Assembly: GCA_009691915.1 (NCBI GenBank)
Contig: SIAD01000008.1
Location: 1-64,000 of the forward strand
From: Phycisphaerales bacterium
GTDB lineage: Bacteria; Planctomycetota; Phycisphaerae; Phycisphaerales; SM1A02
Direction: 5' to 3'
DNA: 64,000 bases
Below the pieces are notes generated by a model. It saw nothing but the letters and a program-made list of their open reading frames with translations. It did not search any database and was not told the DNA's origin. Each line of letters begins with the position of its first letter. Position 1 is the stretch's first letter. The position numbers and the translations under genes are program-made. Positions 1-64,000 of this stretch are shown piece after piece.

Positions 1-2
1 AT

Positions 3-602
3 TGTGTGTGGCTTCATAAGGTTCTGCTCTACATTGTGCCGCCGGTTTCGCCTTGCGACAAGAAAACGGTGAAAATCTGGGGATTTCCTCCGAATCGCAT
101 GCAGAGCGCGGCGTTTGCGTTCGTGCCACTCGTCATCCGTGCCGGCCAGGCGCGGCGCGAGCAGCGAGTGCTGCGCCAGTTCGCGGTGCGTGCGGGTCTT
201 GCACTCGCCGTTCTCCTTGTCGTGATCAACGCGACTCCGCTGGCGGACATCTGGTTTGGTCCGATGGCCGGACTTGCCCCGACCTCGCAGTCGCTGGCGG
301 TGACGGCACTATGGTGGCTCGCGCCGCTGCCGTTCCTCTCTTTCCTCGGCGCGTATTCCCAGGGGCGGCTGATCGCTTCGGGGCACACGAAGGCGGTGTC
401 CCACGCGGTGATCGCCGGACTCGTCGCGATGGTCGCGGTCATCGCGACGGGAATCGCGGGCGGATGGTGGGCTGGGGTCGAGGTCGCGGCGGCGGCGACC
501 ACGATTGGTACCGCGACCCAGACCATTTGGCTCACGCAGTTCATGCGTCGGGGGCTGCCGTCGATGGCGCGCGCGGATGGGTGGGGGCTCGCCCGCGAAT
601 GA
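3..602 (+). CDS. Partial multi-pass membrane protein, MATE/ANKH-like
   Basis: The reading frame is open to the left edge, so the N-terminus is missing. The visible part has several hydrophobic segments (about residues 48-65, 90-115 and 130-160 of the visible stretch) with short basic loops. This resembles the C-terminal half of a MATE or progressive-ankylosis-type transporter or flippase; that is a fold-level impression, not a firm family call. The first 30 or so residues look unlike the rest: hydrophilic, from a lower-GC stretch. The true protein sequence there is doubtful. The 3' end overlaps the convergent MFS gene by 62 bases. Confidence 0.5.
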   Translation, partial: CVWLHKVLLYIVPPVSPCDKKTVKIWGFPPNRMQSAAFAFVPLVIRAGQARREQRVLRQFAVRAGLALAVLLVVINATPLADIWFGPMAGLAPTSQSLAVTALWWLAPLPFLSFLGAYSQGRLIASGHTKAVSHAVIAGLVAMVAVIATGIAGGWWAGVEVAAAATTIGTATQTIWLTQFMRRGLPSMARADGWGLARE

Positions 603-1986
603 ACAGGATCGCGATGGCCAGAGCGCCTGCGGCGACCACCGCGTGCAGGCCGAACCCCCAGCTGGTCGTGCGCGCGGTCCAAATCGTCTCAGCCACGGCT
701 TGAGTGTCACTTGCGTTCGGTGTCGATTGCGCGAGATGCATCACGAGGACAATCATGGCGATGCCGATCGTGCTCCCGAATTGCCGGAAGGTCTGGACGA
801 TCCCGCTGACTTCGCCGCGTTGCTGGCTGGGTGCGCGCGCGAGCGAGTCCGCATTCATGGGACTCATCGCGAGCCCGCATCCTGTGCCCACGAACACCAT
901 TCCTATCGCGATCGTCGGGTAGTGCATCATGGCGATCCCGATCGCCTCGATCATGCTGCCCGTGCATGCACACGCGAGCCCGATGATCACGCCAAGGCGC
1001 GGACCGCGCCGGTCATAGAGTCGCCCGGCGAAGTAGATGACAGCGAGAATCGGAATCAGCAAGGGGAGCGTGCCGAGACCTGCCTGAAGCGGGGTGAACT
1101 TGAGCGACGACTGGAGGTAGCAGGCACCATAGATTCCCTGGCCAACATTGATGAACTGAAATGCAAAGAGGATGGACGCATTGGCGAACAGTGCGCGGTT
1201 TCGGAGAAGCCTGAGGTCGATGAGTGGAGGATCGATGGCGAACTGACGGCGCGCGAACAGGACGAGGAGCGCTCCCCCCGTTCCAGCCATCGCCGCAGAG
1301 GCGATCGTCAATGCGAAGTCTGTGCGGACAGATTGGAGACCCGCGATGAGGAGAGGGGTACCGACAAGCAGCATCGCGACGGACGGCCAGTCTGTAGCAC
1401 GGCGGCTGCGAGCGTCGGCTTTGACCCCCACTGAACCAGTCAGCGCGAGCGACCAGAGTGCGACGGGGACATTGAGCCAGAAGCACCAGTGCCACGATTG
1501 GTACTCGACGAGCAGACCGCCGACGAGCGGGCCAGCGGCGAGAAAGAGCAGTGAAATGCCCGCGTAGGTTGCCATTGCGCGCCCACGACGGTCTGGTGGA
1601 TAGAGGTCGATGACAATCGCGGCACTTGCTGGCTGCATTGTCGCGGCAAAGATTCCCTGCACAATTCGAGCTGCCACGAACACCCATGCTGACGGAGCCA
1701 GCGCGCAGGCCACAGAGGCCAGAGCGAATCCGGCAATGCCAAGTCGGAACGCCCGCATGCGTCCGATCCAGTCGCCGATCCGTCCGCCGAGCGCGACGAA
1801 GGAGGCCATTGCCACGAGGTATCCGTTGACGGCCCACGATTGCGACACGACAGTGAATTCAAGATCGCGGCCGATCGTCGGGAGCGCAACCCCCAGGATC
1901 GTCGAGTCCAGCAGGATCATGGAGAGAGACCCGGTCATCGCCACCAGCGCGAGCCCCCGGCGCGCCTGTGGTGCGGGCTGAACCAT
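541..1986 (-). CDS. MFS transporter, DHA2 (EmrB/QacA-like) family
   Basis: Proton-driven efflux pump of the inner membrane, 481 residues, about 14 predicted membrane segments as usual for DHA2. Motif A is visible near residues 66-82 (GGRIGDWIGRMRAF). Next come the RIVQGIFAA motif near 108-116 and the antiporter-type motif C with GPLVGGLL near 152-159. The substrate cannot be read from sequence; drugs or organic anions are usual in the family. The start is supported by a -10-like TATACT that ends 6 bases before the ATG (complement of 1993-1998). It is divergent from the alpha-L-fucosidase and overlaps the partial gene to its left tail to tail. Confidence 0.88.
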   Translation of the reverse strand: MVQPAPQARRGLALVAMTGSLSMILLDSTILGVALPTIGRDLEFTVVSQSWAVNGYLVAMASFVALGGRIGDWIGRMRAFRLGIAGFALASVACALAPSAWVFVAARIVQGIFAATMQPASAAIVIDLYPPDRRGRAMATYAGISLLFLAAGPLVGGLLVEYQSWHWCFWLNVPVALWSLALTGSVGVKADARSRRATDWPSVAMLLVGTPLLIAGLQSVRTDFALTIASAAMAGTGGALLVLFARRQFAIDPPLIDLRLLRNRALFANASILFAFQFINVGQGIYGACYLQSSLKFTPLQAGLGTLPLLIPILAVIYFAGRLYDRRGPRLGVIIGLACACTGSMIEAIGIAMMHYPTIAIGMVFVGTGCGLAMSPMNADSLARAPSQQRGEVSGIVQTFRQFGSTIGIAMIVLVMHLAQSTPNASDTQAVAETIWTARTTSWGFGLHAVVAAGALAIAILFIRGRAPTHPRAPSTAAPDA

Positions 1987-1992
1987 GGCGCG

Positions 1993-1998
1993 AGTATA
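1993..1998 (-). promoter_or_regulatory. -10-like box, leaderless geometry, MFS gene
   Basis: TATACT on the minus strand, 6 bases before the ATG at 1986. Transcription would begin at or next to the start codon. No clear -35 box is visible. Confidence 0.5.
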
Positions 1999-2012
1999 GG
2001 AATTGCTGCGCC

Positions 2013-2018
2013 TACCCT
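2013..2018 (+). promoter_or_regulatory. -10-like box, leaderless geometry, fucosidase gene
   Basis: TACCCT, 6 bases before GTG 2025. It supports GTG 2025 as the start of the fucosidase instead of the further-upstream GTG 1968, which would lie before the promoter. Confidence 0.45.
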
Positions 2019-2024
2019 TGTCAT

Positions 2025-3485
2025 GTGCGACTCATCACACTCATGTCGTGCGCGCTCGCCGCGCTCTCGCTAACCGGTGGCGCCGCCGCCGCGAGGGATC
2101 ACGCCGGAGACCATGACCGCCGTATGGGATGGTTCCGCGATGCGCGCTTCGGAATGTTCATTCACTGGGGGCTGTACGCGATCCCAGGTGGCCGTTGGGA
2201 TGGCACGGATGTGCCGGGCGCCGGCGAGTGGATTCTCAACTCGGCCAAGATTGATCCCGCGAAGTACACGACTCTGCAGCAGCAGTTCAATCCGGTGGAA
2301 TTCAACGCCGACGAGTGGGTGCGGATCGCAAAGGCGGCGGGGCAGCGATACATCGTCATCACCAGCAAGCATCACGACGGATTCTGCCTGTGGAACTCTG
2401 CGGCGACCGAGTTCGATGTCGCTGGTTCGCCGTTCAAGCGGGACATCCTCAAGGAGCTCGCGTCCGCGTGCGAGCGCGGCGGGATCACGCTCTGCTTCTA
2501 CCACTCGATCATGGACTGGACGCACCCCGACTATCTGCCAAGGCGCGCATGGGATCCCCGCAATCCGGACGACGCCGACCTCGATCGATATGTCGGCTAT
2601 ATGAAATCGCAGCTGAGGGAACTCATTTCCGGTCGCTACGGGAAAATCGTGATTCTGTGGTTCGACGGCGAGTGGGAGGATTCGTGGACGCACGAGCGCG
2701 GGATGGACCTCGCGAGATTCGTCCGCGGCATCGACCCCGACATCATCATCAACAACCGTGTCGACAAAGGCCGCTCGGGGATGGCCGGGCTTGACGGCGC
2801 GGGCGAGTGGGCTGGCGACTACGGCACACCAGAGCAGGAGATTCCGTCAACGGGGCTCGCGGGTCTCGACTTGGAGACCTGCATGACGATGAATGGCACT
2901 TGGGGATTCAGTTCGGCCGATGAAAACTGGAAGTCCGCCCGTCAACTGGTGCGCGACCTCTGCGACATCGCCAGCAAGGGCGGGAACTTCCTGCTCAATG
3001 TCGGCCCGCAGAGCGACGGGCGCATTCCGGCAGCGTCCATCGAGCGACTCGCGTGCATCGGGGTGTGGATGGAAACCAATGGCGAGTCGATCTACGGCAC
3101 CTCGGCGAGCCCGTTCCGCCAGCTCCCATGGGGACGCTGCACGCAGAAGCCGCTCCCTGGTGGCGCGACGCGCCTCTACTTTCATGTCTTTGACTGGCCG
3201 AGTGCCACGGCGAACGGAACGAACTCTCTTTCCATCCCTGGCCTCGAGAGCGCCGTGACGAGCGCGCGGCTCCTTGGCGCGACGGCGTTCGAGGCGACCG
3301 CCAGAAGAGTCGATGGCGGGTGGTCGATTGCCATTCCGGTAGCCGCCCCCGACACGATCGCCAGTGTGATCGCGGTCGACATCGAGGGTTCGTCTAAGGT
3401 CACGCAGCTCGCGCAAGAACCACAGCCCAAGACCAGCACTCCGACGGACTCCCCCGTGAGTACGCCGACTTCGGGACCGCCATGA
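2025..3485 (+). CDS. Secreted alpha-L-fucosidase, GH29
   Basis: Retaining glycosidase releasing alpha-L-fucose from glycans; 486 residues from GTG 2025. A signal peptide (about residues 1-22, ending GGAAA) precedes the GH29 barrel, which opens with WFRDARFGMFIHWGLY. The conserved KHHDGFCLW and HSIMDWTHPDY stretches follow. The catalytic nucleophile is Asp214 in ILWFDGEW. The C-terminal third is beta-rich with a Pro/Thr/Ser tail. Start options are GTG 2025, favoured because TACCCT lies 6 bases upstream, and ATG 2043; both keep the signal peptide. The family is well recognised; the natural substrate is unknown, though fucose-synthesis genes lie about 12 kb away. Confidence 0.92.
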   Translation: MRLITLMSCALAALSLTGGAAAARDHAGDHDRRMGWFRDARFGMFIHWGLYAIPGGRWDGTDVPGAGEWILNSAKIDPAKYTTLQQQFNPVEFNADEWVRIAKAAGQRYIVITSKHHDGFCLWNSAATEFDVAGSPFKRDILKELASACERGGITLCFYHSIMDWTHPDYLPRRAWDPRNPDDADLDRYVGYMKSQLRELISGRYGKIVILWFDGEWEDSWTHERGMDLARFVRGIDPDIIINNRVDKGRSGMAGLDGAGEWAGDYGTPEQEIPSTGLAGLDLETCMTMNGTWGFSSADENWKSARQLVRDLCDIASKGGNFLLNVGPQSDGRIPAASIERLACIGVWMETNGESIYGTSASPFRQLPWGRCTQKPLPGGATRLYFHVFDWPSATANGTNSLSIPGLESAVTSARLLGATAFEATARRVDGGWSIAIPVAAPDTIASVIAVDIEGSSKVTQLAQEPQPKTSTPTDSPVSTPTSGPP

Positions 3486-3526
3486 GGCCAGTGGACGAAC
3501 ATCCCGAATCCGGCTTGACGACGCGC

Positions 3527-3532
3527 TAGCCT
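3527..3532 (+). promoter_or_regulatory. -10-like box, leaderless geometry
   Basis: TAGCCT, 6 bases before ATG 3539. The identical hexamer lies 7 bases before the SDR gene at 60351. Confidence 0.45.
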
Positions 3533-3538
3533 CACCGA

Positions 3539-4345
3539 ATGCCATCAATCACGCTCAACCGCGAGGAAGTCGCCCTCAAGATCCAACCCCAGGAAGTGAT
3601 TGGAACTCTGGCCATGGCGATTCTCCCGCTCATTGCCGCGAAGCAGGCGATCGTCGGTGTCCTTGGCGGAATCGTGGCCCACGGACTCGGCCAGGGGATG
3701 ACTGCCACCGATCCCAAAGTTCAAGCGCCCCTCTGGCTCCTTCATGAGTTGGGCGTGCGCGCCATATCGGTCGAGGTAGGCGGATCTACTGGCTCGATCG
3801 ACCGAGTAGTTCCGGAGGAGGAACGAGCGCGGGACACGAGCGATCCGTTCTCGCCGGGCAACATCGCGACGGGGAGGGCGATGGCGTTCGCCCTGTCGAA
3901 TCTTTCGTCGCGGCAATTCCTGCTGAACGGGGAAGTTCGAGACATCAAGCTTCTCCCGCGCGAGAAGATGGCCGCCGCCATGCAGGCGGTGGTCGACATG
4001 CGCCGGCTCAACGAGCCGATCCACATTACTTCGACCCGCGCTCTCGCAACGCTGATGGCCAGCGGTGCTGCCAAGGACGACGAGCGAGTTGAAGCGGTCG
4101 TCGCCCTGCTTTCCGATCTCGGAGTTCCGGGTGTCACCGTTGACCCCGCCACCACCACGATCACTTTCGAGGGGCTGTTCAATGAAGCCAATGTCGCGGC
4201 GTCGGCCTACCTTCAGGGAGGCGGTGCGGACGGGGTTCGCGCAGCCCGCACGAGAGTCCAGTACCTGAATCAACAGGCAAATTCATCGTCTGGCGCCGCG
4301 CCCGCGCGTCCTCCGCATACGCCCAAGGGACGCCGTCGGCGCTGA
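3539..4345 (+). CDS. Unrecognised protein with basic C-terminal tail
   Basis: 268 residues; I do not recognise a family. What can be seen is a hydrophobic, Gly-rich stretch at about residues 21-54 that could be one membrane hairpin or a buried helix pair, followed by a soluble alpha/beta-looking region. The last 20 residues are Pro/Arg-rich and end in several arginines. No signal peptide, and no catalytic motif I can name. It appears to be its own transcription unit: a -10-like TAGCCT lies 6 bases upstream of the ATG, and the neighbours on both sides are secreted proteins with no obvious link. Confidence 0.7.
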   Translation: MPSITLNREEVALKIQPQEVIGTLAMAILPLIAAKQAIVGVLGGIVAHGLGQGMTATDPKVQAPLWLLHELGVRAISVEVGGSTGSIDRVVPEEERARDTSDPFSPGNIATGRAMAFALSNLSSRQFLLNGEVRDIKLLPREKMAAAMQAVVDMRRLNEPIHITSTRALATLMASGAAKDDERVEAVVALLSDLGVPGVTVDPATTTITFEGLFNEANVAASAYLQGGGADGVRAARTRVQYLNQQANSSSGAAPARPPHTPKGRRRR

Positions 4346-4421
4346 TAATCTGGCCGAACGCGCGGGGAATCAAAGAACGGCCCTCGCTTTTGTGCCAGGC
4401 GGTGATAGGTTTGACCAGTTC

Positions 4422-6119
4422 ATGACTCGATCCCCCCACGCCGTCGCTTTCGCGTGCCCGCTGTTGATCGCGGTCGCTGCGTCCGCGCAAATTCAGTTCG
4501 TTGATCAGACCTCAACTCGGTTTCCGGTTCAGGCCGAATACACCAACCAGATCGGTGTTGCCGACATTGATGGCGACGGTGATCTCGACATGTGCTTCGC
4601 CAATGGCCAGGGATATTCGAGCCTGGGGGCGCTCCTGAAGCCGCGCATCTATGTCAACAGTGGTGCGGGGGTGTTCACCGACCAAACTGACGCACGCGCC
4701 GCCGGGATTACCGGCTGCTTCCGCAGCGCGGAGTTCGGCGATGTTGACGGTGACGGCGATCAGGACCTTCTGCTCGGTCAGGACTATTCGCGGCAGATGC
4801 TGCTCCTCATCAACAACGGCGCGGGTGTGTTCGCGAACGAAACGACCGGACGCATCCCCACGATGAACACTTCGACGGCGCGTGCGACCTTTGGCGATGT
4901 TGACGGCGACGGTGATCTTGACATTGCGCTCTGCCACAGCGGGGCGAACCGATTCTCAACGACCGGCCAACCTCGCCTCTACATCAACGACGCCCTCGGG
5001 CGATTCACTGACGCCACCGCGACGCGTCTTCCAACCGGGGCGATCGGCCAGCAGATGGACTGCCTGTTCATGGACGCCGACGGCGACTTCGACCTTGATC
5101 TTTTCATCGGCACTCGCGCTACAACCCCGAGCCAGAGTCGTCTGTGGATCAACAACGGCTCCGGAGTCTTTGCCAACACCGGAAACTTCCCCAACGACAA
5201 CACCGCCTATGCGTACGACGCGGGCGACATCGACAACGATGGCGATCTCGAACTGATCGGGGTCAATGCAGGAACAGGGAATCAGGAACTGCTGGCGCGG
5301 AATGCCAACTCCCTGGGAACCTCGTGGACGAACATCTCCTCGTCGATTGCGCCGAATCCGGCGACCGACGACAACGACAGCAAGTTCTTCGACATCGACA
5401 ACGATGGCGACTACGACCTCGTGATTGCCGTGCTCGGGGGGACCAAGCGGATCTACCGCAACGGCGGCACGGGAGCGTTCACGCAGATTTCGAACATCAT
5501 TACTGCCGCGACCGACGCTTCACTTGATGTAAAGGTCGCCGACTTCGATGGGGACCACCGCTACGACATCGTCACCGGCCAGGGAGAGAGTGGATCCTTC
5601 CAGAACCGGATCTATATGAATAATGGGCCGCTCGACACACTGCCGCCAGTGACGGTGCGCACCGAGCAGGTGAATCCGGGAACGACCGTCGGGGCGAGCC
5701 ATCCGGTGCGGGTTGAACTTCGCGATGCCTACACGAGCCACATGGGCTTTCACGCGCGGCCTGTGACGCTGCGTTACGGCACGGGTGGCACACTGTCGCA
5801 ATCCGTGCCGATGACCCTCACGGGCAACTCACTCTGGCGCGGCGTGATTCCCGCGCAGACGCCGGGCGCGACCGTGGGCTACTCCGTGCGGTCAATCGAT
5901 GCCTCGGGGAATACTGGCGACGGCGCAGCGCTCACTTTTGTCGAGCCGGGAACTCCGCCGAATCCGGCGGACCTGAACAACGACGGAATCGTCAATGGCA
6001 ACGACCTCACGATTGTGCTGGCCGCGTGGGGAACGGCAGACCCAGTCGCCGACGCCGATGACGACGGAATCGTGAGCGGCCCGGATCTCACCATGATCCT
6101 CGCCGCGTTTGGCTCCTGA
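4422..6119 (+). CDS. Secreted FG-GAP/VCBS repeat protein with dockerin-like tail
   Basis: 565 residues from ATG 4422, chosen because the signal peptide (ending VAASAQ) starts right there; an in-frame GTG at 4392 adds ten unlikely residues. The body holds about seven FG-GAP/VCBS-type repeats with D-x-DGDGD-x-D calcium loops, which normally form a beta-propeller. A beta-sandwich-like region follows at about residues 410-500. The C-terminus carries two EF-hand-like loops (DLNNDGIVNGNDL and DADDDGIVSGPDL), each followed by IVLAAWG or MILAAFG, the dockerin-type-I arrangement common at the ends of planctomycete secreted proteins. Likely a surface or extracellular binding protein; the ligand is unknown. 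Confidence 0.85.
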   Translation: MTRSPHAVAFACPLLIAVAASAQIQFVDQTSTRFPVQAEYTNQIGVADIDGDGDLDMCFANGQGYSSLGALLKPRIYVNSGAGVFTDQTDARAAGITGCFRSAEFGDVDGDGDQDLLLGQDYSRQMLLLINNGAGVFANETTGRIPTMNTSTARATFGDVDGDGDLDIALCHSGANRFSTTGQPRLYINDALGRFTDATATRLPTGAIGQQMDCLFMDADGDFDLDLFIGTRATTPSQSRLWINNGSGVFANTGNFPNDNTAYAYDAGDIDNDGDLELIGVNAGTGNQELLARNANSLGTSWTNISSSIAPNPATDDNDSKFFDIDNDGDYDLVIAVLGGTKRIYRNGGTGAFTQISNIITAATDASLDVKVADFDGDHRYDIVTGQGESGSFQNRIYMNNGPLDTLPPVTVRTEQVNPGTTVGASHPVRVELRDAYTSHMGFHARPVTLRYGTGGTLSQSVPMTLTGNSLWRGVIPAQTPGATVGYSVRSIDASGNTGDGAALTFVEPGTPPNPADLNNDGIVNGNDLTIVLAAWGTADPVADADDDGIVSGPDLTMILAAFGS

Positions 6120-6205
6120 CCGTCCCTCTGTCATCACAGTACCCTTTTGGGGAACGCGAGACGCGCGATCGATCTCTAAGTGGTCATGCGGTCCTGGAAT
6201 CCCCA

Positions 6206-7093
6206 ATGAAATCTGCGAACTCACTCTGCGTCCGGTTGGTTGTGTGTGCCGTGGCTGCGATTTCAGCGTGCAATTCTCCGCCCACACAGCCCGCACCGCC
6301 ACAGGACCGCACTGAGACCGGTGACACACCGCAGCCGGTCTCGACGGTCGGCCGCTGGTCGGGAAGTTTCACGGCGCAGAATCAGGCAAGCGGCGGTCAG
6401 GCACGGATCACCATTGCCGAAGATGGAAGCGTCACGGGATCCTTCGTCGACTCCGTCTGGCAGCGAGCGCACTCAGTCGCGCGCACCGGACTCATCACGG
6501 GTCGGCTGACCGCCGGGGTCGCGCAGGTCACGATTGCGTGGAGCACCGGACAGAGCGAGCGGTACGAAGGGGTCGCGAGTGCCCCGTCCTATGGATCACT
6601 TGGCATCAACCTGCGTCTCTACGCCCCCGACGGCAATTTTGCCCGTAGCGGAAACCTGGCTTTGTCGCTGCATGAGCAGGGTGTCGTGTCGGGTCCACCA
6701 TATGGTCAACCGCCGACCGAGCCGAAAGACTTTCTCGCGCAGTATGTGGGAAAGTGGACCGCGAACTTCCACACCGCCGACGGCAACGCAGGGACGGGTT
6801 CAGTCACCATTGCGACCAGTGGCGATGTCCGCGGCACACTCGTCGATGATGCATGGAGCGACTCCTCGGCGGGGAGTCCCGCGCAGCATGGATCAGTGAG
6901 CGGCTCGGTGAACGCGCAGGGCCAGTTCGTGTTGGCTTGGTCATGGAGTTCAGGGGGTGGTCAGACCGCAGCATCGATTCGCGGGCACGGCTACTTCCAG
7001 GCACCAGAGACACTCATCGTCCATCTCGGCGATAGCCCCGAGGCCATGGTTCTCAACGGCCCCTTGGTGACGCTCACACTCGAGCGCGACTGA
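6206..7093 (+). CDS. Lipoprotein with two tandem beta-rich modules
   Basis: 295 residues with a lipoprotein signal peptide; the lipobox AISAC puts the acylated cysteine near residue 22. After a Pro/Thr-rich linker come two related modules of about 110 residues. The first starts at VGRWSGSF and contains ITIAEDGSVTGSFVDSVW; the second starts at VGKWTANF and contains VTIATSGDVRGTLVDDAW. The pattern looks like an internal duplication of a small beta-sandwich or beta-barrel. No enzyme motif is visible. The product is probably anchored to a membrane, facing the periplasm or outside. Confidence 0.75.
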   Translation: MKSANSLCVRLVVCAVAAISACNSPPTQPAPPQDRTETGDTPQPVSTVGRWSGSFTAQNQASGGQARITIAEDGSVTGSFVDSVWQRAHSVARTGLITGRLTAGVAQVTIAWSTGQSERYEGVASAPSYGSLGINLRLYAPDGNFARSGNLALSLHEQGVVSGPPYGQPPTEPKDFLAQYVGKWTANFHTADGNAGTGSVTIATSGDVRGTLVDDAWSDSSAGSPAQHGSVSGSVNAQGQFVLAWSWSSGGGQTAASIRGHGYFQAPETLIVHLGDSPEAMVLNGPLVTLTLERD

Positions 7094-7109
7094 GATGAGT
7101 TAGTTTGGA

Positions 7110-8417
7110 GTGCACATCTCTCACTTGCACACCCCTCGTTCGCTTGACACCACGCTGGTCATCTCCGCGGCGTCGATCGCCTATGCCCTCACACTTGCGC
7201 TCAATGTCGTCATTGCGCGGACTCTGCCGGCGATGGCGTATGGGGAGTTCAGTTCGGCGGTCGCGCTGGTCGGGATCACCTGCACCTGCGCGACGCTCGG
7301 GCTCGAGAAGTACGCGCTGCGTCTCCTTCCTGAGTACATCCAGTCAAGCCGGCTGGGCGAAGTGAAGGGGTATGTCGTGTTCGGGGCATTGGTGTCACTG
7401 GTCGTCGGGGTCGGTATCAGTTTCTGCGGGCTTCACCTCTACCGGGAGATGAAGCCGCACACCGGAGACACTGCGGTGCTCGAGCAAATGCTCTGGTTCG
7501 TGCCTGCCATCGCTCTATTTCTGTTCGTGCTTGAGGTGGCCACCTCATTCCGGCCGGCGATCGGGTCAACACTCATCTACCGGATCGTCCTTCCCTGCAC
7601 GACGCTCCTGGCGATGATTGTCGCTCCAAGGCTGATCAGCGGCTTCGATGTGGGCATCGCGGTTAGCATCTACGGTGGTTCGTGGTCACTCGCCCTGCTG
7701 ATCATGGCGATCTACGCAGCAGCGGTTGCTCCGCGAGGCCTTGCGTCGACTCACATCACGCTGAAGCCGCGAAAGTGGCTCTTCGAGGGGCTCGGATTCC
7801 TTGGGATGAGCCTCGTCATGACCGTCTTCGGCCAGTGCTCGATCCTGGTCCTTGAGGTGCTTCGCGACGATAGCGTCGGAGTGGCCCTCCTTTCTGCGGC
7901 GATGCAGATCGCAGGTCTTGCCATCATCGTGCAGACGGCAACGATCCGGATCTTCGGACCCGAGCTTGCACGGATGATCGCCCAGGGGGACAGCGCCGGC
8001 CAGAGGCGACTGGTTCGCAAGAGATCACTTCTGATGGCTGCGCTTGGTGCCGCATTCTTTGCCATCATCCTGCTGTTCGGCAAGCGCTTTCTCGAGATGT
8101 TCGGGAGCGAATATGTCGCCGCCTACCCGACTCTCGTCGTGCTGACCATCGGGAATGTCATAAACATCACTCTCGGCTTTGCACCGACCTATCTGCAGTT
8201 CCATGATCGGCACCGTCTCGTCTTGATCATCGGAGTGTGCGGCACCGTTGTGGCCGTTAGCGCCACTGCGGCCGGGGCCCTCTACGGCGACTACGCGACC
8301 GTCGCGAAGGCGTATGTCGTCGCCCTCATCGCCATGTACGCGGCATTCCAGATTTCCATGAGAATTCACTCCGCTCGCAACAGCCCGCGCCCAGGAATCA
8401 GTGCGGCGTCGACTTGA
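7110..8417 (+). CDS. Polysaccharide flippase-like membrane protein (MOP superfamily)
   Basis: 435 residues, with about 12 hydrophobic segments spread over the whole length, as in Wzx/RfbX flippases of the MOP superfamily that move lipid-linked sugars across the inner membrane. The N-terminal pattern of an amphipathic helix followed by ALNVVIARTLPAMAYGEFS is typical of that family. GTG 7110 is the first start that keeps the full first helix; no ribosome site is evident. It lies outside the main polysaccharide locus and converges on the large heme-c protein, overlapping it by 20 bases. A second flippase is present at 20531. Confidence 0.8.
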   Translation: MHISHLHTPRSLDTTLVISAASIAYALTLALNVVIARTLPAMAYGEFSSAVALVGITCTCATLGLEKYALRLLPEYIQSSRLGEVKGYVVFGALVSLVVGVGISFCGLHLYREMKPHTGDTAVLEQMLWFVPAIALFLFVLEVATSFRPAIGSTLIYRIVLPCTTLLAMIVAPRLISGFDVGIAVSIYGGSWSLALLIMAIYAAAVAPRGLASTHITLKPRKWLFEGLGFLGMSLVMTVFGQCSILVLEVLRDDSVGVALLSAAMQIAGLAIIVQTATIRIFGPELARMIAQGDSAGQRRLVRKRSLLMAALGAAFFAIILLFGKRFLEMFGSEYVAAYPTLVVLTIGNVINITLGFAPTYLQFHDRHRLVLIIGVCGTVVAVSATAAGALYGDYATVAKAYVVALIAMYAAFQISMRIHSARNSPRPGISAAST

Positions 8418-11400
8418 GCGACGAGATGTAGGCCACGAGGTCGCGTAGTTCTCGCGGAGTGAGCAGGGGCCCCACGGCTGGCATAGCCGATGGAGTGGCG
8501 AATCCTGCGGAGATGACCAGTTGCGGTTCGACAATTGACTCGAGGATTGCACGAGAGTCGAGCCGCGATCCGACACCATCAAGTGCAGGGCCGGCGTGGC
8601 CGCCAACACCAGCGATCGCGTGACACCGCATGCACGCGACCGCCGAGTTGTAGAACGCCACATCGCGGCCCTTTGCGATCGATCCCCCCTCAAGGACACT
8701 GGGCGCGAGCGCATCGGTGAGGCCGATGCCGCTTTCGGGGTTCATGAGCGCGGCGGCCTTCGCGGCGCGCGGGTCTCCCCGCGTGAGAGCCGTCTCAATG
8801 AGATCGAGTCGGATCCCCGCCGCGAGCGTGCGGCGGTCCATGTCGCCAAGCAGCGAGTCGAGGTGCTTAGACGCCGAGGCACTGATCAAAGCATCCGGGC
8901 TCGCGGCGATGGCACCCAGCAGAGCGACCGCCGACTGCCTTTCCTGGTCAGTTCCGTGTGTTAGCGCCGACTGTGCCTCCGAGAGAGCGCGGGATGGACT
9001 GAGCGACACCAGATACTGACGCGCACTGATGCGAAGATCAGGATCGGAAGCGACGATCGCAGCGTCAACGGCCGTCGCCAGTCCAGAGTCCTTCGCCGCG
9101 CCAAGTTGGTTGAGCGACGCAATTCGCTCCGGCGCGGATCGAGTGGCGTCGAGCACCGCCTCGAGATTCGCTTTCTGGTCGAGGGCCACACCGACCTTCG
9201 TGGCCAGTTCGATCGCCCTCGCGCGAAGTTCGCTGTCCGAACCTGTGGCGATCGCAGGCAGTGCCATGGTGGCAACGCGCATGAATGCGTCCCCACTGCG
9301 CGGTTTCGGAGCGACCATTCCCACACGCCCATGCACGCGATCGCGCACCGGCGGATTCGTGTACTCGCCCAGCGCCTCGAGCGCCTCACTGCGCACAACG
9401 CCCGGGAGCGTGGTCGAGCCTGCGATCGCGGCCAGCGCGTTCGCGCCATCCGGGGCCACCATCAGGTTCGCCGCGATAGTGCGCTTGGCGAATGCCAGCA
9501 GGCTGGGATCAACTTCGGTCCGGCCGATCGGTCGCTCGAGGGCTCCACTGGGCAATCGCCAGCCAATAGCGAGATGGTTGCCGCCGCCGCCCTGGAAGTG
9601 GCGGGCTTCAAGTCGATACTTCGTGCCCGCGGTCAGCGCGATTGTCTCGGAGACCTGCACAGGATCGCCCTCCCACTGGCCCTTCTCGGCGTAGCCGTCG
9701 ACCCGCGCGATCGCGCGGCGTGATGCGGGGGATCCTTCGGTCTCGAGGAACAGCACGGAGTCATCGTCGCTGCAAAGAAAGAACCGGTACTCGCCATCTT
9801 CGGGCGCGGTGATGGTTCCCGAGAGCCGTTGCAGGTAGTTGTTGCCGTAGTCGGAGAATCCGGTGGCCTCAGGGGCGTGCGCACTCTCGTCGCTCGCTCG
9901 TGCGAAGACGGCCGAAGTCTCCAGCTCCTTCGACGACTTCGCCGACGCACCCTTCCATACTTCCCTCAGAAAGTCCACCGCGCTTGCGTTCGACTTCTGG
10001 GTGGCACCCTGAGTCTGGATCAGCCGCCCGCTGGCGGCCGCCAGGGCCGGGAACGCCTCGGGGATCGGCACATCCCAGATTGCTCGCGCTGCCTCAGCAC
10101 CGATGCGTATGTCCGGGTCGAAGAGAAATCGCTGGATCGCCCCATCCTTCTGGCGGCGCATCGCCAGCAGGACGCCGAGTCTCACACTTGGAAACTCGTC
10201 GGTCGAGAGTTGCGCAAGTGTTGCAGTGTCCGCGCAGTCGGCTAGTCCCACGACGAGTGCATGTCTGAGGTACGGATCCGAGTTGTCGTTCTCCCACAGT
10301 GCCGCGGTCAGCGCGGGCACCGCCTCCTTCATGAGCGCACGATCATTCCTGGCGATCCTGCCAGAGGCAATGGCACACGCGGCGCGGACCCGGGTGTCGG
10401 GGTCAAGGATGTGCTCGACAAGTTTGGGGACGGCGGGCGAATACACCGCATCACCCATCACCCGCGCGGCCTGCGCCCTGAGTTCCGAGTCCTCCGAATC
10501 GAGCATCGACACAATCGGGGCGAGCGGGTCCAGGTCTGTCACCTTGGCGCAGCGGACTGCGCGCGCCTGCATGGAAAGCGCCCACAGTGCGTGAACCTGT
10601 GCGAGCAGGCGGAGGCGTCCGTCGCTCACATCGGGGGCGCCAGCTTGAACCAGAGCAAGGAGCTGCACGGTCGAGAGTGATCCCATTGACGCCAGCGCGA
10701 ACTGCGCCCCCTGACGAACGCGCATGTCGGCGTGTCCGAGGAGTCCGATGAGGTCCGCTATCGGAATCGCATCGAAGCCCGACGAGAGCAATGCCCGTGC
10801 GCTCACCGCGGCGGGATCCGCCATCGCAGCAGGATCCCACACGGCGTAGATGCTTCCCTTGCCGGTCGAGTACCAGCCACCGCCCCAAGCGCTGACATAG
10901 AACCGAGAATCGGGGCCGAACGCCACATCGGTCGTGAGGATCTCGGTGACGAATGGTTTGACCTCGGTGACCTTGTAGCCAGCACCGTCGCGCTCGGCGG
11001 CAATCGCCAGCACATTGCTGTGCGATTCACTTCCGAGAAAGTCACTCATGAAGAACAGACCATCCCACTCCCGAGGCATGCCGGTCCCCGGCGCGTAGGC
11101 GAGTCCCGATGGCCCGCTGCCGACATGCGCCAGTGGCGGAAGCGTCCACGCTGGGTAATCGCGCTCGGGGCGCGTCCGTAGATGCCAGATTCCCTCCTGA
11201 TTCCACGGCCCGCGCTGGTTGCTCTTCTCGAGCGTCTGGTAGTTCATGTCCCAGCCGGTCTCGCTTTGGTCCATGACATAGACGAATCGGGCACGGTCGC
11301 CACCGTCGGAGTTGTTGTCGCCCGTGAAGAGGTCGCCGTACTCATTGAAGGCCAGCTCCTGCGGATTGCGCAACCCAGTCGCGAATAGTTCTAGTGCCGA

Positions 11401-12093
11401 TCCATCTGGCCTGCACCGGAACACCGCGCCGGACTTGGGATCCGCGAGGGTCGTTCCCTCCCTTGTCGCAACGCGGTAGCCGCGGTCGCCAATCGACCAG
11501 TAGATGAGACCGTCGGGCCCCACAATCAAGCCGTGCATGTCGTGCCCACGCAGCGCGGTCCTCACGCCGAATCCTGTGAACATCGTTTCCGTAGTGTCGG
11601 CGATGCCGTCGTCGTCCGCATCGTGAAACCGCACAAGGTCGGGAATGCATGTGTAGTAGATACCCGTCGAGTCAACGAGCACTCCTGCACCAGTTCCGTC
11701 GAGGGGGTTGCGGAAGTCGCGCGAGAAACTGGTGGCGTGGTCGGCGATGCCATTCCCGTCGGTATCGGCGATTCGTCGGACCCGATCCGCGAAGGCGCGG
11801 TAGTAGTCCATCCCGTCCTTCCGCTCTCCCTCCCACTTCTCGTAGTAGGCCAGACGATCCGCGACGGTCTGGGCCGTCAAATCGTCCATCAGCCAGAACT
11901 TGCTCGATCGGTTGTCCTCGATGCCCCGTTCCTGCCTCTCGCTCTCGGCGACGAAGAACCGTCCCTTTGAATCAATGGCGAAGGCGACCGGATCGGCCAC
12001 AAGTGGCTCCTTGGCAAAGAGCTCGATCGTGAACGGAGTCGGAACTCCAGGTAGCCCCGCCGCCGCGAGAAGAGTGACGCACGGAGCAAACAT
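8398..12093 (-). CDS. PVC-type secreted dehydrogenase/HEAT/PA14/cytochrome c protein
   Basis: 1,231 residues. A weak signal peptide (about residues 1-16) leads into an NHL/glucose-dehydrogenase-like beta-propeller of about 400 residues, with the FTIELFAKEPLV and GHDMHGLIVGPDGLIYW signatures of planctomycete PVC-type membrane-bound dehydrogenases. HEAT-like helical repeats follow at about 440-680, then a PA14-like beta-sandwich at about 740-860 (APEDGEYRFFLCSDDDS), then more HEAT repeats. A single heme c site, CMRCH, lies at 1154-1158 in a C-terminal cytochrome domain. The architecture suggests an exported sugar- or alcohol-oxidising redox protein; the substrate is unknown. A -10-like TACGCT lies 7 bases upstream of the ATG. 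Confidence 0.88.
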   Translation of the reverse strand: MFAPCVTLLAAAGLPGVPTPFTIELFAKEPLVADPVAFAIDSKGRFFVAESERQERGIEDNRSSKFWLMDDLTAQTVADRLAYYEKWEGERKDGMDYYRAFADRVRRIADTDGNGIADHATSFSRDFRNPLDGTGAGVLVDSTGIYYTCIPDLVRFHDADDDGIADTTETMFTGFGVRTALRGHDMHGLIVGPDGLIYWSIGDRGYRVATREGTTLADPKSGAVFRCRPDGSALELFATGLRNPQELAFNEYGDLFTGDNNSDGGDRARFVYVMDQSETGWDMNYQTLEKSNQRGPWNQEGIWHLRTRPERDYPAWTLPPLAHVGSGPSGLAYAPGTGMPREWDGLFFMSDFLGSESHSNVLAIAAERDGAGYKVTEVKPFVTEILTTDVAFGPDSRFYVSAWGGGWYSTGKGSIYAVWDPAAMADPAAVSARALLSSGFDAIPIADLIGLLGHADMRVRQGAQFALASMGSLSTVQLLALVQAGAPDVSDGRLRLLAQVHALWALSMQARAVRCAKVTDLDPLAPIVSMLDSEDSELRAQAARVMGDAVYSPAVPKLVEHILDPDTRVRAACAIASGRIARNDRALMKEAVPALTAALWENDNSDPYLRHALVVGLADCADTATLAQLSTDEFPSVRLGVLLAMRRQKDGAIQRFLFDPDIRIGAEAARAIWDVPIPEAFPALAAASGRLIQTQGATQKSNASAVDFLREVWKGASAKSSKELETSAVFARASDESAHAPEATGFSDYGNNYLQRLSGTITAPEDGEYRFFLCSDDDSVLFLETEGSPASRRAIARVDGYAEKGQWEGDPVQVSETIALTAGTKYRLEARHFQGGGGNHLAIGWRLPSGALERPIGRTEVDPSLLAFAKRTIAANLMVAPDGANALAAIAGSTTLPGVVRSEALEALGEYTNPPVRDRVHGRVGMVAPKPRSGDAFMRVATMALPAIATGSDSELRARAIELATKVGVALDQKANLEAVLDATRSAPERIASLNQLGAAKDSGLATAVDAAIVASDPDLRISARQYLVSLSPSRALSEAQSALTHGTDQERQSAVALLGAIAASPDALISASASKHLDSLLGDMDRRTLAAGIRLDLIETALTRGDPRAAKAAALMNPESGIGLTDALAPSVLEGGSIAKGRDVAFYNSAVACMRCHAIAGVGGHAGPALDGVGSRLDSRAILESIVEPQLVISAGFATPSAMPAVGPLLTPRELRDLVAYISSLKSTPH

Positions 12094-12100
12094 GGTTCAA

Positions 12101-12106
12101 AGCGTA
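12101..12106 (-). promoter_or_regulatory. -10-like box, leaderless geometry, large heme-c gene
   Basis: TACGCT on the minus strand, 7 bases before ATG 12093. The same hexamer stands 6 bases before metF. Confidence 0.45.
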
Positions 12107-12146
12107 GCGGTCGCTCAGTCGTTGCCGTGAGGTAGCGTGGACGGCG

Positions 12147-12506
12147 GTGACCAAGCGCGAGTACGAGCAGATCCGCGCGTTGACTGCTGAGATCGGTCCT
12201 CGAATTCAGCCGCTCCTTCAGCCGTGCGAAGGACTTACGAAGCGCAATGCATTCGCACACATCTGGCTTGGCGTTAGGACACGCTTCGGTGAGGGGTGGC
12301 GAGAGGTGGCACTGGCGGAGGAAGTCGCGGGTTTCGTCCGATGGATCGGCAATAACCCCAACGCCGACTATTCAGACTTCCGCGGGGGCATTACCCATGT
12401 TTCTGACCGGAGAGCCACAGAGCCATCGCTGTTCAGTTTCAATTCTGCACAGTATTCGAGTGATGGGCTTGCGAAACTAGCCGTTCGTGGCAGACTCCAC
12501 CGATGA
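12147..12506 (+). CDS. Small hypothetical protein, coupled to next gene
   Basis: 119 residues, family not recognised. It looks soluble and globular: a charged helical N-terminus, then QPLLQPCEGLTKRNAF and a Trp-containing segment. No signal peptide or membrane segment. Reality is supported by the ATGA overlap with the secreted dockerin-tailed protein that follows (12503-12506), which suggests translational coupling. A TAGCGT hexamer lies 8 bases before the GTG start. It could be a chaperone-like or regulatory partner, but nothing in the sequence shows this. Confidence 0.6.
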   Translation: MTKREYEQIRALTAEIGPRIQPLLQPCEGLTKRNAFAHIWLGVRTRFGEGWREVALAEEVAGFVRWIGNNPNADYSDFRGGITHVSDRRATEPSLFSFNSAQYSSDGLAKLAVRGRLHR

Positions 12507-14053
12507 TCCAAAGATCCCCACTCGTCGCGCTCGGCTCGGTTGTTGGCTGTTGTCTCCTCATGGGCTGGTCCGCGACTGGGCCGCTGACACTCGCCAGCGG
12601 GTCGAACGAGCAGGTGCAACCGAAGATGGGGGTCGCTACTGATGGCGGGTTCTTCATGGCGTGGTTTGATAACGCAACCGGCGGGTACGACGTACGGGCC
12701 AATCGCTTCGACGCTTCTGGCGCACCGATGTGGGGGCCCAACGGCACGCTCGTCGCCGATCGCAGTTTTTCGTCGACTGTGGACTACAGCGCATGGGTGT
12801 GCAGCGGCAATCGTTTCGCCGTCACCTACAACGACGATCGGCTCGGCGGCGACCGGATCAGCGTTAGCTTGCTGAACTCGAGCGGCGGGATTCTCTGGAC
12901 GAACACCATCAACTCGGCGGGCGCATATGTCGCCAACCCTAAGGTCTGCGAGGACACCGATGGATCGATCTACGCCGCGTGGTACGAGGGGACGGGAACG
13001 AAGGTGCAGAAGTTTGATCCCACGACTGGCGCGGCAATCTGGCCAGCGTCTGTTCTGGTGAAGGATGGAACGGCGACCACGATGCCAGCCGACCTCTGGC
13101 CTGCCGCCGATGCGTCTGGCGGTGTGATGGTCTCGGCAGTGCGTTACACCACCTTTACCGGTGCCAAGACGATAAAGGCATTCCGAGTCTCCTCCGCGGG
13201 TGTTCTCGGATGGTCTGCAGCCAGCACCGCGCCCAGCGTGGTCTTCTCCACCGGATCGCTTCAGATCGGGAACTTCCCGCCGTGCAAGGCCATCCCCGGT
13301 GTTGGATATGTTTTCTGCTGGTACGCGAACGCCCCACTTCAGTGCCATGTTCAGCTTCTCGACCAGTCTGGTGTCGCCAAGTTCGGCGCCAGCGGGGTTC
13401 CTGTGACCACGACGACGACCAATGAACGGGTCTCGCCGACTTTCGCCGTGGATGAGGCTGCTGACCGCGTCTATGTGACCTGGGCTGAGCATGTCCCAGC
13501 ATCATCGCTGTACGGCGTCGGCGCGCAGGCCTTTGCGCTCTCGGGCGCGGGCCTTCGACTCTGGGGCAATTCGGGCATCATGCTTTCGCCGATTGCCACG
13601 CTCTACTCAGCTGACTTTACGGCAGTGACCGGTGGCAGCGGACGCGCAACCTTCGCGTGGCAGAGTTCGACTCAGTACGGGTTTGACACTCTGTACGCGA
13701 ACCAGTTGAACGCTGACGGGACGAGTGCGTGGACAGACGGCAGGGTGCAGGTTGCTCCCGCGACGGACAAGAGCAAGATGGCCTCGGTGCGCCTGAGCGG
13801 CGCCTCGGTCTTCGCGTGGGGCGATGGCGCGACTGGCGGGGTCGACATCCTCGCTCAGCGCGTCGGTGACGACCGTTCGATCGGCGGCAACCCCACCGAT
13901 CCCGCAGACCTCAACGGCGACGGCCTTGTCGATGGCACAGACCTCACCATCGTGCTTGCCGCATGGGGCACCGCCGATGCGAATCCTGACATCAATGATG
14001 ACGGCATCGTCGACGGCCTCGACCTGACCATCATCTTGGCTGGGTGGAACTGA
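12503..14053 (+). CDS. Secreted protein with dockerin-like C-terminal tail
   Basis: 516 residues. N-terminal signal peptide (about residues 1-32). The body is made of repeated beta-strand motifs of the kind VATDGGFFMAWFD and YDVRANRFDASGAPMW, which suggests a beta-propeller built from degenerate repeats. The C-terminus has two calcium-type loops, DLNGDGLVDGTDL and DINDDGIVDGLDL, each followed by an IVLAAWG- or IILAGW-type segment, almost the same tail as the protein ending at 6119. Probably exported and perhaps surface-bound through that tail. No catalytic residues are recognisable. The start overlaps the stop of the small upstream gene. Confidence 0.82.
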   Translation: MIQRSPLVALGSVVGCCLLMGWSATGPLTLASGSNEQVQPKMGVATDGGFFMAWFDNATGGYDVRANRFDASGAPMWGPNGTLVADRSFSSTVDYSAWVCSGNRFAVTYNDDRLGGDRISVSLLNSSGGILWTNTINSAGAYVANPKVCEDTDGSIYAAWYEGTGTKVQKFDPTTGAAIWPASVLVKDGTATTMPADLWPAADASGGVMVSAVRYTTFTGAKTIKAFRVSSAGVLGWSAASTAPSVVFSTGSLQIGNFPPCKAIPGVGYVFCWYANAPLQCHVQLLDQSGVAKFGASGVPVTTTTTNERVSPTFAVDEAADRVYVTWAEHVPASSLYGVGAQAFALSGAGLRLWGNSGIMLSPIATLYSADFTAVTGGSGRATFAWQSSTQYGFDTLYANQLNADGTSAWTDGRVQVAPATDKSKMASVRLSGASVFAWGDGATGGVDILAQRVGDDRSIGGNPTDPADLNGDGLVDGTDLTIVLAAWGTADANPDINDDGIVDGLDLTIILAGWN

Positions 14054-14074
14054 CTAGAGACACGCTTCCCGAGG

Positions 14075-15031
14075 TCAGGTCGTCCGACTGCGTCGATACC
14101 ACGCGATCGTCTCGCTGAGTCCGTCTTCGAAGGGAACCTGCGCACGCCATCCAAGGCGCGCGGCGGTGTGTTCTACTTCGAGGCAGCGGCGGGGTTGTCC
14201 ATCGGGCTTGCTCGAGTCCCACTGGATCGAGCCGTCGAATCCGCAGAGCCTCGCCACAAGCCCGACGAGATCACGAATGGAGATCTCCCGGCCCGTGCCG
14301 AGGTTCAGCGGTTCCGGCGCGTCCATCACCTCGCCCGCGCGAACGACTCCCTCGGCAGCGTCTGACACAAAGAGGAATTCGCGACTGGCTGATCCGGTCC
14401 CCCAGCACTCGATCTGCCGAGCGCCGGACGCGACCGCCTCGACGCACTTGCGGATGATCGCCGGGATGACATGGGAGGTGCCGAGGTCGAAGTTGTCATG
14501 GGGCCCGTACAGGTTTACGGGGAGGACATAGGACGACTTCAACCCGTACTGCCGGTGATACGCGTCAAGCATCACAAGGGCCGCCTTCTTGGCGATTCCG
14601 TACGGAGCGTTGGTCTCTTCGGGATAACCGTTCCAGAGGTCTGATTCTCGAAATGGGACCGGTGTGAACTTGGGATAAGCGCAGATCGTCCCCACCTGCA
14701 CGAACTTGCCGAGCCCGATCACTCTGGCCTGCTCGATCAGATGCAGCGACATCGCCATGTTGGCGTAGAAGTACCGGCCTGGGTTGGCCTGGTTTGCCCC
14801 AATACCACCGACTTCGGCCGCGAGATGGAACACCACATCGGGCCTGAGAGACTCATACATCCGTGCGGCGTCTCGTTCACAGGTGAGATCGAACTCCGCC
14901 CGGCGAGGGACATGAACTTCAGCGCCCCGCAAGCGCAGTAACTCGACGACTGGCCGTCCGAGGAACCCCGCACCACCGGTCACAACAACACGCGCGCCTG
15001 CGAACGGGCTTGGGACCTTTGGATGGCTCAT
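14075..15031 (-). CDS. fcl: GDP-L-fucose synthase
   Basis: Epimerises and reduces GDP-4-keto-6-deoxymannose to GDP-L-fucose, the second step after Gmd. Short-chain dehydrogenase fold, 318 residues from ATG 15031. The NADP-binding GGAGFLG motif is near residue 20, and the catalytic Tyr and Lys are in [11 protein letters not shown]. The family's [25 protein letters not shown] and [13 protein letters not shown] stretches are all present. ATG 15052 is also in frame, but a -10-like TACAGT lies between the two, 8 bases before 15031, so the shorter form is preferred. It is divergent from gmd, with which it makes a complete GDP-mannose to GDP-fucose pair. Confidence 0.93.
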
Positions 15032-15039
15032 CGAACGCA

Positions 15040-15045
15040 ACTGTA
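15040..15045 (-). promoter_or_regulatory. -10-like box, leaderless geometry, fcl
   Basis: TACAGT on the minus strand, 8 bases before ATG 15031. If used, it excludes the upstream ATG 15052 as the start. Confidence 0.35.
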
Positions 15046-15097
15046 TCGGCATTCAATCGCCGCGCCAATCGCCAGAAGCTTTCGTATCATTCGGCAG

Positions 15098-15101
15098 TGA
15101 G
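15098..15101 (+). promoter_or_regulatory. Shine-Dalgarno site of gmd
   Basis: GAGG, 6 bases before ATG 15108. A TATCAT hexamer at 15085-15090 could be the -10 box, giving a short leader. gmd therefore differs from the leaderless-looking starts in this window. Confidence 0.45.
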
Positions 15102-15107
15102 GCACAG

Positions 15108-16157
15108 ATGAAGAAGGCGATCATCACCGGAATCACGGGGCAGGACGGCAGCTACCTAACCGAACTTTTGCTGGCCAAGGGTTACGAGGTGCACGGGATC
15201 GTCCGGCGATCCTCGACATTCAACACTTCGCGGATCGATCACATATATCAGGATCCCCACGAGAAGGGAGCGCGACTGAAGCTCCACTACGGGGATCTGT
15301 CGGACGGCAACGGTCTCCTTGAAGTGATCCGCAAGGCGGAGCCAGACGAGGTCTACAACCTCGGCGCCCAGAGTCATGTTCGAGTGAGCTTTGACCAGCC
15401 GGTCTACACAATCGATACGGTCGCCACCGGCACCGCGCGGCTCCTGGAGGCTGTCCGCACCTTTCAGGAGCAGACGGGCAAGGCCGTCAGGTTCTATCAG
15501 GCGAGTTCGAGTGAGATGTTCGGCAAGGTCGCGGAAGTTCCCCAGCGCGAGACGACGCCGTTCCATCCACGATCACCCTACGGATGCGCCAAAGTGTTTG
15601 CTCATGCGATCACTCTGAACTATCGCGAGAGTTACGGGATGCACGCCAGCTGCGGGATTCTTTTCAACCACGAGAGCCCGCGCCGCGGCGAAACATTTGT
15701 GACGCGCAAGATCACACGGGCGGTCGGGAGGATCAAGTTGGGTCTCCAGAAGAAGTTGTTTCTTGGAAATCTTGATGCCCAGCGGGATTGGGGGTTCGCC
15801 GGTGAGTATGTCGACGCCATGTGGCGAATGCTCCAGCAGGAGACGCCAGGTGACTTCGTGGTGGCGACGGGGACGATGATCCCGGTCCGTCGATTCTGCG
15901 AGCTCGCGTTTGCCAGGCTCGACCTCGATCCCATGGACTTCATTGAAGTCGATCCCCGCTACTTCCGGCCCGCCGAGGTCGAGCAACTCTTGGGCGACCC
16001 GAGCAAGGCCATGAGAGTCCTCGGCTGGAAGGCAACCTGCAGCGTCGAGAGTCTCGCGGCGATGATGGTCGATGCAGACCTCGAACTCGCGCGCCGGGAA
16101 CAAACCCTGCGCAATGCGGGCCACGAGCTTCCGGCCATGACCGGGCACGATCAGTGA
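15108..16157 (+). CDS. gmd: GDP-mannose 4,6-dehydratase
   Basis: Converts GDP-D-mannose to GDP-4-keto-6-deoxy-D-mannose, the precursor of GDP-L-fucose and other deoxysugars. 349 residues, the usual family length. NADP-binding [10 protein letters not shown] lies at residues 8-17. The catalytic Ser-Glu pair is in SSSEMFGK near 129-136, with Tyr158 and Lys162 in [11 protein letters not shown]. The [15 protein letters not shown] signature and [14 protein letters not shown] are intact. First gene of a plus-strand polysaccharide operon; its TGA overlaps the next start as GTGA. Confidence 0.96.
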
Positions 16158-17233
16158 GATGGGCCGCTCGGGTTTTCGCGTGCTTGGCATGCACGATGGG
16201 TTTCGCTCAGGCACCCCCGCCAGCACCCGTCACGGCACCGTCATCCCCGCCGCCCAAAGCACCACTGGCGATTCTGTATGACACGATTCCTGATCCCGCC
16301 GTGGCGATCGCCGCGGAGCCGCTCGAAGCACGGCGGTACCTGATCGTCTATCAGGGATGCGACCCCCAATCCACCCGCACTGGCCTGATCAATCTCGATG
16401 CCGTCATCAAGGACATCGAACGCCAACTCAAGGACGACCGACCAAAGTGGGGAATGCTTGACTTCGAGGATCCCTTCACGGCGGATCTTCAGTCTGGTCC
16501 CGATACCGAGGAGCACAGTCGCGCGGTTCGTACGATGGTGGAAGCGATGCGTGCCGTGAAGGCACGATTCCCTGGCATCCAGTGGACCTACTACAACACT
16601 CCGTTCGTGCCCTACTGGTTCGACGGCAAGAACTGGGGCACCGCCGACAGCGCGATGAAGGTTCGACGGCTCGATCGTCTCTACAAGACCTTCGCGCCGC
16701 TGGTGGCGGAACTAGATTGGGTGAGCCCCAGCCTCTATCCGGTCTATGACCCGGCGCAGTTCAAGCCAGAGCAGGCGGACCCGACGCGCGAGGAGGGGCG
16801 AGCGTGGCGAACGAATGCAGTGGGCATTGCGAAAATCCTCGCCGGGACCAAGCCGGTGATCCCGACGATCAGTCCGTACTGGCAGCCAGGCGGCATCGCA
16901 ACTCCCGGCACGATCGTCCCGCGCAACCAGATCGTCGAGGACTTCGTGGCTCCGATCGCCTCGGCGGGGGCGCGCGGGATCGCGCTCTGGACCGGTGCGG
17001 AGGGACTCATCGGGAAGGCCGTCAAGGGCCCACAGCCTGGAGTGGCCGAGGAGGCGGACTTCAGTTCGCGGGTGTGGCGTGATGCGTTTACTCGCGACTA
17101 CTTCGACGGGCGCCCCCCGGAGAACTGGGGCGATCCTGCCGTGCGATCCATACTCGCACGGCGAGTCTCGGAGACGATCACCGACTGCATGGCGTGGGTT
17201 CGCGCCACAGAATCCTCCTCGCCAGCACCATGA
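16154..17233 (+). CDS. Exported GH56 (hyaluronidase)-like protein
   Basis: 359 residues. A signal peptide (about residues 1-19, ending GFAQA) and a Pro-rich linker precede a TIM-barrel-like domain. [11 protein letters not shown] resembles the D-x-E catalytic segment of GH56 hyaluronidases (IDWEEW type). The later elements [18 protein letters not shown] and [10 protein letters not shown] fall in the same order as the tyrosine, SIYL and SGIVMW elements of that family. The call is by motif order, so moderate. The GTG start overlaps the gmd stop and its own stop overlaps the next gene, so it is co-translated with polysaccharide biosynthesis. It may edit or release the polymer. Confidence 0.6.
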
Positions 17234-18597
17234 TCAACCACGCCACTATCGTGGCGTTCGGTCTCGCATGCGTCGCGGCTATGCTCAGCCCGGCGTGGGG
17301 GCTCGCACTAGTGCTGACCATGTATGCGTTCGAGCAGGCGGCGCAGGCATCAAACATGCTGTTTGTCAGGTTCGTGGCCCTGGCCAACTTTTGCGTCGCG
17401 GTCTCCGTGACCTTCGGAGTGGTTCGCAACTTTCTCGCGACGCCGCGACTCTTCCACGGCTACGCATCGCCGGTGTGGTTTGGTACGGTCGCGATCTTTG
17501 CCTACTCAGCAGCCTCCCTTTTCTGGACCCCGGCGCGCGCAACCGCGGTTCCCTTGCTCACCGGGCAGATTCCGTACTTCGTACTGTTCATCCTCATCGC
17601 TCCGCTGCTGATCGATGACATCGGGTCTCTGACGCGGTTCACGCGCGCCTTTCTGTTCCTCGGGGTTGCAATTGTGGTGATGATGCTTCTCAATCCAGCA
17701 TTCACCTTCTACACGGGTCGACTGGGATTCAACCTCGAGGCCACCGTGCGCACCAACCCGCTGGCGATGGGAGAACTCGGGGGGAACATTCTTCTCGCCG
17801 GTGCGCTCTTCCGGGTGGGCTCGAGTGCGTGGTTCACCCAGTTGCTTCGCATTGGAGCGTTCGGTCTCGGCGCTGTGCTGGCACTCCAGTCAGGGTCGCG
17901 TGGTCAGATCATCTTCGCCGTGCTCATTGCCCTCGGGTTCTATCCCATGGCCGTGAGAATCAAGAACATGGCGGGGTTCTTCTGGAGCGCCGTCGGTGCG
18001 GTCGCGGTTATCCCGATCATTCTTCTCCTGGGGCAGTACCTCCTGAGCGGGCAGGAACTCAGGCGTTGGAGCTTAGAGTTCCTCGCGGGCGGGTCCGATG
18101 TGCGCGTGGCCAATGTGACCGAGCTCATGAGCGCGTGGCTGGCGTATCCGCCGGCGTGGTTCGTGGGCCTCGGATTCAATGCGTTCACCGCGGTCTCTGC
18201 GGCGCGAAGCGAGCCGTACTCTCATGTCCTCTTCGTCGATCTTCTCGCCGAGCATGGGATCCCGATGTTCATTCTGTTCTGCATTGTTCTCACAACTGCA
18301 GTGCGGGATGCGGTGTGGGTTTTTCGGCGGTTCGCGGATGACCCCGACGCGAGGGCGGCGCTGGCGGTATTCTACTCCTTCTTTGCCTATCAACTTCTCC
18401 TCGTGAACAAGCAGGGATATATCTGGGCCGCCATGATGTTCTTTTTCCAGATAGTTACCATCACACGCCTGCGCATGAGGACTGAGATGTACGACTACGA
18501 CGCTGCCGAGGCGGACGATTACGAGCCAGATGAGGTGACCGAGGATCACGCGACGGGGGAGGGACTTAGCTCTCCTGAGGTCAGGGCGGCTCGCTAG
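17230..18597 (+). CDS. O-antigen polymerase/ligase-like membrane protein
   Basis: 455 residues from ATG 17230, which overlaps the previous stop as ATGA; a longer frame from 17194 is less likely. About 11-12 hydrophobic segments, with a larger loop before residue 330 containing ELMSAWLAYPPAWFVGLGFNAF. This is the layout of Wzy/WaaL-type proteins, which polymerise or transfer lipid-linked repeat units on the periplasmic face. The C-terminal 35 residues are strongly acidic and Tyr/Asp-rich, which is unusual for the family. It lies between the GH56-like gene and an amidotransferase in the same operon. Confidence 0.78.
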   Translation: MINHATIVAFGLACVAAMLSPAWGLALVLTMYAFEQAAQASNMLFVRFVALANFCVAVSVTFGVVRNFLATPRLFHGYASPVWFGTVAIFAYSAASLFWTPARATAVPLLTGQIPYFVLFILIAPLLIDDIGSLTRFTRAFLFLGVAIVVMMLLNPAFTFYTGRLGFNLEATVRTNPLAMGELGGNILLAGALFRVGSSAWFTQLLRIGAFGLGAVLALQSGSRGQIIFAVLIALGFYPMAVRIKNMAGFFWSAVGAVAVIPIILLLGQYLLSGQELRRWSLEFLAGGSDVRVANVTELMSAWLAYPPAWFVGLGFNAFTAVSAARSEPYSHVLFVDLLAEHGIPMFILFCIVLTTAVRDAVWVFRRFADDPDARAALAVFYSFFAYQLLLVNKQGYIWAAMMFFFQIVTITRLRMRTEMYDYDAAEADDYEPDEVTEDHATGEGLSSPEVRAAR

Positions 18598-18602
18598 CCA
18601 CA

Positions 18603-20534
18603 ATGTGCGGAATCTGCGGCATTCTCGTGGGTGGGCGGATCACTCCGCGCGACCGCCTACTTCTGCGCCACCTCAACGGATCTATGGCGCATCGGGGTCC
18701 CGACGGCGAGGGGTACTACGAAGCTGATCAAGTCGCCATCGGCATGAGGCGATTGTCCATCATCGACCTTCAGGGAGGCTGGCAGCCTCTGTGGAACGAA
18801 GACCACTCCGTCGCGCTGGTCGCCAACGGTGAGATCTACAACTTTGTCGAGTTGCGAAGAGACCTGGAGGCGCGCGGGCACAGGTTTCGAACCAAGAGTG
18901 ACTGCGAGACAATCGTGCATCTGTACGAGGAGCACGGGTCCGACTGCGTGAAGCACCTGCGCGGCATGTTTGCGTTCTGCCTAGTCGACATCACTCGAAG
19001 GCGCGTTCTGCTGGCAAGGGATCGCATCGGCGAAAAGCCTCTGTACCTCGTTCAGAAGGGAGAGCGAATCACTTTCGCCAGCGAGCTTCGCGCACTGGTT
19101 GGCTCCGGGGTGGTGCCGTTCGAGATTGACCCAGGGGCGGTCAACCTCTACCTCCACTACGGTTTCGTTCCCGAATTCACGACAGCGATCCGCGGAGTGC
19201 GGAAACTGCAGGCGGGCCATCTCATGGAGATCGACCTCACGCCATTCCGGGTGAAGGAACGCCGTTGGTGGCGCATGGATCAGGCATTGCCTATCGACGC
19301 GGAACCCGGGGCGGCGATTCGCGACTCGCTCAACGAACTATCGAGTCTTGTGGTTCGGTCTGATGTGCCGGTTGGCGTCGCGCTCTCTGGTGGTATCGAC
19401 TCAAGCCTGATCGCCGCGCTCGCCCACCACGAGCTTGGGGATCGGCTGACAGCGATCTCGGTCGGCTATGAGGGTGGTGCGTGGCAGGATGAGACGGGGC
19501 TTGCCAAGGAGTTCGCCGACACAATCGGCATCAAGATTCACATTCGGCGCATGCGAATAGAGGAGGTGGTCGATAGGTTTGCCGAAGTCTGCTTCAAGCG
19601 GGACGACCCCACGGCCGACCTCTCGGGATCGAGCTACTTCGCCATCATGGAGGCGGCGCGAGATGCCGGAGTCCACGTCATGCTCATGGGCCACGGTGGC
19701 GACGAACTTTTCTGGGGATACAAGTGGATGCGCGATGCCGCACTGCGCATGGAGCTCAAGGCGAAGATGCTCCGTGGCGAGGCGGGACTCCTCAACTACC
19801 TCAGGCCCAAGATGCCGACCTTGAGCTGGACGAGCGCGATGAACTGGATCGAGCATGGGTTCGGCTTGCGGCGTGGCTATCAGGACTGGGTCGAGGACCG
19901 GACGGGCCCCCGCGACCAGCTCCCCCCGTGGGATCCCACGTACACCTGGAGATCAGTTGATGACATCGCATCTGTAGTACTTGCCTGCTGGGAAGAGGCG
20001 CGCAAGACCGACCCAACGGCGCTCTTTCGGGGTCAGGAATACCAAGAGCGCCCCGACATCTCCATCCCGATGATCGTGAGCGAGAGTTACATGGCAGTCA
20101 ACGGGATTGCCCAAGGCGACCGGCTGAGCATGGCGGCGAGCGTCGAGTGCCGCCTTCCGCTAGTCGACTATCGGTTCATCGAAACAGCTGTTGGACTCCG
20201 CAAGGCCCACTCAGATCTCCACCTGCCGCCGAAGACCTGGTTGAAGGCTGCTGCCCGCGATACTGTTCCAGCCTTCGTGTTCGCGCGGCGCAAGCGAGGA
20301 TTTTCCCCCCCATGGAAGCGGTGGTACGAAGCGATCTTCAATCGCCACATGGTGGATCTGCGGAACGGGGCACTCGTTCGAGCTGGGATCGTTCGTCGCG
20401 GCGCCTATGACGAAGTGCGCCGGACAACTCACTGGTCAGGGAGACCGTATCCACTGTTGATGCCGATGCTCATCCTTGAGGGATGGGCACAGGGAATGGC
20501 CAGCGCATCCGCCAACGCCCCGAGGCTGGATTGA
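18603..20534 (+). CDS. asnB: Asparagine synthase-type amidotransferase, copy 1
   Basis: 643 residues. Cys2 after the initiator Met is the glutaminase nucleophile (MCGICGI). An N-terminal class II glutamine amidotransferase domain (about 1-210) is followed by an ATP-pyrophosphatase synthetase domain with SGGIDSS near residue 262. The family normally makes asparagine from aspartate and glutamine. Copies inside polysaccharide loci often amidate sugar carboxylates instead, so the substrate here is open. It follows the polymerase by 5 bases, and its stop overlaps the flippase start. A second, diverged copy lies at 25195. Confidence 0.9.
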   Translation: MCGICGILVGGRITPRDRLLLRHLNGSMAHRGPDGEGYYEADQVAIGMRRLSIIDLQGGWQPLWNEDHSVALVANGEIYNFVELRRDLEARGHRFRTKSDCETIVHLYEEHGSDCVKHLRGMFAFCLVDITRRRVLLARDRIGEKPLYLVQKGERITFASELRALVGSGVVPFEIDPGAVNLYLHYGFVPEFTTAIRGVRKLQAGHLMEIDLTPFRVKERRWWRMDQALPIDAEPGAAIRDSLNELSSLVVRSDVPVGVALSGGIDSSLIAALAHHELGDRLTAISVGYEGGAWQDETGLAKEFADTIGIKIHIRRMRIEEVVDRFAEVCFKRDDPTADLSGSSYFAIMEAARDAGVHVMLMGHGGDELFWGYKWMRDAALRMELKAKMLRGEAGLLNYLRPKMPTLSWTSAMNWIEHGFGLRRGYQDWVEDRTGPRDQLPPWDPTYTWRSVDDIASVVLACWEEARKTDPTALFRGQEYQERPDISIPMIVSESYMAVNGIAQGDRLSMAASVECRLPLVDYRFIETAVGLRKAHSDLHLPPKTWLKAAARDTVPAFVFARRKRGFSPPWKRWYEAIFNRHMVDLRNGALVRAGIVRRGAYDEVRRTTHWSGRPYPLLMPMLILEGWAQGMASASANAPRLD

Positions 20535-22093
20535 GCCCTCAGGGAGAGTCGTCGATCAGCGAGCCGGAGGGTGGAACTGGTTGCCAGGCGCAGGGACTCG
20601 GGACAGCGGCGGCGAGCGGGACGGCCTGGTCGGTCATTCAGATTGCTGTCAACAAGGTCGGGACCATCATCTCTATCTGGCTGGTCGCCCAACTGCTCTC
20701 GCCGGACGAATTCGGGATGGCAGCGCTCACTGTTTCTGTGGGACTGTTCCTGTCGATCCTTCCGCCGCTCACCGTGGGCGATGTGATCGTCACACACACA
20801 ACGCGGTTCGAACCGATTGCGCGAGCGGCCATGCGACTGGCCAATCTCGTCGGCATCGGGACCTTCATCCTCACGGCGATAGCCGCGCCGATTGTGGCGT
20901 GGTGCTATGGGGAGCCAATGCTGGGGGTGTTCGTCGGGCTGCTTCTCGTCGTCGCGCTCCGGCCAGTCTCATTCGGACTCGTCGCCGTGCCGTTGGCGCG
21001 ACTGCGCGTTGCATTCGATTACCGATCCATCGCCTTGATCGACGGGTGGACCCAACTGGGCGCTACCACATTGGTCGTCGTGCTGGCCTATGTTGGTTGC
21101 GGTCCCCTGGCCTTGGTGTTGCCGCAGGTCGCGGTGACCTTCGTGCGCGCCTACTACTACCGCCAACGCACGCGCCGTATTGCGATCGCTGTCGAACGAC
21201 CACCGTCCCCGGTGCCGGAGTGCTCGCGCGAGGAGCACCGTCGACTCATAGGTCAGTTCGCCCTGGCAGGAATCGCGCAGTATGTCCACAACACTCTGGT
21301 CATACTTCCCGTGCTGGTCCTCGGGTATTTCGCATCCGAGCACGCGACCGGACTCTTCGCCTTTGCATTTTCGCTCTCGACTCAGGCAAATGGGCTCATC
21401 GCGGCGCAGCTTGGGACGGTGTTACAGCCGATCTTCGTCGGACTCGGTCACGCTACCGAGAGACAGGTCGCAGGATTCCTTCGAGTCGTCCGCGTCCTCG
21501 GTGCGGGAGCGGTGCCGATATGCCTCCTGCAAGCGGCGCTGGCGGAGCCGCTCTTTCGCCTGCTTCTTGAGCCCAAGTGGGACGAGGCGATCCCGGTGTT
21601 TGCAGTCCTGAGTCTGCTGGAGAGCAGTTACTTTGCGACCGCGCCGACGATGGCATTGCTGCGCGCGCAGAGTCGATTCAAAACCTACTTTGTTTGGCAA
21701 GTCCTTCAGTTTGTGATTGCCGCCGGGGCATTCGTCGCGGTCGCGCCCGCGTACGGCGCCCTTGGGGTTGCGTCTTGTTCCGCCATCCTGTGGATGACGA
21801 GCCTTCCCATCGCGGTGTGGCTCTGCACGCGTCCGATGGGAGGGAGCATCTGGCAGGGGATCGGCATCTTCGTTGTTCCCTGGGCAACCGCAGTTCCGGT
21901 GGCTGGTGGCGCGTGGTATGCGTGGACACTTCTCGAGCCGCTGGGAACCCCTGGAATGATCTTGGCTCTCCTCGTGGTCGGTCCTGCGGCGCTGGCCGTC
22001 AGCCTGTGGCTGACGCGGTTCACGCAGCCATCGGCCTATGCCGAGATAGCTTCGATCGCGACGAGGTACGCACGAAAACTCCTCAAGCGGTGA
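20531..22093 (+). CDS. Polysaccharide flippase (Wzx-like, MOP superfamily)
   Basis: About 520 residues. Roughly 12-14 membrane segments from about residue 40, beginning TAWSVIQIAVNKVGTIISIW and with the LLSPDEFGMAALT element that marks lipopolysaccharide-type flippases. It would move undecaprenyl-linked repeat units to the periplasmic side. Start: TTG 20531 overlaps the asparagine-synthase stop as TTGA and fits the operon's style; ATG 20483 is an in-frame alternative adding 16 hydrophilic residues inside the upstream gene. It closes the first operon segment; 67 bases separate it from the next glycosyltransferase. Confidence 0.85.
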   Translation: MSPQGESSISEPEGGTGCQAQGLGTAAASGTAWSVIQIAVNKVGTIISIWLVAQLLSPDEFGMAALTVSVGLFLSILPPLTVGDVIVTHTTRFEPIARAAMRLANLVGIGTFILTAIAAPIVAWCYGEPMLGVFVGLLLVVALRPVSFGLVAVPLARLRVAFDYRSIALIDGWTQLGATTLVVVLAYVGCGPLALVLPQVAVTFVRAYYYRQRTRRIAIAVERPPSPVPECSREEHRRLIGQFALAGIAQYVHNTLVILPVLVLGYFASEHATGLFAFAFSLSTQANGLIAAQLGTVLQPIFVGLGHATERQVAGFLRVVRVLGAGAVPICLLQAALAEPLFRLLLEPKWDEAIPVFAVLSLLESSYFATAPTMALLRAQSRFKTYFVWQVLQFVIAAGAFVAVAPAYGALGVASCSAILWMTSLPIAVWLCTRPMGGSIWQGIGIFVVPWATAVPVAGGAWYAWTLLEPLGTPGMILALLVVGPAALAVSLWLTRFTQPSAYAEIASIATRYARKLLKR

Positions 22094-22139
22094 ACCGCTC
22101 CGCCCCAGCACTCGTCCTCAAGAGCGGCAGACCGATGAC

Positions 22140-22145
22140 TACACT
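22140..22145 (+). promoter_or_regulatory. Possible internal promoter -10 box
   Basis: TACACT in the 67-base gap after the flippase, 15 bases before ATG 22161. It could start a second transcript with a leader of about 9 bases. No convincing -35 box. Confidence 0.3.
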
Positions 22146-22160
22146 CACACGCCCATCCAG

Positions 22161-23369
22161 ATGGTCACCGAGAGCGTCAATAACCCCCACTCCAAGCGGC
22201 CCAGAGTCGCCGTGGTCTACCACTTCTTCGCCCACTATCGGCGTCCGATCGTTGAGGCCCTCGCGCGCAGTGAAGTATCCGACTTCACATTTTGCGGGGA
22301 TGACCACGACTACGAGAGCACGATCAAGAAGGCGGAATTCTCGGCCGAGGTTCGGTTCATTCGCTGCCCCACGCGCCGGATCGCGCGGTCGTTCATGTGG
22401 CAGCGCGGTATTGTCCGGCTCGCCCTCGCGCGACGGTTCGACACGCTCATTTTTCTGGGAAACGCCAACTGGATCGCCACATGGGCGGCTGCCGTCGCAG
22501 CTCGCGCGACGGGAAAGCATGTCATTTTCTGGAGCCACGGATTCCTCGGTGCCCCTAGGGGACTCAAGGGTCTGATTCGGCGCGCGTTCTTCGCACTGGC
22601 CCACACTCACATGTTCTACGGCAACAATGCGCGGCGCCACGCAATCGACATCGGATGGGCTCCAGAGCGGCTGTATGTCGTCCATAACAGCCTCGACATA
22701 GACGAGCAGACGCGCCAACGCCGAGGGGTCAGTGCCGAGCGGCGCGATCAGCTGCGACGACAGATGTTCGGGCACTCGACAGCGCCCATTGTCATCTTCA
22801 CTGGGAGGATCGGTCGTGCAAGGCGCCTCGACTTGCTCGTTGAGGCAGCGCGGCTCCTGCGGCTCGACGGGGTCGCATTGAATCTGCTCCTTGTGGGTGA
22901 TGGGGAACTGCGGCCTGACATTGAGCGGCGTGCGCGCGAGGCTGGGCTGACAGCCCACTTTACCGGCGCGTGTTACGACGAGTCATTGATCGCCGCGTAC
23001 TTTGCGATGGCCACGGTGGCCGTGCTCCCCGCGCAGGCTGGGCTCTCGGTGATTCACAGCTTGACCTATGGTGTCCCCGTGATCACGCACTCGGACATTG
23101 CCTCACAGGGTCCGGAAGTTGAGGCGATTGTCCCCGATCGAACCGGCGACCTGTTCGAGCGCGACAGCGCCGAGGATCTTGCCAGGGTCATGCGGCTTTG
23201 GATCGTGCCGCGGTCGGATGGCCAGGCGATTCGCGCCCAGTGCATCGCGCTCATCGAGCGATCATGGACTCCCCAGTTCCAGGTGCGCACGATCGAGCGC
23301 GCCGTTCAGCGTCTCCCCGCCGAAAATGTCTCGAGCGTCGGCGAAGGACTCTCTGAGGGTGCCGCATGA
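22161..23369 (+). CDS. Glycosyltransferase family 4, paralog A
   Basis: 402 residues, GT-B fold. The N-terminal acceptor domain begins RPRVAVVYHFFAHYRRPIVE. The C-terminal nucleotide-sugar domain contains IVIFTGRIGRARRLDLLVEA, LLLVGDGELRP and the SLTYGVPVITH segment. The E-x7-E donor motif is altered, as in several GT4 members, leaving GPEVEAIV and RTGDLFE. Retaining sugar transfer to a lipid-linked acceptor is the usual role; donor and acceptor are unknown. It is clearly related to the gene at 23941 (shared HYRR-IVEALA, HMFYG and VGDG stretches), and an acyltransferase sits between them. Its stop overlaps that acyltransferase as ATGA. Confidence 0.86.
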   Translation: MVTESVNNPHSKRPRVAVVYHFFAHYRRPIVEALARSEVSDFTFCGDDHDYESTIKKAEFSAEVRFIRCPTRRIARSFMWQRGIVRLALARRFDTLIFLGNANWIATWAAAVAARATGKHVIFWSHGFLGAPRGLKGLIRRAFFALAHTHMFYGNNARRHAIDIGWAPERLYVVHNSLDIDEQTRQRRGVSAERRDQLRRQMFGHSTAPIVIFTGRIGRARRLDLLVEAARLLRLDGVALNLLLVGDGELRPDIERRAREAGLTAHFTGACYDESLIAAYFAMATVAVLPAQAGLSVIHSLTYGVPVITHSDIASQGPEVEAIVPDRTGDLFERDSAEDLARVMRLWIVPRSDGQAIRAQCIALIERSWTPQFQVRTIERAVQRLPAENVSSVGEGLSEGAA

Positions 23370-23944
23370 TTGTGTGCGCGCTTCGCAGGGTGGTTGGATC
23401 CGGCCGCGCGTACGGTCGGCTGCGTGGATGTCTCATGGCGTGGCGGCGATTCCGTTTCGGACTCCGGCATGTCGACAAGACCTTCCATATGGGTGCAAGT
23501 TGCTATGTGGAAAGGGATCTCGTGGCCGGCCCCTACTCGTTCATCAACAACAACTGCTATCTCCAGGCCAAGGTACGGCTCGGCCGCTACGCGCTCTGCG
23601 GGCCGTATGTCTCGGTCGTCGGGGGTGATCACAGGCCGAACTTGCCGGGAGTTCCGCTCATCTTCAGTGGTCGCCCGGAGGTGCGCGAAACGGTGTTTGA
23701 AGATGACTCGTGGGTCGGGCTCGGCGCGATCATCATGCAGGGAGTTCGCATCGGCCGGGGTGCGATTGTCGCGGCTGGCGCCGTGGTCACGAGGGATGTT
23801 CCGGCGTACGAGATTCACGCGGGGATCCCGGCCAAGAAGATCGGCGAACGATTCCCCGATGCTGCCGACCGAGCTAGGCATGATGCAGTACTCGACGGCC
23901 CACTCGTGCACGGTCGGTTCGCGCGTCCGCAACTGGATCCATGA
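23366..23944 (+). CDS. Hexapeptide-repeat acyltransferase (left-handed beta helix)
   Basis: 192 residues. From about residue 45 on, the spacing of Ile/Val/Leu-G-x-G/A repeats (VRLGRYALCGPYVSVVG, WVGLGAIIMQGVRIGRGAIVAAGAVVT) marks a left-handed beta helix. The GGDHRPN loop supplies the likely catalytic histidine. These enzymes usually O- or N-acetylate sugars using acetyl-CoA. ATGA overlaps at both ends tie it to the two flanking paralogous glycosyltransferases, so it probably modifies a sugar placed by one of them. Confidence 0.85.
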   Translation: MIVCALRRVVGSGRAYGRLRGCLMAWRRFRFGLRHVDKTFHMGASCYVERDLVAGPYSFINNNCYLQAKVRLGRYALCGPYVSVVGGDHRPNLPGVPLIFSGRPEVRETVFEDDSWVGLGAIIMQGVRIGRGAIVAAGAVVTRDVPAYEIHAGIPAKKIGERFPDAADRARHDAVLDGPLVHGRFARPQLDP

Positions 23945-25119
23945 CGGGCATGACGAGCGAGCGCCGACCTCGCGTCGCGGTCGTCTACCACTTCTATCCG
24001 CATTATCGGCGTGCGATCGTCGAGGCTCTTGCGCAGAGCAGCGCCGCCGACTTCACATTCTTCGGCGATGATCATGAGTACCTCAATTCCATCGAACCAG
24101 CGCACCTCAGCTCGCGCGTGAGGTTTGTCTTGGCACCGACCCATCACCTGGGCGGACCCTTCATGTGGCAGTGGGGCGCCATCGCCATCGCGTTCAGGCG
24201 CGAGTTCGACACGGTGATCTTCCATCCGGTCCCGCACTGGCCCTGCACATGGATGGGGGCCATCCTGGCACGGGCTATGGGGAAAAGCGTGATCTTCTGG
24301 GGCCACGGGTTCCTCGCAGCGCCACGCGGTGTCAACGGGCTAGTCCGGCGCGCACTGAACGCGCTGCCGCATGCCCACATGTTCTACGGTCGCCGTGCGA
24401 AACAGATTGCGATGGACCTCGGGTGGAATCCAGAGCGGCTCCATGTCATCTACAACAGCCAGGATCTTCAGGAGCAGACCGCAGCGCGTGACTGTGTGAC
24501 TCTCGAGCGTCGCTGCGCAATCCGTCGGGAGCTATTCGGCAATGACACCACGCCCGTCATCGTCTGCACCTCACGCCTGGTCGCCGTTCGAAAGCTCAAC
24601 CTCATGATCGAGGCTGCGGCGGAGCTCGCGCATCGAGGCCGGCCAGTGCATGTCCTGATTGTTGGCGACGGCCCAGAGCGTGCGATGCTCGAGAATCTCG
24701 CACGCGAGCGGGGTGTGACAGCTCACTTTGAGGGCGCCTGCTACGACGAATGCCGCCTCGCGGAACTCATGATGGCATCAAATGTCACGGTGTCGCCTGG
24801 TCGCGTCGGGCTGACCGTCACTCACAGCATGGTGTACGGCGTTCCCGTCGTCACGCACTCCGACGCGGAGGATCAGGCTCCGGAGTCCGAGGCAATCATT
24901 CCCGGGCGGACTGGCTCGCTCTTCGCGAAGGATAATGTCGGATCACTTGGAGATGCCATCGAGCCATGGATCTCATCGCAGTTTCCGTCGCAGGCAACCT
25001 CCGACGCGTGTCGTGGGATCGTCGAGCGGTTCTGGAATCCTCTCTACCAGCGCCGAGCGATCGAGCGGGCGGCCTGCGGGCGGAACGCCGACGACCTTCA
25101 GGATCCCCGAGAACCCTAA
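23941..25119 (+). CDS. Glycosyltransferase family 4, paralog B
   Basis: 392 residues, GT-B fold, alignable by eye with the gene at 22161 over its whole length: RPRVAVVYHF, GDDHEYLNSI, VIFWGHGFLAAPRG, HAHMFYG, VLIVGDGPER and HFEGACYDE. The C-terminal half carries the nucleotide-sugar domain with SMVYGVPVVTHSDAEDQAPE. Likely arose by local duplication with the acyltransferase in the middle. The two may add different sugars or the same sugar at two positions. It overlaps the acyltransferase stop by ATGA and is followed by a 75-base gap. Confidence 0.86.
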   Translation: MTGMTSERRPRVAVVYHFYPHYRRAIVEALAQSSAADFTFFGDDHEYLNSIEPAHLSSRVRFVLAPTHHLGGPFMWQWGAIAIAFRREFDTVIFHPVPHWPCTWMGAILARAMGKSVIFWGHGFLAAPRGVNGLVRRALNALPHAHMFYGRRAKQIAMDLGWNPERLHVIYNSQDLQEQTAARDCVTLERRCAIRRELFGNDTTPVIVCTSRLVAVRKLNLMIEAAAELAHRGRPVHVLIVGDGPERAMLENLARERGVTAHFEGACYDECRLAELMMASNVTVSPGRVGLTVTHSMVYGVPVVTHSDAEDQAPESEAIIPGRTGSLFAKDNVGSLGDAIEPWISSQFPSQATSDACRGIVERFWNPLYQRRAIERAACGRNADDLQDPREP

Positions 25120-25194
25120 GGTGCGGTCGGGCGTATCACTGATCGCGCTTGTGGGTAACCTCTTGCTTCCCAACCCCCGTCCGATCCACCAATA

Positions 25195-27096
25195 ATGTGC
25201 GGAATAATCGGCTATTTCGGGCGATTCGATCAGGACGCGCTCGGGCGCGGACTCGACCGGATTGCCCATCGGGGGCCCGACGATTCCGGCACCTACTTCG
25301 ACGATGGGGGCGCGGTGGGATTAGGGCATCGGCGTCTCTCCATTCTGGACCTGTCGCCCTTGGGCCATCAGCCGATGTCGTCCGACGACGGCGCCGTCAC
25401 CATCATCTTCAATGGAGAGATTTTCAATTTCCGAGAGATTCGGTTGCAGCTGGAGTCACAGGGCGTTGTGTTCCGTGGCCACTCGGACACCGAAGTCCTC
25501 CTGTCGCTCTACCTCGCCGAGGGCGAGCAGATGCTCGGGAGGCTCAACGGAATGTTCGCATTCGCCATCTGGGATCGGCGCTCCCGCATGATGTTCATCG
25601 CGCGGGACGGGATGGGGATCAAGCCTCTCTATTACTGTTCGAACGCGCGAGGCGTCGCCTTCGCCAGCGAGATCAAGGGTCTCCTGCGCCTTGTTCCCGA
25701 GGAGCGCGAACTCGATCTCGCCTCGCTGCACCGATACTTGACGCACCTCTGGTGCCCCGGTGCTGGGACGCCGCTCAAGTCGATCCGAAAGCTGCTGCCC
25801 GGGCATGCCATGACCATTCGGGAGGGGACGATCCTGCGCCTGTGGGAGTGGTACACGCTCCCCCACTTGAGGGGAGTCTCTGCGGACCTCTCCGAGGCAG
25901 AGTCGATCGAGGGGACTGCCCGGGAGATTCGAGCGGCGGTGACGCGGCAATTGGTTTCGGATGTCCCGGTCGGCGCATTCCTCTCCGGCGGGCTCGACTC
26001 AAGCGCTGTGGTGGCTTTCGCGCGGGAGACTGCATCGGACTTCCGCTGCTTTACGATCGAGTCGCAGAATGGCGTGGATGAAGGGGAGACAGACGATTTG
26101 CCTTACGCACGACGGGTGGCAGAGCACCTGGGAGTTCGCCTCGACATCGTGACGATCGACTCCCATCGGATGGCCGGGGACATCGAGAAGATGATTGTCC
26201 AACTCGATGAGCCGCTGGCCGATGCCGCGCCGCTCAATGTGCTCTACATCTGCCAACTCGCGCGCGAGCAGGGCATCAAGGTCCTCCTGTCAGGAGCCGG
26301 AGGCGACGACCTGTTCACTGGATACCGCCGCCATGTCGCCGCGAACTACGAGCGGTGGTGGTCGTGGCTCCCGGAGGTCGTTCGCAGGGGATTTGAGAAC
26401 TGGAGCGCGGGGCTCGACAAGCGACGACCGACGAGTCGCCGGGTCGCCCGACTGGGTAGGGCTGCTGGGCTCTCCGGAGACCAGCGCATCGCCAGCTACT
26501 TCGCGTGGGTGAGCGACCGTTCACTTCGGGCCCTGTACTCGGACTCGTTTCGCAGTGGTCTGGGTGATAGTTCGGCGTCAGCACCGTTGTTGGACACACT
26601 CAGGCGAGCACCCAGCTCGATGCACCGCGTCGACAAAATGCTCTCTCTCGAACAGCTCCACTTCCTTCCTGACCACAACCTGCCCTACACCGACAGGATG
26701 TCGATGGCCGTCGGGGTCGAAGTCCGCGTCCCGTTGATCGACAAGGAAGTCGTGGAGTTCGCGGCGCGCATCCCCATTGCGCTGAAGCAGCGCGGCCGCG
26801 TGGGAAAGTGGGTCTTCAAGAAGGCGATGGAGCCGTACCTTCCGCACGAAACAATTTATCGACCCAAGTCAGGATTCACGGCACCGATCAGGCGGTGGAT
26901 GCGCAGCGACTTCAAGCCGATGCTCGCGGATGTACTCAGCCCCGAGAGTGTCCGCCGCCGCGGGCTGTTCGATGTTCGCGCCGTTGAGCGGCTCATTTCC
27001 CAGAATGACTCAGGGAACGCCGATGCCAGCCATACGCTCCTGTCGCTGCTGTCCATCGAGATCTGGTGTCGCAACTACATTGACCGCCTGCCCTAG
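25195..27096 (+). CDS. asnB: Asparagine synthase-type amidotransferase, copy 2
   Basis: 633 residues. Nucleophile Cys2 (MCGIIGYFG), the glutaminase signature AHRGPDDSGTY, and the synthetase pyrophosphate loop SGGLDSS near residue 264. Both domains look complete, and the C-terminal YTDRMSMAVGVEVRVPLID is the standard asparagine-synthase segment. It is clearly a different subtype from the copy at 18603, so not a recent duplicate. Copies like this sit in many capsule or exopolysaccharide loci, where a sugar acid may be the acceptor of the amide. It starts a new gene run, four bases before the methyltransferase. Confidence 0.9.
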   Translation: MCGIIGYFGRFDQDALGRGLDRIAHRGPDDSGTYFDDGGAVGLGHRRLSILDLSPLGHQPMSSDDGAVTIIFNGEIFNFREIRLQLESQGVVFRGHSDTEVLLSLYLAEGEQMLGRLNGMFAFAIWDRRSRMMFIARDGMGIKPLYYCSNARGVAFASEIKGLLRLVPEERELDLASLHRYLTHLWCPGAGTPLKSIRKLLPGHAMTIREGTILRLWEWYTLPHLRGVSADLSEAESIEGTAREIRAAVTRQLVSDVPVGAFLSGGLDSSAVVAFARETASDFRCFTIESQNGVDEGETDDLPYARRVAEHLGVRLDIVTIDSHRMAGDIEKMIVQLDEPLADAAPLNVLYICQLAREQGIKVLLSGAGGDDLFTGYRRHVAANYERWWSWLPEVVRRGFENWSAGLDKRRPTSRRVARLGRAAGLSGDQRIASYFAWVSDRSLRALYSDSFRSGLGDSSASAPLLDTLRRAPSSMHRVDKMLSLEQLHFLPDHNLPYTDRMSMAVGVEVRVPLIDKEVVEFAARIPIALKQRGRVGKWVFKKAMEPYLPHETIYRPKSGFTAPIRRWMRSDFKPMLADVLSPESVRRRGLFDVRAVERLISQNDSGNADASHTLLSLLSIEIWCRNYIDRLP

Positions 27097-27100
27097 CCCA

Positions 27101-27919
27101 ATGACCGTGAACGACGAAAAAGACAAGGTCCACGACTTCTGGAACCGCGCGTCGTGCGGGGAGGCTCTTCTCCTTGCGAGTATGGACCGCGACGGCTACG
27201 CCGGTCAGGCGAAGGCTCGATACGAACTCGAGCCCTACATCGACGACCTTGCACGATTCGGCGAAGCCAAAGGACAAATGGTGCTCGAAATCGGGGTCGG
27301 GCTCGGTGCGGATCATCAGCGATTCGCAGAGGCCGGGGCCGCCCTCTATGGAATCGATCTGACCCAGCTGGCTGTTGACCACACGATGCGGCGACTAGAA
27401 GCGTTCAACCTTCACTCGAACCTGTCCCGAGGCGACGCCGAGAACCTCTCTTTTCCTGATGGGACCTTTGACATCGTCTACTCGTGGGGTGTGCTGCATC
27501 ACAGCCCGAACACACGCCAAGCGTTCGACGAAGTGTTGCGCGTCCTCAAACCCGGTGGACGCGCGGCGATCATGATCTACTCGAAGTGGAGCCTCGTGGG
27601 GCTCATGCTCTGGGGTCGCTATGCGCTCCTGCGCGGTCGGCCCTTTACCAAGATGGCGACGATTTATTCCAGATACCTCGAGAGCCCGGGAACGAAGGCA
27701 TTCACCCGTCACGAGGCAGAACGCCTGACGCGCAGGTTTTCGTCCGTGCGGATCTGGACGGTGATGAGCCATGGCGACCTCCTCGCGTCAGGCGCCGGTC
27801 AGAGGCATTCCGGCATGATTCTCTCACTTGCCAGACGACTCTGGCCGAGATGGCTCTTCCGCACGCTATGTCCGCACGCGGGACTCTTCATGCTCATCGA
27901 GGCCCAGAAACCATCGTGA
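27101..27919 (+). CDS. SAM-dependent methyltransferase, class I
   Basis: 272 residues from ATG 27101; the longer upstream frame lies inside the amidotransferase gene and is discarded. Motif I is VLEIGVGLGADHQRF near residue 64. The acidic residue ending the second strand is in GIDLTQLAVDH. The FDIVYSWGVLHHSPNTRQAF segment is typical of methyltransferase type-11 domains. The C-terminal region is basic and could touch a membrane. The substrate is probably a sugar or sugar-lipid, judging only from the locus. Its TGA overlaps the next start as GTGA. Confidence 0.85.
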   Translation: MTVNDEKDKVHDFWNRASCGEALLLASMDRDGYAGQAKARYELEPYIDDLARFGEAKGQMVLEIGVGLGADHQRFAEAGAALYGIDLTQLAVDHTMRRLEAFNLHSNLSRGDAENLSFPDGTFDIVYSWGVLHHSPNTRQAFDEVLRVLKPGGRAAIMIYSKWSLVGLMLWGRYALLRGRPFTKMATIYSRYLESPGTKAFTRHEAERLTRRFSSVRIWTVMSHGDLLASGAGQRHSGMILSLARRLWPRWLFRTLCPHAGLFMLIEAQKPS

Positions 27920-30030
27920 AACAGATCCTCCAGTCTCTCAAGTCAGGTGCGACCGAGACCGCGGATGTGCCCTGTCCAGCCGTTCGCCGGGGGCACCTAC
28001 TCATCCGTTCATCGAACACGCTCGTCTCGGTGGGCACAGAGAGGATGCTGGTCGAGTTCGGCAAGGCCGGATGGATCGAGAAGGCGCGACAGCAGCCTGA
28101 CAAGGTCAGGATGGTGCTCGACAAGATCAAGACCGACGGTCTCATGCCGACGATCGAGGCGGTGTTCAACAAGCTCGACCAGCCTCTGCCGCTGGGCTAC
28201 TGCAATGTCGGCATCGTGGTCGCGGTCGGTGCCGGCGTCTCGGGATTCGAAGTGGGCGATCGCGTGGCGAGCAACGGCAAGCACGCCGAGATCGTCTGCG
28301 TCCCCGTCAACCTCTGCGCCAAGGTTCCCGCATCTCTCACGGACGAAGAAGCTGCGTTCACAGTGCTCGGCGCGATCGCCCTCCAAGGGATCCGCCTTGT
28401 TCAGCCGACACTCGGAGAGGCGGTGGTCGTGACGGGGATGGGCCTCATCGGCCTCGTCGCCGCGCAACTCCTACGCGCACACGGCTGCCGCGTGCTCGGC
28501 ATCGACTTCGACTCACAGAAACTCGCGATGGCCCGTGCGCTTGGTGTCGATACGGTTGACCTCTCGCAGGGACAGGATCCCATCGCCGCCGCCGATGCCT
28601 TCTCGCGCACTCGTGGCGTAGACGCGGTGGTGATCACCGCGTCTACCAAGAGCAACCAACCGATGCACCAGGCCGCGCAGATGTGCCGCAAGCGGGGCCG
28701 CATTGTCCTCGTCGGGGTCACTGGCCTTGAGCTCAGTCGCGACGACTTCTTCAAGAAGGAGATCACCTTCCAGGTCTCCTGTTCTTACGGTCCAGGCCGG
28801 TACGACCCTAACTACGAAGAGAAGGGGCAGGACTATCCCGTCGGATTCGTCCGCTGGACCGAGCAGCGGAATCTCGAAGCGGTCCTCGACATGATGGCAC
28901 TCGGTCAACTCAATGTGAAGTGCCTCATTTCGCACCGTTACGAGATTGGTCAGGCCGAGCGCGCGTACGAGGTGGTCGCCGGTTCCGAGCCGTCGCTGGG
29001 AATCGTCCTCTCCTATCCGGCGGCAGGGCAGGCGGACCAGGCCGCGCAGATGCGCCCCTCAGTAACTACCGCTTCCGCAGTGCCTGGGGATCCACGCCGC
29101 GGCGTGAGCTTCGTCGGCGCGGGGAACTACGCGACGGCAGTCCTCGCCGGAGCATTCAAGGAGAGCGGAGCGCGGCTACGGTCGATCGCCTCCAGCGGCG
29201 GAGTAAGCGGTCTTCACGCGGCGCGCAAGTTTGGCTTCGAGCAGTCGACGACGGACACTGCATCACTCTTGGCGGACCCCGATACGGGTGCGCTCGTTAT
29301 CTCCACGCGGCATGACACCCACGCGTCCTTTGTTTGCGATGCGCTCAAGGCCGGGAAGCACGCGTTTGTCGAGAAGCCGCTCTGTCTCTCGATGGAGGAA
29401 CTCCGCGCGATCGAGGTGGCCCACGCCCTGGCGACGGGCCGTGCCATGGTGATGGTCGGTTACAACCGTCGATTCGCTCCTCAGGTAGCAAAGATGAAGT
29501 CGCTTCTGCAGGCGACACCGGGCCCAAAGTCGTTCATCGCCACCATGAATGCGGGCGCGATTCCTGCCGACCACTGGGTCCATGATTCGCAGCAGGGGGG
29601 CGGCCGCATCATCGGCGAGGCGTGCCACTATGTTGATCTCCTTCGCTTCCTCGCAGGTTCGCCGATCGCGTCCCACGCGACGGCGTTCATGCGTTCGCCC
29701 ACAGGCGACACCGCGACCATCACGCTCAAGTTCGAGGATGGTTCGCTCGGCACGGTTCACTACTTTGCCAACGGCAGCAAGTCGTTCCCCAAGGAGCGCA
29801 TCGAGGTGTTTGCTGGAGGCGGCGTCCTTCAGTTGGACAATTTCCGCAAGCTCCGCGGGTTCGCCTGGAGTGGCTTCTCGAAGATGAACCTGTGGCGTCA
29901 GGACAAGGGCCAGCGCGCGTGCGCGGCAGCATTCGTGCGCGCGACGGCAGAGGGTGGCCCTTCCCCCATCCCCTTCGAGGAAGTTATCGAAGTCGCCCGT
30001 ACCTGCATCGAGATCTCGGAGTCCTCATGA
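27916..30030 (+). CDS. Bi-domain oxidoreductase: zinc-ADH-like plus Gfo/Idh/MocA
   Basis: 704 residues from GTG 27916, which overlaps the methyltransferase stop; a frame opening at 27484 runs through that gene and is not used. The N-terminal half (about 1-365) is a medium-chain dehydrogenase/reductase with NADP motif VVVTGMGLIGLVAAQLL and a GYCNVGIVVAVGAGV element. The C-terminal half (about 385-704) is a Gfo/Idh/MocA oxidoreductase with VSFVGAGNYATAVLAGAF, EKPLCLSMEEL and MVGYNRRFAPQ. Such fusions recur next to heparinase-like and epimerase genes in polysaccharide loci. The reaction is unknown; oxidation of a nucleotide sugar is plausible. Confidence 0.88.
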   Translation: MKQILQSLKSGATETADVPCPAVRRGHLLIRSSNTLVSVGTERMLVEFGKAGWIEKARQQPDKVRMVLDKIKTDGLMPTIEAVFNKLDQPLPLGYCNVGIVVAVGAGVSGFEVGDRVASNGKHAEIVCVPVNLCAKVPASLTDEEAAFTVLGAIALQGIRLVQPTLGEAVVVTGMGLIGLVAAQLLRAHGCRVLGIDFDSQKLAMARALGVDTVDLSQGQDPIAAADAFSRTRGVDAVVITASTKSNQPMHQAAQMCRKRGRIVLVGVTGLELSRDDFFKKEITFQVSCSYGPGRYDPNYEEKGQDYPVGFVRWTEQRNLEAVLDMMALGQLNVKCLISHRYEIGQAERAYEVVAGSEPSLGIVLSYPAAGQADQAAQMRPSVTTASAVPGDPRRGVSFVGAGNYATAVLAGAFKESGARLRSIASSGGVSGLHAARKFGFEQSTTDTASLLADPDTGALVISTRHDTHASFVCDALKAGKHAFVEKPLCLSMEELRAIEVAHALATGRAMVMVGYNRRFAPQVAKMKSLLQATPGPKSFIATMNAGAIPADHWVHDSQQGGGRIIGEACHYVDLLRFLAGSPIASHATAFMRSPTGDTATITLKFEDGSLGTVHYFANGSKSFPKERIEVFAGGGVLQLDNFRKLRGFAWSGFSKMNLWRQDKGQRACAAAFVRATAEGGPSPIPFEEVIEVARTCIEISESS

Positions 30031-31142
30031 GAGCGACTCCCGGCAGTGTGATCGTCGACATCATCGCCGGCGCACGCCCGAACTTTATGAAGATCGCGCC
30101 AATCATCCGCGCTTTCGAGGCGCGTTCTGCACAAGGCGGTCCCCTGCGCTATCGACTCATTCACACCGGCCAGCACTATGACGCGAAGATGTCAGGCGAC
30201 TTCTTCGAACAGTTGGGAATCCCAGCGCCGCACCTCAACCTCGAGGTCGGTTCAGGGTCGCATGCTGAGCAGACGGCGGGCATCATGGTCGGCTACGAGA
30301 AGGCGCTGATGGAGCAACGCAGCGCGATGTGCATCGTCGTCGGCGATGTCACTTCGACCATGGCGTGTGCGATCACCGCGCAGAAGCTCTGGGTGAGGGT
30401 GGGTCATGTCGAAGGGGGTATCCGCTCCGGGGACTGGACGATGCCCGAGGAAATCAATCGGATGGTGACCGACGCGATCACAAACGACTTCTTCACGACC
30501 AGCGAAGTCGCCAACGCCAATCTTCGCCGCACCGGCATCTCCGATGACCAGATCCACTTCGTCGGCAACACGATGATCGACACGCTGCTGGCAAACCTCG
30601 ACCGTCTGCAGAAGCCTCCCTTCTGGGATGAACTTAGGCTTGAGCCACAGAGGTTCATCGTGCTGACTCTCCATCGACCGAACAATGTTGATGGCCAGGG
30701 GACGCTCGCCGCCCTCCTGATGGCAGTCGGTGCGGGCGCGCATGGGTTGCCGGTTGTCTTTCCGGTGCATCCACGGACCGCCAAGACACTCAAGGAGATC
30801 GCGGAGCTACCGGTCAATCTCCACTTCGTGGATCCCCAGCCATACCTTGAGTTCAATTACCTCGTGAAGCATGCCAAGGCGGTCATCACCGACTCGGGGG
30901 GTATTACAGAGGAGACGACCGTCATGGGTGTTCCATGCATGACACTGCGCAATTCGACCGAGCGCCCGGAAACGGTCACGATGGGGACAAACGAGCTTCT
31001 TGGCACCGACCCTGCCGCGCTCAAGCCCGCATGCGACCGGCTCTTCGCCGGCGGGTGGAAGCAGGGGGCGATCCCGCCACTCTGGGATGGAAAGACGGGA
31101 CCACGAATCGTGACAGTCCTCGAGCGACTGCTGGCGGCATAG
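30027..31142 (+). CDS. wecB: UDP-N-acetylglucosamine 2-epimerase, non-hydrolysing
   Basis: Interconverts UDP-GlcNAc and UDP-ManNAc, feeding ManNAc-type sugars into the polymer. 371 residues from ATG 30027, which overlaps the oxidoreductase stop by ATGA. Diagnostic pieces are ARPNFMKIAPI near residue 16, HTGQHYD, VGHVEGGIRSGDWTMPEEINR, LTLHRPNNVD and the active-site loop DSGGITEETTVMGVPCMTLRN. The usual partner WecC (UDP-ManNAc dehydrogenase) is absent nearby; the fused oxidoreductase upstream may use the product, which is inference. Confidence 0.95.
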   Translation: MRATPGSVIVDIIAGARPNFMKIAPIIRAFEARSAQGGPLRYRLIHTGQHYDAKMSGDFFEQLGIPAPHLNLEVGSGSHAEQTAGIMVGYEKALMEQRSAMCIVVGDVTSTMACAITAQKLWVRVGHVEGGIRSGDWTMPEEINRMVTDAITNDFFTTSEVANANLRRTGISDDQIHFVGNTMIDTLLANLDRLQKPPFWDELRLEPQRFIVLTLHRPNNVDGQGTLAALLMAVGAGAHGLPVVFPVHPRTAKTLKEIAELPVNLHFVDPQPYLEFNYLVKHAKAVITDSGGITEETTVMGVPCMTLRNSTERPETVTMGTNELLGTDPAALKPACDRLFAGGWKQGAIPPLWDGKTGPRIVTVLERLLAA

Positions 31143-31150
31143 GGCAACGC

Positions 31151-32773
31151 GTGGGATCGTTTTTCCGCTACCTCCATACGCCGAGGCACCTCAGGGCGCA
31201 GCAGGTTGTCGGCAGAGTGTGGTTCAAGATCGCGCTCCCAGGCATCGACCGCCGTGACGCACCGAAGTTCGCTCAAGCCGATGGACCCTGGGTCGCCCCG
31301 ATCGCACGGCCTCAGTCGTACACCCCGCCTTCGACGGCGCGATTTCTCGGAGTCGAGCGCGAGGTCGCAACGGCCGCAGCGTGGAACGATCCGCGGTTCG
31401 AGAAACTCTGGCTCTACAATCTTCACTACTTCGATGATCTCAGTTGCGAGGCAGACAGCGCGCATCGGGAGGCCCAGCGATCACTCATAGCGCGCTGGAT
31501 CTCAGAGAACCCGCCACCCAAGGGAAATGGCTGGGAACCCTATCCCACATCGCTGCGCATCGTCAACTGGATCAAGTGGGGTCGACTCGGTGGCACGCTC
31601 GACGACAGCACGAGGCAGAGTCTCGCCGTGCAGGCTCGCTGGCTGATGACGCGCACCGAGTGGCACATCCTGGCCAACCACCTGTTCGTCAACGGCAAGG
31701 CGCTGGTGTATGCGGGGCTTGCCTTTGAGGGTCGTGGGGCCGATCGTTGGCTTCGCGATGGCCTGGCAATCCTCGCCCACGAAGTGCCCGAGCAGATTCT
31801 AGCGGACGGCGGGCACTTTGAGGGCAGTCCGATGTACCACGCGATAATCCTCGAGGACCTCCTCGACCTCGTGAACGCGGCACGCGCGTGGCCGGGGAGA
31901 GTCAGCGACCGCGTCATCGAGCAATGGATCGAGTGTGCACAGTCCATGATCCGATGGCTCGACGCGATGACCCATCCCGATGGAGGGATCTCATTTTTCA
32001 ATGATGCCGCGCTATCGATCGCGCCGAAGCTCACCCAGCTCCGCGCAATGGCTCAGCGGCTTTCGGTTCCGGGCGACTCTTGCGCGGCGCAGCCGATCCG
32101 GCTCCTGCCATGCTCGGGGTACGCCAGAGCGAGCGTCGGCCCGGCCGAACTGCTGTGCGACCTCGCGCCCGTGGGCCCCGACTACCAGCCTGGCCACGCG
32201 CACGCCGACACGCTCTCATTCGAGCTCTCGCTCTTTGGCGATCGAATTGTGGTCAACACCGGGACATCGACCTACGCGCCTGGGCCGCTTCGCACCTTCG
32301 AGCGATCGACCAAGGCGCACAACACGCTCGAGATCAATGGTGCCGACTCAAGCGAAGTGTGGGGGGCATTCCGAGTGGCGCGTCGGGCGCGCGTCGTCGA
32401 CGCATCCTGCCGGCAGTCGGACGGCGGCGTGACGATCCTCGGCGCCCATGATGGATACACGCGCCTTCGCGGCGCGCCGATCCATCGTCGGCGATGGTTG
32501 CTTGTCCCCGATTCACTGACGATCTTCGACACAATCGACGGAGCGTTCCGCAGCGCGGTCGCGCGTGTTCATCTCCATCCGTCTGTGACACTCGACTCTG
32601 ATCACTCGGTGCGCCTGCCGTCCGGCCACCGACTATCCTTCGCCGCGCACGGCGGTTCGTTGAGCCTTGAGCACTCTTCGTGGCATCCCGAATTCGGATC
32701 CATCCGCGAGAACCTCTGCCTGGTTGTTTCCGTGGCGGGCCCGGAGTCCAAGCTCGTCCTGCGCTGGACCTGA
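31151..32773 (+). CDS. Heparinase II/III-like polysaccharide lyase family protein
   Basis: 540 residues from GTG 31151, 8 bases after wecB; the longer frame overlapping wecB is rejected. An N-terminal alpha/alpha-toroid region (WLYNLHYFDDL, NGWEPYPTSLRIVNWIKW, WHILANHLFVNGKALVYAGL) leads into a C-terminal beta-sandwich with the family's HAHADTLSFELSLFG and NTGTSTYAPGPLR segments. No signal peptide, so it is probably cytoplasmic unless exported otherwise. Family members cut uronic-acid polymers. Their regular presence beside wecB and bi-domain oxidoreductase genes suggests a role in synthesis or quality control. Confidence 0.86.
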   Translation: MGSFFRYLHTPRHLRAQQVVGRVWFKIALPGIDRRDAPKFAQADGPWVAPIARPQSYTPPSTARFLGVEREVATAAAWNDPRFEKLWLYNLHYFDDLSCEADSAHREAQRSLIARWISENPPPKGNGWEPYPTSLRIVNWIKWGRLGGTLDDSTRQSLAVQARWLMTRTEWHILANHLFVNGKALVYAGLAFEGRGADRWLRDGLAILAHEVPEQILADGGHFEGSPMYHAIILEDLLDLVNAARAWPGRVSDRVIEQWIECAQSMIRWLDAMTHPDGGISFFNDAALSIAPKLTQLRAMAQRLSVPGDSCAAQPIRLLPCSGYARASVGPAELLCDLAPVGPDYQPGHAHADTLSFELSLFGDRIVVNTGTSTYAPGPLRTFERSTKAHNTLEINGADSSEVWGAFRVARRARVVDASCRQSDGGVTILGAHDGYTRLRGAPIHRRRWLLVPDSLTIFDTIDGAFRSAVARVHLHPSVTLDSDHSVRLPSGHRLSFAAHGGSLSLEHSSWHPEFGSIRENLCLVVSVAGPESKLVLRWT

Positions 32774-32774
32774 C

Positions 32775-35216
32775 ATGCACATCCTCTTTCTGACCGACAA
32801 CTTTCCGCCAGAAGTGAACGCGCCTGCGTCGCGGACATTTGAGCACTGCCGGGAATGGGTTAAGCTCGGGCATCGGGTGACCGTCATCACTGGCGCGCCG
32901 AACTTTCCCAAGGGGCTGGTCTTCGAGGGATACCAGAACAAACTCTGGCAGACCGAGCAGATGGACGGCATCCGGGTCATCCGGGTCTGGACTTTCATCA
33001 CGGCCAACGAGGGGTTCGGGAGACGGATCTTCGACTACGTGAGCTTCATGGTTAGCGCGTTTCTGGCGAGCTGCTTCGTGAGAGCGCCCGATGTCGTGAT
33101 CGGTACATCGCCCCAGTTCTTCACCGCGTGCGCGGCGTGGGCGGTGAGTGTTGTCAAGTCCCGTCCGTTCGTCTTCGAGCTGCGCGACCTGTGGCCGGAG
33201 TCGATCCGCGTGGTGGGAGCGATGAGGAACCACCGGATTCTCAACTTCCTCGAGAAGGTTGAGCTCTTCCTCTACCGCCGCGCCTTCCGCATCGTCTCCG
33301 TGACGCACGCATTCAAGCGCGACCTGACTCGACGGGGTATCGATCCTCACAAAATCCGAGTGACGACCAATGGTGTCGACATCGCGCGCTTCAATCGCCA
33401 GACGAGCGACACCGCGCTCAAGAAGAAACTCGGTCTCGAGGGGAAATTCATCGCGGGGTACATCGGCACGCACGGGTTGGCCCACGCGCTCGAAACCGTG
33501 CTCCATGCCGCGTTGGCCGCGCAGAATCAGGGGGATGAGTCGGTTGCGTTCGTGTTCCTGGGCGATGGCGCACGAAAGGTCGTTCTCATGGCGAAGTCCG
33601 AGCAGATGGGCCTACGCAATGTGCGCTTCCTCGACTCTGTCGGCAAGGACGAGGTGCCTCGGTACTGGGCCCTTCTCGATGTCGCGATCATCCATCTCAA
33701 GCGCAGCCCGCTCTTTGAAACCGTCATCCCCTCCAAGCTCTTTGAGTGCATGGGAATGGGGATCCCGATTCTTCATGGCGTAGCGGGTGAGTCAGCGGAG
33801 ATCGTCGAGCGCGAACAGGTCGGCATCACCTTTCAACCGGAGGACGCGGCCGCGCTCCTCGCGGGTCTGCGCCGATTGCAGCATGACAGACTCCTCTTTG
33901 GTTCGCTGAGTGCAAATTGTCTCGCCGCCGCCGTTAGGTACGACCGGTCGGCGCTGGCACTCTCGATGCTTGAGACGCTCCAGGATAATCGGATTCTTCT
34001 GCTCAACCAGGCGTTCTGGCCGGATGTAGTGGCGACGGCGCAGCATGCCGATGACCTCGCCCGATACCTGTTGGACCGTGGGGACGATGTCTCCGTCGTT
34101 GCGAGCCGAGCGATCTATGGCGAGCGTGGTTCAAGCCTGCCCCGCAGAGAATCGAGAGGGGGCGTCCGGATCCATCGAGTCGGCCTTCAACTCTTCGGCA
34201 AGCGCGGCATCACACCGCGGCTCTTCGATTTCGCGCTCTTCTACTTCGCGGCCGCGTGGCAGTGCCTAATCCTGAAACGACACGATGTCGTCGTCTGCTT
34301 CACGACACCCCCGTTCATCGCGCTCGTCGGTGCCATGCTGAAGTGGACGAAGGGGACCAGGTCGGTCTATTGGACTATGGATCTCTATCCCGAGGTCGCC
34401 GGTGCCGCGGGACTCATGTTGCAACGGGGACTGACCTGGCGATTGTTCAGGTGGATCGATCGCGTCTGTCTACGCAGCAGCGACAAAGTGGTGGCGTTAG
34501 GCAATCACATGCGGGAGAAACTCATTGAGAAGGGGGCGAGGCCGGAGGCGATCGAGACGATCTCTGTGTGGAGTGGCGCCGAAGGATTTGCCCTCCGCTC
34601 GCGCGACGCCAATCCACTGCGTACGGAGTGGGGGATCGGCGATCGCTTTACACTTCTCTATGTCGGCAATTTCGGGCTCGGCCACGACATGGAGGCGATC
34701 GCGGGTGCGGTCGAGGCCCTCAAGCACGACGATCAGATTCGGTGGCTATTCGTCGGTGAAGGCAAGTCGAAGCCGATGCTTGAGGCTCGCATTCATGCCT
34801 GTGGGGCGAAGAATGTGATTCTCGCCGGGTACCAGAAGCGGGAATACCTCGCGGATGTCCTGAGTGTCGGAGATGCCCATCTCGTGACCATGCTGCCGGG
34901 TTGGGATGGACTCCTCCTGCCGAGCAAGTTCTTCAGCGTGCTCGCCGCAGGAAGGCCCGTTCTCTGGGTCGGGCCCCGCAAGAGCGAGTGCGGTGACATC
35001 CTGCGCGAGAATCGGTGTGGGATCGAGATTGCCCCCGGGGACGCCAAGGCTCTCACACGGGCGGTGAAGACGATCATGGCCGACAGGGCAGGCGCAGAGG
35101 CGATGGGAGCGCGGGGCAAGGCTGCCTATGAGAGCAAGTATTCATTGCAGCATTCCTGCGAACGATGGCGGGCACTGCTCACTTCCGTGGCGCACTCGAA
35201 CCGCGAAGCGCGATGA
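32775..35216 (+). CDS. Fused tandem GT4 glycosyltransferase (WbuB-like plus GT4)
   Basis: 813 residues from ATG 32775, one base after the heparinase-like stop. Residues 1 to about 400 are a complete WbuB-like GT4 (ILFLTDNFPPEVNAPASRTFEH, VTTNGVDIARFN, VIPSKLFECMGMGIPIL). A second GT-B protein begins without a linker at about residue 405 (RILLLNQAFWPDVVATAQHA) and ends with its own sugar-nucleotide half (LYVGNFGLGHDMEAI, LLPSKFFSVLAAGRPVLWVG). Two complete enzymes in one chain would add two sugars in succession, or one half may be structural. The end overlaps the convergent GT2 gene by 38 bases. Confidence 0.88.
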   Translation: MHILFLTDNFPPEVNAPASRTFEHCREWVKLGHRVTVITGAPNFPKGLVFEGYQNKLWQTEQMDGIRVIRVWTFITANEGFGRRIFDYVSFMVSAFLASCFVRAPDVVIGTSPQFFTACAAWAVSVVKSRPFVFELRDLWPESIRVVGAMRNHRILNFLEKVELFLYRRAFRIVSVTHAFKRDLTRRGIDPHKIRVTTNGVDIARFNRQTSDTALKKKLGLEGKFIAGYIGTHGLAHALETVLHAALAAQNQGDESVAFVFLGDGARKVVLMAKSEQMGLRNVRFLDSVGKDEVPRYWALLDVAIIHLKRSPLFETVIPSKLFECMGMGIPILHGVAGESAEIVEREQVGITFQPEDAAALLAGLRRLQHDRLLFGSLSANCLAAAVRYDRSALALSMLETLQDNRILLLNQAFWPDVVATAQHADDLARYLLDRGDDVSVVASRAIYGERGSSLPRRESRGGVRIHRVGLQLFGKRGITPRLFDFALFYFAAAWQCLILKRHDVVVCFTTPPFIALVGAMLKWTKGTRSVYWTMDLYPEVAGAAGLMLQRGLTWRLFRWIDRVCLRSSDKVVALGNHMREKLIEKGARPEAIETISVWSGAEGFALRSRDANPLRTEWGIGDRFTLLYVGNFGLGHDMEAIAGAVEALKHDDQIRWLFVGEGKSKPMLEARIHACGAKNVILAGYQKREYLADVLSVGDAHLVTMLPGWDGLLLPSKFFSVLAAGRPVLWVGPRKSECGDILRENRCGIEIAPGDAKALTRAVKTIMADRAGAEAMGARGKAAYESKYSLQHSCERWRALLTSVAHSNREAR

Positions 35217-36024
35217 GGTTCCGTCGGATCTGAGAGAAGTACTTCGCTTTCATCAGGGCGAAGACCAGTCCGGCGTAGCCATCGAGGATCCCGAACTTTC
35301 TCAGGTACGAGTAGAGAAAGTAGGTGGGGGCGAGCCACCAAGCCCCAATCGATGCGTACTTCCGCTTCTGGATCGCGGTCAGGTGTACGCGACTATCGGG
35401 AGTCTCCAAGAGCCGCAGGGTTCGACGAGCCTCCCACGCGGCGTACTCAGTGTGGCGCGCCTTGTACGCGTCGAGCCCCTTGAAGTCCTGGTGATCGACG
35501 CGCGTCGTCAGCCGGCCAACGGAGCCGTCCAGAACAGGATGCTCATGCACTTCCATGTCGAGTCGGCTCCACTTCTCCTCATCGATGCGTTCGTAGAGCC
35601 CGGCTCCGACGCGAAAGATCGGCAGCTTGATCTGCGGGACGCCGTACCGAAGCATCTTCCCGAGGAAGTGATTGGTGTAGACGACCTCCAAGCCTGCGTG
35701 CTTGGTCGACGCGAGTGTGCGAGCCAGTTCGTCGACGAATGCCTCGGGGACATGCTCGTCCGCGTCTAGAAAGAAGACCCACGGTGTCACCGGAGCGTGG
35801 TTGATCAGCAGCCAGTTGCGCTTCTTGGGGAATCGGCCGTCCCAGCGGAATTCAACAAACTCACAGCCGTAGCTAAGGGCGATCTCCCGAGTGCGGTCTG
35901 TGCTGCCGGAGTCCACCACGACAACCTGCTCGAACCGTCCAAGACGGTCGAGGCAGCGCGGGAGGTTTATCTCCTCGTTCCTTACCGGGATAACGACCGT
36001 CACTGGCACCTTGACCTTGTCCAT
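35179..36024 (-). CDS. Glycosyltransferase family 2
   Basis: 281 residues from ATG 36024. GT-A fold: VTVVIPVRNEEINLPRCL at the N-terminus, VVVVDSGSTDRTREIA near residue 38, the metal-binding D-x-D in FFLDADEHVP, and the later basic region ending in a membrane-associated helix. It resembles the WaaE/KdtX-type inverting enzymes that decorate lipopolysaccharide cores. Start: ATG 36051 is also in frame, but it lies upstream of a -10-like TAATCT placed 7 bases before 36024. It is divergent from the acetyltransferase, with which it shares a promoter element. Confidence 0.88.
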   Translation of the reverse strand: MDKVKVPVTVVIPVRNEEINLPRCLDRLGRFEQVVVVDSGSTDRTREIALSYGCEFVEFRWDGRFPKKRNWLLINHAPVTPWVFFLDADEHVPEAFVDELARTLASTKHAGLEVVYTNHFLGKMLRYGVPQIKLPIFRVGAGLYERIDEEKWSRLDMEVHEHPVLDGSVGRLTTRVDHQDFKGLDAYKARHTEYAAWEARRTLRLLETPDSRVHLTAIQKRKYASIGAWWLAPTYFLYSYLRKFGILDGYAGLVFALMKAKYFSQIRRNLIALRGSSAPRK

Positions 36025-36031
36025 CGTGGGG

Positions 36032-36041
36032 AGATTACTAT
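36032..36041. promoter_or_regulatory. Bidirectional overlapping -10 boxes
   Basis: Minus strand TAATCT (complement of 36032-36037), 7 bases before ATG 36024. Plus strand TACTAT (36036-36041), 8 bases before ATG 36050. The two boxes share the central TA, so one short element would drive two divergent, leaderless messages. Confidence 0.45.
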
Positions 36042-36049
36042 CGGTGTTC

Positions 36050-36613
36050 ATGTCGAACTCCGACCAGTGCCAAAGGGGCGACTCTCCCTACACGCTCGCC
36101 GAGAGACTGCGCCGCGTGGCGTGGGCGTTCGTCCAATCGACCCTCTTTGCGTGGTCATTCCACAACTGGTACGGAATCCGCCGAGTGCTTCTGAAATCTT
36201 TCGGGGCATCCGTCGCGCCTTCCGCGCGCGTCAGGGCCTCGGTCCGCGTTGAGATTCCGTGGAACCTCACGATCGGCGCGGACTCAGCCATCGGGGATCG
36301 GGCAATCCTGTACTGCTTGGGGCAGGTCTCGATCGGATCGCACGTCACGATTTCGCAGGGCGCGCACCTATGCGCTGGCACCCATGACTACCGATCATCA
36401 ACGATGATCTTGCGGCGCGCATCGATCAGGGTTGGCGACGATGCATGGATCGCCGCCGACGCCTTCATCGGCCCGGATGTGACAGTCGGAGATGGGGCGA
36501 TCTTGAGCGCACGCGGCGTCGCAATGACGGATCTCGCGCCATGGTCGATCTACGCCGGGAACCCGGCGGTCCTCATCAAGCCCCGGCCGCGCCCTGTCTC
36601 CGCCGATCACTAG
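36050..36613 (+). CDS. WcaF-like acetyltransferase (hexapeptide family)
   Basis: 187 residues from ATG 36050. The N-terminal segment AWSFHNWYGIRRVLLKSFGA and the following VEIPWNLTIGADSAIGDRAILYCLG match colanic-acid acetyltransferase WcaF-type proteins. The left-handed beta helix continues with VSIGSHVTISQGAHLCAGTHDY, where the His is the likely catalytic base, and WIAADAFIGPDVTVGDGAI. It would O-acetylate a sugar of the polysaccharide using acetyl-CoA. A frame opening upstream at 35891 runs antisense to the GT2 gene and is not used. Its TAG stop is also the start of the cysS -10 box. Confidence 0.87.
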   Translation: MSNSDQCQRGDSPYTLAERLRRVAWAFVQSTLFAWSFHNWYGIRRVLLKSFGASVAPSARVRASVRVEIPWNLTIGADSAIGDRAILYCLGQVSIGSHVTISQGAHLCAGTHDYRSSTMILRRASIRVGDDAWIAADAFIGPDVTVGDGAILSARGVAMTDLAPWSIYAGNPAVLIKPRPRPVSADH

Positions 36614-36616
36614 GAT
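36611..36616 (+). promoter_or_regulatory. -10-like box of cysS, built on a stop codon
   Basis: TAGGAT, 7 bases before GTG 36624. Its first three bases are the TAG stop of the acetyltransferase gene. Confidence 0.45.
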
Positions 36617-36623
36617 CGTCCGA

Positions 36624-38152
<1,529 letters not shown>

Positions 38153-38156
<4 letters not shown>

Positions 38157-38851
38157 CGCAACCTCCGAGTTCTGGGCGACACACGATTGGACTCACTGGA
38201 TCGATCGGCGCCGGAAAATCCACAGTGGCACGGATGCTCGGTGAGCTTGGGTGGTGCGTCTCGGATTCAGACCAGCTCGCCCATCAGGCGTTCGAGGATC
38301 GCGCGATCATGACCCAGCTCCAGACCTGGTGGGGTCCGGCGATCATCACCCCAGATGGACGGGTCAACCGTGGGCGCGTGGCGGCGATTGTCTTTCCCGA
38401 GGCTCACGCCACAGCTGCTGAGATCGCCTCTGCCGCCCGCGAGCGCGAGTCCCTGGAAGGCCTGATCCATCCCTGGATCTTCAATCGGCGGCAGGCGCAG
38501 TTCGCTCAGGCGAGCGCCCAAGCCGTCGGATTCGTGATTGACGCGCCGCTGCTCCTGGAGACGGGCGTCGACAAGGCATGCTCTGTGATTCTCTTCGTCG
38601 ATGCGCCCTTTGCGGATCGCCTAGGTCGTGTGCAGCAGGTGCGGGGCTGGAATCACGAGGAACTTGCCCGTCGGGAATCCACACAGATGCCACTTGACCT
38701 CAAGCGCAAGATGGCGCATCATGTCATAGTCAACGACGCCGATCTGGTCTCGTTGCGGGCCCATGTGGCCCTGATCCACAGCCGAATCCTGACTGAGAGG
38801 CTCCCCGGAGCCGCCGGCGCATCGCAAGAGGATTCAAGCGCTCATCACTGA
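38153..38851 (+). CDS. coaE: Dephospho-CoA kinase
   Basis: Last step of coenzyme A synthesis: phosphorylates the ribose 3'-OH of dephospho-CoA. 232 residues from ATG 38153, which overlaps the cysS stop as ATGA; ATG 38141 adds four residues. The Walker A loop is GLTGSIGAGKST near residue 14, followed by the family's DSDQLAHQAF. VIDAPLLLETG and the lid-like basic region RVQQVRGWNHEELARRE complete the match. The C-terminus is about 25 residues longer than minimal CoaE proteins. Confidence 0.93.
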
Positions 38852-38913
38852 GGCTTCTCGCGGCTGCCGGAACCGCCGTTCGCACCTTCCACCCGCATGA
38901 TCGGACTCTCGCC

Positions 38914-40455
38914 ATGAACGAATCACAAGCCTCCTCGTCTCTCTCGCAGTCACACGGACAGCAGAACCACGGCCACTCCCAGGGTGGCGGCGGCCGAAAC
39001 CGTCGTCGTCGTCGTCGCGGTGGCGGAAGTGGCGGTGGTGGAAATGGCGGCGGCGGCGGCGGAGGTGGAGGCTCGTTCCAGTCGTATCAGTTCTCTCAGG
39101 GAGCGCTCCCGAGCGATGAGCAGATCGACGCGGAAGCTGAGGCACTCGCCCAGGAGATCGCTGACAAGAAGAAGCCGTCCAAGAAGGGCGAACTCGACGC
39201 GACCGCGCTTCAGAAGCTGCCCAACGAAGATCTCCTCAAGGAAGCCAAGAAGGTCGGTCTCGAGGATGTGTCGGGCCTCCCGGGTCACACGCTGGTCTTT
39301 GAGATCCTGCGCGCCCGCGCCAAGGAGCAGGGGCTCACGATGGCAGAAGGGTCACTGGAAATCATGGCCGAGGGCTACGGCTTCCTTCGCAGCGCCGAAT
39401 ATTCGTATCTGGCCACCGAAGAAGATGTCTATGTCTCCGCCTCGATCATCCGCAGTCTTGGCCTCCGGCGAGGCCAGACAATCCGGGGAATCGTCCGCGC
39501 CCCCAAGGATCAGGAGGCCTTCTTCGCGCTCCTTCGTCCCGACAGCGTCAATGGATTCCCCGTCGAAGACGCGAAGAACTTCCCGATCTTCGAGAATCTC
39601 ACACCTCTCCATCCCAACAAGCGCATCCACCTTGAGATGCTCAACCAGCCCACGCGGGTCGAGCCCCGCATCATCGACATGGTGACTCCACTGGGGTTCG
39701 GCCAGCGCGCGCTCATCGTCGCCCCGCCGCGCACTGGCAAGACCGTGATTCTTCAGCAGCTCGCCAACGCGATCGCCACGAATCATCCCGAAGTCTCGAC
39801 CATCGTGCTGCTCATCGACGAACGACCAGAAGAAGTGACGGATTTCAAGCGCAACACTCCGTCGCGTGTCGAGGTCGTTGCAAGCACCTTCGACGAGGAG
39901 GCGAGCCGCCACATCCAGATCGCGGAAATGGTCATCGAAAAGGCTCGGCGCATGGTGGAATGTGGCCAGCATGTGGTCATCCTGCTGGATTCGATCACGC
40001 GTCTGGCCCGCGGCTACAACAACGCGATGCCCAACTCGGGCAAGATCGGTTCGGGCGGCGTCGACACCTCGGCGCTCATCAAGCCCAAGAAATTCTTCGG
40101 CGGAGCGCGCAACATTGAGAACGGTGGCTCCCTGACCATCATCGCGACCGCGCTGGTAGATACTGGAAGCCGCGCCGACGAGGTCATTTTCGAGGAGTTC
40201 AAAGGCACCGGCAACGCCGAGCTCCACCTAGACCGCAAGCTCGTCGAAAAGCGCGTCTACCCGGCGATCAATGTGGGCGCCTCGGGGACGCGCCGCGAGG
40301 AGCTTCTCCTCGACCCGAAGGAACTGGAACTCATCGTCCGCCTTCGCAAGGTCGTCTCGGACATGAATGTGGTTGAGGCGATGGAACTCCTGCGCAACCG
40401 GGTCATCAAGACGAAGTCCAATGTGGAATTCCTGATGACAATGAGTATGGGATGA
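38914..40455 (+). CDS. rho: Transcription termination factor Rho
   Basis: Hexameric RNA helicase that ends transcription; 513 residues. The first 60 residues are an unusual low-complexity stretch: Ser/Gln/His, then a run of arginines, then more than 15 glycines. A helical region with [15 protein letters not shown] follows, then the RNA-binding cold-shock-like domain with [23 protein letters not shown]. The ATPase core has P-loop APPRTGKT near 271, Walker [17 protein letters not shown] and the R-loop segment [18 protein letters not shown]. The stop overlaps a pseudopilin gene by ATGA. Confidence 0.97.
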
Positions 40456-41423
40456 ACCATCCCCCCATTACCGGTGCGTATGGAACGACAGAGGATCGCA
40501 TGACGAGAACCCATCGGACCCAGTCTCCTCGCGCCCTCACACTGGTGGAGATTCTTGCGGTCGTCGGGATCATTGCCCTGCTCCTGGCGATCCTCCTGCC
40601 GGCACTGCGGGTCGCGCGGGCCAATAGCGCCTGGGCCGCCAGCCAGAACAATCTGCGCCAGATTCACACGCTGATGCAGGCGTATGTGGTCGACAACCGG
40701 GAGACCGTGTTGCCGAGCCAGTTCGACCACACCAATGTGCGATACAAAGGCGCCATGCGCTCGCCAGTTCCCTCGGCTCCGCCGATCGGTCTCCCACTGA
40801 TGGGGACATGGGCGGACATCCTGTGGACGGTCAATTCGTTGGGATCGGTGCAGATGCCGCCCGACGACTCCGGCACGCCCAACCCCTACGACTACCGCTA
40901 CGACTCGCCGGATCGGTTCGCCTATCAGGACAGTCCCGACCTCAACGGGAACTTTCTTCGCTCGACCATTGATATGGAAACTCCGTTCGTGAGTACCGAG
41001 GGGACATTCAGCGAGGCCACGCCCTTTGGGCCCGGCGCATCGCTGCTGGAAATCGGCCATGCCGGCTACTTCGCCGCCAACGACTTCTTCGACGCACAGC
41101 AGGGGATCTACTACACCTCAGGTCAGATCAAGCGCCCGAGCGAGTCGGTCTACTTGGTTGACAGCCGTGCCGGTGAGATCATCGATCCCCTCGACTCACC
41201 ATGGAAGGGAAGCGATGACCTGCTGTGCGAGGTCGACTTCCGCTACCCGGGCGAAACCTGTCTGTTCCTCTGCCTCGATGGACATGTCCAGACCGAAGCA
41301 ATGTGGGCTGACATCGAGGAGCTCCAGGGCCAGTGGTGGACATCAGCTGCGCCTCCGGCCGATCCGACGGGGCGAGGACTGCGCGTCTCCAACTTGAACA
41401 GATCCGATAATCCGCAGCCCTGA
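40452..41423 (+). CDS. Prepilin/pseudopilin-like protein with N-terminal methylation motif
   Basis: 323 residues from ATG 40452 (ATGA overlap with rho); ATG 40500 gives a shorter leader and is equally plausible. The type IV prepilin signal is RALTLVEILAVVGIIALLLAILLPAL, cut after Ala by a prepilin peptidase, leaving Glu at mature position +4 or +5. It is followed by SQNNLRQI, common in planctomycete pseudopilins of the DUF1559 kind. The C-terminal half contains YLVDSRAGEI and a FLCLDGHVQ segment typical of H-X9-DG-type domains. Such proteins are very abundant in planctomycetes; the role is uncertain. An intrinsic terminator follows downstream. Confidence 0.85.
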   Translation: MNHPPITGAYGTTEDRMTRTHRTQSPRALTLVEILAVVGIIALLLAILLPALRVARANSAWAASQNNLRQIHTLMQAYVVDNRETVLPSQFDHTNVRYKGAMRSPVPSAPPIGLPLMGTWADILWTVNSLGSVQMPPDDSGTPNPYDYRYDSPDRFAYQDSPDLNGNFLRSTIDMETPFVSTEGTFSEATPFGPGASLLEIGHAGYFAANDFFDAQQGIYYTSGQIKRPSESVYLVDSRAGEIIDPLDSPWKGSDDLLCEVDFRYPGETCLFLCLDGHVQTEAMWADIEELQGQWWTSAAPPADPTGRGLRVSNLNRSDNPQP

Positions 41424-41519
41424 CGCGGCGACGCACCTGAAAACCGGACCGAGTGGTCGGGCTCCATGTGCATGACCGGTGGAGTCCCGCCCGTGCGTGT
41501 CCGAGTTTCGATCGGCCCC

Positions 41520-41547
41520 TTGTTGCAATGCGATTTATGGTTACACT
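41520..41547 (+). promoter_or_regulatory. Possible promoter of the tRNA-Thr/tuf unit
   Basis: TTGTTG (41520-41525) and TACACT (41542-41547) are spaced by 16 bases. Initiation would fall near 41554, just before the hairpin described next. Confidence 0.4.
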
Positions 41548-41556
41548 CCGCTCCTT

Positions 41557-41579
41557 ACCGCCCGATGAGGGCGGTTTTT
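41557..41579 (+). terminator. Rho-independent terminator hairpin
   Basis: Stem ACCGCCC (41557-41563) pairs perfectly with GGGCGGT (41569-41575) across loop GATGA, followed by more T residues (41576-41579). It ends the rho/pseudopilin unit or attenuates the tRNA-Thr/tuf transcript. It is the only clear intrinsic terminator I found in the window. Confidence 0.7.
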
Positions 41580-41591
41580 CATCTCGGGAAC

Positions 41592-41663
41592 GCCACCGTA
41601 GCTCAGTGGTAGAGCACACCCTTGGTAAGGGTGAGGTCGAGGGTTCAATCCCCTTCGGTGGCT
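41592..41663 (+). tRNA. tRNA-Thr (GGT)
   Basis: 72 bases, full cloverleaf: acceptor stem GCCACCG with CGGTGGC, D arm GCTC-GAGC, anticodon loop TTGGTAA with anticodon GGT, T loop TTCAATC. No encoded CCA. It is placed directly before tuf, as in many bacteria where tRNA-Thr and tuf are cotranscribed. Confidence 0.96.
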
Positions 41664-41721
41664 TCCGCAGGCGTTCGCGTCGGGTGCCTGCTCGGACAAG
41701 CAAGAAACGGAGCAACTCGTC

Positions 41722-42930
41722 ATGGCCAAGGAAAATTTCAAGCGCGACAAGCCGCATGTCAATGTCGGAACGATCGGTCACATCGATCACGGCAAGACCA
41801 CCCTCACCGCCGCCATCACCGCAGTGCAGGCAGGGCTGGGCTTCGCCAAGCCAGTGAGCTACGACCAGGTCGCCAAGGCCTCCGAGAGCGAGGGCCGCCG
41901 CGATCCGACCAAGATCGTCACGATCGCCACCAGCCATGTCGAGTACGCGACGCAGAACCGTCACTACGCGCATGTCGACTGCCCCGGCCACGCGGACTAT
42001 GTGAAGAACATGATCACCGGCGCCGCCCAGATGGATGGCGCGATTCTCGTCGTCTCGGCATACGACGGTGTCATGCCGCAGACCCGCGAGCATGTCCTTC
42101 TGGCCCGCCAGGTCGGCGTTCCGCGCATCGTCGTCTTCCTCAACAAGGTTGACACGGTGGATGACGCAGAACTCATCGACCTCGTCGAGGAGGAGGTCCG
42201 TGATCTCCTCAAGAAGTACGACTTCCCAGCGGCCGAGATCCCCATCGTCCGCGGTTCGGCGCTCCCCGCGCTGCAGAACCCCGCCGATCCCGCCAAGAAC
42301 AAGTGCATCGGCGAGCTGATGGCCGCGATCGACTCGTACATTCCCGAACCAGTCCGCGAGAACGACAAGCCGTTCCTCATGTCGGTCGAGGATGTCTTCT
42401 CGATCAAGGGCCGTGGCACTGTCGCGACGGGCCGCATCGAGCGCGGTCAGATCAAGGTCGGCGACGAAGTTGAAGTCGTCGGGCTCCGTCCCGAGCCGCG
42501 CAAGACCACCGTCACCGGCGTTGAAATGTTCCAGAAGACCCTCGACTCAGGCATGGCCGGCGACAATGTCGGCTGTCTGCTCCGAGGCGTCGAGAAGGAC
42601 GACATCGAGCGTGGTCAGGTGCTCTGCAAGCCCGGTTCGATCAAGCCGCATCTCGAGTTCGAAGCGCAGGTGTATGTCCTTACCAAGGATGAAGGTGGCC
42701 GTCACACGCCGTTCTTCTCCGGCTACAAGCCCCAGTTCTACTTCCGCACGACTGACATCACTGGCAAGCTCGATCTCATCGGAGCCGAGATGTGCATGCC
42801 AGGCGACAATATCAAGCTGAAGGTCGACCTTGAAGGCAAGGGCGTTGCCATGGAGGAGGGCGTTCGTTTCGCCGTCCGCGAAGGCGGTAAGACCGTCGGT
42901 TCGGGAGTCGTCACCAAGGTCATTCGCTGA
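41722..42930 (+). CDS. tuf: Elongation factor Tu
   Basis: GTPase delivering aminoacyl-tRNA to the ribosome; 402 residues. G1 loop GHIDHGKTT near residues 19-27, G3 DCPGH, G4 NKVD, G5 SALP-type segment. Domains II and III contain [11 protein letters not shown] and the C-terminal VVTKVIR-type end. A Shine-Dalgarno-like ACGGAG lies about a dozen bases upstream. Order tRNA-Thr, tuf, rpmG, tRNA-Trp, secE, nusG is the classic translation/secretion cluster. Confidence 0.98.
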
Positions 42931-42948
42931 CCGCAACGGAATTGATCC

Positions 42949-43128
42949 ATGGCCAAGAAAAGCCTCGATCGTGAGTATGTGTGGCTCCAGTGCACCGAAA
43001 CTGGGGACATGAACTACCGGACGGAGATTCGCGTCAAAGGCGGAATCGCTGAGAAGGTCAAAGATGGCTTCCTCAAGTTCTCCCCCCGGCTTCGTCGGCA
43101 CACGCTCCACAAGATCAAGCGGAAGTGA
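42949..43128 (+). CDS. rpmG: Ribosomal protein bL33
   Basis: 59 residues (ATG 42949, TGA 43126-43128). It starts MAKKSLDREYVWLQC and ends RRHTLHKIKRK, the normal bL33 ending. Only one cysteine remains (Cys15). Where zinc-binding bL33 has CTEC and CPRC, this protein reads CTET and SPRL, so the zinc ribbon has been lost while the rest resembles the zinc-type form. It lies between tuf and tRNA-Trp, the usual bL33 position next to secE. Confidence 0.93.
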   Translation: MAKKSLDREYVWLQCTETGDMNYRTEIRVKGGIAEKVKDGFLKFSPRLRRHTLHKIKRK

Positions 43129-43149
43129 ACTTGCTTCACGATCGCCGTC

Positions 43150-43222
43150 ACGCCGATAGCTCAGTTGGTAGAGCAGCGGATTCCAAATCCGCAGGTCGTG
43201 GGTTCGAGCCCCTCTCGGCGTG
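43150..43222 (+). tRNA. tRNA-Trp (CCA)
   Basis: 73 bases. Acceptor stem ACGCCGA with TCGGCGT, D arm GCTC-GAGC, anticodon stem GCGGA/TCCGC around loop TTCCAAA (anticodon CCA), T loop TTCGAGC. One T-T mismatch in the T stem. No encoded 3' CCA tail. Conserved position immediately before secE. Confidence 0.95.
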
Positions 43223-43245
43223 TTCACCGAAGGAAATGAACTGAC

Positions 43246-43644
43246 ATGTACAAACTTGGACAGGGCTACTGGACACGCGTCCTCTCCGCAACGGCGGGGG
43301 GAGTGATAGCCGTGCTCGGCGGATGGTGGCTGCACGACATCTTTGAGACGGTCGATTGGGGGATCAACCCGATCTATCTCTCGTGGGGCGCGGGCGGGCT
43401 GCTCGTCGCGCTGTGTCTGCCGTTCGTCTATCTGTGGACGGCGCGTTCCGAGACCACCGTCGACTTCCTGGTCGCCACCGAAACCGAGATGAAGAAGGTC
43501 AGTTGGCCCACCCGCCGCGAGGTGTCCGGGTCGACGATCATCGTGATCGCCGCCAGCGCCGTGATCGCGATCTTCTGCTTTCTGTTCGATCAGGCATTCT
43601 TCTTTCTCTTCGTCCAGATGAATGTGCTCAAGCCCGGCGTCTGA
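43246..43644 (+). CDS. secE: Preprotein translocase subunit SecE
   Basis: Subunit of the SecYEG channel in the inner membrane. 132 residues, with two extra hydrophobic segments at the N-terminus (about 12-32 and 48-66) before the universal part. The diagnostic amphipathic stretch is ATETEMKKVSWPTRREV near residues 76-92, followed by the essential membrane helix. Single-helix SecE is about 60 residues, so this is the extended, three-helix form seen in several phyla. AAGGAA before the ATG may serve as ribosome site. nusG follows directly. Confidence 0.94.
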   Translation: MYKLGQGYWTRVLSATAGGVIAVLGGWWLHDIFETVDWGINPIYLSWGAGGLLVALCLPFVYLWTARSETTVDFLVATETEMKKVSWPTRREVSGSTIIVIAASAVIAIFCFLFDQAFFFLFVQMNVLKPGV

Positions 43645-43666
43645 CGCCTTCCGACTCAAGCCAATC

Positions 43667-44524
43667 ATGTCGTTGGTACCACTCATGAACGAATCCGAAG
43701 AAACCACCCCCCAGGACCAGGATCAGGCAGAACCCGCTGAACAAGCGCAGGCTGCGAAGCCGAAGAAGGCTCGCAAGCCTTCCAGGCGGAAGACGGCCGA
43801 TGTTGTCGCCGCTCCCGCCGGTCCACGCAATCTGCGCGCCGTCAAGCCGAGCGCCATGCCGACGGCCATCTCCATCCGCACGCTCGGTGTCGAGACAACT
43901 CGGATCACCGAGCCACGCGCGGTCGACAGCGCTCCCGTTGCCGAGGGGGAACTTCCCATGTTCCGCGAGGGCATGGACTGGTTCGTTCTCCGTGTCGCGA
44001 GCAACAAAGAAGACTCTGTGCGCTCGACGCTCCTTCGCAAGGTGCAGATCGAGCAGATGGAGAAGCATGTGGGACGCATCATGGTCCCAACCGAAAAGAT
44101 CAAGGTCCTCGGCAAGCAGGGCAAGCACAAGGTCACCGAGAACAAGCTTTATCCCGGATATGTCTTCGTCGAGATGCGTCTTGAGGCTGACGGTCGGATT
44201 CCGCAGGATGTCTTCTTCCTCATCAAGGAAACGACGGGAGTCGGCGACTTCGTCGGAACCGCAGGTCGACCGACGCCGATGTCCGTGGCCGAAGTCGAGA
44301 AAATGCTCTTCGACTCGAAGCCTGCCCAGGAAGCGCCGCAACTCAGGATGGACCTCCATAAGGGAGACCATGTCACGGTCAAGGAAGGCGCGTTCCAGGG
44401 ATACGAAGGAACGATCGACGAGGTCTTCCCCGACAAGGGGCAGGTCCGCGTGCTGGTGACGATCTTCGGCCGTCAGGCCCCGATCGACATGGAGTACTGG
44501 TTCGTTCAGCGACTCGAGAAGTAG
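43667..44524 (+). CDS. nusG: Transcription antitermination factor NusG with N-terminal extension
   Basis: Couples RNA polymerase to Rho and the ribosome. The NGN domain starts at about residue 92 (MDWFVLRVASNKEDSVRSTL), with KLYPGYVFVEM and TGVGDFVGTAGRPTPM. The KOW domain ends the protein (KGDHVTVKEGAFQGYEGTI, then IDMEYWFVQRLEK). About 90 residues precede the NGN domain, rich in Glu/Gln/Pro, then Lys/Arg (AAKPKKARKPSRRK), absent from E. coli NusG. Possible starts are ATG 43667 or ATG 43685; GTG-like options further upstream lie in secE. The usual next gene, rplK, is missing here. Confidence 0.95.
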   Translation: MSLVPLMNESEETTPQDQDQAEPAEQAQAAKPKKARKPSRRKTADVVAAPAGPRNLRAVKPSAMPTAISIRTLGVETTRITEPRAVDSAPVAEGELPMFREGMDWFVLRVASNKEDSVRSTLLRKVQIEQMEKHVGRIMVPTEKIKVLGKQGKHKVTENKLYPGYVFVEMRLEADGRIPQDVFFLIKETTGVGDFVGTAGRPTPMSVAEVEKMLFDSKPAQEAPQLRMDLHKGDHVTVKEGAFQGYEGTIDEVFPDKGQVRVLVTIFGRQAPIDMEYWFVQRLEK

Positions 44525-44571
44525 GGCTCTGGTGATCCTTGTGGCGGCGTGAGAGACTCAGAACAACCAAG

Positions 44572-44577
44572 CGGAGG
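44572..44577 (+). promoter_or_regulatory. Shine-Dalgarno site, lipoprotein gene
   Basis: CGGAGG, 6 bases before ATG 44584. It selects this ATG over the in-frame GTG at 44539. Confidence 0.6.
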
Positions 44578-44583
44578 CTTCGC

Positions 44584-45123
44584 ATGAAGTGCAGATCAAT
44601 CAGGATCCGTCGCGTTCAGAGCACTATGGCGCTCATTGCGTTAGCGTTTGCAGTCGCAGTCCCTGGGTGCACTTCGGTCATGACCTATCCCGAGTATCCG
44701 GGAGCCCCTCGGGCCGATCCGAGCCTGCAGCCGATGCCCAACCTGATGGCTGACGCACTCAAGTTTGCTCACGAGCGACTCGCCCCTGGGACCGAGTTGG
44801 TGGTGAACCTTCCACCGACGACACCCAGACAAGTCTGGCGGGGGGTCGTCAAGCGAGACGAGCCCTGTCGGCCCATGGCAGCCACAGACACAATCGCCTG
44901 GACAGTGCAGCAGGTGAGGCTCTCAGGCGGCAAGGCTGAAGTCGATGTGGTCTACCCGACTACAGGCATCTACCAACTGGCGACTGTGCACTTTGCAGGA
45001 TCAACTGGTCAACCGTTCTATCCGACGCAACTCCAGCTATGGCTTGTCCCGGTAGTGGCACCAAAGAGCAATGCGCCCGAAGCAGTGATCGTCGACCCGA
45101 CCGGTCGCAACGAGCCGCGCTGA
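44584..45123 (+). CDS. Small lipoprotein, function unknown
   Basis: 179 residues from ATG 44584. A basic N-terminus and hydrophobic helix end in lipobox AVPGC, with the acylated Cys near residue 29. The rest is a compact beta-rich domain: LAPGTELVVNLPPTTPRQVWRGVV, then a segment with alternating hydrophobic residues. I do not recognise the family. It sits between nusG and a CHAD-domain gene, a position normally held by ribosomal protein genes. Confidence 0.75.
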   Translation: MKCRSIRIRRVQSTMALIALAFAVAVPGCTSVMTYPEYPGAPRADPSLQPMPNLMADALKFAHERLAPGTELVVNLPPTTPRQVWRGVVKRDEPCRPMAATDTIAWTVQQVRLSGGKAEVDVVYPTTGIYQLATVHFAGSTGQPFYPTQLQLWLVPVVAPKSNAPEAVIVDPTGRNEPR

Positions 45124-45128
45124 ACCCT

Positions 45129-46139
45129 ATGAAACAAGTGTCCGCGACGCAGGGGCCGACCCGGACGCTCATTGCCGGCGATGCGCTCGCGGCGATGGCA
45201 CTTCGCGCGGCGCGCGATGGTGCTGTCGCGAGCACTCCAGTCAGCGACCCGAAGCAGGCCCGCTCTGCGCAGCTCAATCCAGGAACCCGGGCGAGCGCGG
45301 CACTCAGGACGGCGCTGCGAACGGAACTCTCTGCGGTGCGCGGGGGGATCGCGGCAGCGGCCGACGAGTCTCGACCGCTCGTGGTACGGCTGGCAGGAAT
45401 CCACACCGCGCGTCGGGGACTCAAACGGGCGCAGGCACTGCAGGATCTGCTCGGACTCGATCCATCAGCGGCGAGCGCTAGGCGGCGCACGGCCCTCAGC
45501 ATCGCGAAGGCGAGCCTCGCTGACACGAGGCAGCGTGACGCGCTCGGTCGCCTGCTTGAAGAACTCTGCGCGCTCAAGGGGAACCCGCTGACCTCCATCG
45601 ATCCAACCGGGGTCGCCGTGGCGATCGGCATGCCTTTGCTCTCGACGCTTGGTGAGGCACTACTGGCCGTGGAGACGGTCGAGCAAACCATGCGCATTCC
45701 GTCGGGATCACCGCTCGACTGGCACGATGTGGCATCGGCGTTTGGCCGCAGCTGGACCCGTGCCCGCACTGCTGCAAAGAGCGAATGGCTCGGGCGAAGC
45801 GACGAGTGGATGCACGCCACTCGAAAGAAGTACCAGCGACTCGCCGACCAGCTTGGCGCGCTCTCGGGATCCGTCGGCAGCGGGCTCGACCGTTCGCGTC
45901 GTCGGCTGCGCCGTGCCGCGGAACACCTTGGACGGGCCAGGGATCTCGGACTCCTGGCTGGAACGATTGACACAACGACTCGGCAAGGGCACGCACTCGC
46001 CAAGCGCGCACTACTGCTGCGAAGTTTGGCGGTCAGAAGGGCGCACGATGAGTCGCGCCTCGCGCTCGTGGATTCGACGCGCGCCGTAGTGCTCAAGCTC
46101 AAACGGGTCGCCGGAATCCGTCGCAATCGTTTGCGCTAG
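45129..46139 (+). CDS. CHAD-domain protein
   Basis: 336 residues from ATG 45129, six bases after the lipoprotein stop. The CHAD helical bundle is recognisable in the C-terminal half by the conserved histidine and basic helices: WHDVASAFGRSWTRAR, DEWMHATRKKYQRLADQL and LRRAAEHLGRARDLGLL. CHAD proteins bind polyphosphate through these Arg/Lys/His faces. The N-terminal 130 residues are also Arg/Ala-rich and helical and are probably the first CHAD repeat. No CYTH domain is fused. Its TAG stop forms the start of the proS -10 box. Confidence 0.82.
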   Translation: MKQVSATQGPTRTLIAGDALAAMALRAARDGAVASTPVSDPKQARSAQLNPGTRASAALRTALRTELSAVRGGIAAAADESRPLVVRLAGIHTARRGLKRAQALQDLLGLDPSAASARRRTALSIAKASLADTRQRDALGRLLEELCALKGNPLTSIDPTGVAVAIGMPLLSTLGEALLAVETVEQTMRIPSGSPLDWHDVASAFGRSWTRARTAAKSEWLGRSDEWMHATRKKYQRLADQLGALSGSVGSGLDRSRRRLRRAAEHLGRARDLGLLAGTIDTTTRQGHALAKRALLLRSLAVRRAHDESRLALVDSTRAVVLKLKRVAGIRRNRLR

Positions 46140-46142
46140 TCT
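46137..46142 (+). promoter_or_regulatory. -10-like box of proS, built on a stop codon
   Basis: TAGTCT, 6 bases before ATG 46149. TAG is the stop codon of the CHAD gene. It also argues for ATG 46149 over GTG 46146. Confidence 0.45.
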
Positions 46143-46148
46143 CGGGTG

Positions 46149-47678
46149 ATGGCCCAGCCCACCTCTGCCATCTCACCAACACGCACCGAGAACTACGCGG
46201 AGTGGTACCAACAGGTCGTCCGTGCCGCGGATCTTGCCGAGAATTCGCCGGTGCGTGGCTGCATGGTCATCAAGCCGTGGGGATATGCGATCTGGGAGAA
46301 CATCCAACGGGTGCTCGATGGAATGTTCAAGGAGACGGGGCATCGAAACGCCTACTTCCCGCTCTTCATTCCGGTCTCGTTCCTGGAGAAGGAAGCTGCG
46401 CATGTGGATGGTTTCGCCAAGGAGTGTGCCGTCGTCACCCATCACCGCCTGGAGGCCGGCCCGGACGGCAAACTCATCCCCGCGGGAGAGCTTGAAGAGC
46501 CGCTGGTCGTCCGACCGACCTCCGAGACGATCATCGGCGCGACCTACGCCAAGTGGGTGCAGAGCTACCGCGACCTTCCACTGCTCATCAATCAGTGGGC
46601 CAATGTTGTCCGTTGGGAGATGCGCACTCGACTGTTCCTGCGCACCACTGAGTTTCTCTGGCAGGAGGGTCACACCGCCCACGCCACGAAGGAGGAAGCG
46701 GTCGAGGAGACGATGAAGATGCTCGGGGTCTATGCGGACTTCGCCCGTAACTGGATGGCCATGCCGGTCATTCAGGGACGCAAGACCGATGGCGAGCGAT
46801 TCCCGGGCGCGGTCGACACCTACTGCATCGAGGCCATGATGCAGGATCGCAAGGCGCTGCAGGCTGGGACAAGCCACTTCCTCGGGCAGAACTTCGCCAA
46901 GGCCAGCGAGATTCAGTTTCTCGATGCGCAGGGAACGCGCCAGCACGCGTGGACCACCTCATGGGGCGTATCGACGCGGCTCGTGGGCGCGATGATCATG
47001 GCTCACTCGGATGACGATGGGCTCGTGCTGCCTCCCAAACTCGCACCGGCGCATGTCGTCATCATTCCAATCGCCCACAAGGTCGAGGACGCTGCAGCGG
47101 TCGCCAAGTACACCCAGGATCTCGCCGCGGCGCTCAAGAAGCAGACATTCGACGGAAGGCCGGTGCAGGTCGAGCTCGATACGCGCGACATGCGCGGTGG
47201 CGACAAGGCCTGGAGTTGGATCAAGAAGGGGGTGCCGGTGCGCATCGAGGTCGGCCCGCGCGACATGGCGGAGGACAGCGTCTTCATGGCACGGCGCGAC
47301 AAGGCGCACAGGGAGAAGTCCGCGGTGAAGCGCGAGGCGTTCGTGGCGGGGATCGCTGCGCTTCTTCAGGAGATCCAGGATGGACTTCTTGCGCGCGCAG
47401 TTGCGTTCGCTGCGGCCAACACACGCGAGATCGACACCTTGGCGGACTTCGAAGCATTCTTTGACGCTCCCGCGGTCAAAGAGAACGAGCCGACCCCGAT
47501 CCACGGGGGATTTGCACACGCCCACTTTTGCGGCGATCCGAAGGTTGAAGGAGAAATCAAGGAGCGAATGGGTGTCACGGTGCGGTGTATTCCGCTTTCG
47601 GTCGAGTCGGTGCCAGGAACATGCGTCATCACTGGGGCGCCGAGCGTGCAACGCGTTATCTGGGCCAAGGCCTACTAA
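46149..47678 (+). CDS. proS: Prolyl-tRNA synthetase, archaeal/eukaryotic type
   Basis: Class II synthetase charging tRNA-Pro; 509 residues. It lacks the INS editing insert of bacterial-type ProRS and has the C-terminal extra domain of the archaeal/eukaryotic (type 3) form, ending in the conserved tyrosine (WAKAY). Visible motifs: MVIKPWGYAIWENIQ (motif 1 region), RPTSETIIGATYAKWVQSY and RTTEFLWQEGHTAHA (motif 2), and GVSTRLVGAMIMAHSD (motif 3). The zinc-ribbon cysteines of thermophilic homologues are only partly kept. It is its own unit with leaderless promoter geometry. Confidence 0.96.
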   Translation: MAQPTSAISPTRTENYAEWYQQVVRAADLAENSPVRGCMVIKPWGYAIWENIQRVLDGMFKETGHRNAYFPLFIPVSFLEKEAAHVDGFAKECAVVTHHRLEAGPDGKLIPAGELEEPLVVRPTSETIIGATYAKWVQSYRDLPLLINQWANVVRWEMRTRLFLRTTEFLWQEGHTAHATKEEAVEETMKMLGVYADFARNWMAMPVIQGRKTDGERFPGAVDTYCIEAMMQDRKALQAGTSHFLGQNFAKASEIQFLDAQGTRQHAWTTSWGVSTRLVGAMIMAHSDDDGLVLPPKLAPAHVVIIPIAHKVEDAAAVAKYTQDLAAALKKQTFDGRPVQVELDTRDMRGGDKAWSWIKKGVPVRIEVGPRDMAEDSVFMARRDKAHREKSAVKREAFVAGIAALLQEIQDGLLARAVAFAAANTREIDTLADFEAFFDAPAVKENEPTPIHGGFAHAHFCGDPKVEGEIKERMGVTVRCIPLSVESVPGTCVITGAPSVQRVIWAKAY

Positions 47679-47772
47679 CTGGCGAATATCACCGGAATCC
47701 CTTGACTTTTGGCTCCTTCGGGCCAGAGTGTGAATTCCCGTTTCGGCTTCGTTCCCAATTAGGTAGAGAGAA

Positions 47773-47778
47773 AAGGAG
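47773..47778 (+). promoter_or_regulatory. Strong Shine-Dalgarno site
   Basis: AAGGAG within AGAAAAGGAGTTTTTC, 6 bases before ATG 47785. It is the clearest ribosome site in the window and suggests high translation of the sorted surface protein. Confidence 0.65.
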
Positions 47779-47784
47779 TTTTTC

Positions 47785-48468
47785 ATGCTCATTAAGAGAG
47801 GGTCTAGGGTCGCCGCTATCGGCGTCGGCGTAATCATCGCCGCGTTCGCCAGCCAACCCGTACTCGCAGACTTCACCAATCCATCCATTCCCGCGTGGCG
47901 GGGCGGTCCAGCCGCCGCTTTCTTCGCGTGGGAGAGCTTTACATCGCCATTCGGCGGCGCGAATGACCCGAACTACGCCGGCACTGACACGGGCGCCGCG
48001 CTGTTCAACTTCACGATGGGAGCGTCTATCACGGGCGCAGGAAACCTGTTTGGAGCGCAGAGTCCGCTTTCCGTGATGGTCATCGGTGGTCTCACGAATC
48101 GCGTCAACGAAGTCGTCTTGAATCTCTCGACGCTTGGCACGGTTATAAACCTCGACTCGGTTCGGCTGACGCTCGCGGACAACGCCGGACACAACTACAC
48201 CAGCATCTTCCACTACACGCAATTGCGATCAGATGTAGCCGCTCCTAGTGGGCAGGGGCAGATCCAGACTCGTGCGTTCAAGTGGCAGTTGCCCGCCGGC
48301 GGCACGGAGTTCAATCCGACCCGATTCACCGTCGACTTCTCCAGCCAGACGATCAACATGGCCCTCGATGCGGTCAGCCTCGACTTCCACTATGTCCCGG
48401 CACCGACCGCAGTCGCGCTCGCCTCACTGGCGGGGCTGGTCGGAACCCGTCGACGGCGACGCGCCTGA
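47785..48468 (+). CDS. Exported protein with PEP-CTERM-like C-terminus
   Basis: 227 residues. A basic N-terminus and signal peptide end at QPVLA near residue 28. The mature region is beta-rich with many Asn/Ser/Thr/Gly, and no enzyme motif. The last 24 residues are VPAPTAVALASLAGLVGTRRRRRA: a Pro-rich turn, a short hydrophobic helix and an arginine cluster, the tripartite pattern of PEP-CTERM/exosortase targets. Expected to be cut and anchored or released at the surface. No exosortase gene is present in the window. The tail overlaps metG by 45 bases, tail to tail. Confidence 0.78.
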   Translation: MLIKRGSRVAAIGVGVIIAAFASQPVLADFTNPSIPAWRGGPAAAFFAWESFTSPFGGANDPNYAGTDTGAALFNFTMGASITGAGNLFGAQSPLSVMVIGGLTNRVNEVVLNLSTLGTVINLDSVRLTLADNAGHNYTSIFHYTQLRSDVAAPSGQGQIQTRAFKWQLPAGGTEFNPTRFTVDFSSQTINMALDAVSLDFHYVPAPTAVALASLAGLVGTRRRRRA

Positions 48469-50028
48469 ACTAGACGCCATGGCCGTCGCTTCGACCCTCG
48501 GGAAGAGGGCGACCTTGTGGATCGCGGTGCCATCCTGAATTGTTCCGTAACGCCTGCGATCGGCCCACGCGGTCGCTGCGCCGGGTGATCCGCCGAACGC
48601 CGTGGCGAGGTCCGCCCCACGCTGGGGAATGAACGGCTCAAGGAGCACGCCCGCTAGGCGCACGACTTGCGCGCATTGATTCAGGATCGAGGAGAGTCGC
48701 GGGGTGTTGGCCGGATCTTTCGCGAGCTTGAATGGCTCTGTCTCATTGATCATCGCGTCGACCTGCCCCAGCAGATCGATCCCGCAGCGCGAGGCACCAA
48801 CAAGGTCGAACCGCTCCATCGAGCGCTCCCATCGGTCGACCACTTCTGAGCACTTCTGGGGCCACTGACCACCTCGGTCGGCATCGGTCGGAAGCGATCC
48901 CGCGAAGTACTTGCCGATCATTGCGCCCACACGGCTCGGGCAGTTGCCCACCGTATTGACCAGGCTACTCGTGTAAACCTCGTGGAAGTGCCGTGCGTTG
49001 AAGTCGGCGTCGGTCGCGGCGATCGGCCCCTGAGTGGCCATGTACCAGCGCCAGGCGTCGAGGCCATACACGGAGGTGTAGCGCTCGATCGTCGGGAGGT
49101 CGACGAAGTTCCCCAGCGACTTCGACATCTTCTGTCCATCCGCGATCCAGAAGGAGTGGGCGTAGACGCATCGCGGCAGGGGCAGATCAAGCGCCATCAG
49201 GAGCGCCGGCCAGATGACCGCATGGAACCAGAGGATCTCCTTGCCGATGATGTGGTAGTCCGCGGGCCAGTACTTCTCGCGGCCTTGCGTCGACGCGTCG
49301 CCCCCTCCGAGCCCGAGTGCTGTCACATAGTTGAGCAGCGCATCAATCCAGACATAGACGACATGGCCGGGGGCGTCCGGCATCGCGATCCCCCAGGAAA
49401 AATTGGTGCGGGTGATCGGCACATCCTGAAGACCATCACGCATCCGCCCAATCATCTCGTTGAAGCGCTCGACGGGTCGGACGAAGGTCGGATTGGCGGC
49501 GTAGTGCTGGGCGATCCTTTCCGAGAACGCGCTGAGTTTGAAGTAGTAGTTCTGCTCGGTCGCTCGCACGAGAGGCTTACCGCTGATGGGACTCTTGTAG
49601 TTGAGTTCGCGGGCGCGATTCTCGGTGTGGTACTCCTCCTGGCCCTCGTCGTACCACCCCTCGAAGGTGCCGAGGTACACCGCTCCCCGCGCAACCAGCC
49701 TCCGAAGAAACTCCTGCACTTGGGCGATATGCCGCGGCTCGGTGGTGCGGATGAAGTCGGAGTTGGTCAGCGCGAATGTGCGCATGACGCGCTGAAACTC
49801 CGCCGCGTTTTCATCAGCCAGCTGCTGTGGCGAGATCCCTCTGGCGGCAGCACTCTTCTCGACCTTCACGCCATGCTCGTCAGTCCCAGTGAGGAAGAAG
49901 ACATCGCGTCCCATGCCCCTCTGGGCGCGCGCCCACACATCGGAGATCGTTGTGGTGTACGCGTGGCCGATGTGCGGACGATCGTTGACATAATAGATCG
50001 GCGTCGTAATGGTGGCGCTCGTCAACAT
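48424..50028 (-). CDS. metG: Methionyl-tRNA synthetase
   Basis: Class I synthetase charging initiator and elongator tRNA-Met; 534 residues. TTPIYYVNDRPHIGHAYTT holds the HIGH motif near residue 21, and GQKMSKSLGNFVDL holds KMSKS near 300. The knuckle region reads FEGWYDEGQEEYHTE and lacks the paired zinc cysteines, so this is the zinc-free form. It has no C-terminal EMAP-like tRNA-binding domain; the tail is Ala/Ser-rich. TAGGAT lies 9 bases before the ATG. It faces away from the gene at 50072 and runs into the PEP-CTERM-like gene. Confidence 0.95.
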   Translation of the reverse strand: MLTSATITTPIYYVNDRPHIGHAYTTTISDVWARAQRGMGRDVFFLTGTDEHGVKVEKSAAARGISPQQLADENAAEFQRVMRTFALTNSDFIRTTEPRHIAQVQEFLRRLVARGAVYLGTFEGWYDEGQEEYHTENRARELNYKSPISGKPLVRATEQNYYFKLSAFSERIAQHYAANPTFVRPVERFNEMIGRMRDGLQDVPITRTNFSWGIAMPDAPGHVVYVWIDALLNYVTALGLGGGDASTQGREKYWPADYHIIGKEILWFHAVIWPALLMALDLPLPRCVYAHSFWIADGQKMSKSLGNFVDLPTIERYTSVYGLDAWRWYMATQGPIAATDADFNARHFHEVYTSSLVNTVGNCPSRVGAMIGKYFAGSLPTDADRGGQWPQKCSEVVDRWERSMERFDLVGASRCGIDLLGQVDAMINETEPFKLAKDPANTPRLSSILNQCAQVVRLAGVLLEPFIPQRGADLATAFGGSPGAATAWADRRRYGTIQDGTAIHKVALFPRVEATAMASSSGASPSTGSDQPRQ

Positions 50029-50071
50029 GCGGAGGGAATCCTAGGCGGAAGCGCCGAGCGCGAGCTGCGCG

Positions 50072-50698
50072 TCACGGAGCACCCAGTGCCACTCGGGCGG
50101 TGTCGAGCGCCGCTCGTTCGTCACACCGTGCGACAAAGAGAATGGTGCCGTCGGTCCAGACCAGCGTTGATGGCCCATCAGGATCGTCCGGGTCATCAGG
50201 TTCGAGAATCGCATCCGAGGACTCAAAAGGTCGCGCACGGCCGAACTCATCGAACACAGCAAACCCGCCGTCATCGGGAATCGCCACGAGCGTGACGAAT
50301 CGCGCGGAGTTCTCTCCAGCGCACTCGAAGAGAATCGCCAACCCGCGGCCATCCCCAGCGAGCGGGATCGGGCCGGCCAGCACCGCGATCCCCCCGAGCG
50401 ACTCAAACGACGGCGGAGACCACTCCACCCTCAAGGATTCGGTCGCGAGTCTGGTGAGCTCATCTCCGGTCGGGCCAGTGGCGTCGGACGGTCGCTCGAT
50501 CGCCTCAGCCTCCATGCACTGCTGGACATCGCGCGCGGCGTGCGCGAGGTCTCCGAGAGGCTTGAGCGAGTCGGCGCTGCGGCCGTCGCCAATCCGCGGT
50601 CCCAGGACTCCCAGGAGTACGGCCACCGTGACGAGCAGGACAGTGCACAGAACGGCCCACAGGCGCGGCTCCCGGCGCACTCGTCGCTCGTTCGGCAT
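50072..50698 (-). CDS. Single-pass membrane protein, unknown function
   Basis: 208 residues. A basic N-terminus (RRVRREPRLW) and one membrane helix at about residues 13-34 place the rest in the periplasm. The outer part has a cysteine in DVQQCMEAE and ends in a beta-rich domain with FVARCDERAALDTARVAL, so it could form one disulfide. The layout recalls membrane-anchored anti-sigma-type or sensor proteins, but no zinc-finger HxxxCxxC is present, so that is not claimed. Its -10-like TACAAC, 7 bases upstream, overlaps the promoter of the divergent gene at 50723. Confidence 0.68.
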   Translation of the reverse strand: MPNERRVRREPRLWAVLCTVLLVTVAVLLGVLGPRIGDGRSADSLKPLGDLAHAARDVQQCMEAEAIERPSDATGPTGDELTRLATESLRVEWSPPSFESLGGIAVLAGPIPLAGDGRGLAILFECAGENSARFVTLVAIPDDGGFAVFDEFGRARPFESSDAILEPDDPDDPDGPSTLVWTDGTILFVARCDERAALDTARVALGAP

Positions 50699-50705
50699 GG
50701 CGATG

Positions 50706-50715
50706 GTTGTACACT
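50706..50715. promoter_or_regulatory. Bidirectional overlapping -10 boxes
   Basis: The ten bases GTTGTACACT hold TACACT on the plus strand (50710-50715), 7 bases before ATG 50723, and TACAAC on the minus strand (complement of 50706-50711), 7 bases before ATG 50698. Only 24 bases separate the two start codons. Confidence 0.5.
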
Positions 50716-50722
50716 TTGTGCG

Positions 50723-52477
50723 ATGACGGGCGCGCTCATTGTCGCACTCATTCTGGGGCAGAACGCGCTGGACGTAAACCTCCAGCGGGGCTCTGGCACG
50801 GATCTCGATGCGGGACAGCAGCAGGGTCGCAGGGTGAACCAGGCGATCCCGCAGCAGGACTACCGATCGCGGAACCTCGTCGTGACTGGCGATGTCGCCG
50901 GAGGACGAGGGTTTCGAGGAACGGTTGGCTACTCGTCCGAGGGTGATTTCAGTGGCGCACTAGGAAGCGACAGTAGCCGCGCATTCCGCGCGAATTCTGC
51001 GCTGTCCAGCATTGGCGCAATCAACAGCATTCCCATGAACGACCGCTTCGGACTGGCCACGGGGATCGGTGCGATCTCGTACCGCCGCGAGACGGTGTCG
51101 GACCAATCCTCCGCCAGAACGGTTCCAGGTGCGCCAGGCCAGGAGCGAATCGCATACTCGTCGCGCGATGCGGCGCTGGCAAACGGCGACCGCGCGAGGC
51201 TCGACCTTGCAACTCGTTCCGCCTCGACAGGAGTCGAGTACGCGTCGCTCTATGAGCCGATGGTGGTCAAGACCGTTCCAATTGTGGGAGGGCGCAAGGC
51301 CAAACTCATTTCCAGTCCGTTCAATGGGCTCGTGGCGGTTCCCACCGATGACGCGATTGAGTCGCTCAGTCTCGGCGTGTACGGTAGTGCGCTCCTGCGT
51401 GCGGACCTTCGGCACGGTCGAGCCGACCGCGCCAAGATCGCGCGGTCGTATGTGACGGTCAACGAGCGCTCTTCGGCAGCACGGCTTGACACAAAGATTC
51501 AACCAGCCATGGCGGGGATAGCTCCCACCGCGCCGGACGCAGCCGCTCGAGGTGAGAGGCGCAATGCCTACGACCTGATCGTCAACGCGGCAACCGACCG
51601 CTATCAGGCGCTGAGGGGAGCGAAGGAGGGAACACCCCCAGAGGCGGCAGGACAACCCATCTCCACGGCCGAAGTGGTGAAGCATCTTCGCGAAGGATTC
51701 CAGCGAATTCAGGACGAGCCCACCAGTGCGATCGAGAGAATCACCGGCGTCAAGCAGGCGTCAGGATCGACGATCGAGACTTCGCCCACGAGAGAGCCCG
51801 ACGCTGACTCGATCCCCGCGCCGCGCGTCGCGCCGACATCGGACACGGAGGGGAAACACACACAGCAGCGGCCGCTCACCGCGGAAGAGGTAGCGACGCT
51901 GGCGGCCTACAAGGATGTCGTCGATAGCCTCGATGGCGGATCGAAGGAGGCGCTCGACATACTGCTCACCTCGGGCGAAGAGTCGATGCGCCAGGGCCGC
52001 TATCTCTCGGCTGAGCGCGCGTTCATATCGGCTGCGCTCGTCGCCCCCGCGAATCCGCTGCCGCTTGTGGGAATCGCCAACAGCCAACTTGCCGCCGGAC
52101 TCGATGTCGCGGCGGCGGTTGCTCTGAGGCAGCTGCTCATGAATTATCCTGAGATGGTAGGCGTCAGATACTCGCCAGAACTCCTGGGAACTCCCGAACG
52201 ACTCCGCGCAATTGCCGAGGCCGCGATTGGCGATGGAACCCCCTCACGGAACTCGGCGGACTACGGGATGATCTCCGCGTACATCGGATACCAACTTGAG
52301 GATCGTGCGCTGACTGAACGGGGGCTCTCGCTTCTGATGGCAAGCCCCGAGGAAGCCGGGTTTGCACGCGCGCTGAAGGCGGTCTGGCTCCCGTCGCAGA
52401 AGCCCGAGCCAACGCCAATGCCCGAGCCCGCGCCGCCAATGCCAGAGCCAGCCAGTCCCCCGGCGATCGTTCCCTAG
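50723..52477 (+). CDS. Exported TPR-like protein with Pro/Glu-rich tail
   Basis: 584 residues from ATG 50723; the longer frame lies antisense to the neighbouring gene. A short signal peptide (about residues 1-12) leads into a Gly/Ser/Arg-rich, low-complexity region of about 150 residues. A conserved-looking middle follows (VKTVPIVGGRKAKLISSPFNG), then TPR-like helices near 400-520 (SGEESMRQGRYLSAERAFISAAL, PLVGIANSQLAAGLD). The end is a run of PEP and MPEP units. Probably a periplasmic or envelope scaffold; I do not recognise a named family. Confidence 0.75.
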   Translation: MTGALIVALILGQNALDVNLQRGSGTDLDAGQQQGRRVNQAIPQQDYRSRNLVVTGDVAGGRGFRGTVGYSSEGDFSGALGSDSSRAFRANSALSSIGAINSIPMNDRFGLATGIGAISYRRETVSDQSSARTVPGAPGQERIAYSSRDAALANGDRARLDLATRSASTGVEYASLYEPMVVKTVPIVGGRKAKLISSPFNGLVAVPTDDAIESLSLGVYGSALLRADLRHGRADRAKIARSYVTVNERSSAARLDTKIQPAMAGIAPTAPDAAARGERRNAYDLIVNAATDRYQALRGAKEGTPPEAAGQPISTAEVVKHLREGFQRIQDEPTSAIERITGVKQASGSTIETSPTREPDADSIPAPRVAPTSDTEGKHTQQRPLTAEEVATLAAYKDVVDSLDGGSKEALDILLTSGEESMRQGRYLSAERAFISAALVAPANPLPLVGIANSQLAAGLDVAAAVALRQLLMNYPEMVGVRYSPELLGTPERLRAIAEAAIGDGTPSRNSADYGMISAYIGYQLEDRALTERGLSLLMASPEEAGFARALKAVWLPSQKPEPTPMPEPAPPMPEPASPPAIVP

Positions 52478-52487
52478 TCACACGCGC

Positions 52488-53405
52488 CTATGGTGTTCGC
52501 TCGCGCAGCGCGTCGGTCGACGACACACCGAGGTTCTCATAGATCTTCCTCGTCGCGTCGCTCTTGTTGAGTGTGTAGAAGTGAATGCCTCGGACGCCTT
52601 GGTCGATCAGTTCGCGGCACTGCTCGGTCGCCCAGTGGATCCCCACCCGTGCGACCGCTTCGGGATCGTCGCCCGCGCGGCGAATCGCCCTCAGAAGTGC
52701 CGCCGGAAAAATCGCACCTGCGGCCAATTCCGCCATCCTCGTCATCCCTGCGATCGAGGTGATCGGCAGTATGCCCGCGAGAATCGGCGTGCGGATCCCA
52801 GCCAGCTCGCAGCGCTGCCGCCAATCCAAGAACGCATGGTTGTCGAAGAAGAGTTGCGAAATGATGAGGTCGGCCCCGGCATCGCACTTCGCCTTGAGGT
52901 GATCCATCTGAGTAAGCGTGTTGGGAGTCTCGGGATGGCCCTCCGGGTATCCGGCGACAGCAACACCAAATCCGCGCGGATCCGAGTGGATCCCCAGTTT
53001 GGCGAACTGTCGCACGGCGCCAACGAGGTCGATTGCATGTGCAAACGCGCTCCGCGCACCACCACCCTCCTTGGGCGCATCCCCGCGCAGCGCAAGGATG
53101 TTCGAGACTCCGGCGCGGGCATACTCCGAGAGGATGTCGTCGATCTCGGTGGCAGTGTGGTTGACGCAGGTCAGATGCGGCATCGCCTCAAGGCCGGTCT
53201 CGCGGCGGATCCGTATCACCAGTTCATGGGTGTTCTGTCGAGTCGATCCCCCGGCGCCGTAGGTCACGGAGACGAAACTCGGCCTGAGCGGACCACAATC
53301 TGCGATGGTTCCGAAGAGCGAATCCCAGCCACTGGCCGACTTCGGCGGGAAGAACTCGAAGCTTGCGGTGAACGAATCGCGCGCAAGCACATCGACCAGA
53401 TGCAT
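52488..53405 (-). CDS. metF: Methylenetetrahydrofolate reductase
   Basis: FAD enzyme reducing 5,10-methylene-THF to 5-methyl-THF for methionine synthesis; 305 residues from ATG 53405. SFEFFPPKS holds the catalytic Glu near residue 17. Then come SVTYGAGGSTR, MPHLTCVNHT, NILALRGDAPK, FGVAVAGYPEGHPE and GADLIISQLFFDN, all in the expected order. The preceding in-frame GTG (53408) is less likely, because TACGCT stands exactly 6 bases before ATG 53405. It is divergent from rex. Confidence 0.96.
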   Translation of the reverse strand: MHLVDVLARDSFTASFEFFPPKSASGWDSLFGTIADCGPLRPSFVSVTYGAGGSTRQNTHELVIRIRRETGLEAMPHLTCVNHTATEIDDILSEYARAGVSNILALRGDAPKEGGGARSAFAHAIDLVGAVRQFAKLGIHSDPRGFGVAVAGYPEGHPETPNTLTQMDHLKAKCDAGADLIISQLFFDNHAFLDWRQRCELAGIRTPILAGILPITSIAGMTRMAELAAGAIFPAALLRAIRRAGDDPEAVARVGIHWATEQCRELIDQGVRGIHFYTLNKSDATRKIYENLGVSSTDALRERTP

Positions 53406-53411
53406 CACGCA

Positions 53412-53427
53412 AGCGTACCTGCGGTAC
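53412..53427. promoter_or_regulatory. metF -10-like box overlapped by a short palindrome
   Basis: TACGCT on the minus strand (complement of 53412-53417), 6 bases before ATG 53405. The perfect inverted repeat GTACC-TGC-GGTAC (53415-53427) overlaps it and could be an operator; it does not resemble the published Rex site. Confidence 0.4.
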
Positions 53428-53460
53428 CCACTGAGACCCTGCGTGCGGGGTGAGCGGATC

Positions 53461-53466
53461 TAGACT
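53461..53466 (+). promoter_or_regulatory. -10-like box, leaderless geometry, rex
   Basis: TAGACT, 6 bases before GTG 53473. Confidence 0.45.
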
Positions 53467-53472
53467 AACGCC

Positions 53473-54162
53473 GTGCCCTCGCGCATTCCCCGACCCACCG
53501 CACACCGAATCAGCCTGTATCGACGGGAGCTCCAACTCCTCCTCGCCTCAGGTCAGCGCACCGTCAGTTCGATGGAGATCGCACAGGCTGTCGGAGTAAC
53601 CGGCGCGGCCGTGCGGAAGGATCTCGCCTGGGTCAGCGCGACTGGCCCCGACAGAGACACCCGCGTCGGCCACGCGGGGGTGGGCTACGACTGCGCGCTC
53701 CTCATGGATCGGATCCGCGGGATCATCGGGACCAACCGGCCGTGGACTGCTGTGCTCGTCGGGTGCGGGAACATCGGCCGTGCACTCCTGGCGTACGGTG
53801 GATTTGTGGGCCAGGGATTCGAAATAGCTGCGGTTTTCGATGGCCAGAAAGGGGTCGTGGGGAGGGTGGTTGGGCGGCTGACAGTGCAGCCAATGTCAGA
53901 ACTCCGCAAGTCCGTCCGCAGCACCAAAGCAACCATCGGGATCATTGCCGTGCCGAGGAGTGCCGCCCAGACCGTCGCCACACAACTATGCAACGCGGGA
54001 GTGCGCGGGATCCTAAACTTCGCTCCCATGAGGCTCGCTGTCAGCGAAGGAGTTGCCGTGACCAACATTGATGTCAATGTCGCGCTTGAGCAACTAGCTC
54101 TCAACATCAGCCTCCGTGCCGACGGGAAGCGCCCCCCCCGTGAGACTGGTGGTGCCCTGTGA
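53473..54162 (+). CDS. rex: Redox-sensing transcriptional repressor Rex
   Basis: Senses the NADH/NAD ratio and represses fermentation and respiration genes. 229 residues. The N-terminal winged helix (RISLYRRELQLLL, SSMEIAQAVGVTGAAVRKDLAW) and GHAGVGYDCALL linker are typical. The Rossmann domain has VLVGCGNIGRALLAY near residue 99, and the later ATIGIIAVPRSAAQTVA and GVRGILNFAPM stretches. The C-terminal NVALEQLALNI helix supports domain swapping. GTG start. The TGA overlaps the next gene as GTGA. Confidence 0.95.
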   Translation: MPSRIPRPTAHRISLYRRELQLLLASGQRTVSSMEIAQAVGVTGAAVRKDLAWVSATGPDRDTRVGHAGVGYDCALLMDRIRGIIGTNRPWTAVLVGCGNIGRALLAYGGFVGQGFEIAAVFDGQKGVVGRVVGRLTVQPMSELRKSVRSTKATIGIIAVPRSAAQTVATQLCNAGVRGILNFAPMRLAVSEGVAVTNIDVNVALEQLALNISLRADGKRPPRETGGAL

Positions 54163-54824
54163 GGCGAGCACGGTGGAACCGCTTGGCTGTATTGGCACTC
54201 GCCGCCCATTGCGGCATCATGTCTCTTTCGTGCACGAGTGCAACAGTCCTGAGACCGAGCGATGCCGATTCGCTGCGCGTTCAGGTGCGCGACCTCACGG
54301 TGAGAGTGGATGCGCTAGGCGCTGAGAACAAGGAACTGAAGGGTCAGCTCGCCGACGCAGCAAAGGCATCGCAAGAACGAACCGGGATCTCGCCAGCGGT
54401 AGCGCAGGCGACACCGCAACTGGTCCAGATCCGGGTGGGATCGCCGAGTCACTTCGAGCGATCCGCGGACGGAAAGCACTGCACCGCACGGATTTATCTT
54501 GAGCCTCAAGACGGACTTGGGCGCTTCCTTCAAATCACGGGGGCGCTCGACATCTCGGTCTTCCAACTCAACGCGTCGGGTACTGCGCGGACTCTCGGAT
54601 CAGCGACCTTTGATCCGCTGATGGTGCGAGATGCATGGCGCGGCGCTCTGATGGGATCGCACTACTCATTTGAACTCCAGATGGTTGGAGATGGCTGGGA
54701 CTGCACAGGTTCTGCGACGGTCCGAATCGCATTCGTCGATGGTCATTCAGGCAGGACCTTCTCCGCGCAACGCGAACTCATCGAGTCGCGCCCTACAACA
54801 GAGGCAGCACCAGATGCGAAATGA
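54159..54824 (+). CDS. Coiled-coil lipoprotein, unknown function
   Basis: 221 residues. The signal peptide ends in lipobox LSLSC, Cys near residue 25. A short coiled coil follows (VQVRDLTVRVDALGAENKEL, about residues 40-66). The C-terminal part looks like a beta-sandwich: KHCTARIYLEPQDGLGRFLQ, GALDISVFQL and WDCTGSATVRIAFVDG. The layout suggests a membrane-tethered binding domain on a helical stalk. Start GTG overlaps the rex stop, and the end overlaps the next lipoprotein gene by 11 bases, so the three genes form one unit. Confidence 0.75.
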   Translation: MRRARWNRLAVLALAAHCGIMSLSCTSATVLRPSDADSLRVQVRDLTVRVDALGAENKELKGQLADAAKASQERTGISPAVAQATPQLVQIRVGSPSHFERSADGKHCTARIYLEPQDGLGRFLQITGALDISVFQLNASGTARTLGSATFDPLMVRDAWRGALMGSHYSFELQMVGDGWDCTGSATVRIAFVDGHSGRTFSAQRELIESRPTTEAAPDAK

Positions 54825-55065
54825 CACCACAATCTGTAGTAGGGGATCACTTGGCCGACCCCGAGTAATCGTGGTTGCGGTGTTGGCGACTTGCTCGTGC
54901 GCTCTGCTGCCAGGCTGCCAGAAGCAACTGTTTCCCGAGAAATCCCCACGGAGTCAGTTCGAAACATACGACACGCTTCGCCTTCAGAACCAGCCACTCG
55001 AGATTCCCGATGAGTTCGGCAATCCACAGCCGGCACTGCGCGCGCGGCTGACTCCGCAGAATTGA
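54814..55065 (+). CDS. Small lipoprotein
   Basis: 83 residues from ATG 54814, inside the last codons of the upstream lipoprotein gene. Basic N-terminus, hydrophobic helix and lipobox LLPGC with the Cys near residue 37. The mature part is about 45 residues, Gln/Pro-rich (QKQLFPEKSPRSQFETYD). No known family. Short planctomycete lipoproteins of this type are common. Confidence 0.6.
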   Translation: MRNDTTICSRGSLGRPRVIVVAVLATCSCALLPGCQKQLFPEKSPRSQFETYDTLRLQNQPLEIPDEFGNPQPALRARLTPQN

Positions 55066-55150
55066 TGGGCTCATTCGGGGAGGAATTGCTCAGGATCGCG
55101 ACGGCTCGATCCGATAGAGATTGCTGAGTCCATCAGGAGTCTCTCGATCG

Positions 55151-55897
55151 ATGAGCCGCCCATCCGATTCAATCGCCCTCATGCCACGCGCGTCGCTTTC
55201 AAGCGCGACCTTGAGAAGTCCCAAACGGCGGCTCGTGATCTGGGCGTGCTTCCTCGGTGCGACGACCGGGGCGTCGGGAATCCTGCTTCTCGGTGATCGC
55301 GGCGCTCCACGGGCGCTCCCGGCCGTCAGTCCTCAGCTCGTATCTATGGTTGCGCCATCGGCGCAGCAGTACGCGTCACTTGTGACCCCGAGGGAGCGGC
55401 CTGTGGTCCCGGGTGCCTGGAGTTCCATCGTCGTGCACCACTCCGCGACGCTCGCCGGAGATGCTCAATCGTTGGAGCGGCAGCATCTGGCTGCCGGGTT
55501 ATCGGGCCTCGGATACCACTTTGTTATAGGAAACGGCCAAGGGCTCGGAGATGGCGTTGTGCACACCGGCTATCGCTGGAACCGCCAACTCCCTGGCGCC
55601 CATGTCGCGTCGACGGCGGGTCACTCCGCGACGCTCGGGCTCACGAAGGCGTCGCTGAGTCCGTCGGACGCGGATCACTACAACCGCCACTCGATTGGCG
55701 TATGTCTCGTCGGCAACGGCAATCGACGGGAGTTCACCGACCGCCAGATGCGCGAACTTCTGTGGCTGGTGCGCGAGTTGCAGACGCAATTCGGTATTCC
55801 GGCATCACGGGTTCATCTCCATTCGGATCTCGCCGCCATCGACAGTCCCGGCCAGTTTTTCCCGACGGCCGAGTTCGAGGCCCAGATTCGACGATAG
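55151..55897 (+). CDS. N-acetylmuramoyl-L-alanine amidase-like (PGRP fold), membrane-anchored
   Basis: 248 residues from ATG 55151; AGGAG at 55135-55139 lies 11 bases upstream. An N-terminal cytoplasmic stretch and one membrane helix (about 28-50) put the domain outside. The amidase-2/PGRP domain has IVVHHSAT (first zinc His), GLGYHFVIGNG, GHSATLGLTKA, HSIGVCLVGN and the HLHSDLAAIDSPGQFFP end with the second His. It would cut the amide bond between muramic acid and the stem peptide, fitting a planctomycete with peptidoglycan. Upstream TTG at 55121 is an alternative start. Confidence 0.85.
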   Translation: MSRPSDSIALMPRASLSSATLRSPKRRLVIWACFLGATTGASGILLLGDRGAPRALPAVSPQLVSMVAPSAQQYASLVTPRERPVVPGAWSSIVVHHSATLAGDAQSLERQHLAAGLSGLGYHFVIGNGQGLGDGVVHTGYRWNRQLPGAHVASTAGHSATLGLTKASLSPSDADHYNRHSIGVCLVGNGNRREFTDRQMRELLWLVRELQTQFGIPASRVHLHSDLAAIDSPGQFFPTAEFEAQIRR

Positions 55898-55976
55898 ATC
55901 GGCGTCAGTCTTTCGTACTATCGGGTAGGTTCCAGACTCTGTGTCTGGGCTTGAACGGCGCGAATACTGAGATACG

Positions 55977-55982
55977 CAAAGG
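55977..55982 (+). promoter_or_regulatory. Shine-Dalgarno site of the kinase gene
   Basis: AAAGGA, 9 bases before GTG 55992 but only 3 before TTG 55986, so GTG 55992 is preferred as the start. Confidence 0.5.
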
Positions 55983-55991
55983 ATTTTGCCC

Positions 55992-56855
55992 GTGGGTGCC
56001 AACGCAATTGCTGACGAACTCTTCGGCTACAAGGTAGTGGCCTTCCTAGGCGAGGGAGCCCGGAGCAAGTTGTACGCCGTCAAGGACCGAGGTTCAGGCG
56101 ACACCTACGCGCTCAAGCATGTGATCTACGACGAGCGCATGGGGGACAAGGACGATCGATTCCTCAAGCAGGTGGTCAACGAGTACTCGACGCTGAAAGA
56201 GGTCGAACATCCGGCCATCCGGCGGGTGATCGCCCTCAAGCGCCTGACGCCACTATTCCAGGTCACTGAGGTTGCGCTCGTACTCGAGTTGATCGACTCG
56301 GCGACCATCGAGGAGGAACCGCCGAAGAACCTGAAGCAGTACCTCCAGATCTTTGCGGATGTTGCCGATGGACTGGCGCACATCCATGAGCGTGGGTTTG
56401 TTCACGGGGACATGAAGCTTGGCAACATCATGCTGCCGACTCCTGAGCCGAATGCGCATTGTGCCAAGATCATCGACCTCGGCCAGTCATGCAAGGCGGG
56501 AACTGTGAAGGAGCGCACCCAAGGGTCCCCCGGGTACATGGCCCCCGAACAAGCAGCGAGAGAACCGATCACTCAGTGGACCGACCTCTACAACTTCGGG
56601 GCGACCATGTACCGGGCTCTGGTTCATGACTATCCAGAGACGGTCCTTGTGCCGGGCGAGAAGAAGCCGCGACGCCCCGAGCAGGTTCCCGCGACCATGC
56701 CCCCAGCAGACCGCGTCCCTGGTCTCGACAGCGACCTCTCCGATCTTGTCATGGATTGCCTGCAGTTGCAGGCGACCAGGCGCCCGAAGTCGATGCGGGC
56801 TGTCGCCGATCAACTGCGCAGCATCAAAGCGTCCGCACGCGACATGGCGGTATAA
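55992..56855 (+). CDS. Hanks-type Ser/Thr protein kinase
   Basis: 287 residues, kinase domain only, with no membrane helix or sensor domain. Gly-rich loop LGEGARSKLYAV, ATP-anchoring Lys42 in YALKHV, catalytic loop HGDMKLGN with Asp140 (HRD replaced by HGD), metal-binding Asp162 in IDLGQS (DFG replaced by DLG), and the GYMAPEQA segment. All catalytic residues are kept, so it is probably active. The activation loop has Thr and Ser that could be autophosphorylated. The HtrA-like protease follows nine bases later, suggesting a shared envelope-stress role. Confidence 0.9.
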   Translation: MGANAIADELFGYKVVAFLGEGARSKLYAVKDRGSGDTYALKHVIYDERMGDKDDRFLKQVVNEYSTLKEVEHPAIRRVIALKRLTPLFQVTEVALVLELIDSATIEEEPPKNLKQYLQIFADVADGLAHIHERGFVHGDMKLGNIMLPTPEPNAHCAKIIDLGQSCKAGTVKERTQGSPGYMAPEQAAREPITQWTDLYNFGATMYRALVHDYPETVLVPGEKKPRRPEQVPATMPPADRVPGLDSDLSDLVMDCLQLQATRRPKSMRAVADQLRSIKASARDMAV

Positions 56856-56863
56856 CCGCGCTA

Positions 56864-59056
56864 ATGAAGTCGGTGATCCCAGCGGTTGCCTCCCTGGTGC
56901 TGGCGAACGCGTTGGGCGCGATCGCTCTGGGCGCGATCGCGCCACCGCCGATCGAAGTCGTCGACATCGAGACCGCTAGGGCGCTCGAACACAGTGTGCA
57001 GAAGGCGCTTTCGCAGGCGCTTCCCGCGTCGGTCGGGATCTCGTCTCTGGGCGAACGGGGAAGCACCGGCAGTGGGACCATCATCTCCAAGGACGGATGG
57101 ATCCTGACCGCCGGCCATGTGACCGATGACGCGGGCCAACCCGTAACGATTTACTTCCATGATGGCTCCTCCATCGAGGGACGGACATCGGGTCTGCACT
57201 GGAACGGGCGCGAGGATTGCGGTCTCGTGCGGTTCGATCCAAGCGGTCGGGAATTCGCCGTCGCCGAGCTCGGTGATGGCAAGTCGCTTGCAGTCGGGGA
57301 TTGGGCGATCACTCTCGGGCACACCTACGGGATCGAGCGCGATCCCTACCGGCCGCCGGTGCTTCGGCTCGGCCGCATCCGGCTGATTGACGAGCGTTCG
57401 ATCGATGTCGATGCACCGCTTTCGTCTGGGGACTCTGGCGGCGGCCTGTTCGACCTCTCCGGCAGACTCATCGGCATCAACTCGACCGCGGGACCGGAAC
57501 CCGACTGGAACACCGCAGTGAACATCGACTTCGTGAAGGGCAAGATGAGCGACATGCAGCAGGGAGCGGTGTCGGGCGCTAGCGCGGAGGCGAGTCGAAA
57601 GGGTGGACGCGAGCCCAAACCAACGCCAGTCCCGCAGCATGATGTCAGTGATTTCGAGCATGCCAAGTCGAACCCCGCGATTCTGATGGCCATTGCCCCC
57701 GCGGTAGACGCGGCCATCTTGATGACGGTTGGCGTGTTTGTCGAGGGCAGGCAGGTCGGACTAGGGACCGTTGCGTCAGCCGAGGGTCATGTGATCGCCA
57801 AGGCATCCGATGTGGGGATGGTCAGCGCCGATCTCTCGGTGGCACTTCCCGATGGGCTGATGGTGTCGGCTAAACGGATGGCAGTTGATTCGGAACTCGA
57901 TCTGATGCTTCTTGCAACCAACGAGGCGTTCGACGAGCCGCTGTTTGACTCGGAGACCCTCGTTGAGCAGGGGGTGATTCTGATGAGCGTCGGTCGCGAC
58001 GCGCGACCGGCGGCGTGGGGTGTGCGGAGTCTGGGCGAGTATCGGCCGGGGCGAAGCGATGTCACCGCGGCGTACCTCGGCGTTCGCGCGCGCGCCACAA
58101 CTGACGAAGAGCGTGATCGCGCCGACGGTCGCGCGGGAGTCATCCTGACGATGGTTTCACCGGCGTCGCCCGCCGCGAGGGCCGGACTCAAAGTCGGCGA
58201 CTTCGTAGAGTCGATCACTGAGATGGAAGTCATGGATCAGTCGCAAGTGGGCGAGGCGATCCGCAAGCACGCGTCTGGGGATGTCATCGAGATCGTCCGC
58301 GTGACGGATGGTGCCGAGGATCGTGTGAAGGCCCGTCTTGCGCCTCGGCCTCGATCGACCGGACCATCGCCATCGTCACCGAAGTTCCCGGCTAGTCGCC
58401 GTTCCAGTGGGTTCGGGCCGGTGATTCAGCATGACACAGCTCTGCGCGCCGACCAGATGGGTGGGCCGGTCACAAACCTTGATGGCAAAGTCGTTGGAGT
58501 GAACATCGCGCGGGTCGATCGCACAAAGACCTACGCACTCTCGTCGAAGACACTCAAGCCAGCCATCGAGCGGCTCTTGACCAGCGCTCGCGCGAGGTCG
58601 GAGCCAATGCCACTCATCGATCCGCTGGCGACGGGGGTGATCACGAAGCAGGAGGGGGCGCTCGTGCGTCTCGATGCCAACGCGGCGGAGATCCTCGGCA
58701 CGACACTCAGGTTCGTGCAGGAGGAAGATGCGTTGGGACATCTCGAGCGCTGGGTCGATCCCAACGACTCCGCGCAATGGGTGGTCGAGTTCACGAAGCC
58801 CGGTGACTACGCGATCCGTGTCGTGCAGGCATGCCCGTCGGCGGCGGCTGGTCAGGAGTTTCAGGTGATCGTCGGAGGACTGAAGTTCAAGGGCGTGACA
58901 CAGGCGACTTCCGACTGGGGCGACTACAAGGGGGTCGATATCGGCTCGATGCATGTCGAGGAGCCTGGGCGCGCGAGAGTCGAGATCGAGACTGGCGGTT
59001 CGTTGAAACATCCACTCATGAATCTCCACGCCATCGAACTGAAACGAACGAGCTGA
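56864..59056 (+). CDS. HtrA-like serine protease with second degenerate protease domain and PDZ
   Basis: 730 residues from ATG 56864. A signal peptide (about 1-24) precedes trypsin-like domain 1 with the full triad: His85 in TAGHV, Asp118 in GREDCGLVRF, Ser191 in SGDSGGGLFD. A second trypsin-like domain begins near residue 290 (GLGTVASAEGHVIAKAS), but its His and Ser are lost; the Ser position reads MGGPVTNLDGKVVGVN. A PDZ domain is interleaved near 390-490 (RAGVILTMVSPASPAARAGLKVGDFVESI). The C-terminal 110 residues resemble a carbohydrate-binding beta-sandwich. The likely role is periplasmic protein quality control. Confidence 0.88.
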   Translation: MKSVIPAVASLVLANALGAIALGAIAPPPIEVVDIETARALEHSVQKALSQALPASVGISSLGERGSTGSGTIISKDGWILTAGHVTDDAGQPVTIYFHDGSSIEGRTSGLHWNGREDCGLVRFDPSGREFAVAELGDGKSLAVGDWAITLGHTYGIERDPYRPPVLRLGRIRLIDERSIDVDAPLSSGDSGGGLFDLSGRLIGINSTAGPEPDWNTAVNIDFVKGKMSDMQQGAVSGASAEASRKGGREPKPTPVPQHDVSDFEHAKSNPAILMAIAPAVDAAILMTVGVFVEGRQVGLGTVASAEGHVIAKASDVGMVSADLSVALPDGLMVSAKRMAVDSELDLMLLATNEAFDEPLFDSETLVEQGVILMSVGRDARPAAWGVRSLGEYRPGRSDVTAAYLGVRARATTDEERDRADGRAGVILTMVSPASPAARAGLKVGDFVESITEMEVMDQSQVGEAIRKHASGDVIEIVRVTDGAEDRVKARLAPRPRSTGPSPSSPKFPASRRSSGFGPVIQHDTALRADQMGGPVTNLDGKVVGVNIARVDRTKTYALSSKTLKPAIERLLTSARARSEPMPLIDPLATGVITKQEGALVRLDANAAEILGTTLRFVQEEDALGHLERWVDPNDSAQWVVEFTKPGDYAIRVVQACPSAAAGQEFQVIVGGLKFKGVTQATSDWGDYKGVDIGSMHVEEPGRARVEIETGGSLKHPLMNLHAIELKRTS

Positions 59057-59058
59057 CC

Positions 59059-59526
59059 ATGACCACGCATGAATCACTTCCCGACCGATGGCATGTCCGG
59101 TTTCTGTCGCTGGCGAGTCAGATCGCCTCATGGAGCAAGGATCCATCGCGGGGAGTCGGGTGCGTGATCGTCGCCCCTTCCAAGCAGATCATCTCGACGG
59201 GATTCAACGGGCTGCCTGCGGGGATCGTCGATCATCCGCAAAGGCTCGAGCGCCCGGTCAAGTACGACCTTGTCTGTCATGCTGAACTCAATGCCATCGT
59301 GCAGTGCGCGCGCAATGGATCGAGCCCTGTCGGCTGCACGCTGTATTCAACATTCAGCCCCTGCGTGCAGTGCGCGCTCGCCATCATCCAGGCAGGAATT
59401 GCCGAGGTGGTCTCCTACGACGCCGCGCCGGGCGACGAGCACTGGCAGCGGTCACTCGAGCTTGCGCAGTCGCTGTTCGGGGAGGCCTCGATCAAGTATC
59501 GCGTGATGGCCGATCCTGTACCCTGA
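59059..59526 (+). CDS. Deoxycytidylate deaminase family protein
   Basis: 155 residues from ATG 59059, two bases after the protease gene. The zinc site is HAELNAIVQCA (His and catalytic Glu) with PCVQCALAII. The GVGCVIVAPSKQIISTGFNGLPAG stretch is typical of dCMP deaminases, which make dUMP for thymidylate synthesis. A related tRNA or riboflavin deaminase is less likely because of the FNGLPAG and DHPQRLERPVKY elements. Its stop lies within the region of the next gene's -10 box. Confidence 0.9.
   Translation: MTTHESLPDRWHVRFLSLASQIASWSKDPSRGVGCVIVAPSKQIISTGFNGLPAGIVDHPQRLERPVKYDLVCHAELNAIVQCARNGSSPVGCTLYSTFSPCVQCALAIIQAGIAEVVSYDAAPGDEHWQRSLELAQSLFGEASIKYRVMADPVP
59519..59524 (+). promoter_or_regulatory. 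-10-like box, leaderless geometry
   Basis: TACCCT, 7 bases before ATG 59532. Its last T is the first base of the dCMP deaminase TGA stop. Confidence 0.45.
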
Positions 59527-59531
59527 CTCGA

Positions 59532-60323
59532 ATGAACATCACATCACTTTGTGCAGGGGCGCTGGCGGGTGGCGCTCTGGTGGCGGCGATCGCTGCGTCG
59601 GGGTCGCCACAGCAAGTTCAGGGAACGCGGACATCGGGTCCCATCGCGCCTGCGGGAGCGGATGACGCTGCGGCGTTTACGAAGCTCGGTCAGCTGGTGG
59701 GATCGTGGACCGTGACGGGCGTCGCGACCGGCGCCGACGGCTCAGTGCAGGGACAGTTCCAGGGAGAGTCGCACTTCGGATGGACGCTGGGGGGGAACTT
59801 TCTGTCGGGCGACCATGTTCTGTGGAATGGGCAGGGAGCCGCGCTGCAGATGATCGACGAGATGGGCTTCACGCCTGGAGTCGGATTCACGCGCAGCGAA
59901 CTGACCAACGGCGATCGATCGATGTTCCTCTCCAGCGGTCTGTACGACCAGGCCGCCGACACGATCGCGTTCCTCACCACCAACACGCTTCTCACGGCGG
60001 ACGGCCAGCCGAGGTCGCTGGCGACAGGCTTCGCGTTTCAGAGCGACGGATCGGTGATCTGGGGAACGGTCTTTCAGGCCAACTCCCAGCCGGTCGGCAG
60101 CGTGAAGCTGATCCTGACACGGTCTGCCGCGCAGGGAACGCCGCACTCTCCGCAGGCGCCGACGGGAGTTTCGCCAGGCGCTCCGCAGCAGAACCTTGCC
60201 CAGATGAAGTCGACGATGTCATCGATGATCAAGCAACGGCAGCAGCTTCAGTCGCAGATGAATCAGATGCAGGAGCAGGTCCGGGACATGTCGCGGATGA
60301 TGTCGAACGGCCAGAGCCAGTAG
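59532..60323 (+). CDS. Exported DUF1579-like protein with coiled-coil tail
   Basis: 263 residues from ATG 59532. Signal peptide (about 1-23), a Pro/Thr/Ala-rich linker, then a domain starting LGQLVGSWTVTG with GESHFGWTLGGNFL, the pattern of the DUF1579 lipocalin-like family. The C-terminal 50 residues are Gln/Met-rich and helical (MKSTMSSMIKQRQQLQSQMN, MQEQVRDMSRM), a probable coiled coil. No catalytic site is evident. Probably a periplasmic or secreted small-ligand or assembly protein. Confidence 0.75.
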   Translation: MNITSLCAGALAGGALVAAIAASGSPQQVQGTRTSGPIAPAGADDAAAFTKLGQLVGSWTVTGVATGADGSVQGQFQGESHFGWTLGGNFLSGDHVLWNGQGAALQMIDEMGFTPGVGFTRSELTNGDRSMFLSSGLYDQAADTIAFLTTNTLLTADGQPRSLATGFAFQSDGSVIWGTVFQANSQPVGSVKLILTRSAAQGTPHSPQAPTGVSPGAPQQNLAQMKSTMSSMIKQRQQLQSQMNQMQEQVRDMSRMMSNGQSQ

Positions 60324-60337
60324 CGCGCACACTTCGC

Positions 60338-60343
60338 TAGCCT
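60338..60343 (+). promoter_or_regulatory. -10-like box, leaderless geometry, SDR gene
   Basis: TAGCCT, 7 bases before ATG 60351. Confidence 0.45.
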
Positions 60344-60350
60344 CTCGCAC

Positions 60351-61157
60351 ATGAGTCACACGGTCAATCTGTTCTCGCTGGAAGGGCGCCACGCGCTCGT
60401 TGGTGGATCGACGCAGGGAATTGGACGGGCGTGCGCGATGGCCTTCGCACAGGCGGGAGCTTCGGTGACGCTGGTGGGGCGCAATCCGGAAGCGCTGGCG
60501 AAGGTCATCGGCGAACTTCCAAGCGCCAAGGCGCAGGCACACCGGACCCTCTGCGTCGACTACGCAGACTGGCGGAAGGTGCAAGCGGCCGTCGAAGGTC
60601 ATGTCGGCGCGCACGGGACGGTGCACATCGTGTTGCACAACACCGGAGGACCATCACCGGGCGCCGCGATCGACGCCGCGCCCGAGGACTTTGCCAAGGG
60701 CTTCGAACTGCATGTCCTCACCGGTCAGGCGATCGTCCGTGCCTGCGCTCCGGGGATGCGCGAGGCCAAGTACGGACGCATCATCACCATCACAAGTACT
60801 TCGGTCATCGCACCGATCCGCGGGCTGGGTGTGTCCAACGCGGTGCGCGCCGCGGTCGCCAATTGGGCAAGGTCGCTCGCCGGCGAACTCGCGCCGTTTG
60901 GAATCACGGTCAACTCAATCCTGCCGGGGTACACGAAGACTGCGCGGCTTGATGCGATCTTCAAGGGGCGCGCGTCGCGGTCGGGTTCGAGCGTTGACGA
61001 AATCGAACGAGCAGCGATCGCGACGATTCCCGCCGGAAGGCTCGGCGAGCCCGAGGAGATCGCCTCGGTGGCGGCGTTTCTGGCGTCGCCGGCAGCGAGC
61101 TACCTGACGGGGGTCAACCTCGCGGTCGATGGCGGGCGCACGGCGATGCAGAGCTGA
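60351..61157 (+). CDS. SDR-family oxidoreductase lacking YxxxK
   Basis: 268 residues, Rossmann fold: GGSTQGIGRACAMAF near residue 18, HNTGGPSPG, and C-terminal GVNLAVDGG. At the active-site helix, where SDR enzymes have Tyr-x3-Lys, it reads GVSNAVRAAVANWA: no Tyr at the expected place and Arg for Lys. The fold fits NAD(P) binding but the catalysis must differ. It leads a run of kynurenine-type genes (kynB two bases downstream, then aldehyde dehydrogenase and RidA), so it may handle an intermediate of that route. Confidence 0.86.
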   Translation: MSHTVNLFSLEGRHALVGGSTQGIGRACAMAFAQAGASVTLVGRNPEALAKVIGELPSAKAQAHRTLCVDYADWRKVQAAVEGHVGAHGTVHIVLHNTGGPSPGAAIDAAPEDFAKGFELHVLTGQAIVRACAPGMREAKYGRIITITSTSVIAPIRGLGVSNAVRAAVANWARSLAGELAPFGITVNSILPGYTKTARLDAIFKGRASRSGSSVDEIERAAIATIPAGRLGEPEEIASVAAFLASPAASYLTGVNLAVDGGRTAMQS

Positions 61158-61159
61158 CC

Positions 61160-61819
61160 ATGGGAGGCGGTGCGATCATCGACATCTCACCGCGTATTTC
61201 GGCGCGCACGGCGGTGTTTCCGGGCGATGTGCCGCTGTCGCGCGAGGTCATGTTCGACATGAAGAACGGAGATGTACTGACGCTCAGCGCGATGCGCTCG
61301 ACGGTTCATCTTGGATCGCATGCCGACGCTCCGAGCCATTATCTCCGTGATGGCCGCACGATCGAGGCTCAGCCCATCGAGATCTACTGGGGTCTGTGTG
61401 AAGTGATTGGCGTGCGGGCGCGGGTTGGGGTAGCCGCGGGCAGCAGTCGGCGCGTCGGGCGCGAGGACCTTGATGTCGATGCGCGGTGGGTGCCATCAAC
61501 CCCGAGACTGCTTCTGGCGACTCGCTCCTACGCCAACCCTGAGGCGTGGGCGACTGATTTCTTGGCTCTTGATCCCGCACTGGTCGACTGGCTCGCCGAT
61601 GCCGGTGTGCTTCTCGTCGGCATCGACACACCGAGTGTTGACTGCGCCGACTCGAAGGATCTCCCGGCGCATGCGCGCTTTGCGGCGCGGGATATCGCGA
61701 TCATCGAAGGTCTTGTACTCGACCATGTCGAGCCGGGGCAGTACGAACTCTGCGCTCTTCCGCTGCGGCTCGAGGGGTTTGACGCGAGCCCGATCCGCGC
61801 CGCGCTGAGGCGGGGCTAG
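61160..61819 (+). CDS. kynB: Kynurenine formamidase (cyclase family)
   Basis: Metal-dependent amidohydrolase of tryptophan breakdown: N-formylkynurenine to kynurenine and formate. 219 residues. IIDISPRISARTAVFPGD at the N-terminus and the metal motif HLGSHADAPSHYL (H-x3-H-x-D-x3-H) near residues 50-60 are as in bacterial KynB. LLVGIDTPSVDCADSKDLPAH is the second family signature. It follows the SDR gene by two bases. tdo and kynU are not in the window, so the assignment rests on this gene plus the two downstream enzymes. Confidence 0.92.
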   Translation: MGGGAIIDISPRISARTAVFPGDVPLSREVMFDMKNGDVLTLSAMRSTVHLGSHADAPSHYLRDGRTIEAQPIEIYWGLCEVIGVRARVGVAAGSSRRVGREDLDVDARWVPSTPRLLLATRSYANPEAWATDFLALDPALVDWLADAGVLLVGIDTPSVDCADSKDLPAHARFAARDIAIIEGLVLDHVEPGQYELCALPLRLEGFDASPIRAALRRG

Positions 61820-61861
61820 TAGTCATGAATAGTTACTGAGAGCCGACGAGCGTCTCTCCCA

Positions 61862-61867
61862 TATCCT
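61862..61867 (+). promoter_or_regulatory. -10-like box, leaderless geometry, aldehyde dehydrogenase
   Basis: TATCCT, 7 bases before ATG 61875, in the 55-base gap after kynB. Confidence 0.45.
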
Positions 61868-61874
61868 CGGCGCA

Positions 61875-63398
61875 ATGGCTGCCCCGAGCGTGATCCTGAA
61901 TCTCATCGAGGGCAGTTTCTCCCCTGCGAGCGGCGGGGCATCGATCAATGTCTATGACCCGGCGACGGGGCAGCTCATCGCGACGGCGCCCGACTCGACG
62001 GCACACGATGTCGATGCCGCCGTCGAAGCGGCGGCGGCGGCGTTTCGACCATGGAGCGAGCTGCCCGCGACGGCACGCGGGGCGCACTTGAACCGTCTGG
62101 CGGATCTCGTTGAGCGCGATCGGGAGGAGTTCGCGCAGGCCGAGTCGATGGACACAGGCAAGCCACTCGCGCTGGCGCACAGCATGGATATCCCTAGGGC
62201 GATCGCCAACCTGCGTTTCTTCGCGCGCGAGATTCTGGACGGGGATCTGGAGGCGTACGAGTCGGCGCAGGGACGCGCCGAGGTGCATCGACGACCGCTG
62301 GGCGTGGCCGCGTGCATCTCCCCGTGGAATCTGCCGCTCTACCTGTTCACCTGGAAGATCGCGCCGGCGCTCGCCGCCGGGTGCACCGTCGTCGGAAAGC
62401 CCAGCGAAGTCGCGCCGATCACCGCGTGGATGTTGGCGCAGCGGGCGGTCGAGGCAGGATTCCCGCGCGGAGTGCTGAATGTGGTGCACGGACGAGGTCC
62501 GCTCTCGGGCGCCGCGCTCGTGGCCCACCCGAAGGTTGCTTGCATCACCTTTACCGGCGGGACAGCGACCGGAGAGTCGATAGCTCGTGCTGCGGCACCG
62601 GACTTCAAACGCGTGGCGCTCGAACTCGGGGGGAAAAATGCCGCGATCGTCTGCGCGGATGCGGCGCAACCAGAGCATCTCAAGTCCACCGTTGAAGGAA
62701 TTGTGCGCGCGGCGTTCACGAATCAGGGGCAGGTCTGTCACTGCGCGTCGCGGATTCTTGTAGAGCGAACAGTGTGGGACGAATTCGTCGGTGCGTTGGT
62801 TCTCCGGGCGCGACAGCTCAAGGTGGGGGATCCGCTGGATGCCGCCACCGATCTCGGGTCGCTCATCTCGGGGCAGCACCTCATGAAGGTCGCATCGGCG
62901 GTGGATGGAGCCGTACGCGACGGCGGCAGAGTTCTCGTCGGAGGATCACGCATCGAGGCATCGATGCTGCCCGAGCGGGTGCGCAGCGGGGCGTTCTTCC
63001 CACCCACGCTGATCGACTCGCTCGCGCCCGGAGCCCGGGCTAATCAGGAGGAAATCTTCGGGCCAGTGGCGACACTCATCCCGTTCGATACCGACGCGGA
63101 GGCGATCGCCATCGCCAATGGCACACGGTTCGGTCTCTCAGCATCGGTGTGGGCGCGCGATGAAGCGCGAGCTGAACGCTTGGCGCAATGCCTCGCGGTC
63201 GGCACAGTGTGGATCAACTCGTGGATGGTGCGTGACCTGAGAGTTCCCATCGGCGGGATCCGCTCGAGCGGGCTAGGCCGCGAAGGGGGATTGGAGGCAC
63301 TTCACTTCTTCGCCGAGCCGGTTGCAGTTGTCCATGGTGCGCGCGGGGCTGCGATTGCGGAGGCGGAGGAGGGGGCGGAGGCGGGGGCAAGGACATGA
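61875..63398 (+). CDS. Aldehyde dehydrogenase, 2-aminomuconic semialdehyde type
   Basis: 507 residues. The NAD domain has ISPWNLPLYLFTWKIAPALA and FTGGTATGES. The general base Glu is in LELGGKNA near residue 253. The catalytic nucleophile is Cys288 in NQGQVCHCASRILVE; a second Cys two places on is typical of the hydroxymuconic/aminomuconic semialdehyde group. C-terminal EEIFGPVATLIPFD is normal. With kynB before it and a RidA-family protein overlapping its end (ATGA), the likely job is oxidising 2-aminomuconate semialdehyde. Confidence 0.9.
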   Translation: MAAPSVILNLIEGSFSPASGGASINVYDPATGQLIATAPDSTAHDVDAAVEAAAAAFRPWSELPATARGAHLNRLADLVERDREEFAQAESMDTGKPLALAHSMDIPRAIANLRFFAREILDGDLEAYESAQGRAEVHRRPLGVAACISPWNLPLYLFTWKIAPALAAGCTVVGKPSEVAPITAWMLAQRAVEAGFPRGVLNVVHGRGPLSGAALVAHPKVACITFTGGTATGESIARAAAPDFKRVALELGGKNAAIVCADAAQPEHLKSTVEGIVRAAFTNQGQVCHCASRILVERTVWDEFVGALVLRARQLKVGDPLDAATDLGSLISGQHLMKVASAVDGAVRDGGRVLVGGSRIEASMLPERVRSGAFFPPTLIDSLAPGARANQEEIFGPVATLIPFDTDAEAIAIANGTRFGLSASVWARDEARAERLAQCLAVGTVWINSWMVRDLRVPIGGIRSSGLGREGGLEALHFFAEPVAVVHGARGAAIAEAEEGAEAGART

Positions 63399-63802
63399 GT
63401 TCTTCGCAGGGGATTCAATCGCAGCGTGCGCCGGAACCGGTCGGGGCGTACCCGCACGCGAAGCGCGCGGGAAACTTTGTGTTCCTCAGCGGCGTGGGTC
63501 CACGCACGCGCGGGCGCGCAGAGATCCCCGGTGTCGATCCGTTCGACTTCGAGACGCAGTGCCGCGCGTGCTTTGAGAATGTGAAACTCGTCGTGGCGGA
63601 TGCGGGGTTGGCGTGGTCGAGCGTGGTGGATGTGACGGTGTTTCTCACGAACATGAAGCGCGACTTCGACCTGTACAACAGGATCTACGCGGAAGTGTTT
63701 GCGGGAACAGGCAACCCGAATCCGACCCGGACGACGATTGAGGTCGGAAGTCTGCCGACCCCGATTGCCGTCGAGGTCAAGGCGGTGTGCTTTGCGGAGT
63801 GA
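63395..63802 (+). CDS. RidA-family protein, probable 2-aminomuconate deaminase
   Basis: 135 residues, trimeric YjgF/YER057c/UK114 fold. PVGAYPHAKRAGNFVFLSGVGP at the N-terminus, the substrate-binding Arg in NPTRTTIEVGSLP, and the terminal VEVKAVCFAE. Generic RidA hydrolyses reactive enamines; members coupled to an aminomuconate semialdehyde dehydrogenase are 2-aminomuconate deaminases, and the ATGA overlap with that gene favours this. Its 3' end overlaps the minus-strand collagen-like gene by 26 bases. Confidence 0.88.
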   Translation: MSSSQGIQSQRAPEPVGAYPHAKRAGNFVFLSGVGPRTRGRAEIPGVDPFDFETQCRACFENVKLVVADAGLAWSSVVDVTVFLTNMKRDFDLYNRIYAEVFAGTGNPNPTRTTIEVGSLPTPIAVEVKAVCFAE

Positions 63803-64000
63803 ACGGGCGGTTGGGTGCACCGGTGCCGCCGGGGCCGCCCTGACCACCTGGCCCGCCGGGACCCTGACCGCCGGGGCCGCCCTGACCACCTGGCCCGCCG
63901 GGACCCTGACCGCCGGGGCCGCCCTGACCACCTGGCCCGCCGGGACCGCCCATCCGGTTGTTGAGCGTCTTGCCAGTCGACTTCCCATCCAGTTGCGACT
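63777..64000 (-). CDS. C-terminal part of a protein with collagen-like Gly-rich tail
   Basis: The frame is open to the right edge and ends at the TGA in the complement of 63777-63779. It reads SQLDGKSTGKTLNNRM followed by about three copies of GPGGPGGQGGPGGQ, then GTGAPNRPFTPQSTPP. The frame was chosen because it gives a regular Gly/Pro/Gln tail and a normal hydrophilic segment before it; another minus frame over the same bases gives an Ala/Val/Arg-rich product. The function cannot be judged from the tail. Its end overlaps the RidA gene, tail to tail. Confidence 0.6.
   Translation of the reverse strand, partial: SQLDGKSTGKTLNNRMGGPGGPGGQGGPGGQGPGGPGGQGGPGGQGPGGPGGQGGPGGTGAPNRPFTPQSTPP
63829..63947. 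repeat. 42-base tandem repeat, about 2.8 copies
   Basis: Units begin at 63829, 63871 and 63913 with CCGGGGCCGCCCTGACC. The copies look identical; the third is cut short after 35 bases. The period is a multiple of three, so changes in copy number would keep the minus-strand frame and lengthen or shorten the Gly-rich tail by 14 residues. Confidence 0.85.

Follow-up and report, generated by a model that had tools for sequence, protein, structure and literature searches.

The 24 bases between the start codons of two divergent genes, for which we coin the labels divM and divP, are best explained as a minimal bidirectional promoter: a shared -10 region that would serve both genes, with messages predicted to be leaderless on either side. 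Comparison of sequences leads us to give this reading a probability of about 0.78. It is built on the anatomy of the spacer, the conservation of its core and of the distances from the core to the start codons, a genome-wide leaderless signature, and the occurrence of the same layout at other gene pairs.

Anatomy and conservation of the divM/divP spacer

The window, that is, the whole stretch of 64,000 nucleotides analysed, belongs to a source genome of 2.27 Mb in 34 contigs (G000). The features of the locus are as follows:

50699..50722, no strand: candidate bidirectional leaderless promoter, the whole 24-base intergenic spacer, delimited from start codon to start codon
50706..50716, no strand: GTTGTACACTT, the 11-base core, invariant in 19/19 genus loci
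50710..50715, plus: TACACT, proposed -10 of divP, ending 7 bases before ATG 50723; fits TANNNT
50706..50711, minus: TACAAC, proposed -10 of divM, ending 7 bases before ATG 50698; without T at -7
50072..50698, minus: divM, 208 aa, with a hydrophobic stretch close to the N-terminus; precedes metG, which is also on the minus strand
50723..52477, plus: divP, 584 aa, with a hydrophobic N-terminus
48424..50028, minus: metG, methionyl-tRNA ligase (TIGR00398 above cut-off), downstream of divM
50038..50043, minus: TAGGAT, which lies 9 bases before ATG 50028 and is proposed as a leaderless-type -10 of metG's own

The genes diverge from ATG codons starting at 50698 (minus) and 50723 (plus), and the 24-base gap that the original prediction placed between them is confirmed. 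It had further read GTTGTACACT, the 10-base block at 50706-50715, as holding one hexamer per gene, TACACT and TACAAC, each exactly 7 bases from its start codon and with two bases in common. This too is correct: the common bases are T50710 and A50711, a TA overlap kept in all 19 genus loci. TGTACA, at the centre of GTTGTACACTT, is a perfect palindrome. A simple sigma-70 scan of 50400-51000 detected no -35/-10 pair in either direction. Judged on the sequence by itself, the only promoter-like hexamer is the plus-strand TACACT; the case for TACAAC on the minus strand arises from the conservation of its sequence and of its distance to the start.

The genus comparison comprises 19 loci, with divP orthologues in all 18 congeners examined. 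GTTGTACACTT is unchanged in every locus. In 18 loci the core lies 7 bases from the divM start codon, and in the remaining one 6 bases from it; on the other side the distance to the divP ATG is 6 in five loci, 7 in seven and 8 in seven. Around the core the flanks drift: the 7 bases on its minus side take 16 forms across the 19 loci, and the columns adjoining the core have pairwise identities of 0.27-0.62. In four loci a second CAT lies at gap 3 on the minus side. The original prediction had proposed comparing the spacer in relatives and had named a non-conserved spacer as evidence against it; the spacer proved conserved, and with both starts at leaderless distance throughout the genus the comparison favours a shared bidirectional core. 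One congener (G016) has a 10-base tandem duplication in the spacer that splits the two hexamers, leaving each gene with its own copy, at gap 7 for the minus gene and gap 6 for the other. The duplication, GTTGTACACTGTTGTACACTT, is exact (locus L079, ~8468-8488) and, by un-sharing the hexamers, constitutes a natural control for sharing.

As controls we used three single -10s from the same genomes. TANNNT is present before proS in 15/16 loci (six hexamers), before metG in 15/19 (four hexamers) and before metF in 18/18 (five hexamers); in all three the T, the A and the final T are fixed and the middle bases drift. The loci counted as without TANNNT in range are a truncated proS locus (L078) and four metG loci (L090-L093), in which TACCAT lies ~11 bases before the start. 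The invariance of the full 11-mer thus exceeds that of the three control -10s, with their four to six hexamer forms, and hence another constraint may act on it.

Relatives in the genome collection are Planctomycetota metagenome-assembled genomes, many from lakes and several labelled Phycisphaerales, and they indicate the probable placement of the window's own genome. Since divP as a query found no relative on the contigs of the collection, loci outside the genus were retrieved with metG. In other genera the letters of the core differ and overlapping -10-like hexamers persist: CTTGTACACTT with gaps 6 and 8 (G019); GTTGTACAAT with gaps 6 (to GTG) and 6 (G087); GTTGTACACTT itself, with uncertain start codons (G084); CTTATACTT with gaps 8 and 6 (to GTG) and four shared bases, in 7/7 genomes of one genus and at one further locus (L188); and ATGCTACGCTT in 10/10 loci of another group, two of them from one assembly. 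The last contains strict TAGCAT and TACGCT hexamers with TA in common, and the divM start does not lie at the leaderless distance of 6-8 bases in the sequences compared for this group. At position -7 of the minus hexamer the genus has C throughout (19/19 loci), as do G087 and G084; G019 and the CTTATACTT group have G there, and T never occupies this position in the GTTGTACACTT, CTTGTACACTT, GTTGTACAAT and CTTATACTT forms. Four loci of other genera (G109, G081, G188 and L165) have two separate leaderless-type -10s that do not overlap. In loci of other genera (L097, L108, L126, L182, L186, L196 and others) divM is co-directional with divP, so that the gene neighbourhood outlives the promoter arrangement.

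Leaderless signature and shared cores at other gene pairs

The genome-wide signature was sought in a sample of 464 kb (C18:1-400000 plus the window) with 307 crude gene calls. Among 1024 in-frame ATGs, TANNNT occurs 30, 15, 11, 10 and 6 times at gaps of 6, 7, 8, 9 and 10 bases; a second count over 837 ATGs gave 30, 14, 11, 10 and 6. Offsets further upstream, taken as background, hold 2.17 each, which makes the enrichment at these gaps 3- to 14-fold. A leaderless-type TANNNT site precedes 70 of the 307 genes, where background would give ~13. Shine-Dalgarno-like words also peak, ~7 bases before the start (26 against roughly 9), and the presence of both peaks indicates that the genome uses both start modes. 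The local -10 consensus is TA(G/C)N(C/A)T, followed by C/T and G.

The two hexamers of the spacer stand differently towards this signature. TACACT of divP fits the consensus and has the TANNNT form at the distance typical of the genome, ~6-10 bases before the start (gap 7 here, 6-8 genus-wide). On the divM side TACAAC stands in place of a TANNNT; its fixed distance and invariance suggest a function, and we do not claim for it strict membership of the leaderless class. TANNNC at gap 7 is at background before the 837 ATGs (3 against 3.65 expected), and we therefore rejected it as a general leaderless -10. As to composition, the TA dinucleotide is depleted three-fold in C18 (4568 seen against 13350 expected from base composition), and TANNNT in the G000 sample is under-represented beyond this depletion, as if stray -10 elements had been purged.

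The sample contains 58 divergent pairs. Leaderless candidates precede both genes in 15 of them, and in five of those 15 pairs the candidates overlap, three by sharing TA in the manner of divM/divP and two more fully, in the manner of the 18-bp class. The divM/divP pair is itself absent from the 58, as the gene caller overlooked divM and placed the start of divP further upstream; its core also lies outside the strict pattern of the shared-core scan. In genomes of this kind start codons and promoters are better called jointly. A scan between open frames that did not use the gene caller found four TA-sharing cores and four with fuller overlap. Against these eight (gaps 6-10, frames of at least 100 codons), 400 controls with random non-stop codons yielded 0.10 on average and never more than 2, and a control that kept the real start codons on one side averaged 0.56, with 4 at most; three of the eight (C18 positions 4497, 28852 and 61201) lie between putative genes, defined by their open frames. 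From their translations, rather than a family search, we take pairs of this kind to be NUDIX/ABC ATPase, SixA-like/HutI, MutL/phosphoesterase and XseA/RecG.

Three of these pairs were followed through the genus. The starts of xseA and recG are separated by 17 bases, and a single TATCGTA core lies in this gap (L064:13152-13170, equivalent to C18:153152-153170). By eye, CTATCGTA is kept in 19/19 genus loci, and both start codons lie at gap 6-8 in 18/18 loci scored by script; the script missed locus L234, where its search range was too short and where the core is visible by eye. At mutL/phosphoesterase TATNNTA is present in 17/17 genus loci, with CC at the centre in five, GG in seven and TG in five, at gap 6 on the plus side and gap 9 or 10 from the minus ATG: what stays constant is what a two-way -10 needs, and the centre drifts. 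At nudix/abc, GATCATAGGATG is kept before the ABC gene in 18/18 loci, but only three of them have both start codons at gap 4-11, which counts against a general two-sided rule. The window holds a further shared core:

36032..36041, no strand: AGATTACTAT, TAATCT and TACTAT with TA in common

Here 7 bases separate TAATCT (minus) from ATG 36024, and 8 separate TACTAT (plus) from ATG 36050; the flanking genes are presumably glycosyltransferase-like (minus) and acetyltransferase-like (plus).

The layout, which spans 17-27 bases, brings together two themes already known, bidirectional -10 elements and leaderless mRNAs, and is both repeated within one genome and conserved across a genus. Where nothing but the core stands between the start codons, a comparison of relatives shows directly which bases the promoter needs. 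Such pairs also offer a natural test between the use of polymerase exclusion for regulation and its being a by-product of economy. A broader proposition, which we put forward tentatively and consider somewhat more doubtful than probable, is that in this planctomycete lineage a single self-complementary -10 filling the gap between divergent start codons is a selected standing design, which would yield a leaderless mRNA in each direction from a bidirectional promoter of the least possible size at housekeeping genes (xseA/recG, mutL); sharing might then be kept because the outputs are coupled, making these spacers more conserved than single -10s.

Proposed mechanism and alternative readings

The mechanism that we infer extends to the action of the hexamers as -10 elements, the transcript starts, leaderless translation, the strength in each direction and steric exclusion. 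Two -10 elements would face apart across common T(-12)A(-11) base pairs, TACAAC towards divM and TACACT towards divP, and polymerase would recognise a -10 on either strand. Each message would begin at its own start codon or within a base or two of it. If the usual 7 bases are counted between -10 and start, the messages would begin 23 bp apart, a preferred spacing in E. coli, or 25 bp apart if they begin at the A of each ATG. RNA polymerase would occupy the spacer in one orientation at a time, and at ordinary activity the two genes would probably be expressed independently of each other and fairly weakly, with no switch between them. An implication missing from the original prediction is that a 7-base gap would make the messages leaderless, and that a 24-base spacer would hence be sufficient.

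It is unlikely, in our estimation, that the core is the -10 of divP only, with divM transcribed from elsewhere and the conserved left half serving another purpose. Such a reading would account for the lack of T at -7 in TACAAC, for the background frequency of TANNNC at leaderless distance, and for the good fit of TACACT and the bases after it to the local consensus. It leaves unexplained that the distance to the minus start stays at 7 in 18/19 loci although the intervening bases take so many forms, that TTGTA, the left half, is no less conserved than the right half, and that after the duplication in G016 the minus gene still has a complete copy at gap 7. Chance, as the source of the arrangement in a short spacer, is scarcely credible: hexamers matching at 4/6 positions are common, but the enrichment of TANNNT, the conserved core at near-fixed distances in all 19 genus loci and its single copy per genome, at this place, put the arrangement beyond it.

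The 11-mer might alternatively be an operator for a DNA-binding protein over both promoters, its conservation being due to that protein and not to polymerase alone. The palindrome and the invariance of all 11 bases, beyond that of the control -10s, fit this idea, which we nonetheless regard as quite improbable. In the 12 genus genomes scanned, TTGTACACTT is single-copy and always at the divM/divP spacer (12/12), with no second copy elsewhere. The six further TTGTACAC sites of G000 look like coding sequence (long open frames) or 16S rRNA, the latter label being based on its conserved sequence, and not like promoters; a regulon with copies of the core elsewhere was rejected on these grounds. Moreover, neither divM nor divP matches a regulator family in NCBIfam or Pfam, the letters differ between genera where the overlapping hexamers stay, and other shared cores are equally invariant without a sequence of the GTTGTACACTT type. 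The invariance of CTATCGTA and GATCATAGGATG means that double use may suffice to explain that of GTTGTACACTT. An operator would in any case be compatible with the bidirectional promoter that we prefer, and does not exclude it. The original prediction went on to propose that polymerase bound one way should exclude the other, so that the genes could form an intrinsic either/or switch. As to exclusion, the common -12/-11 base pairs imply it, and the introduction of PMC12825309 states that opposed polymerases cannot bind a bidirectional site simultaneously; in principle this part stands. A switch does not follow: according to that paper, basal activity at the five E. coli bidirectional promoters tested was too low for polymerases to compete, and divergent output was repressed only when one direction was activated (Warman et al. 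2026, PMC12825309). Nothing found at the locus supplies activation, feedback, a regulator or bistability; the hexamers are separate in G016 and in the four loci of other genera noted above, and metG, which comes after divM on the minus strand, carries a leaderless-type -10 of its own in 15/19 genus loci. We therefore consider the switch very improbable.

Known promoters and neighbouring genes

Bidirectional promoters have been defined by starts on opposite strands 7-25 bp apart (Warman et al. 2021, as reported in papers citing it), with preferred start-to-start spacings of 18, 10 and 23 in E. coli (PMC12825309, in the part available). The spacer resembles these promoters, including those of a Salmonella plasmid (PMC10268837), in its candidate -10s, opposed and overlapping, which would give mRNA both ways from starts a predicted 23 bp apart. 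It differs in that the start codons lie at the predicted transcript starts, so that the spacer would equal the promoter core, and in that no -35 was found; further, the known examples rest on mapped starts, whereas divM/divP rests on sequence and conservation. With the TANNNT leaderless genes (Zheng et al. 2011, PMC3160421; Deinococcus-Thermus, PMC12340547) it shares, on the divP side, the element ~6-10 bases before ATG and the presumed dispensability of a Shine-Dalgarno sequence, but those accounts handle genes singly. Their main texts do not mention planctomycetes, and that of PMC12340547 mentions neither bidirectional nor divergent arrangements. For the phylum, a survey covering 260 prokaryotes, one planctomycete among them, had pointed to leaderless and/or S1-type signals (PMC5397173). 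The lysG/lysE pair of Mycobacterium tuberculosis is likewise divergent with overlapping promoters and one leaderless transcript, but it has a 108-bp spacer and a LysR-type regulator, and the leaderless start comes from a second lysE promoter (PMC5648196, in the part available). In the open-licence literature, as far as its available text extends, we found no description of two leaderless genes on one shared -10, which is not proof of novelty.

The proteins encoded on either side matched none of the NCBIfam families searched; against Pfam, divM gave one weak sub-threshold match (DUF6117) and divP a sub-threshold match to TPR_19. Beyond divP lie metF and rex, and these too form a divergent pair (metF minus, rex plus; window 53405-53473) with a leaderless-type -10 for each gene: TACGCT before ATG 53405 and TAGACT before GTG 53473. 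Many congeners have these hexamers back to back, separated by a few bases, within CTAGCACTAG.
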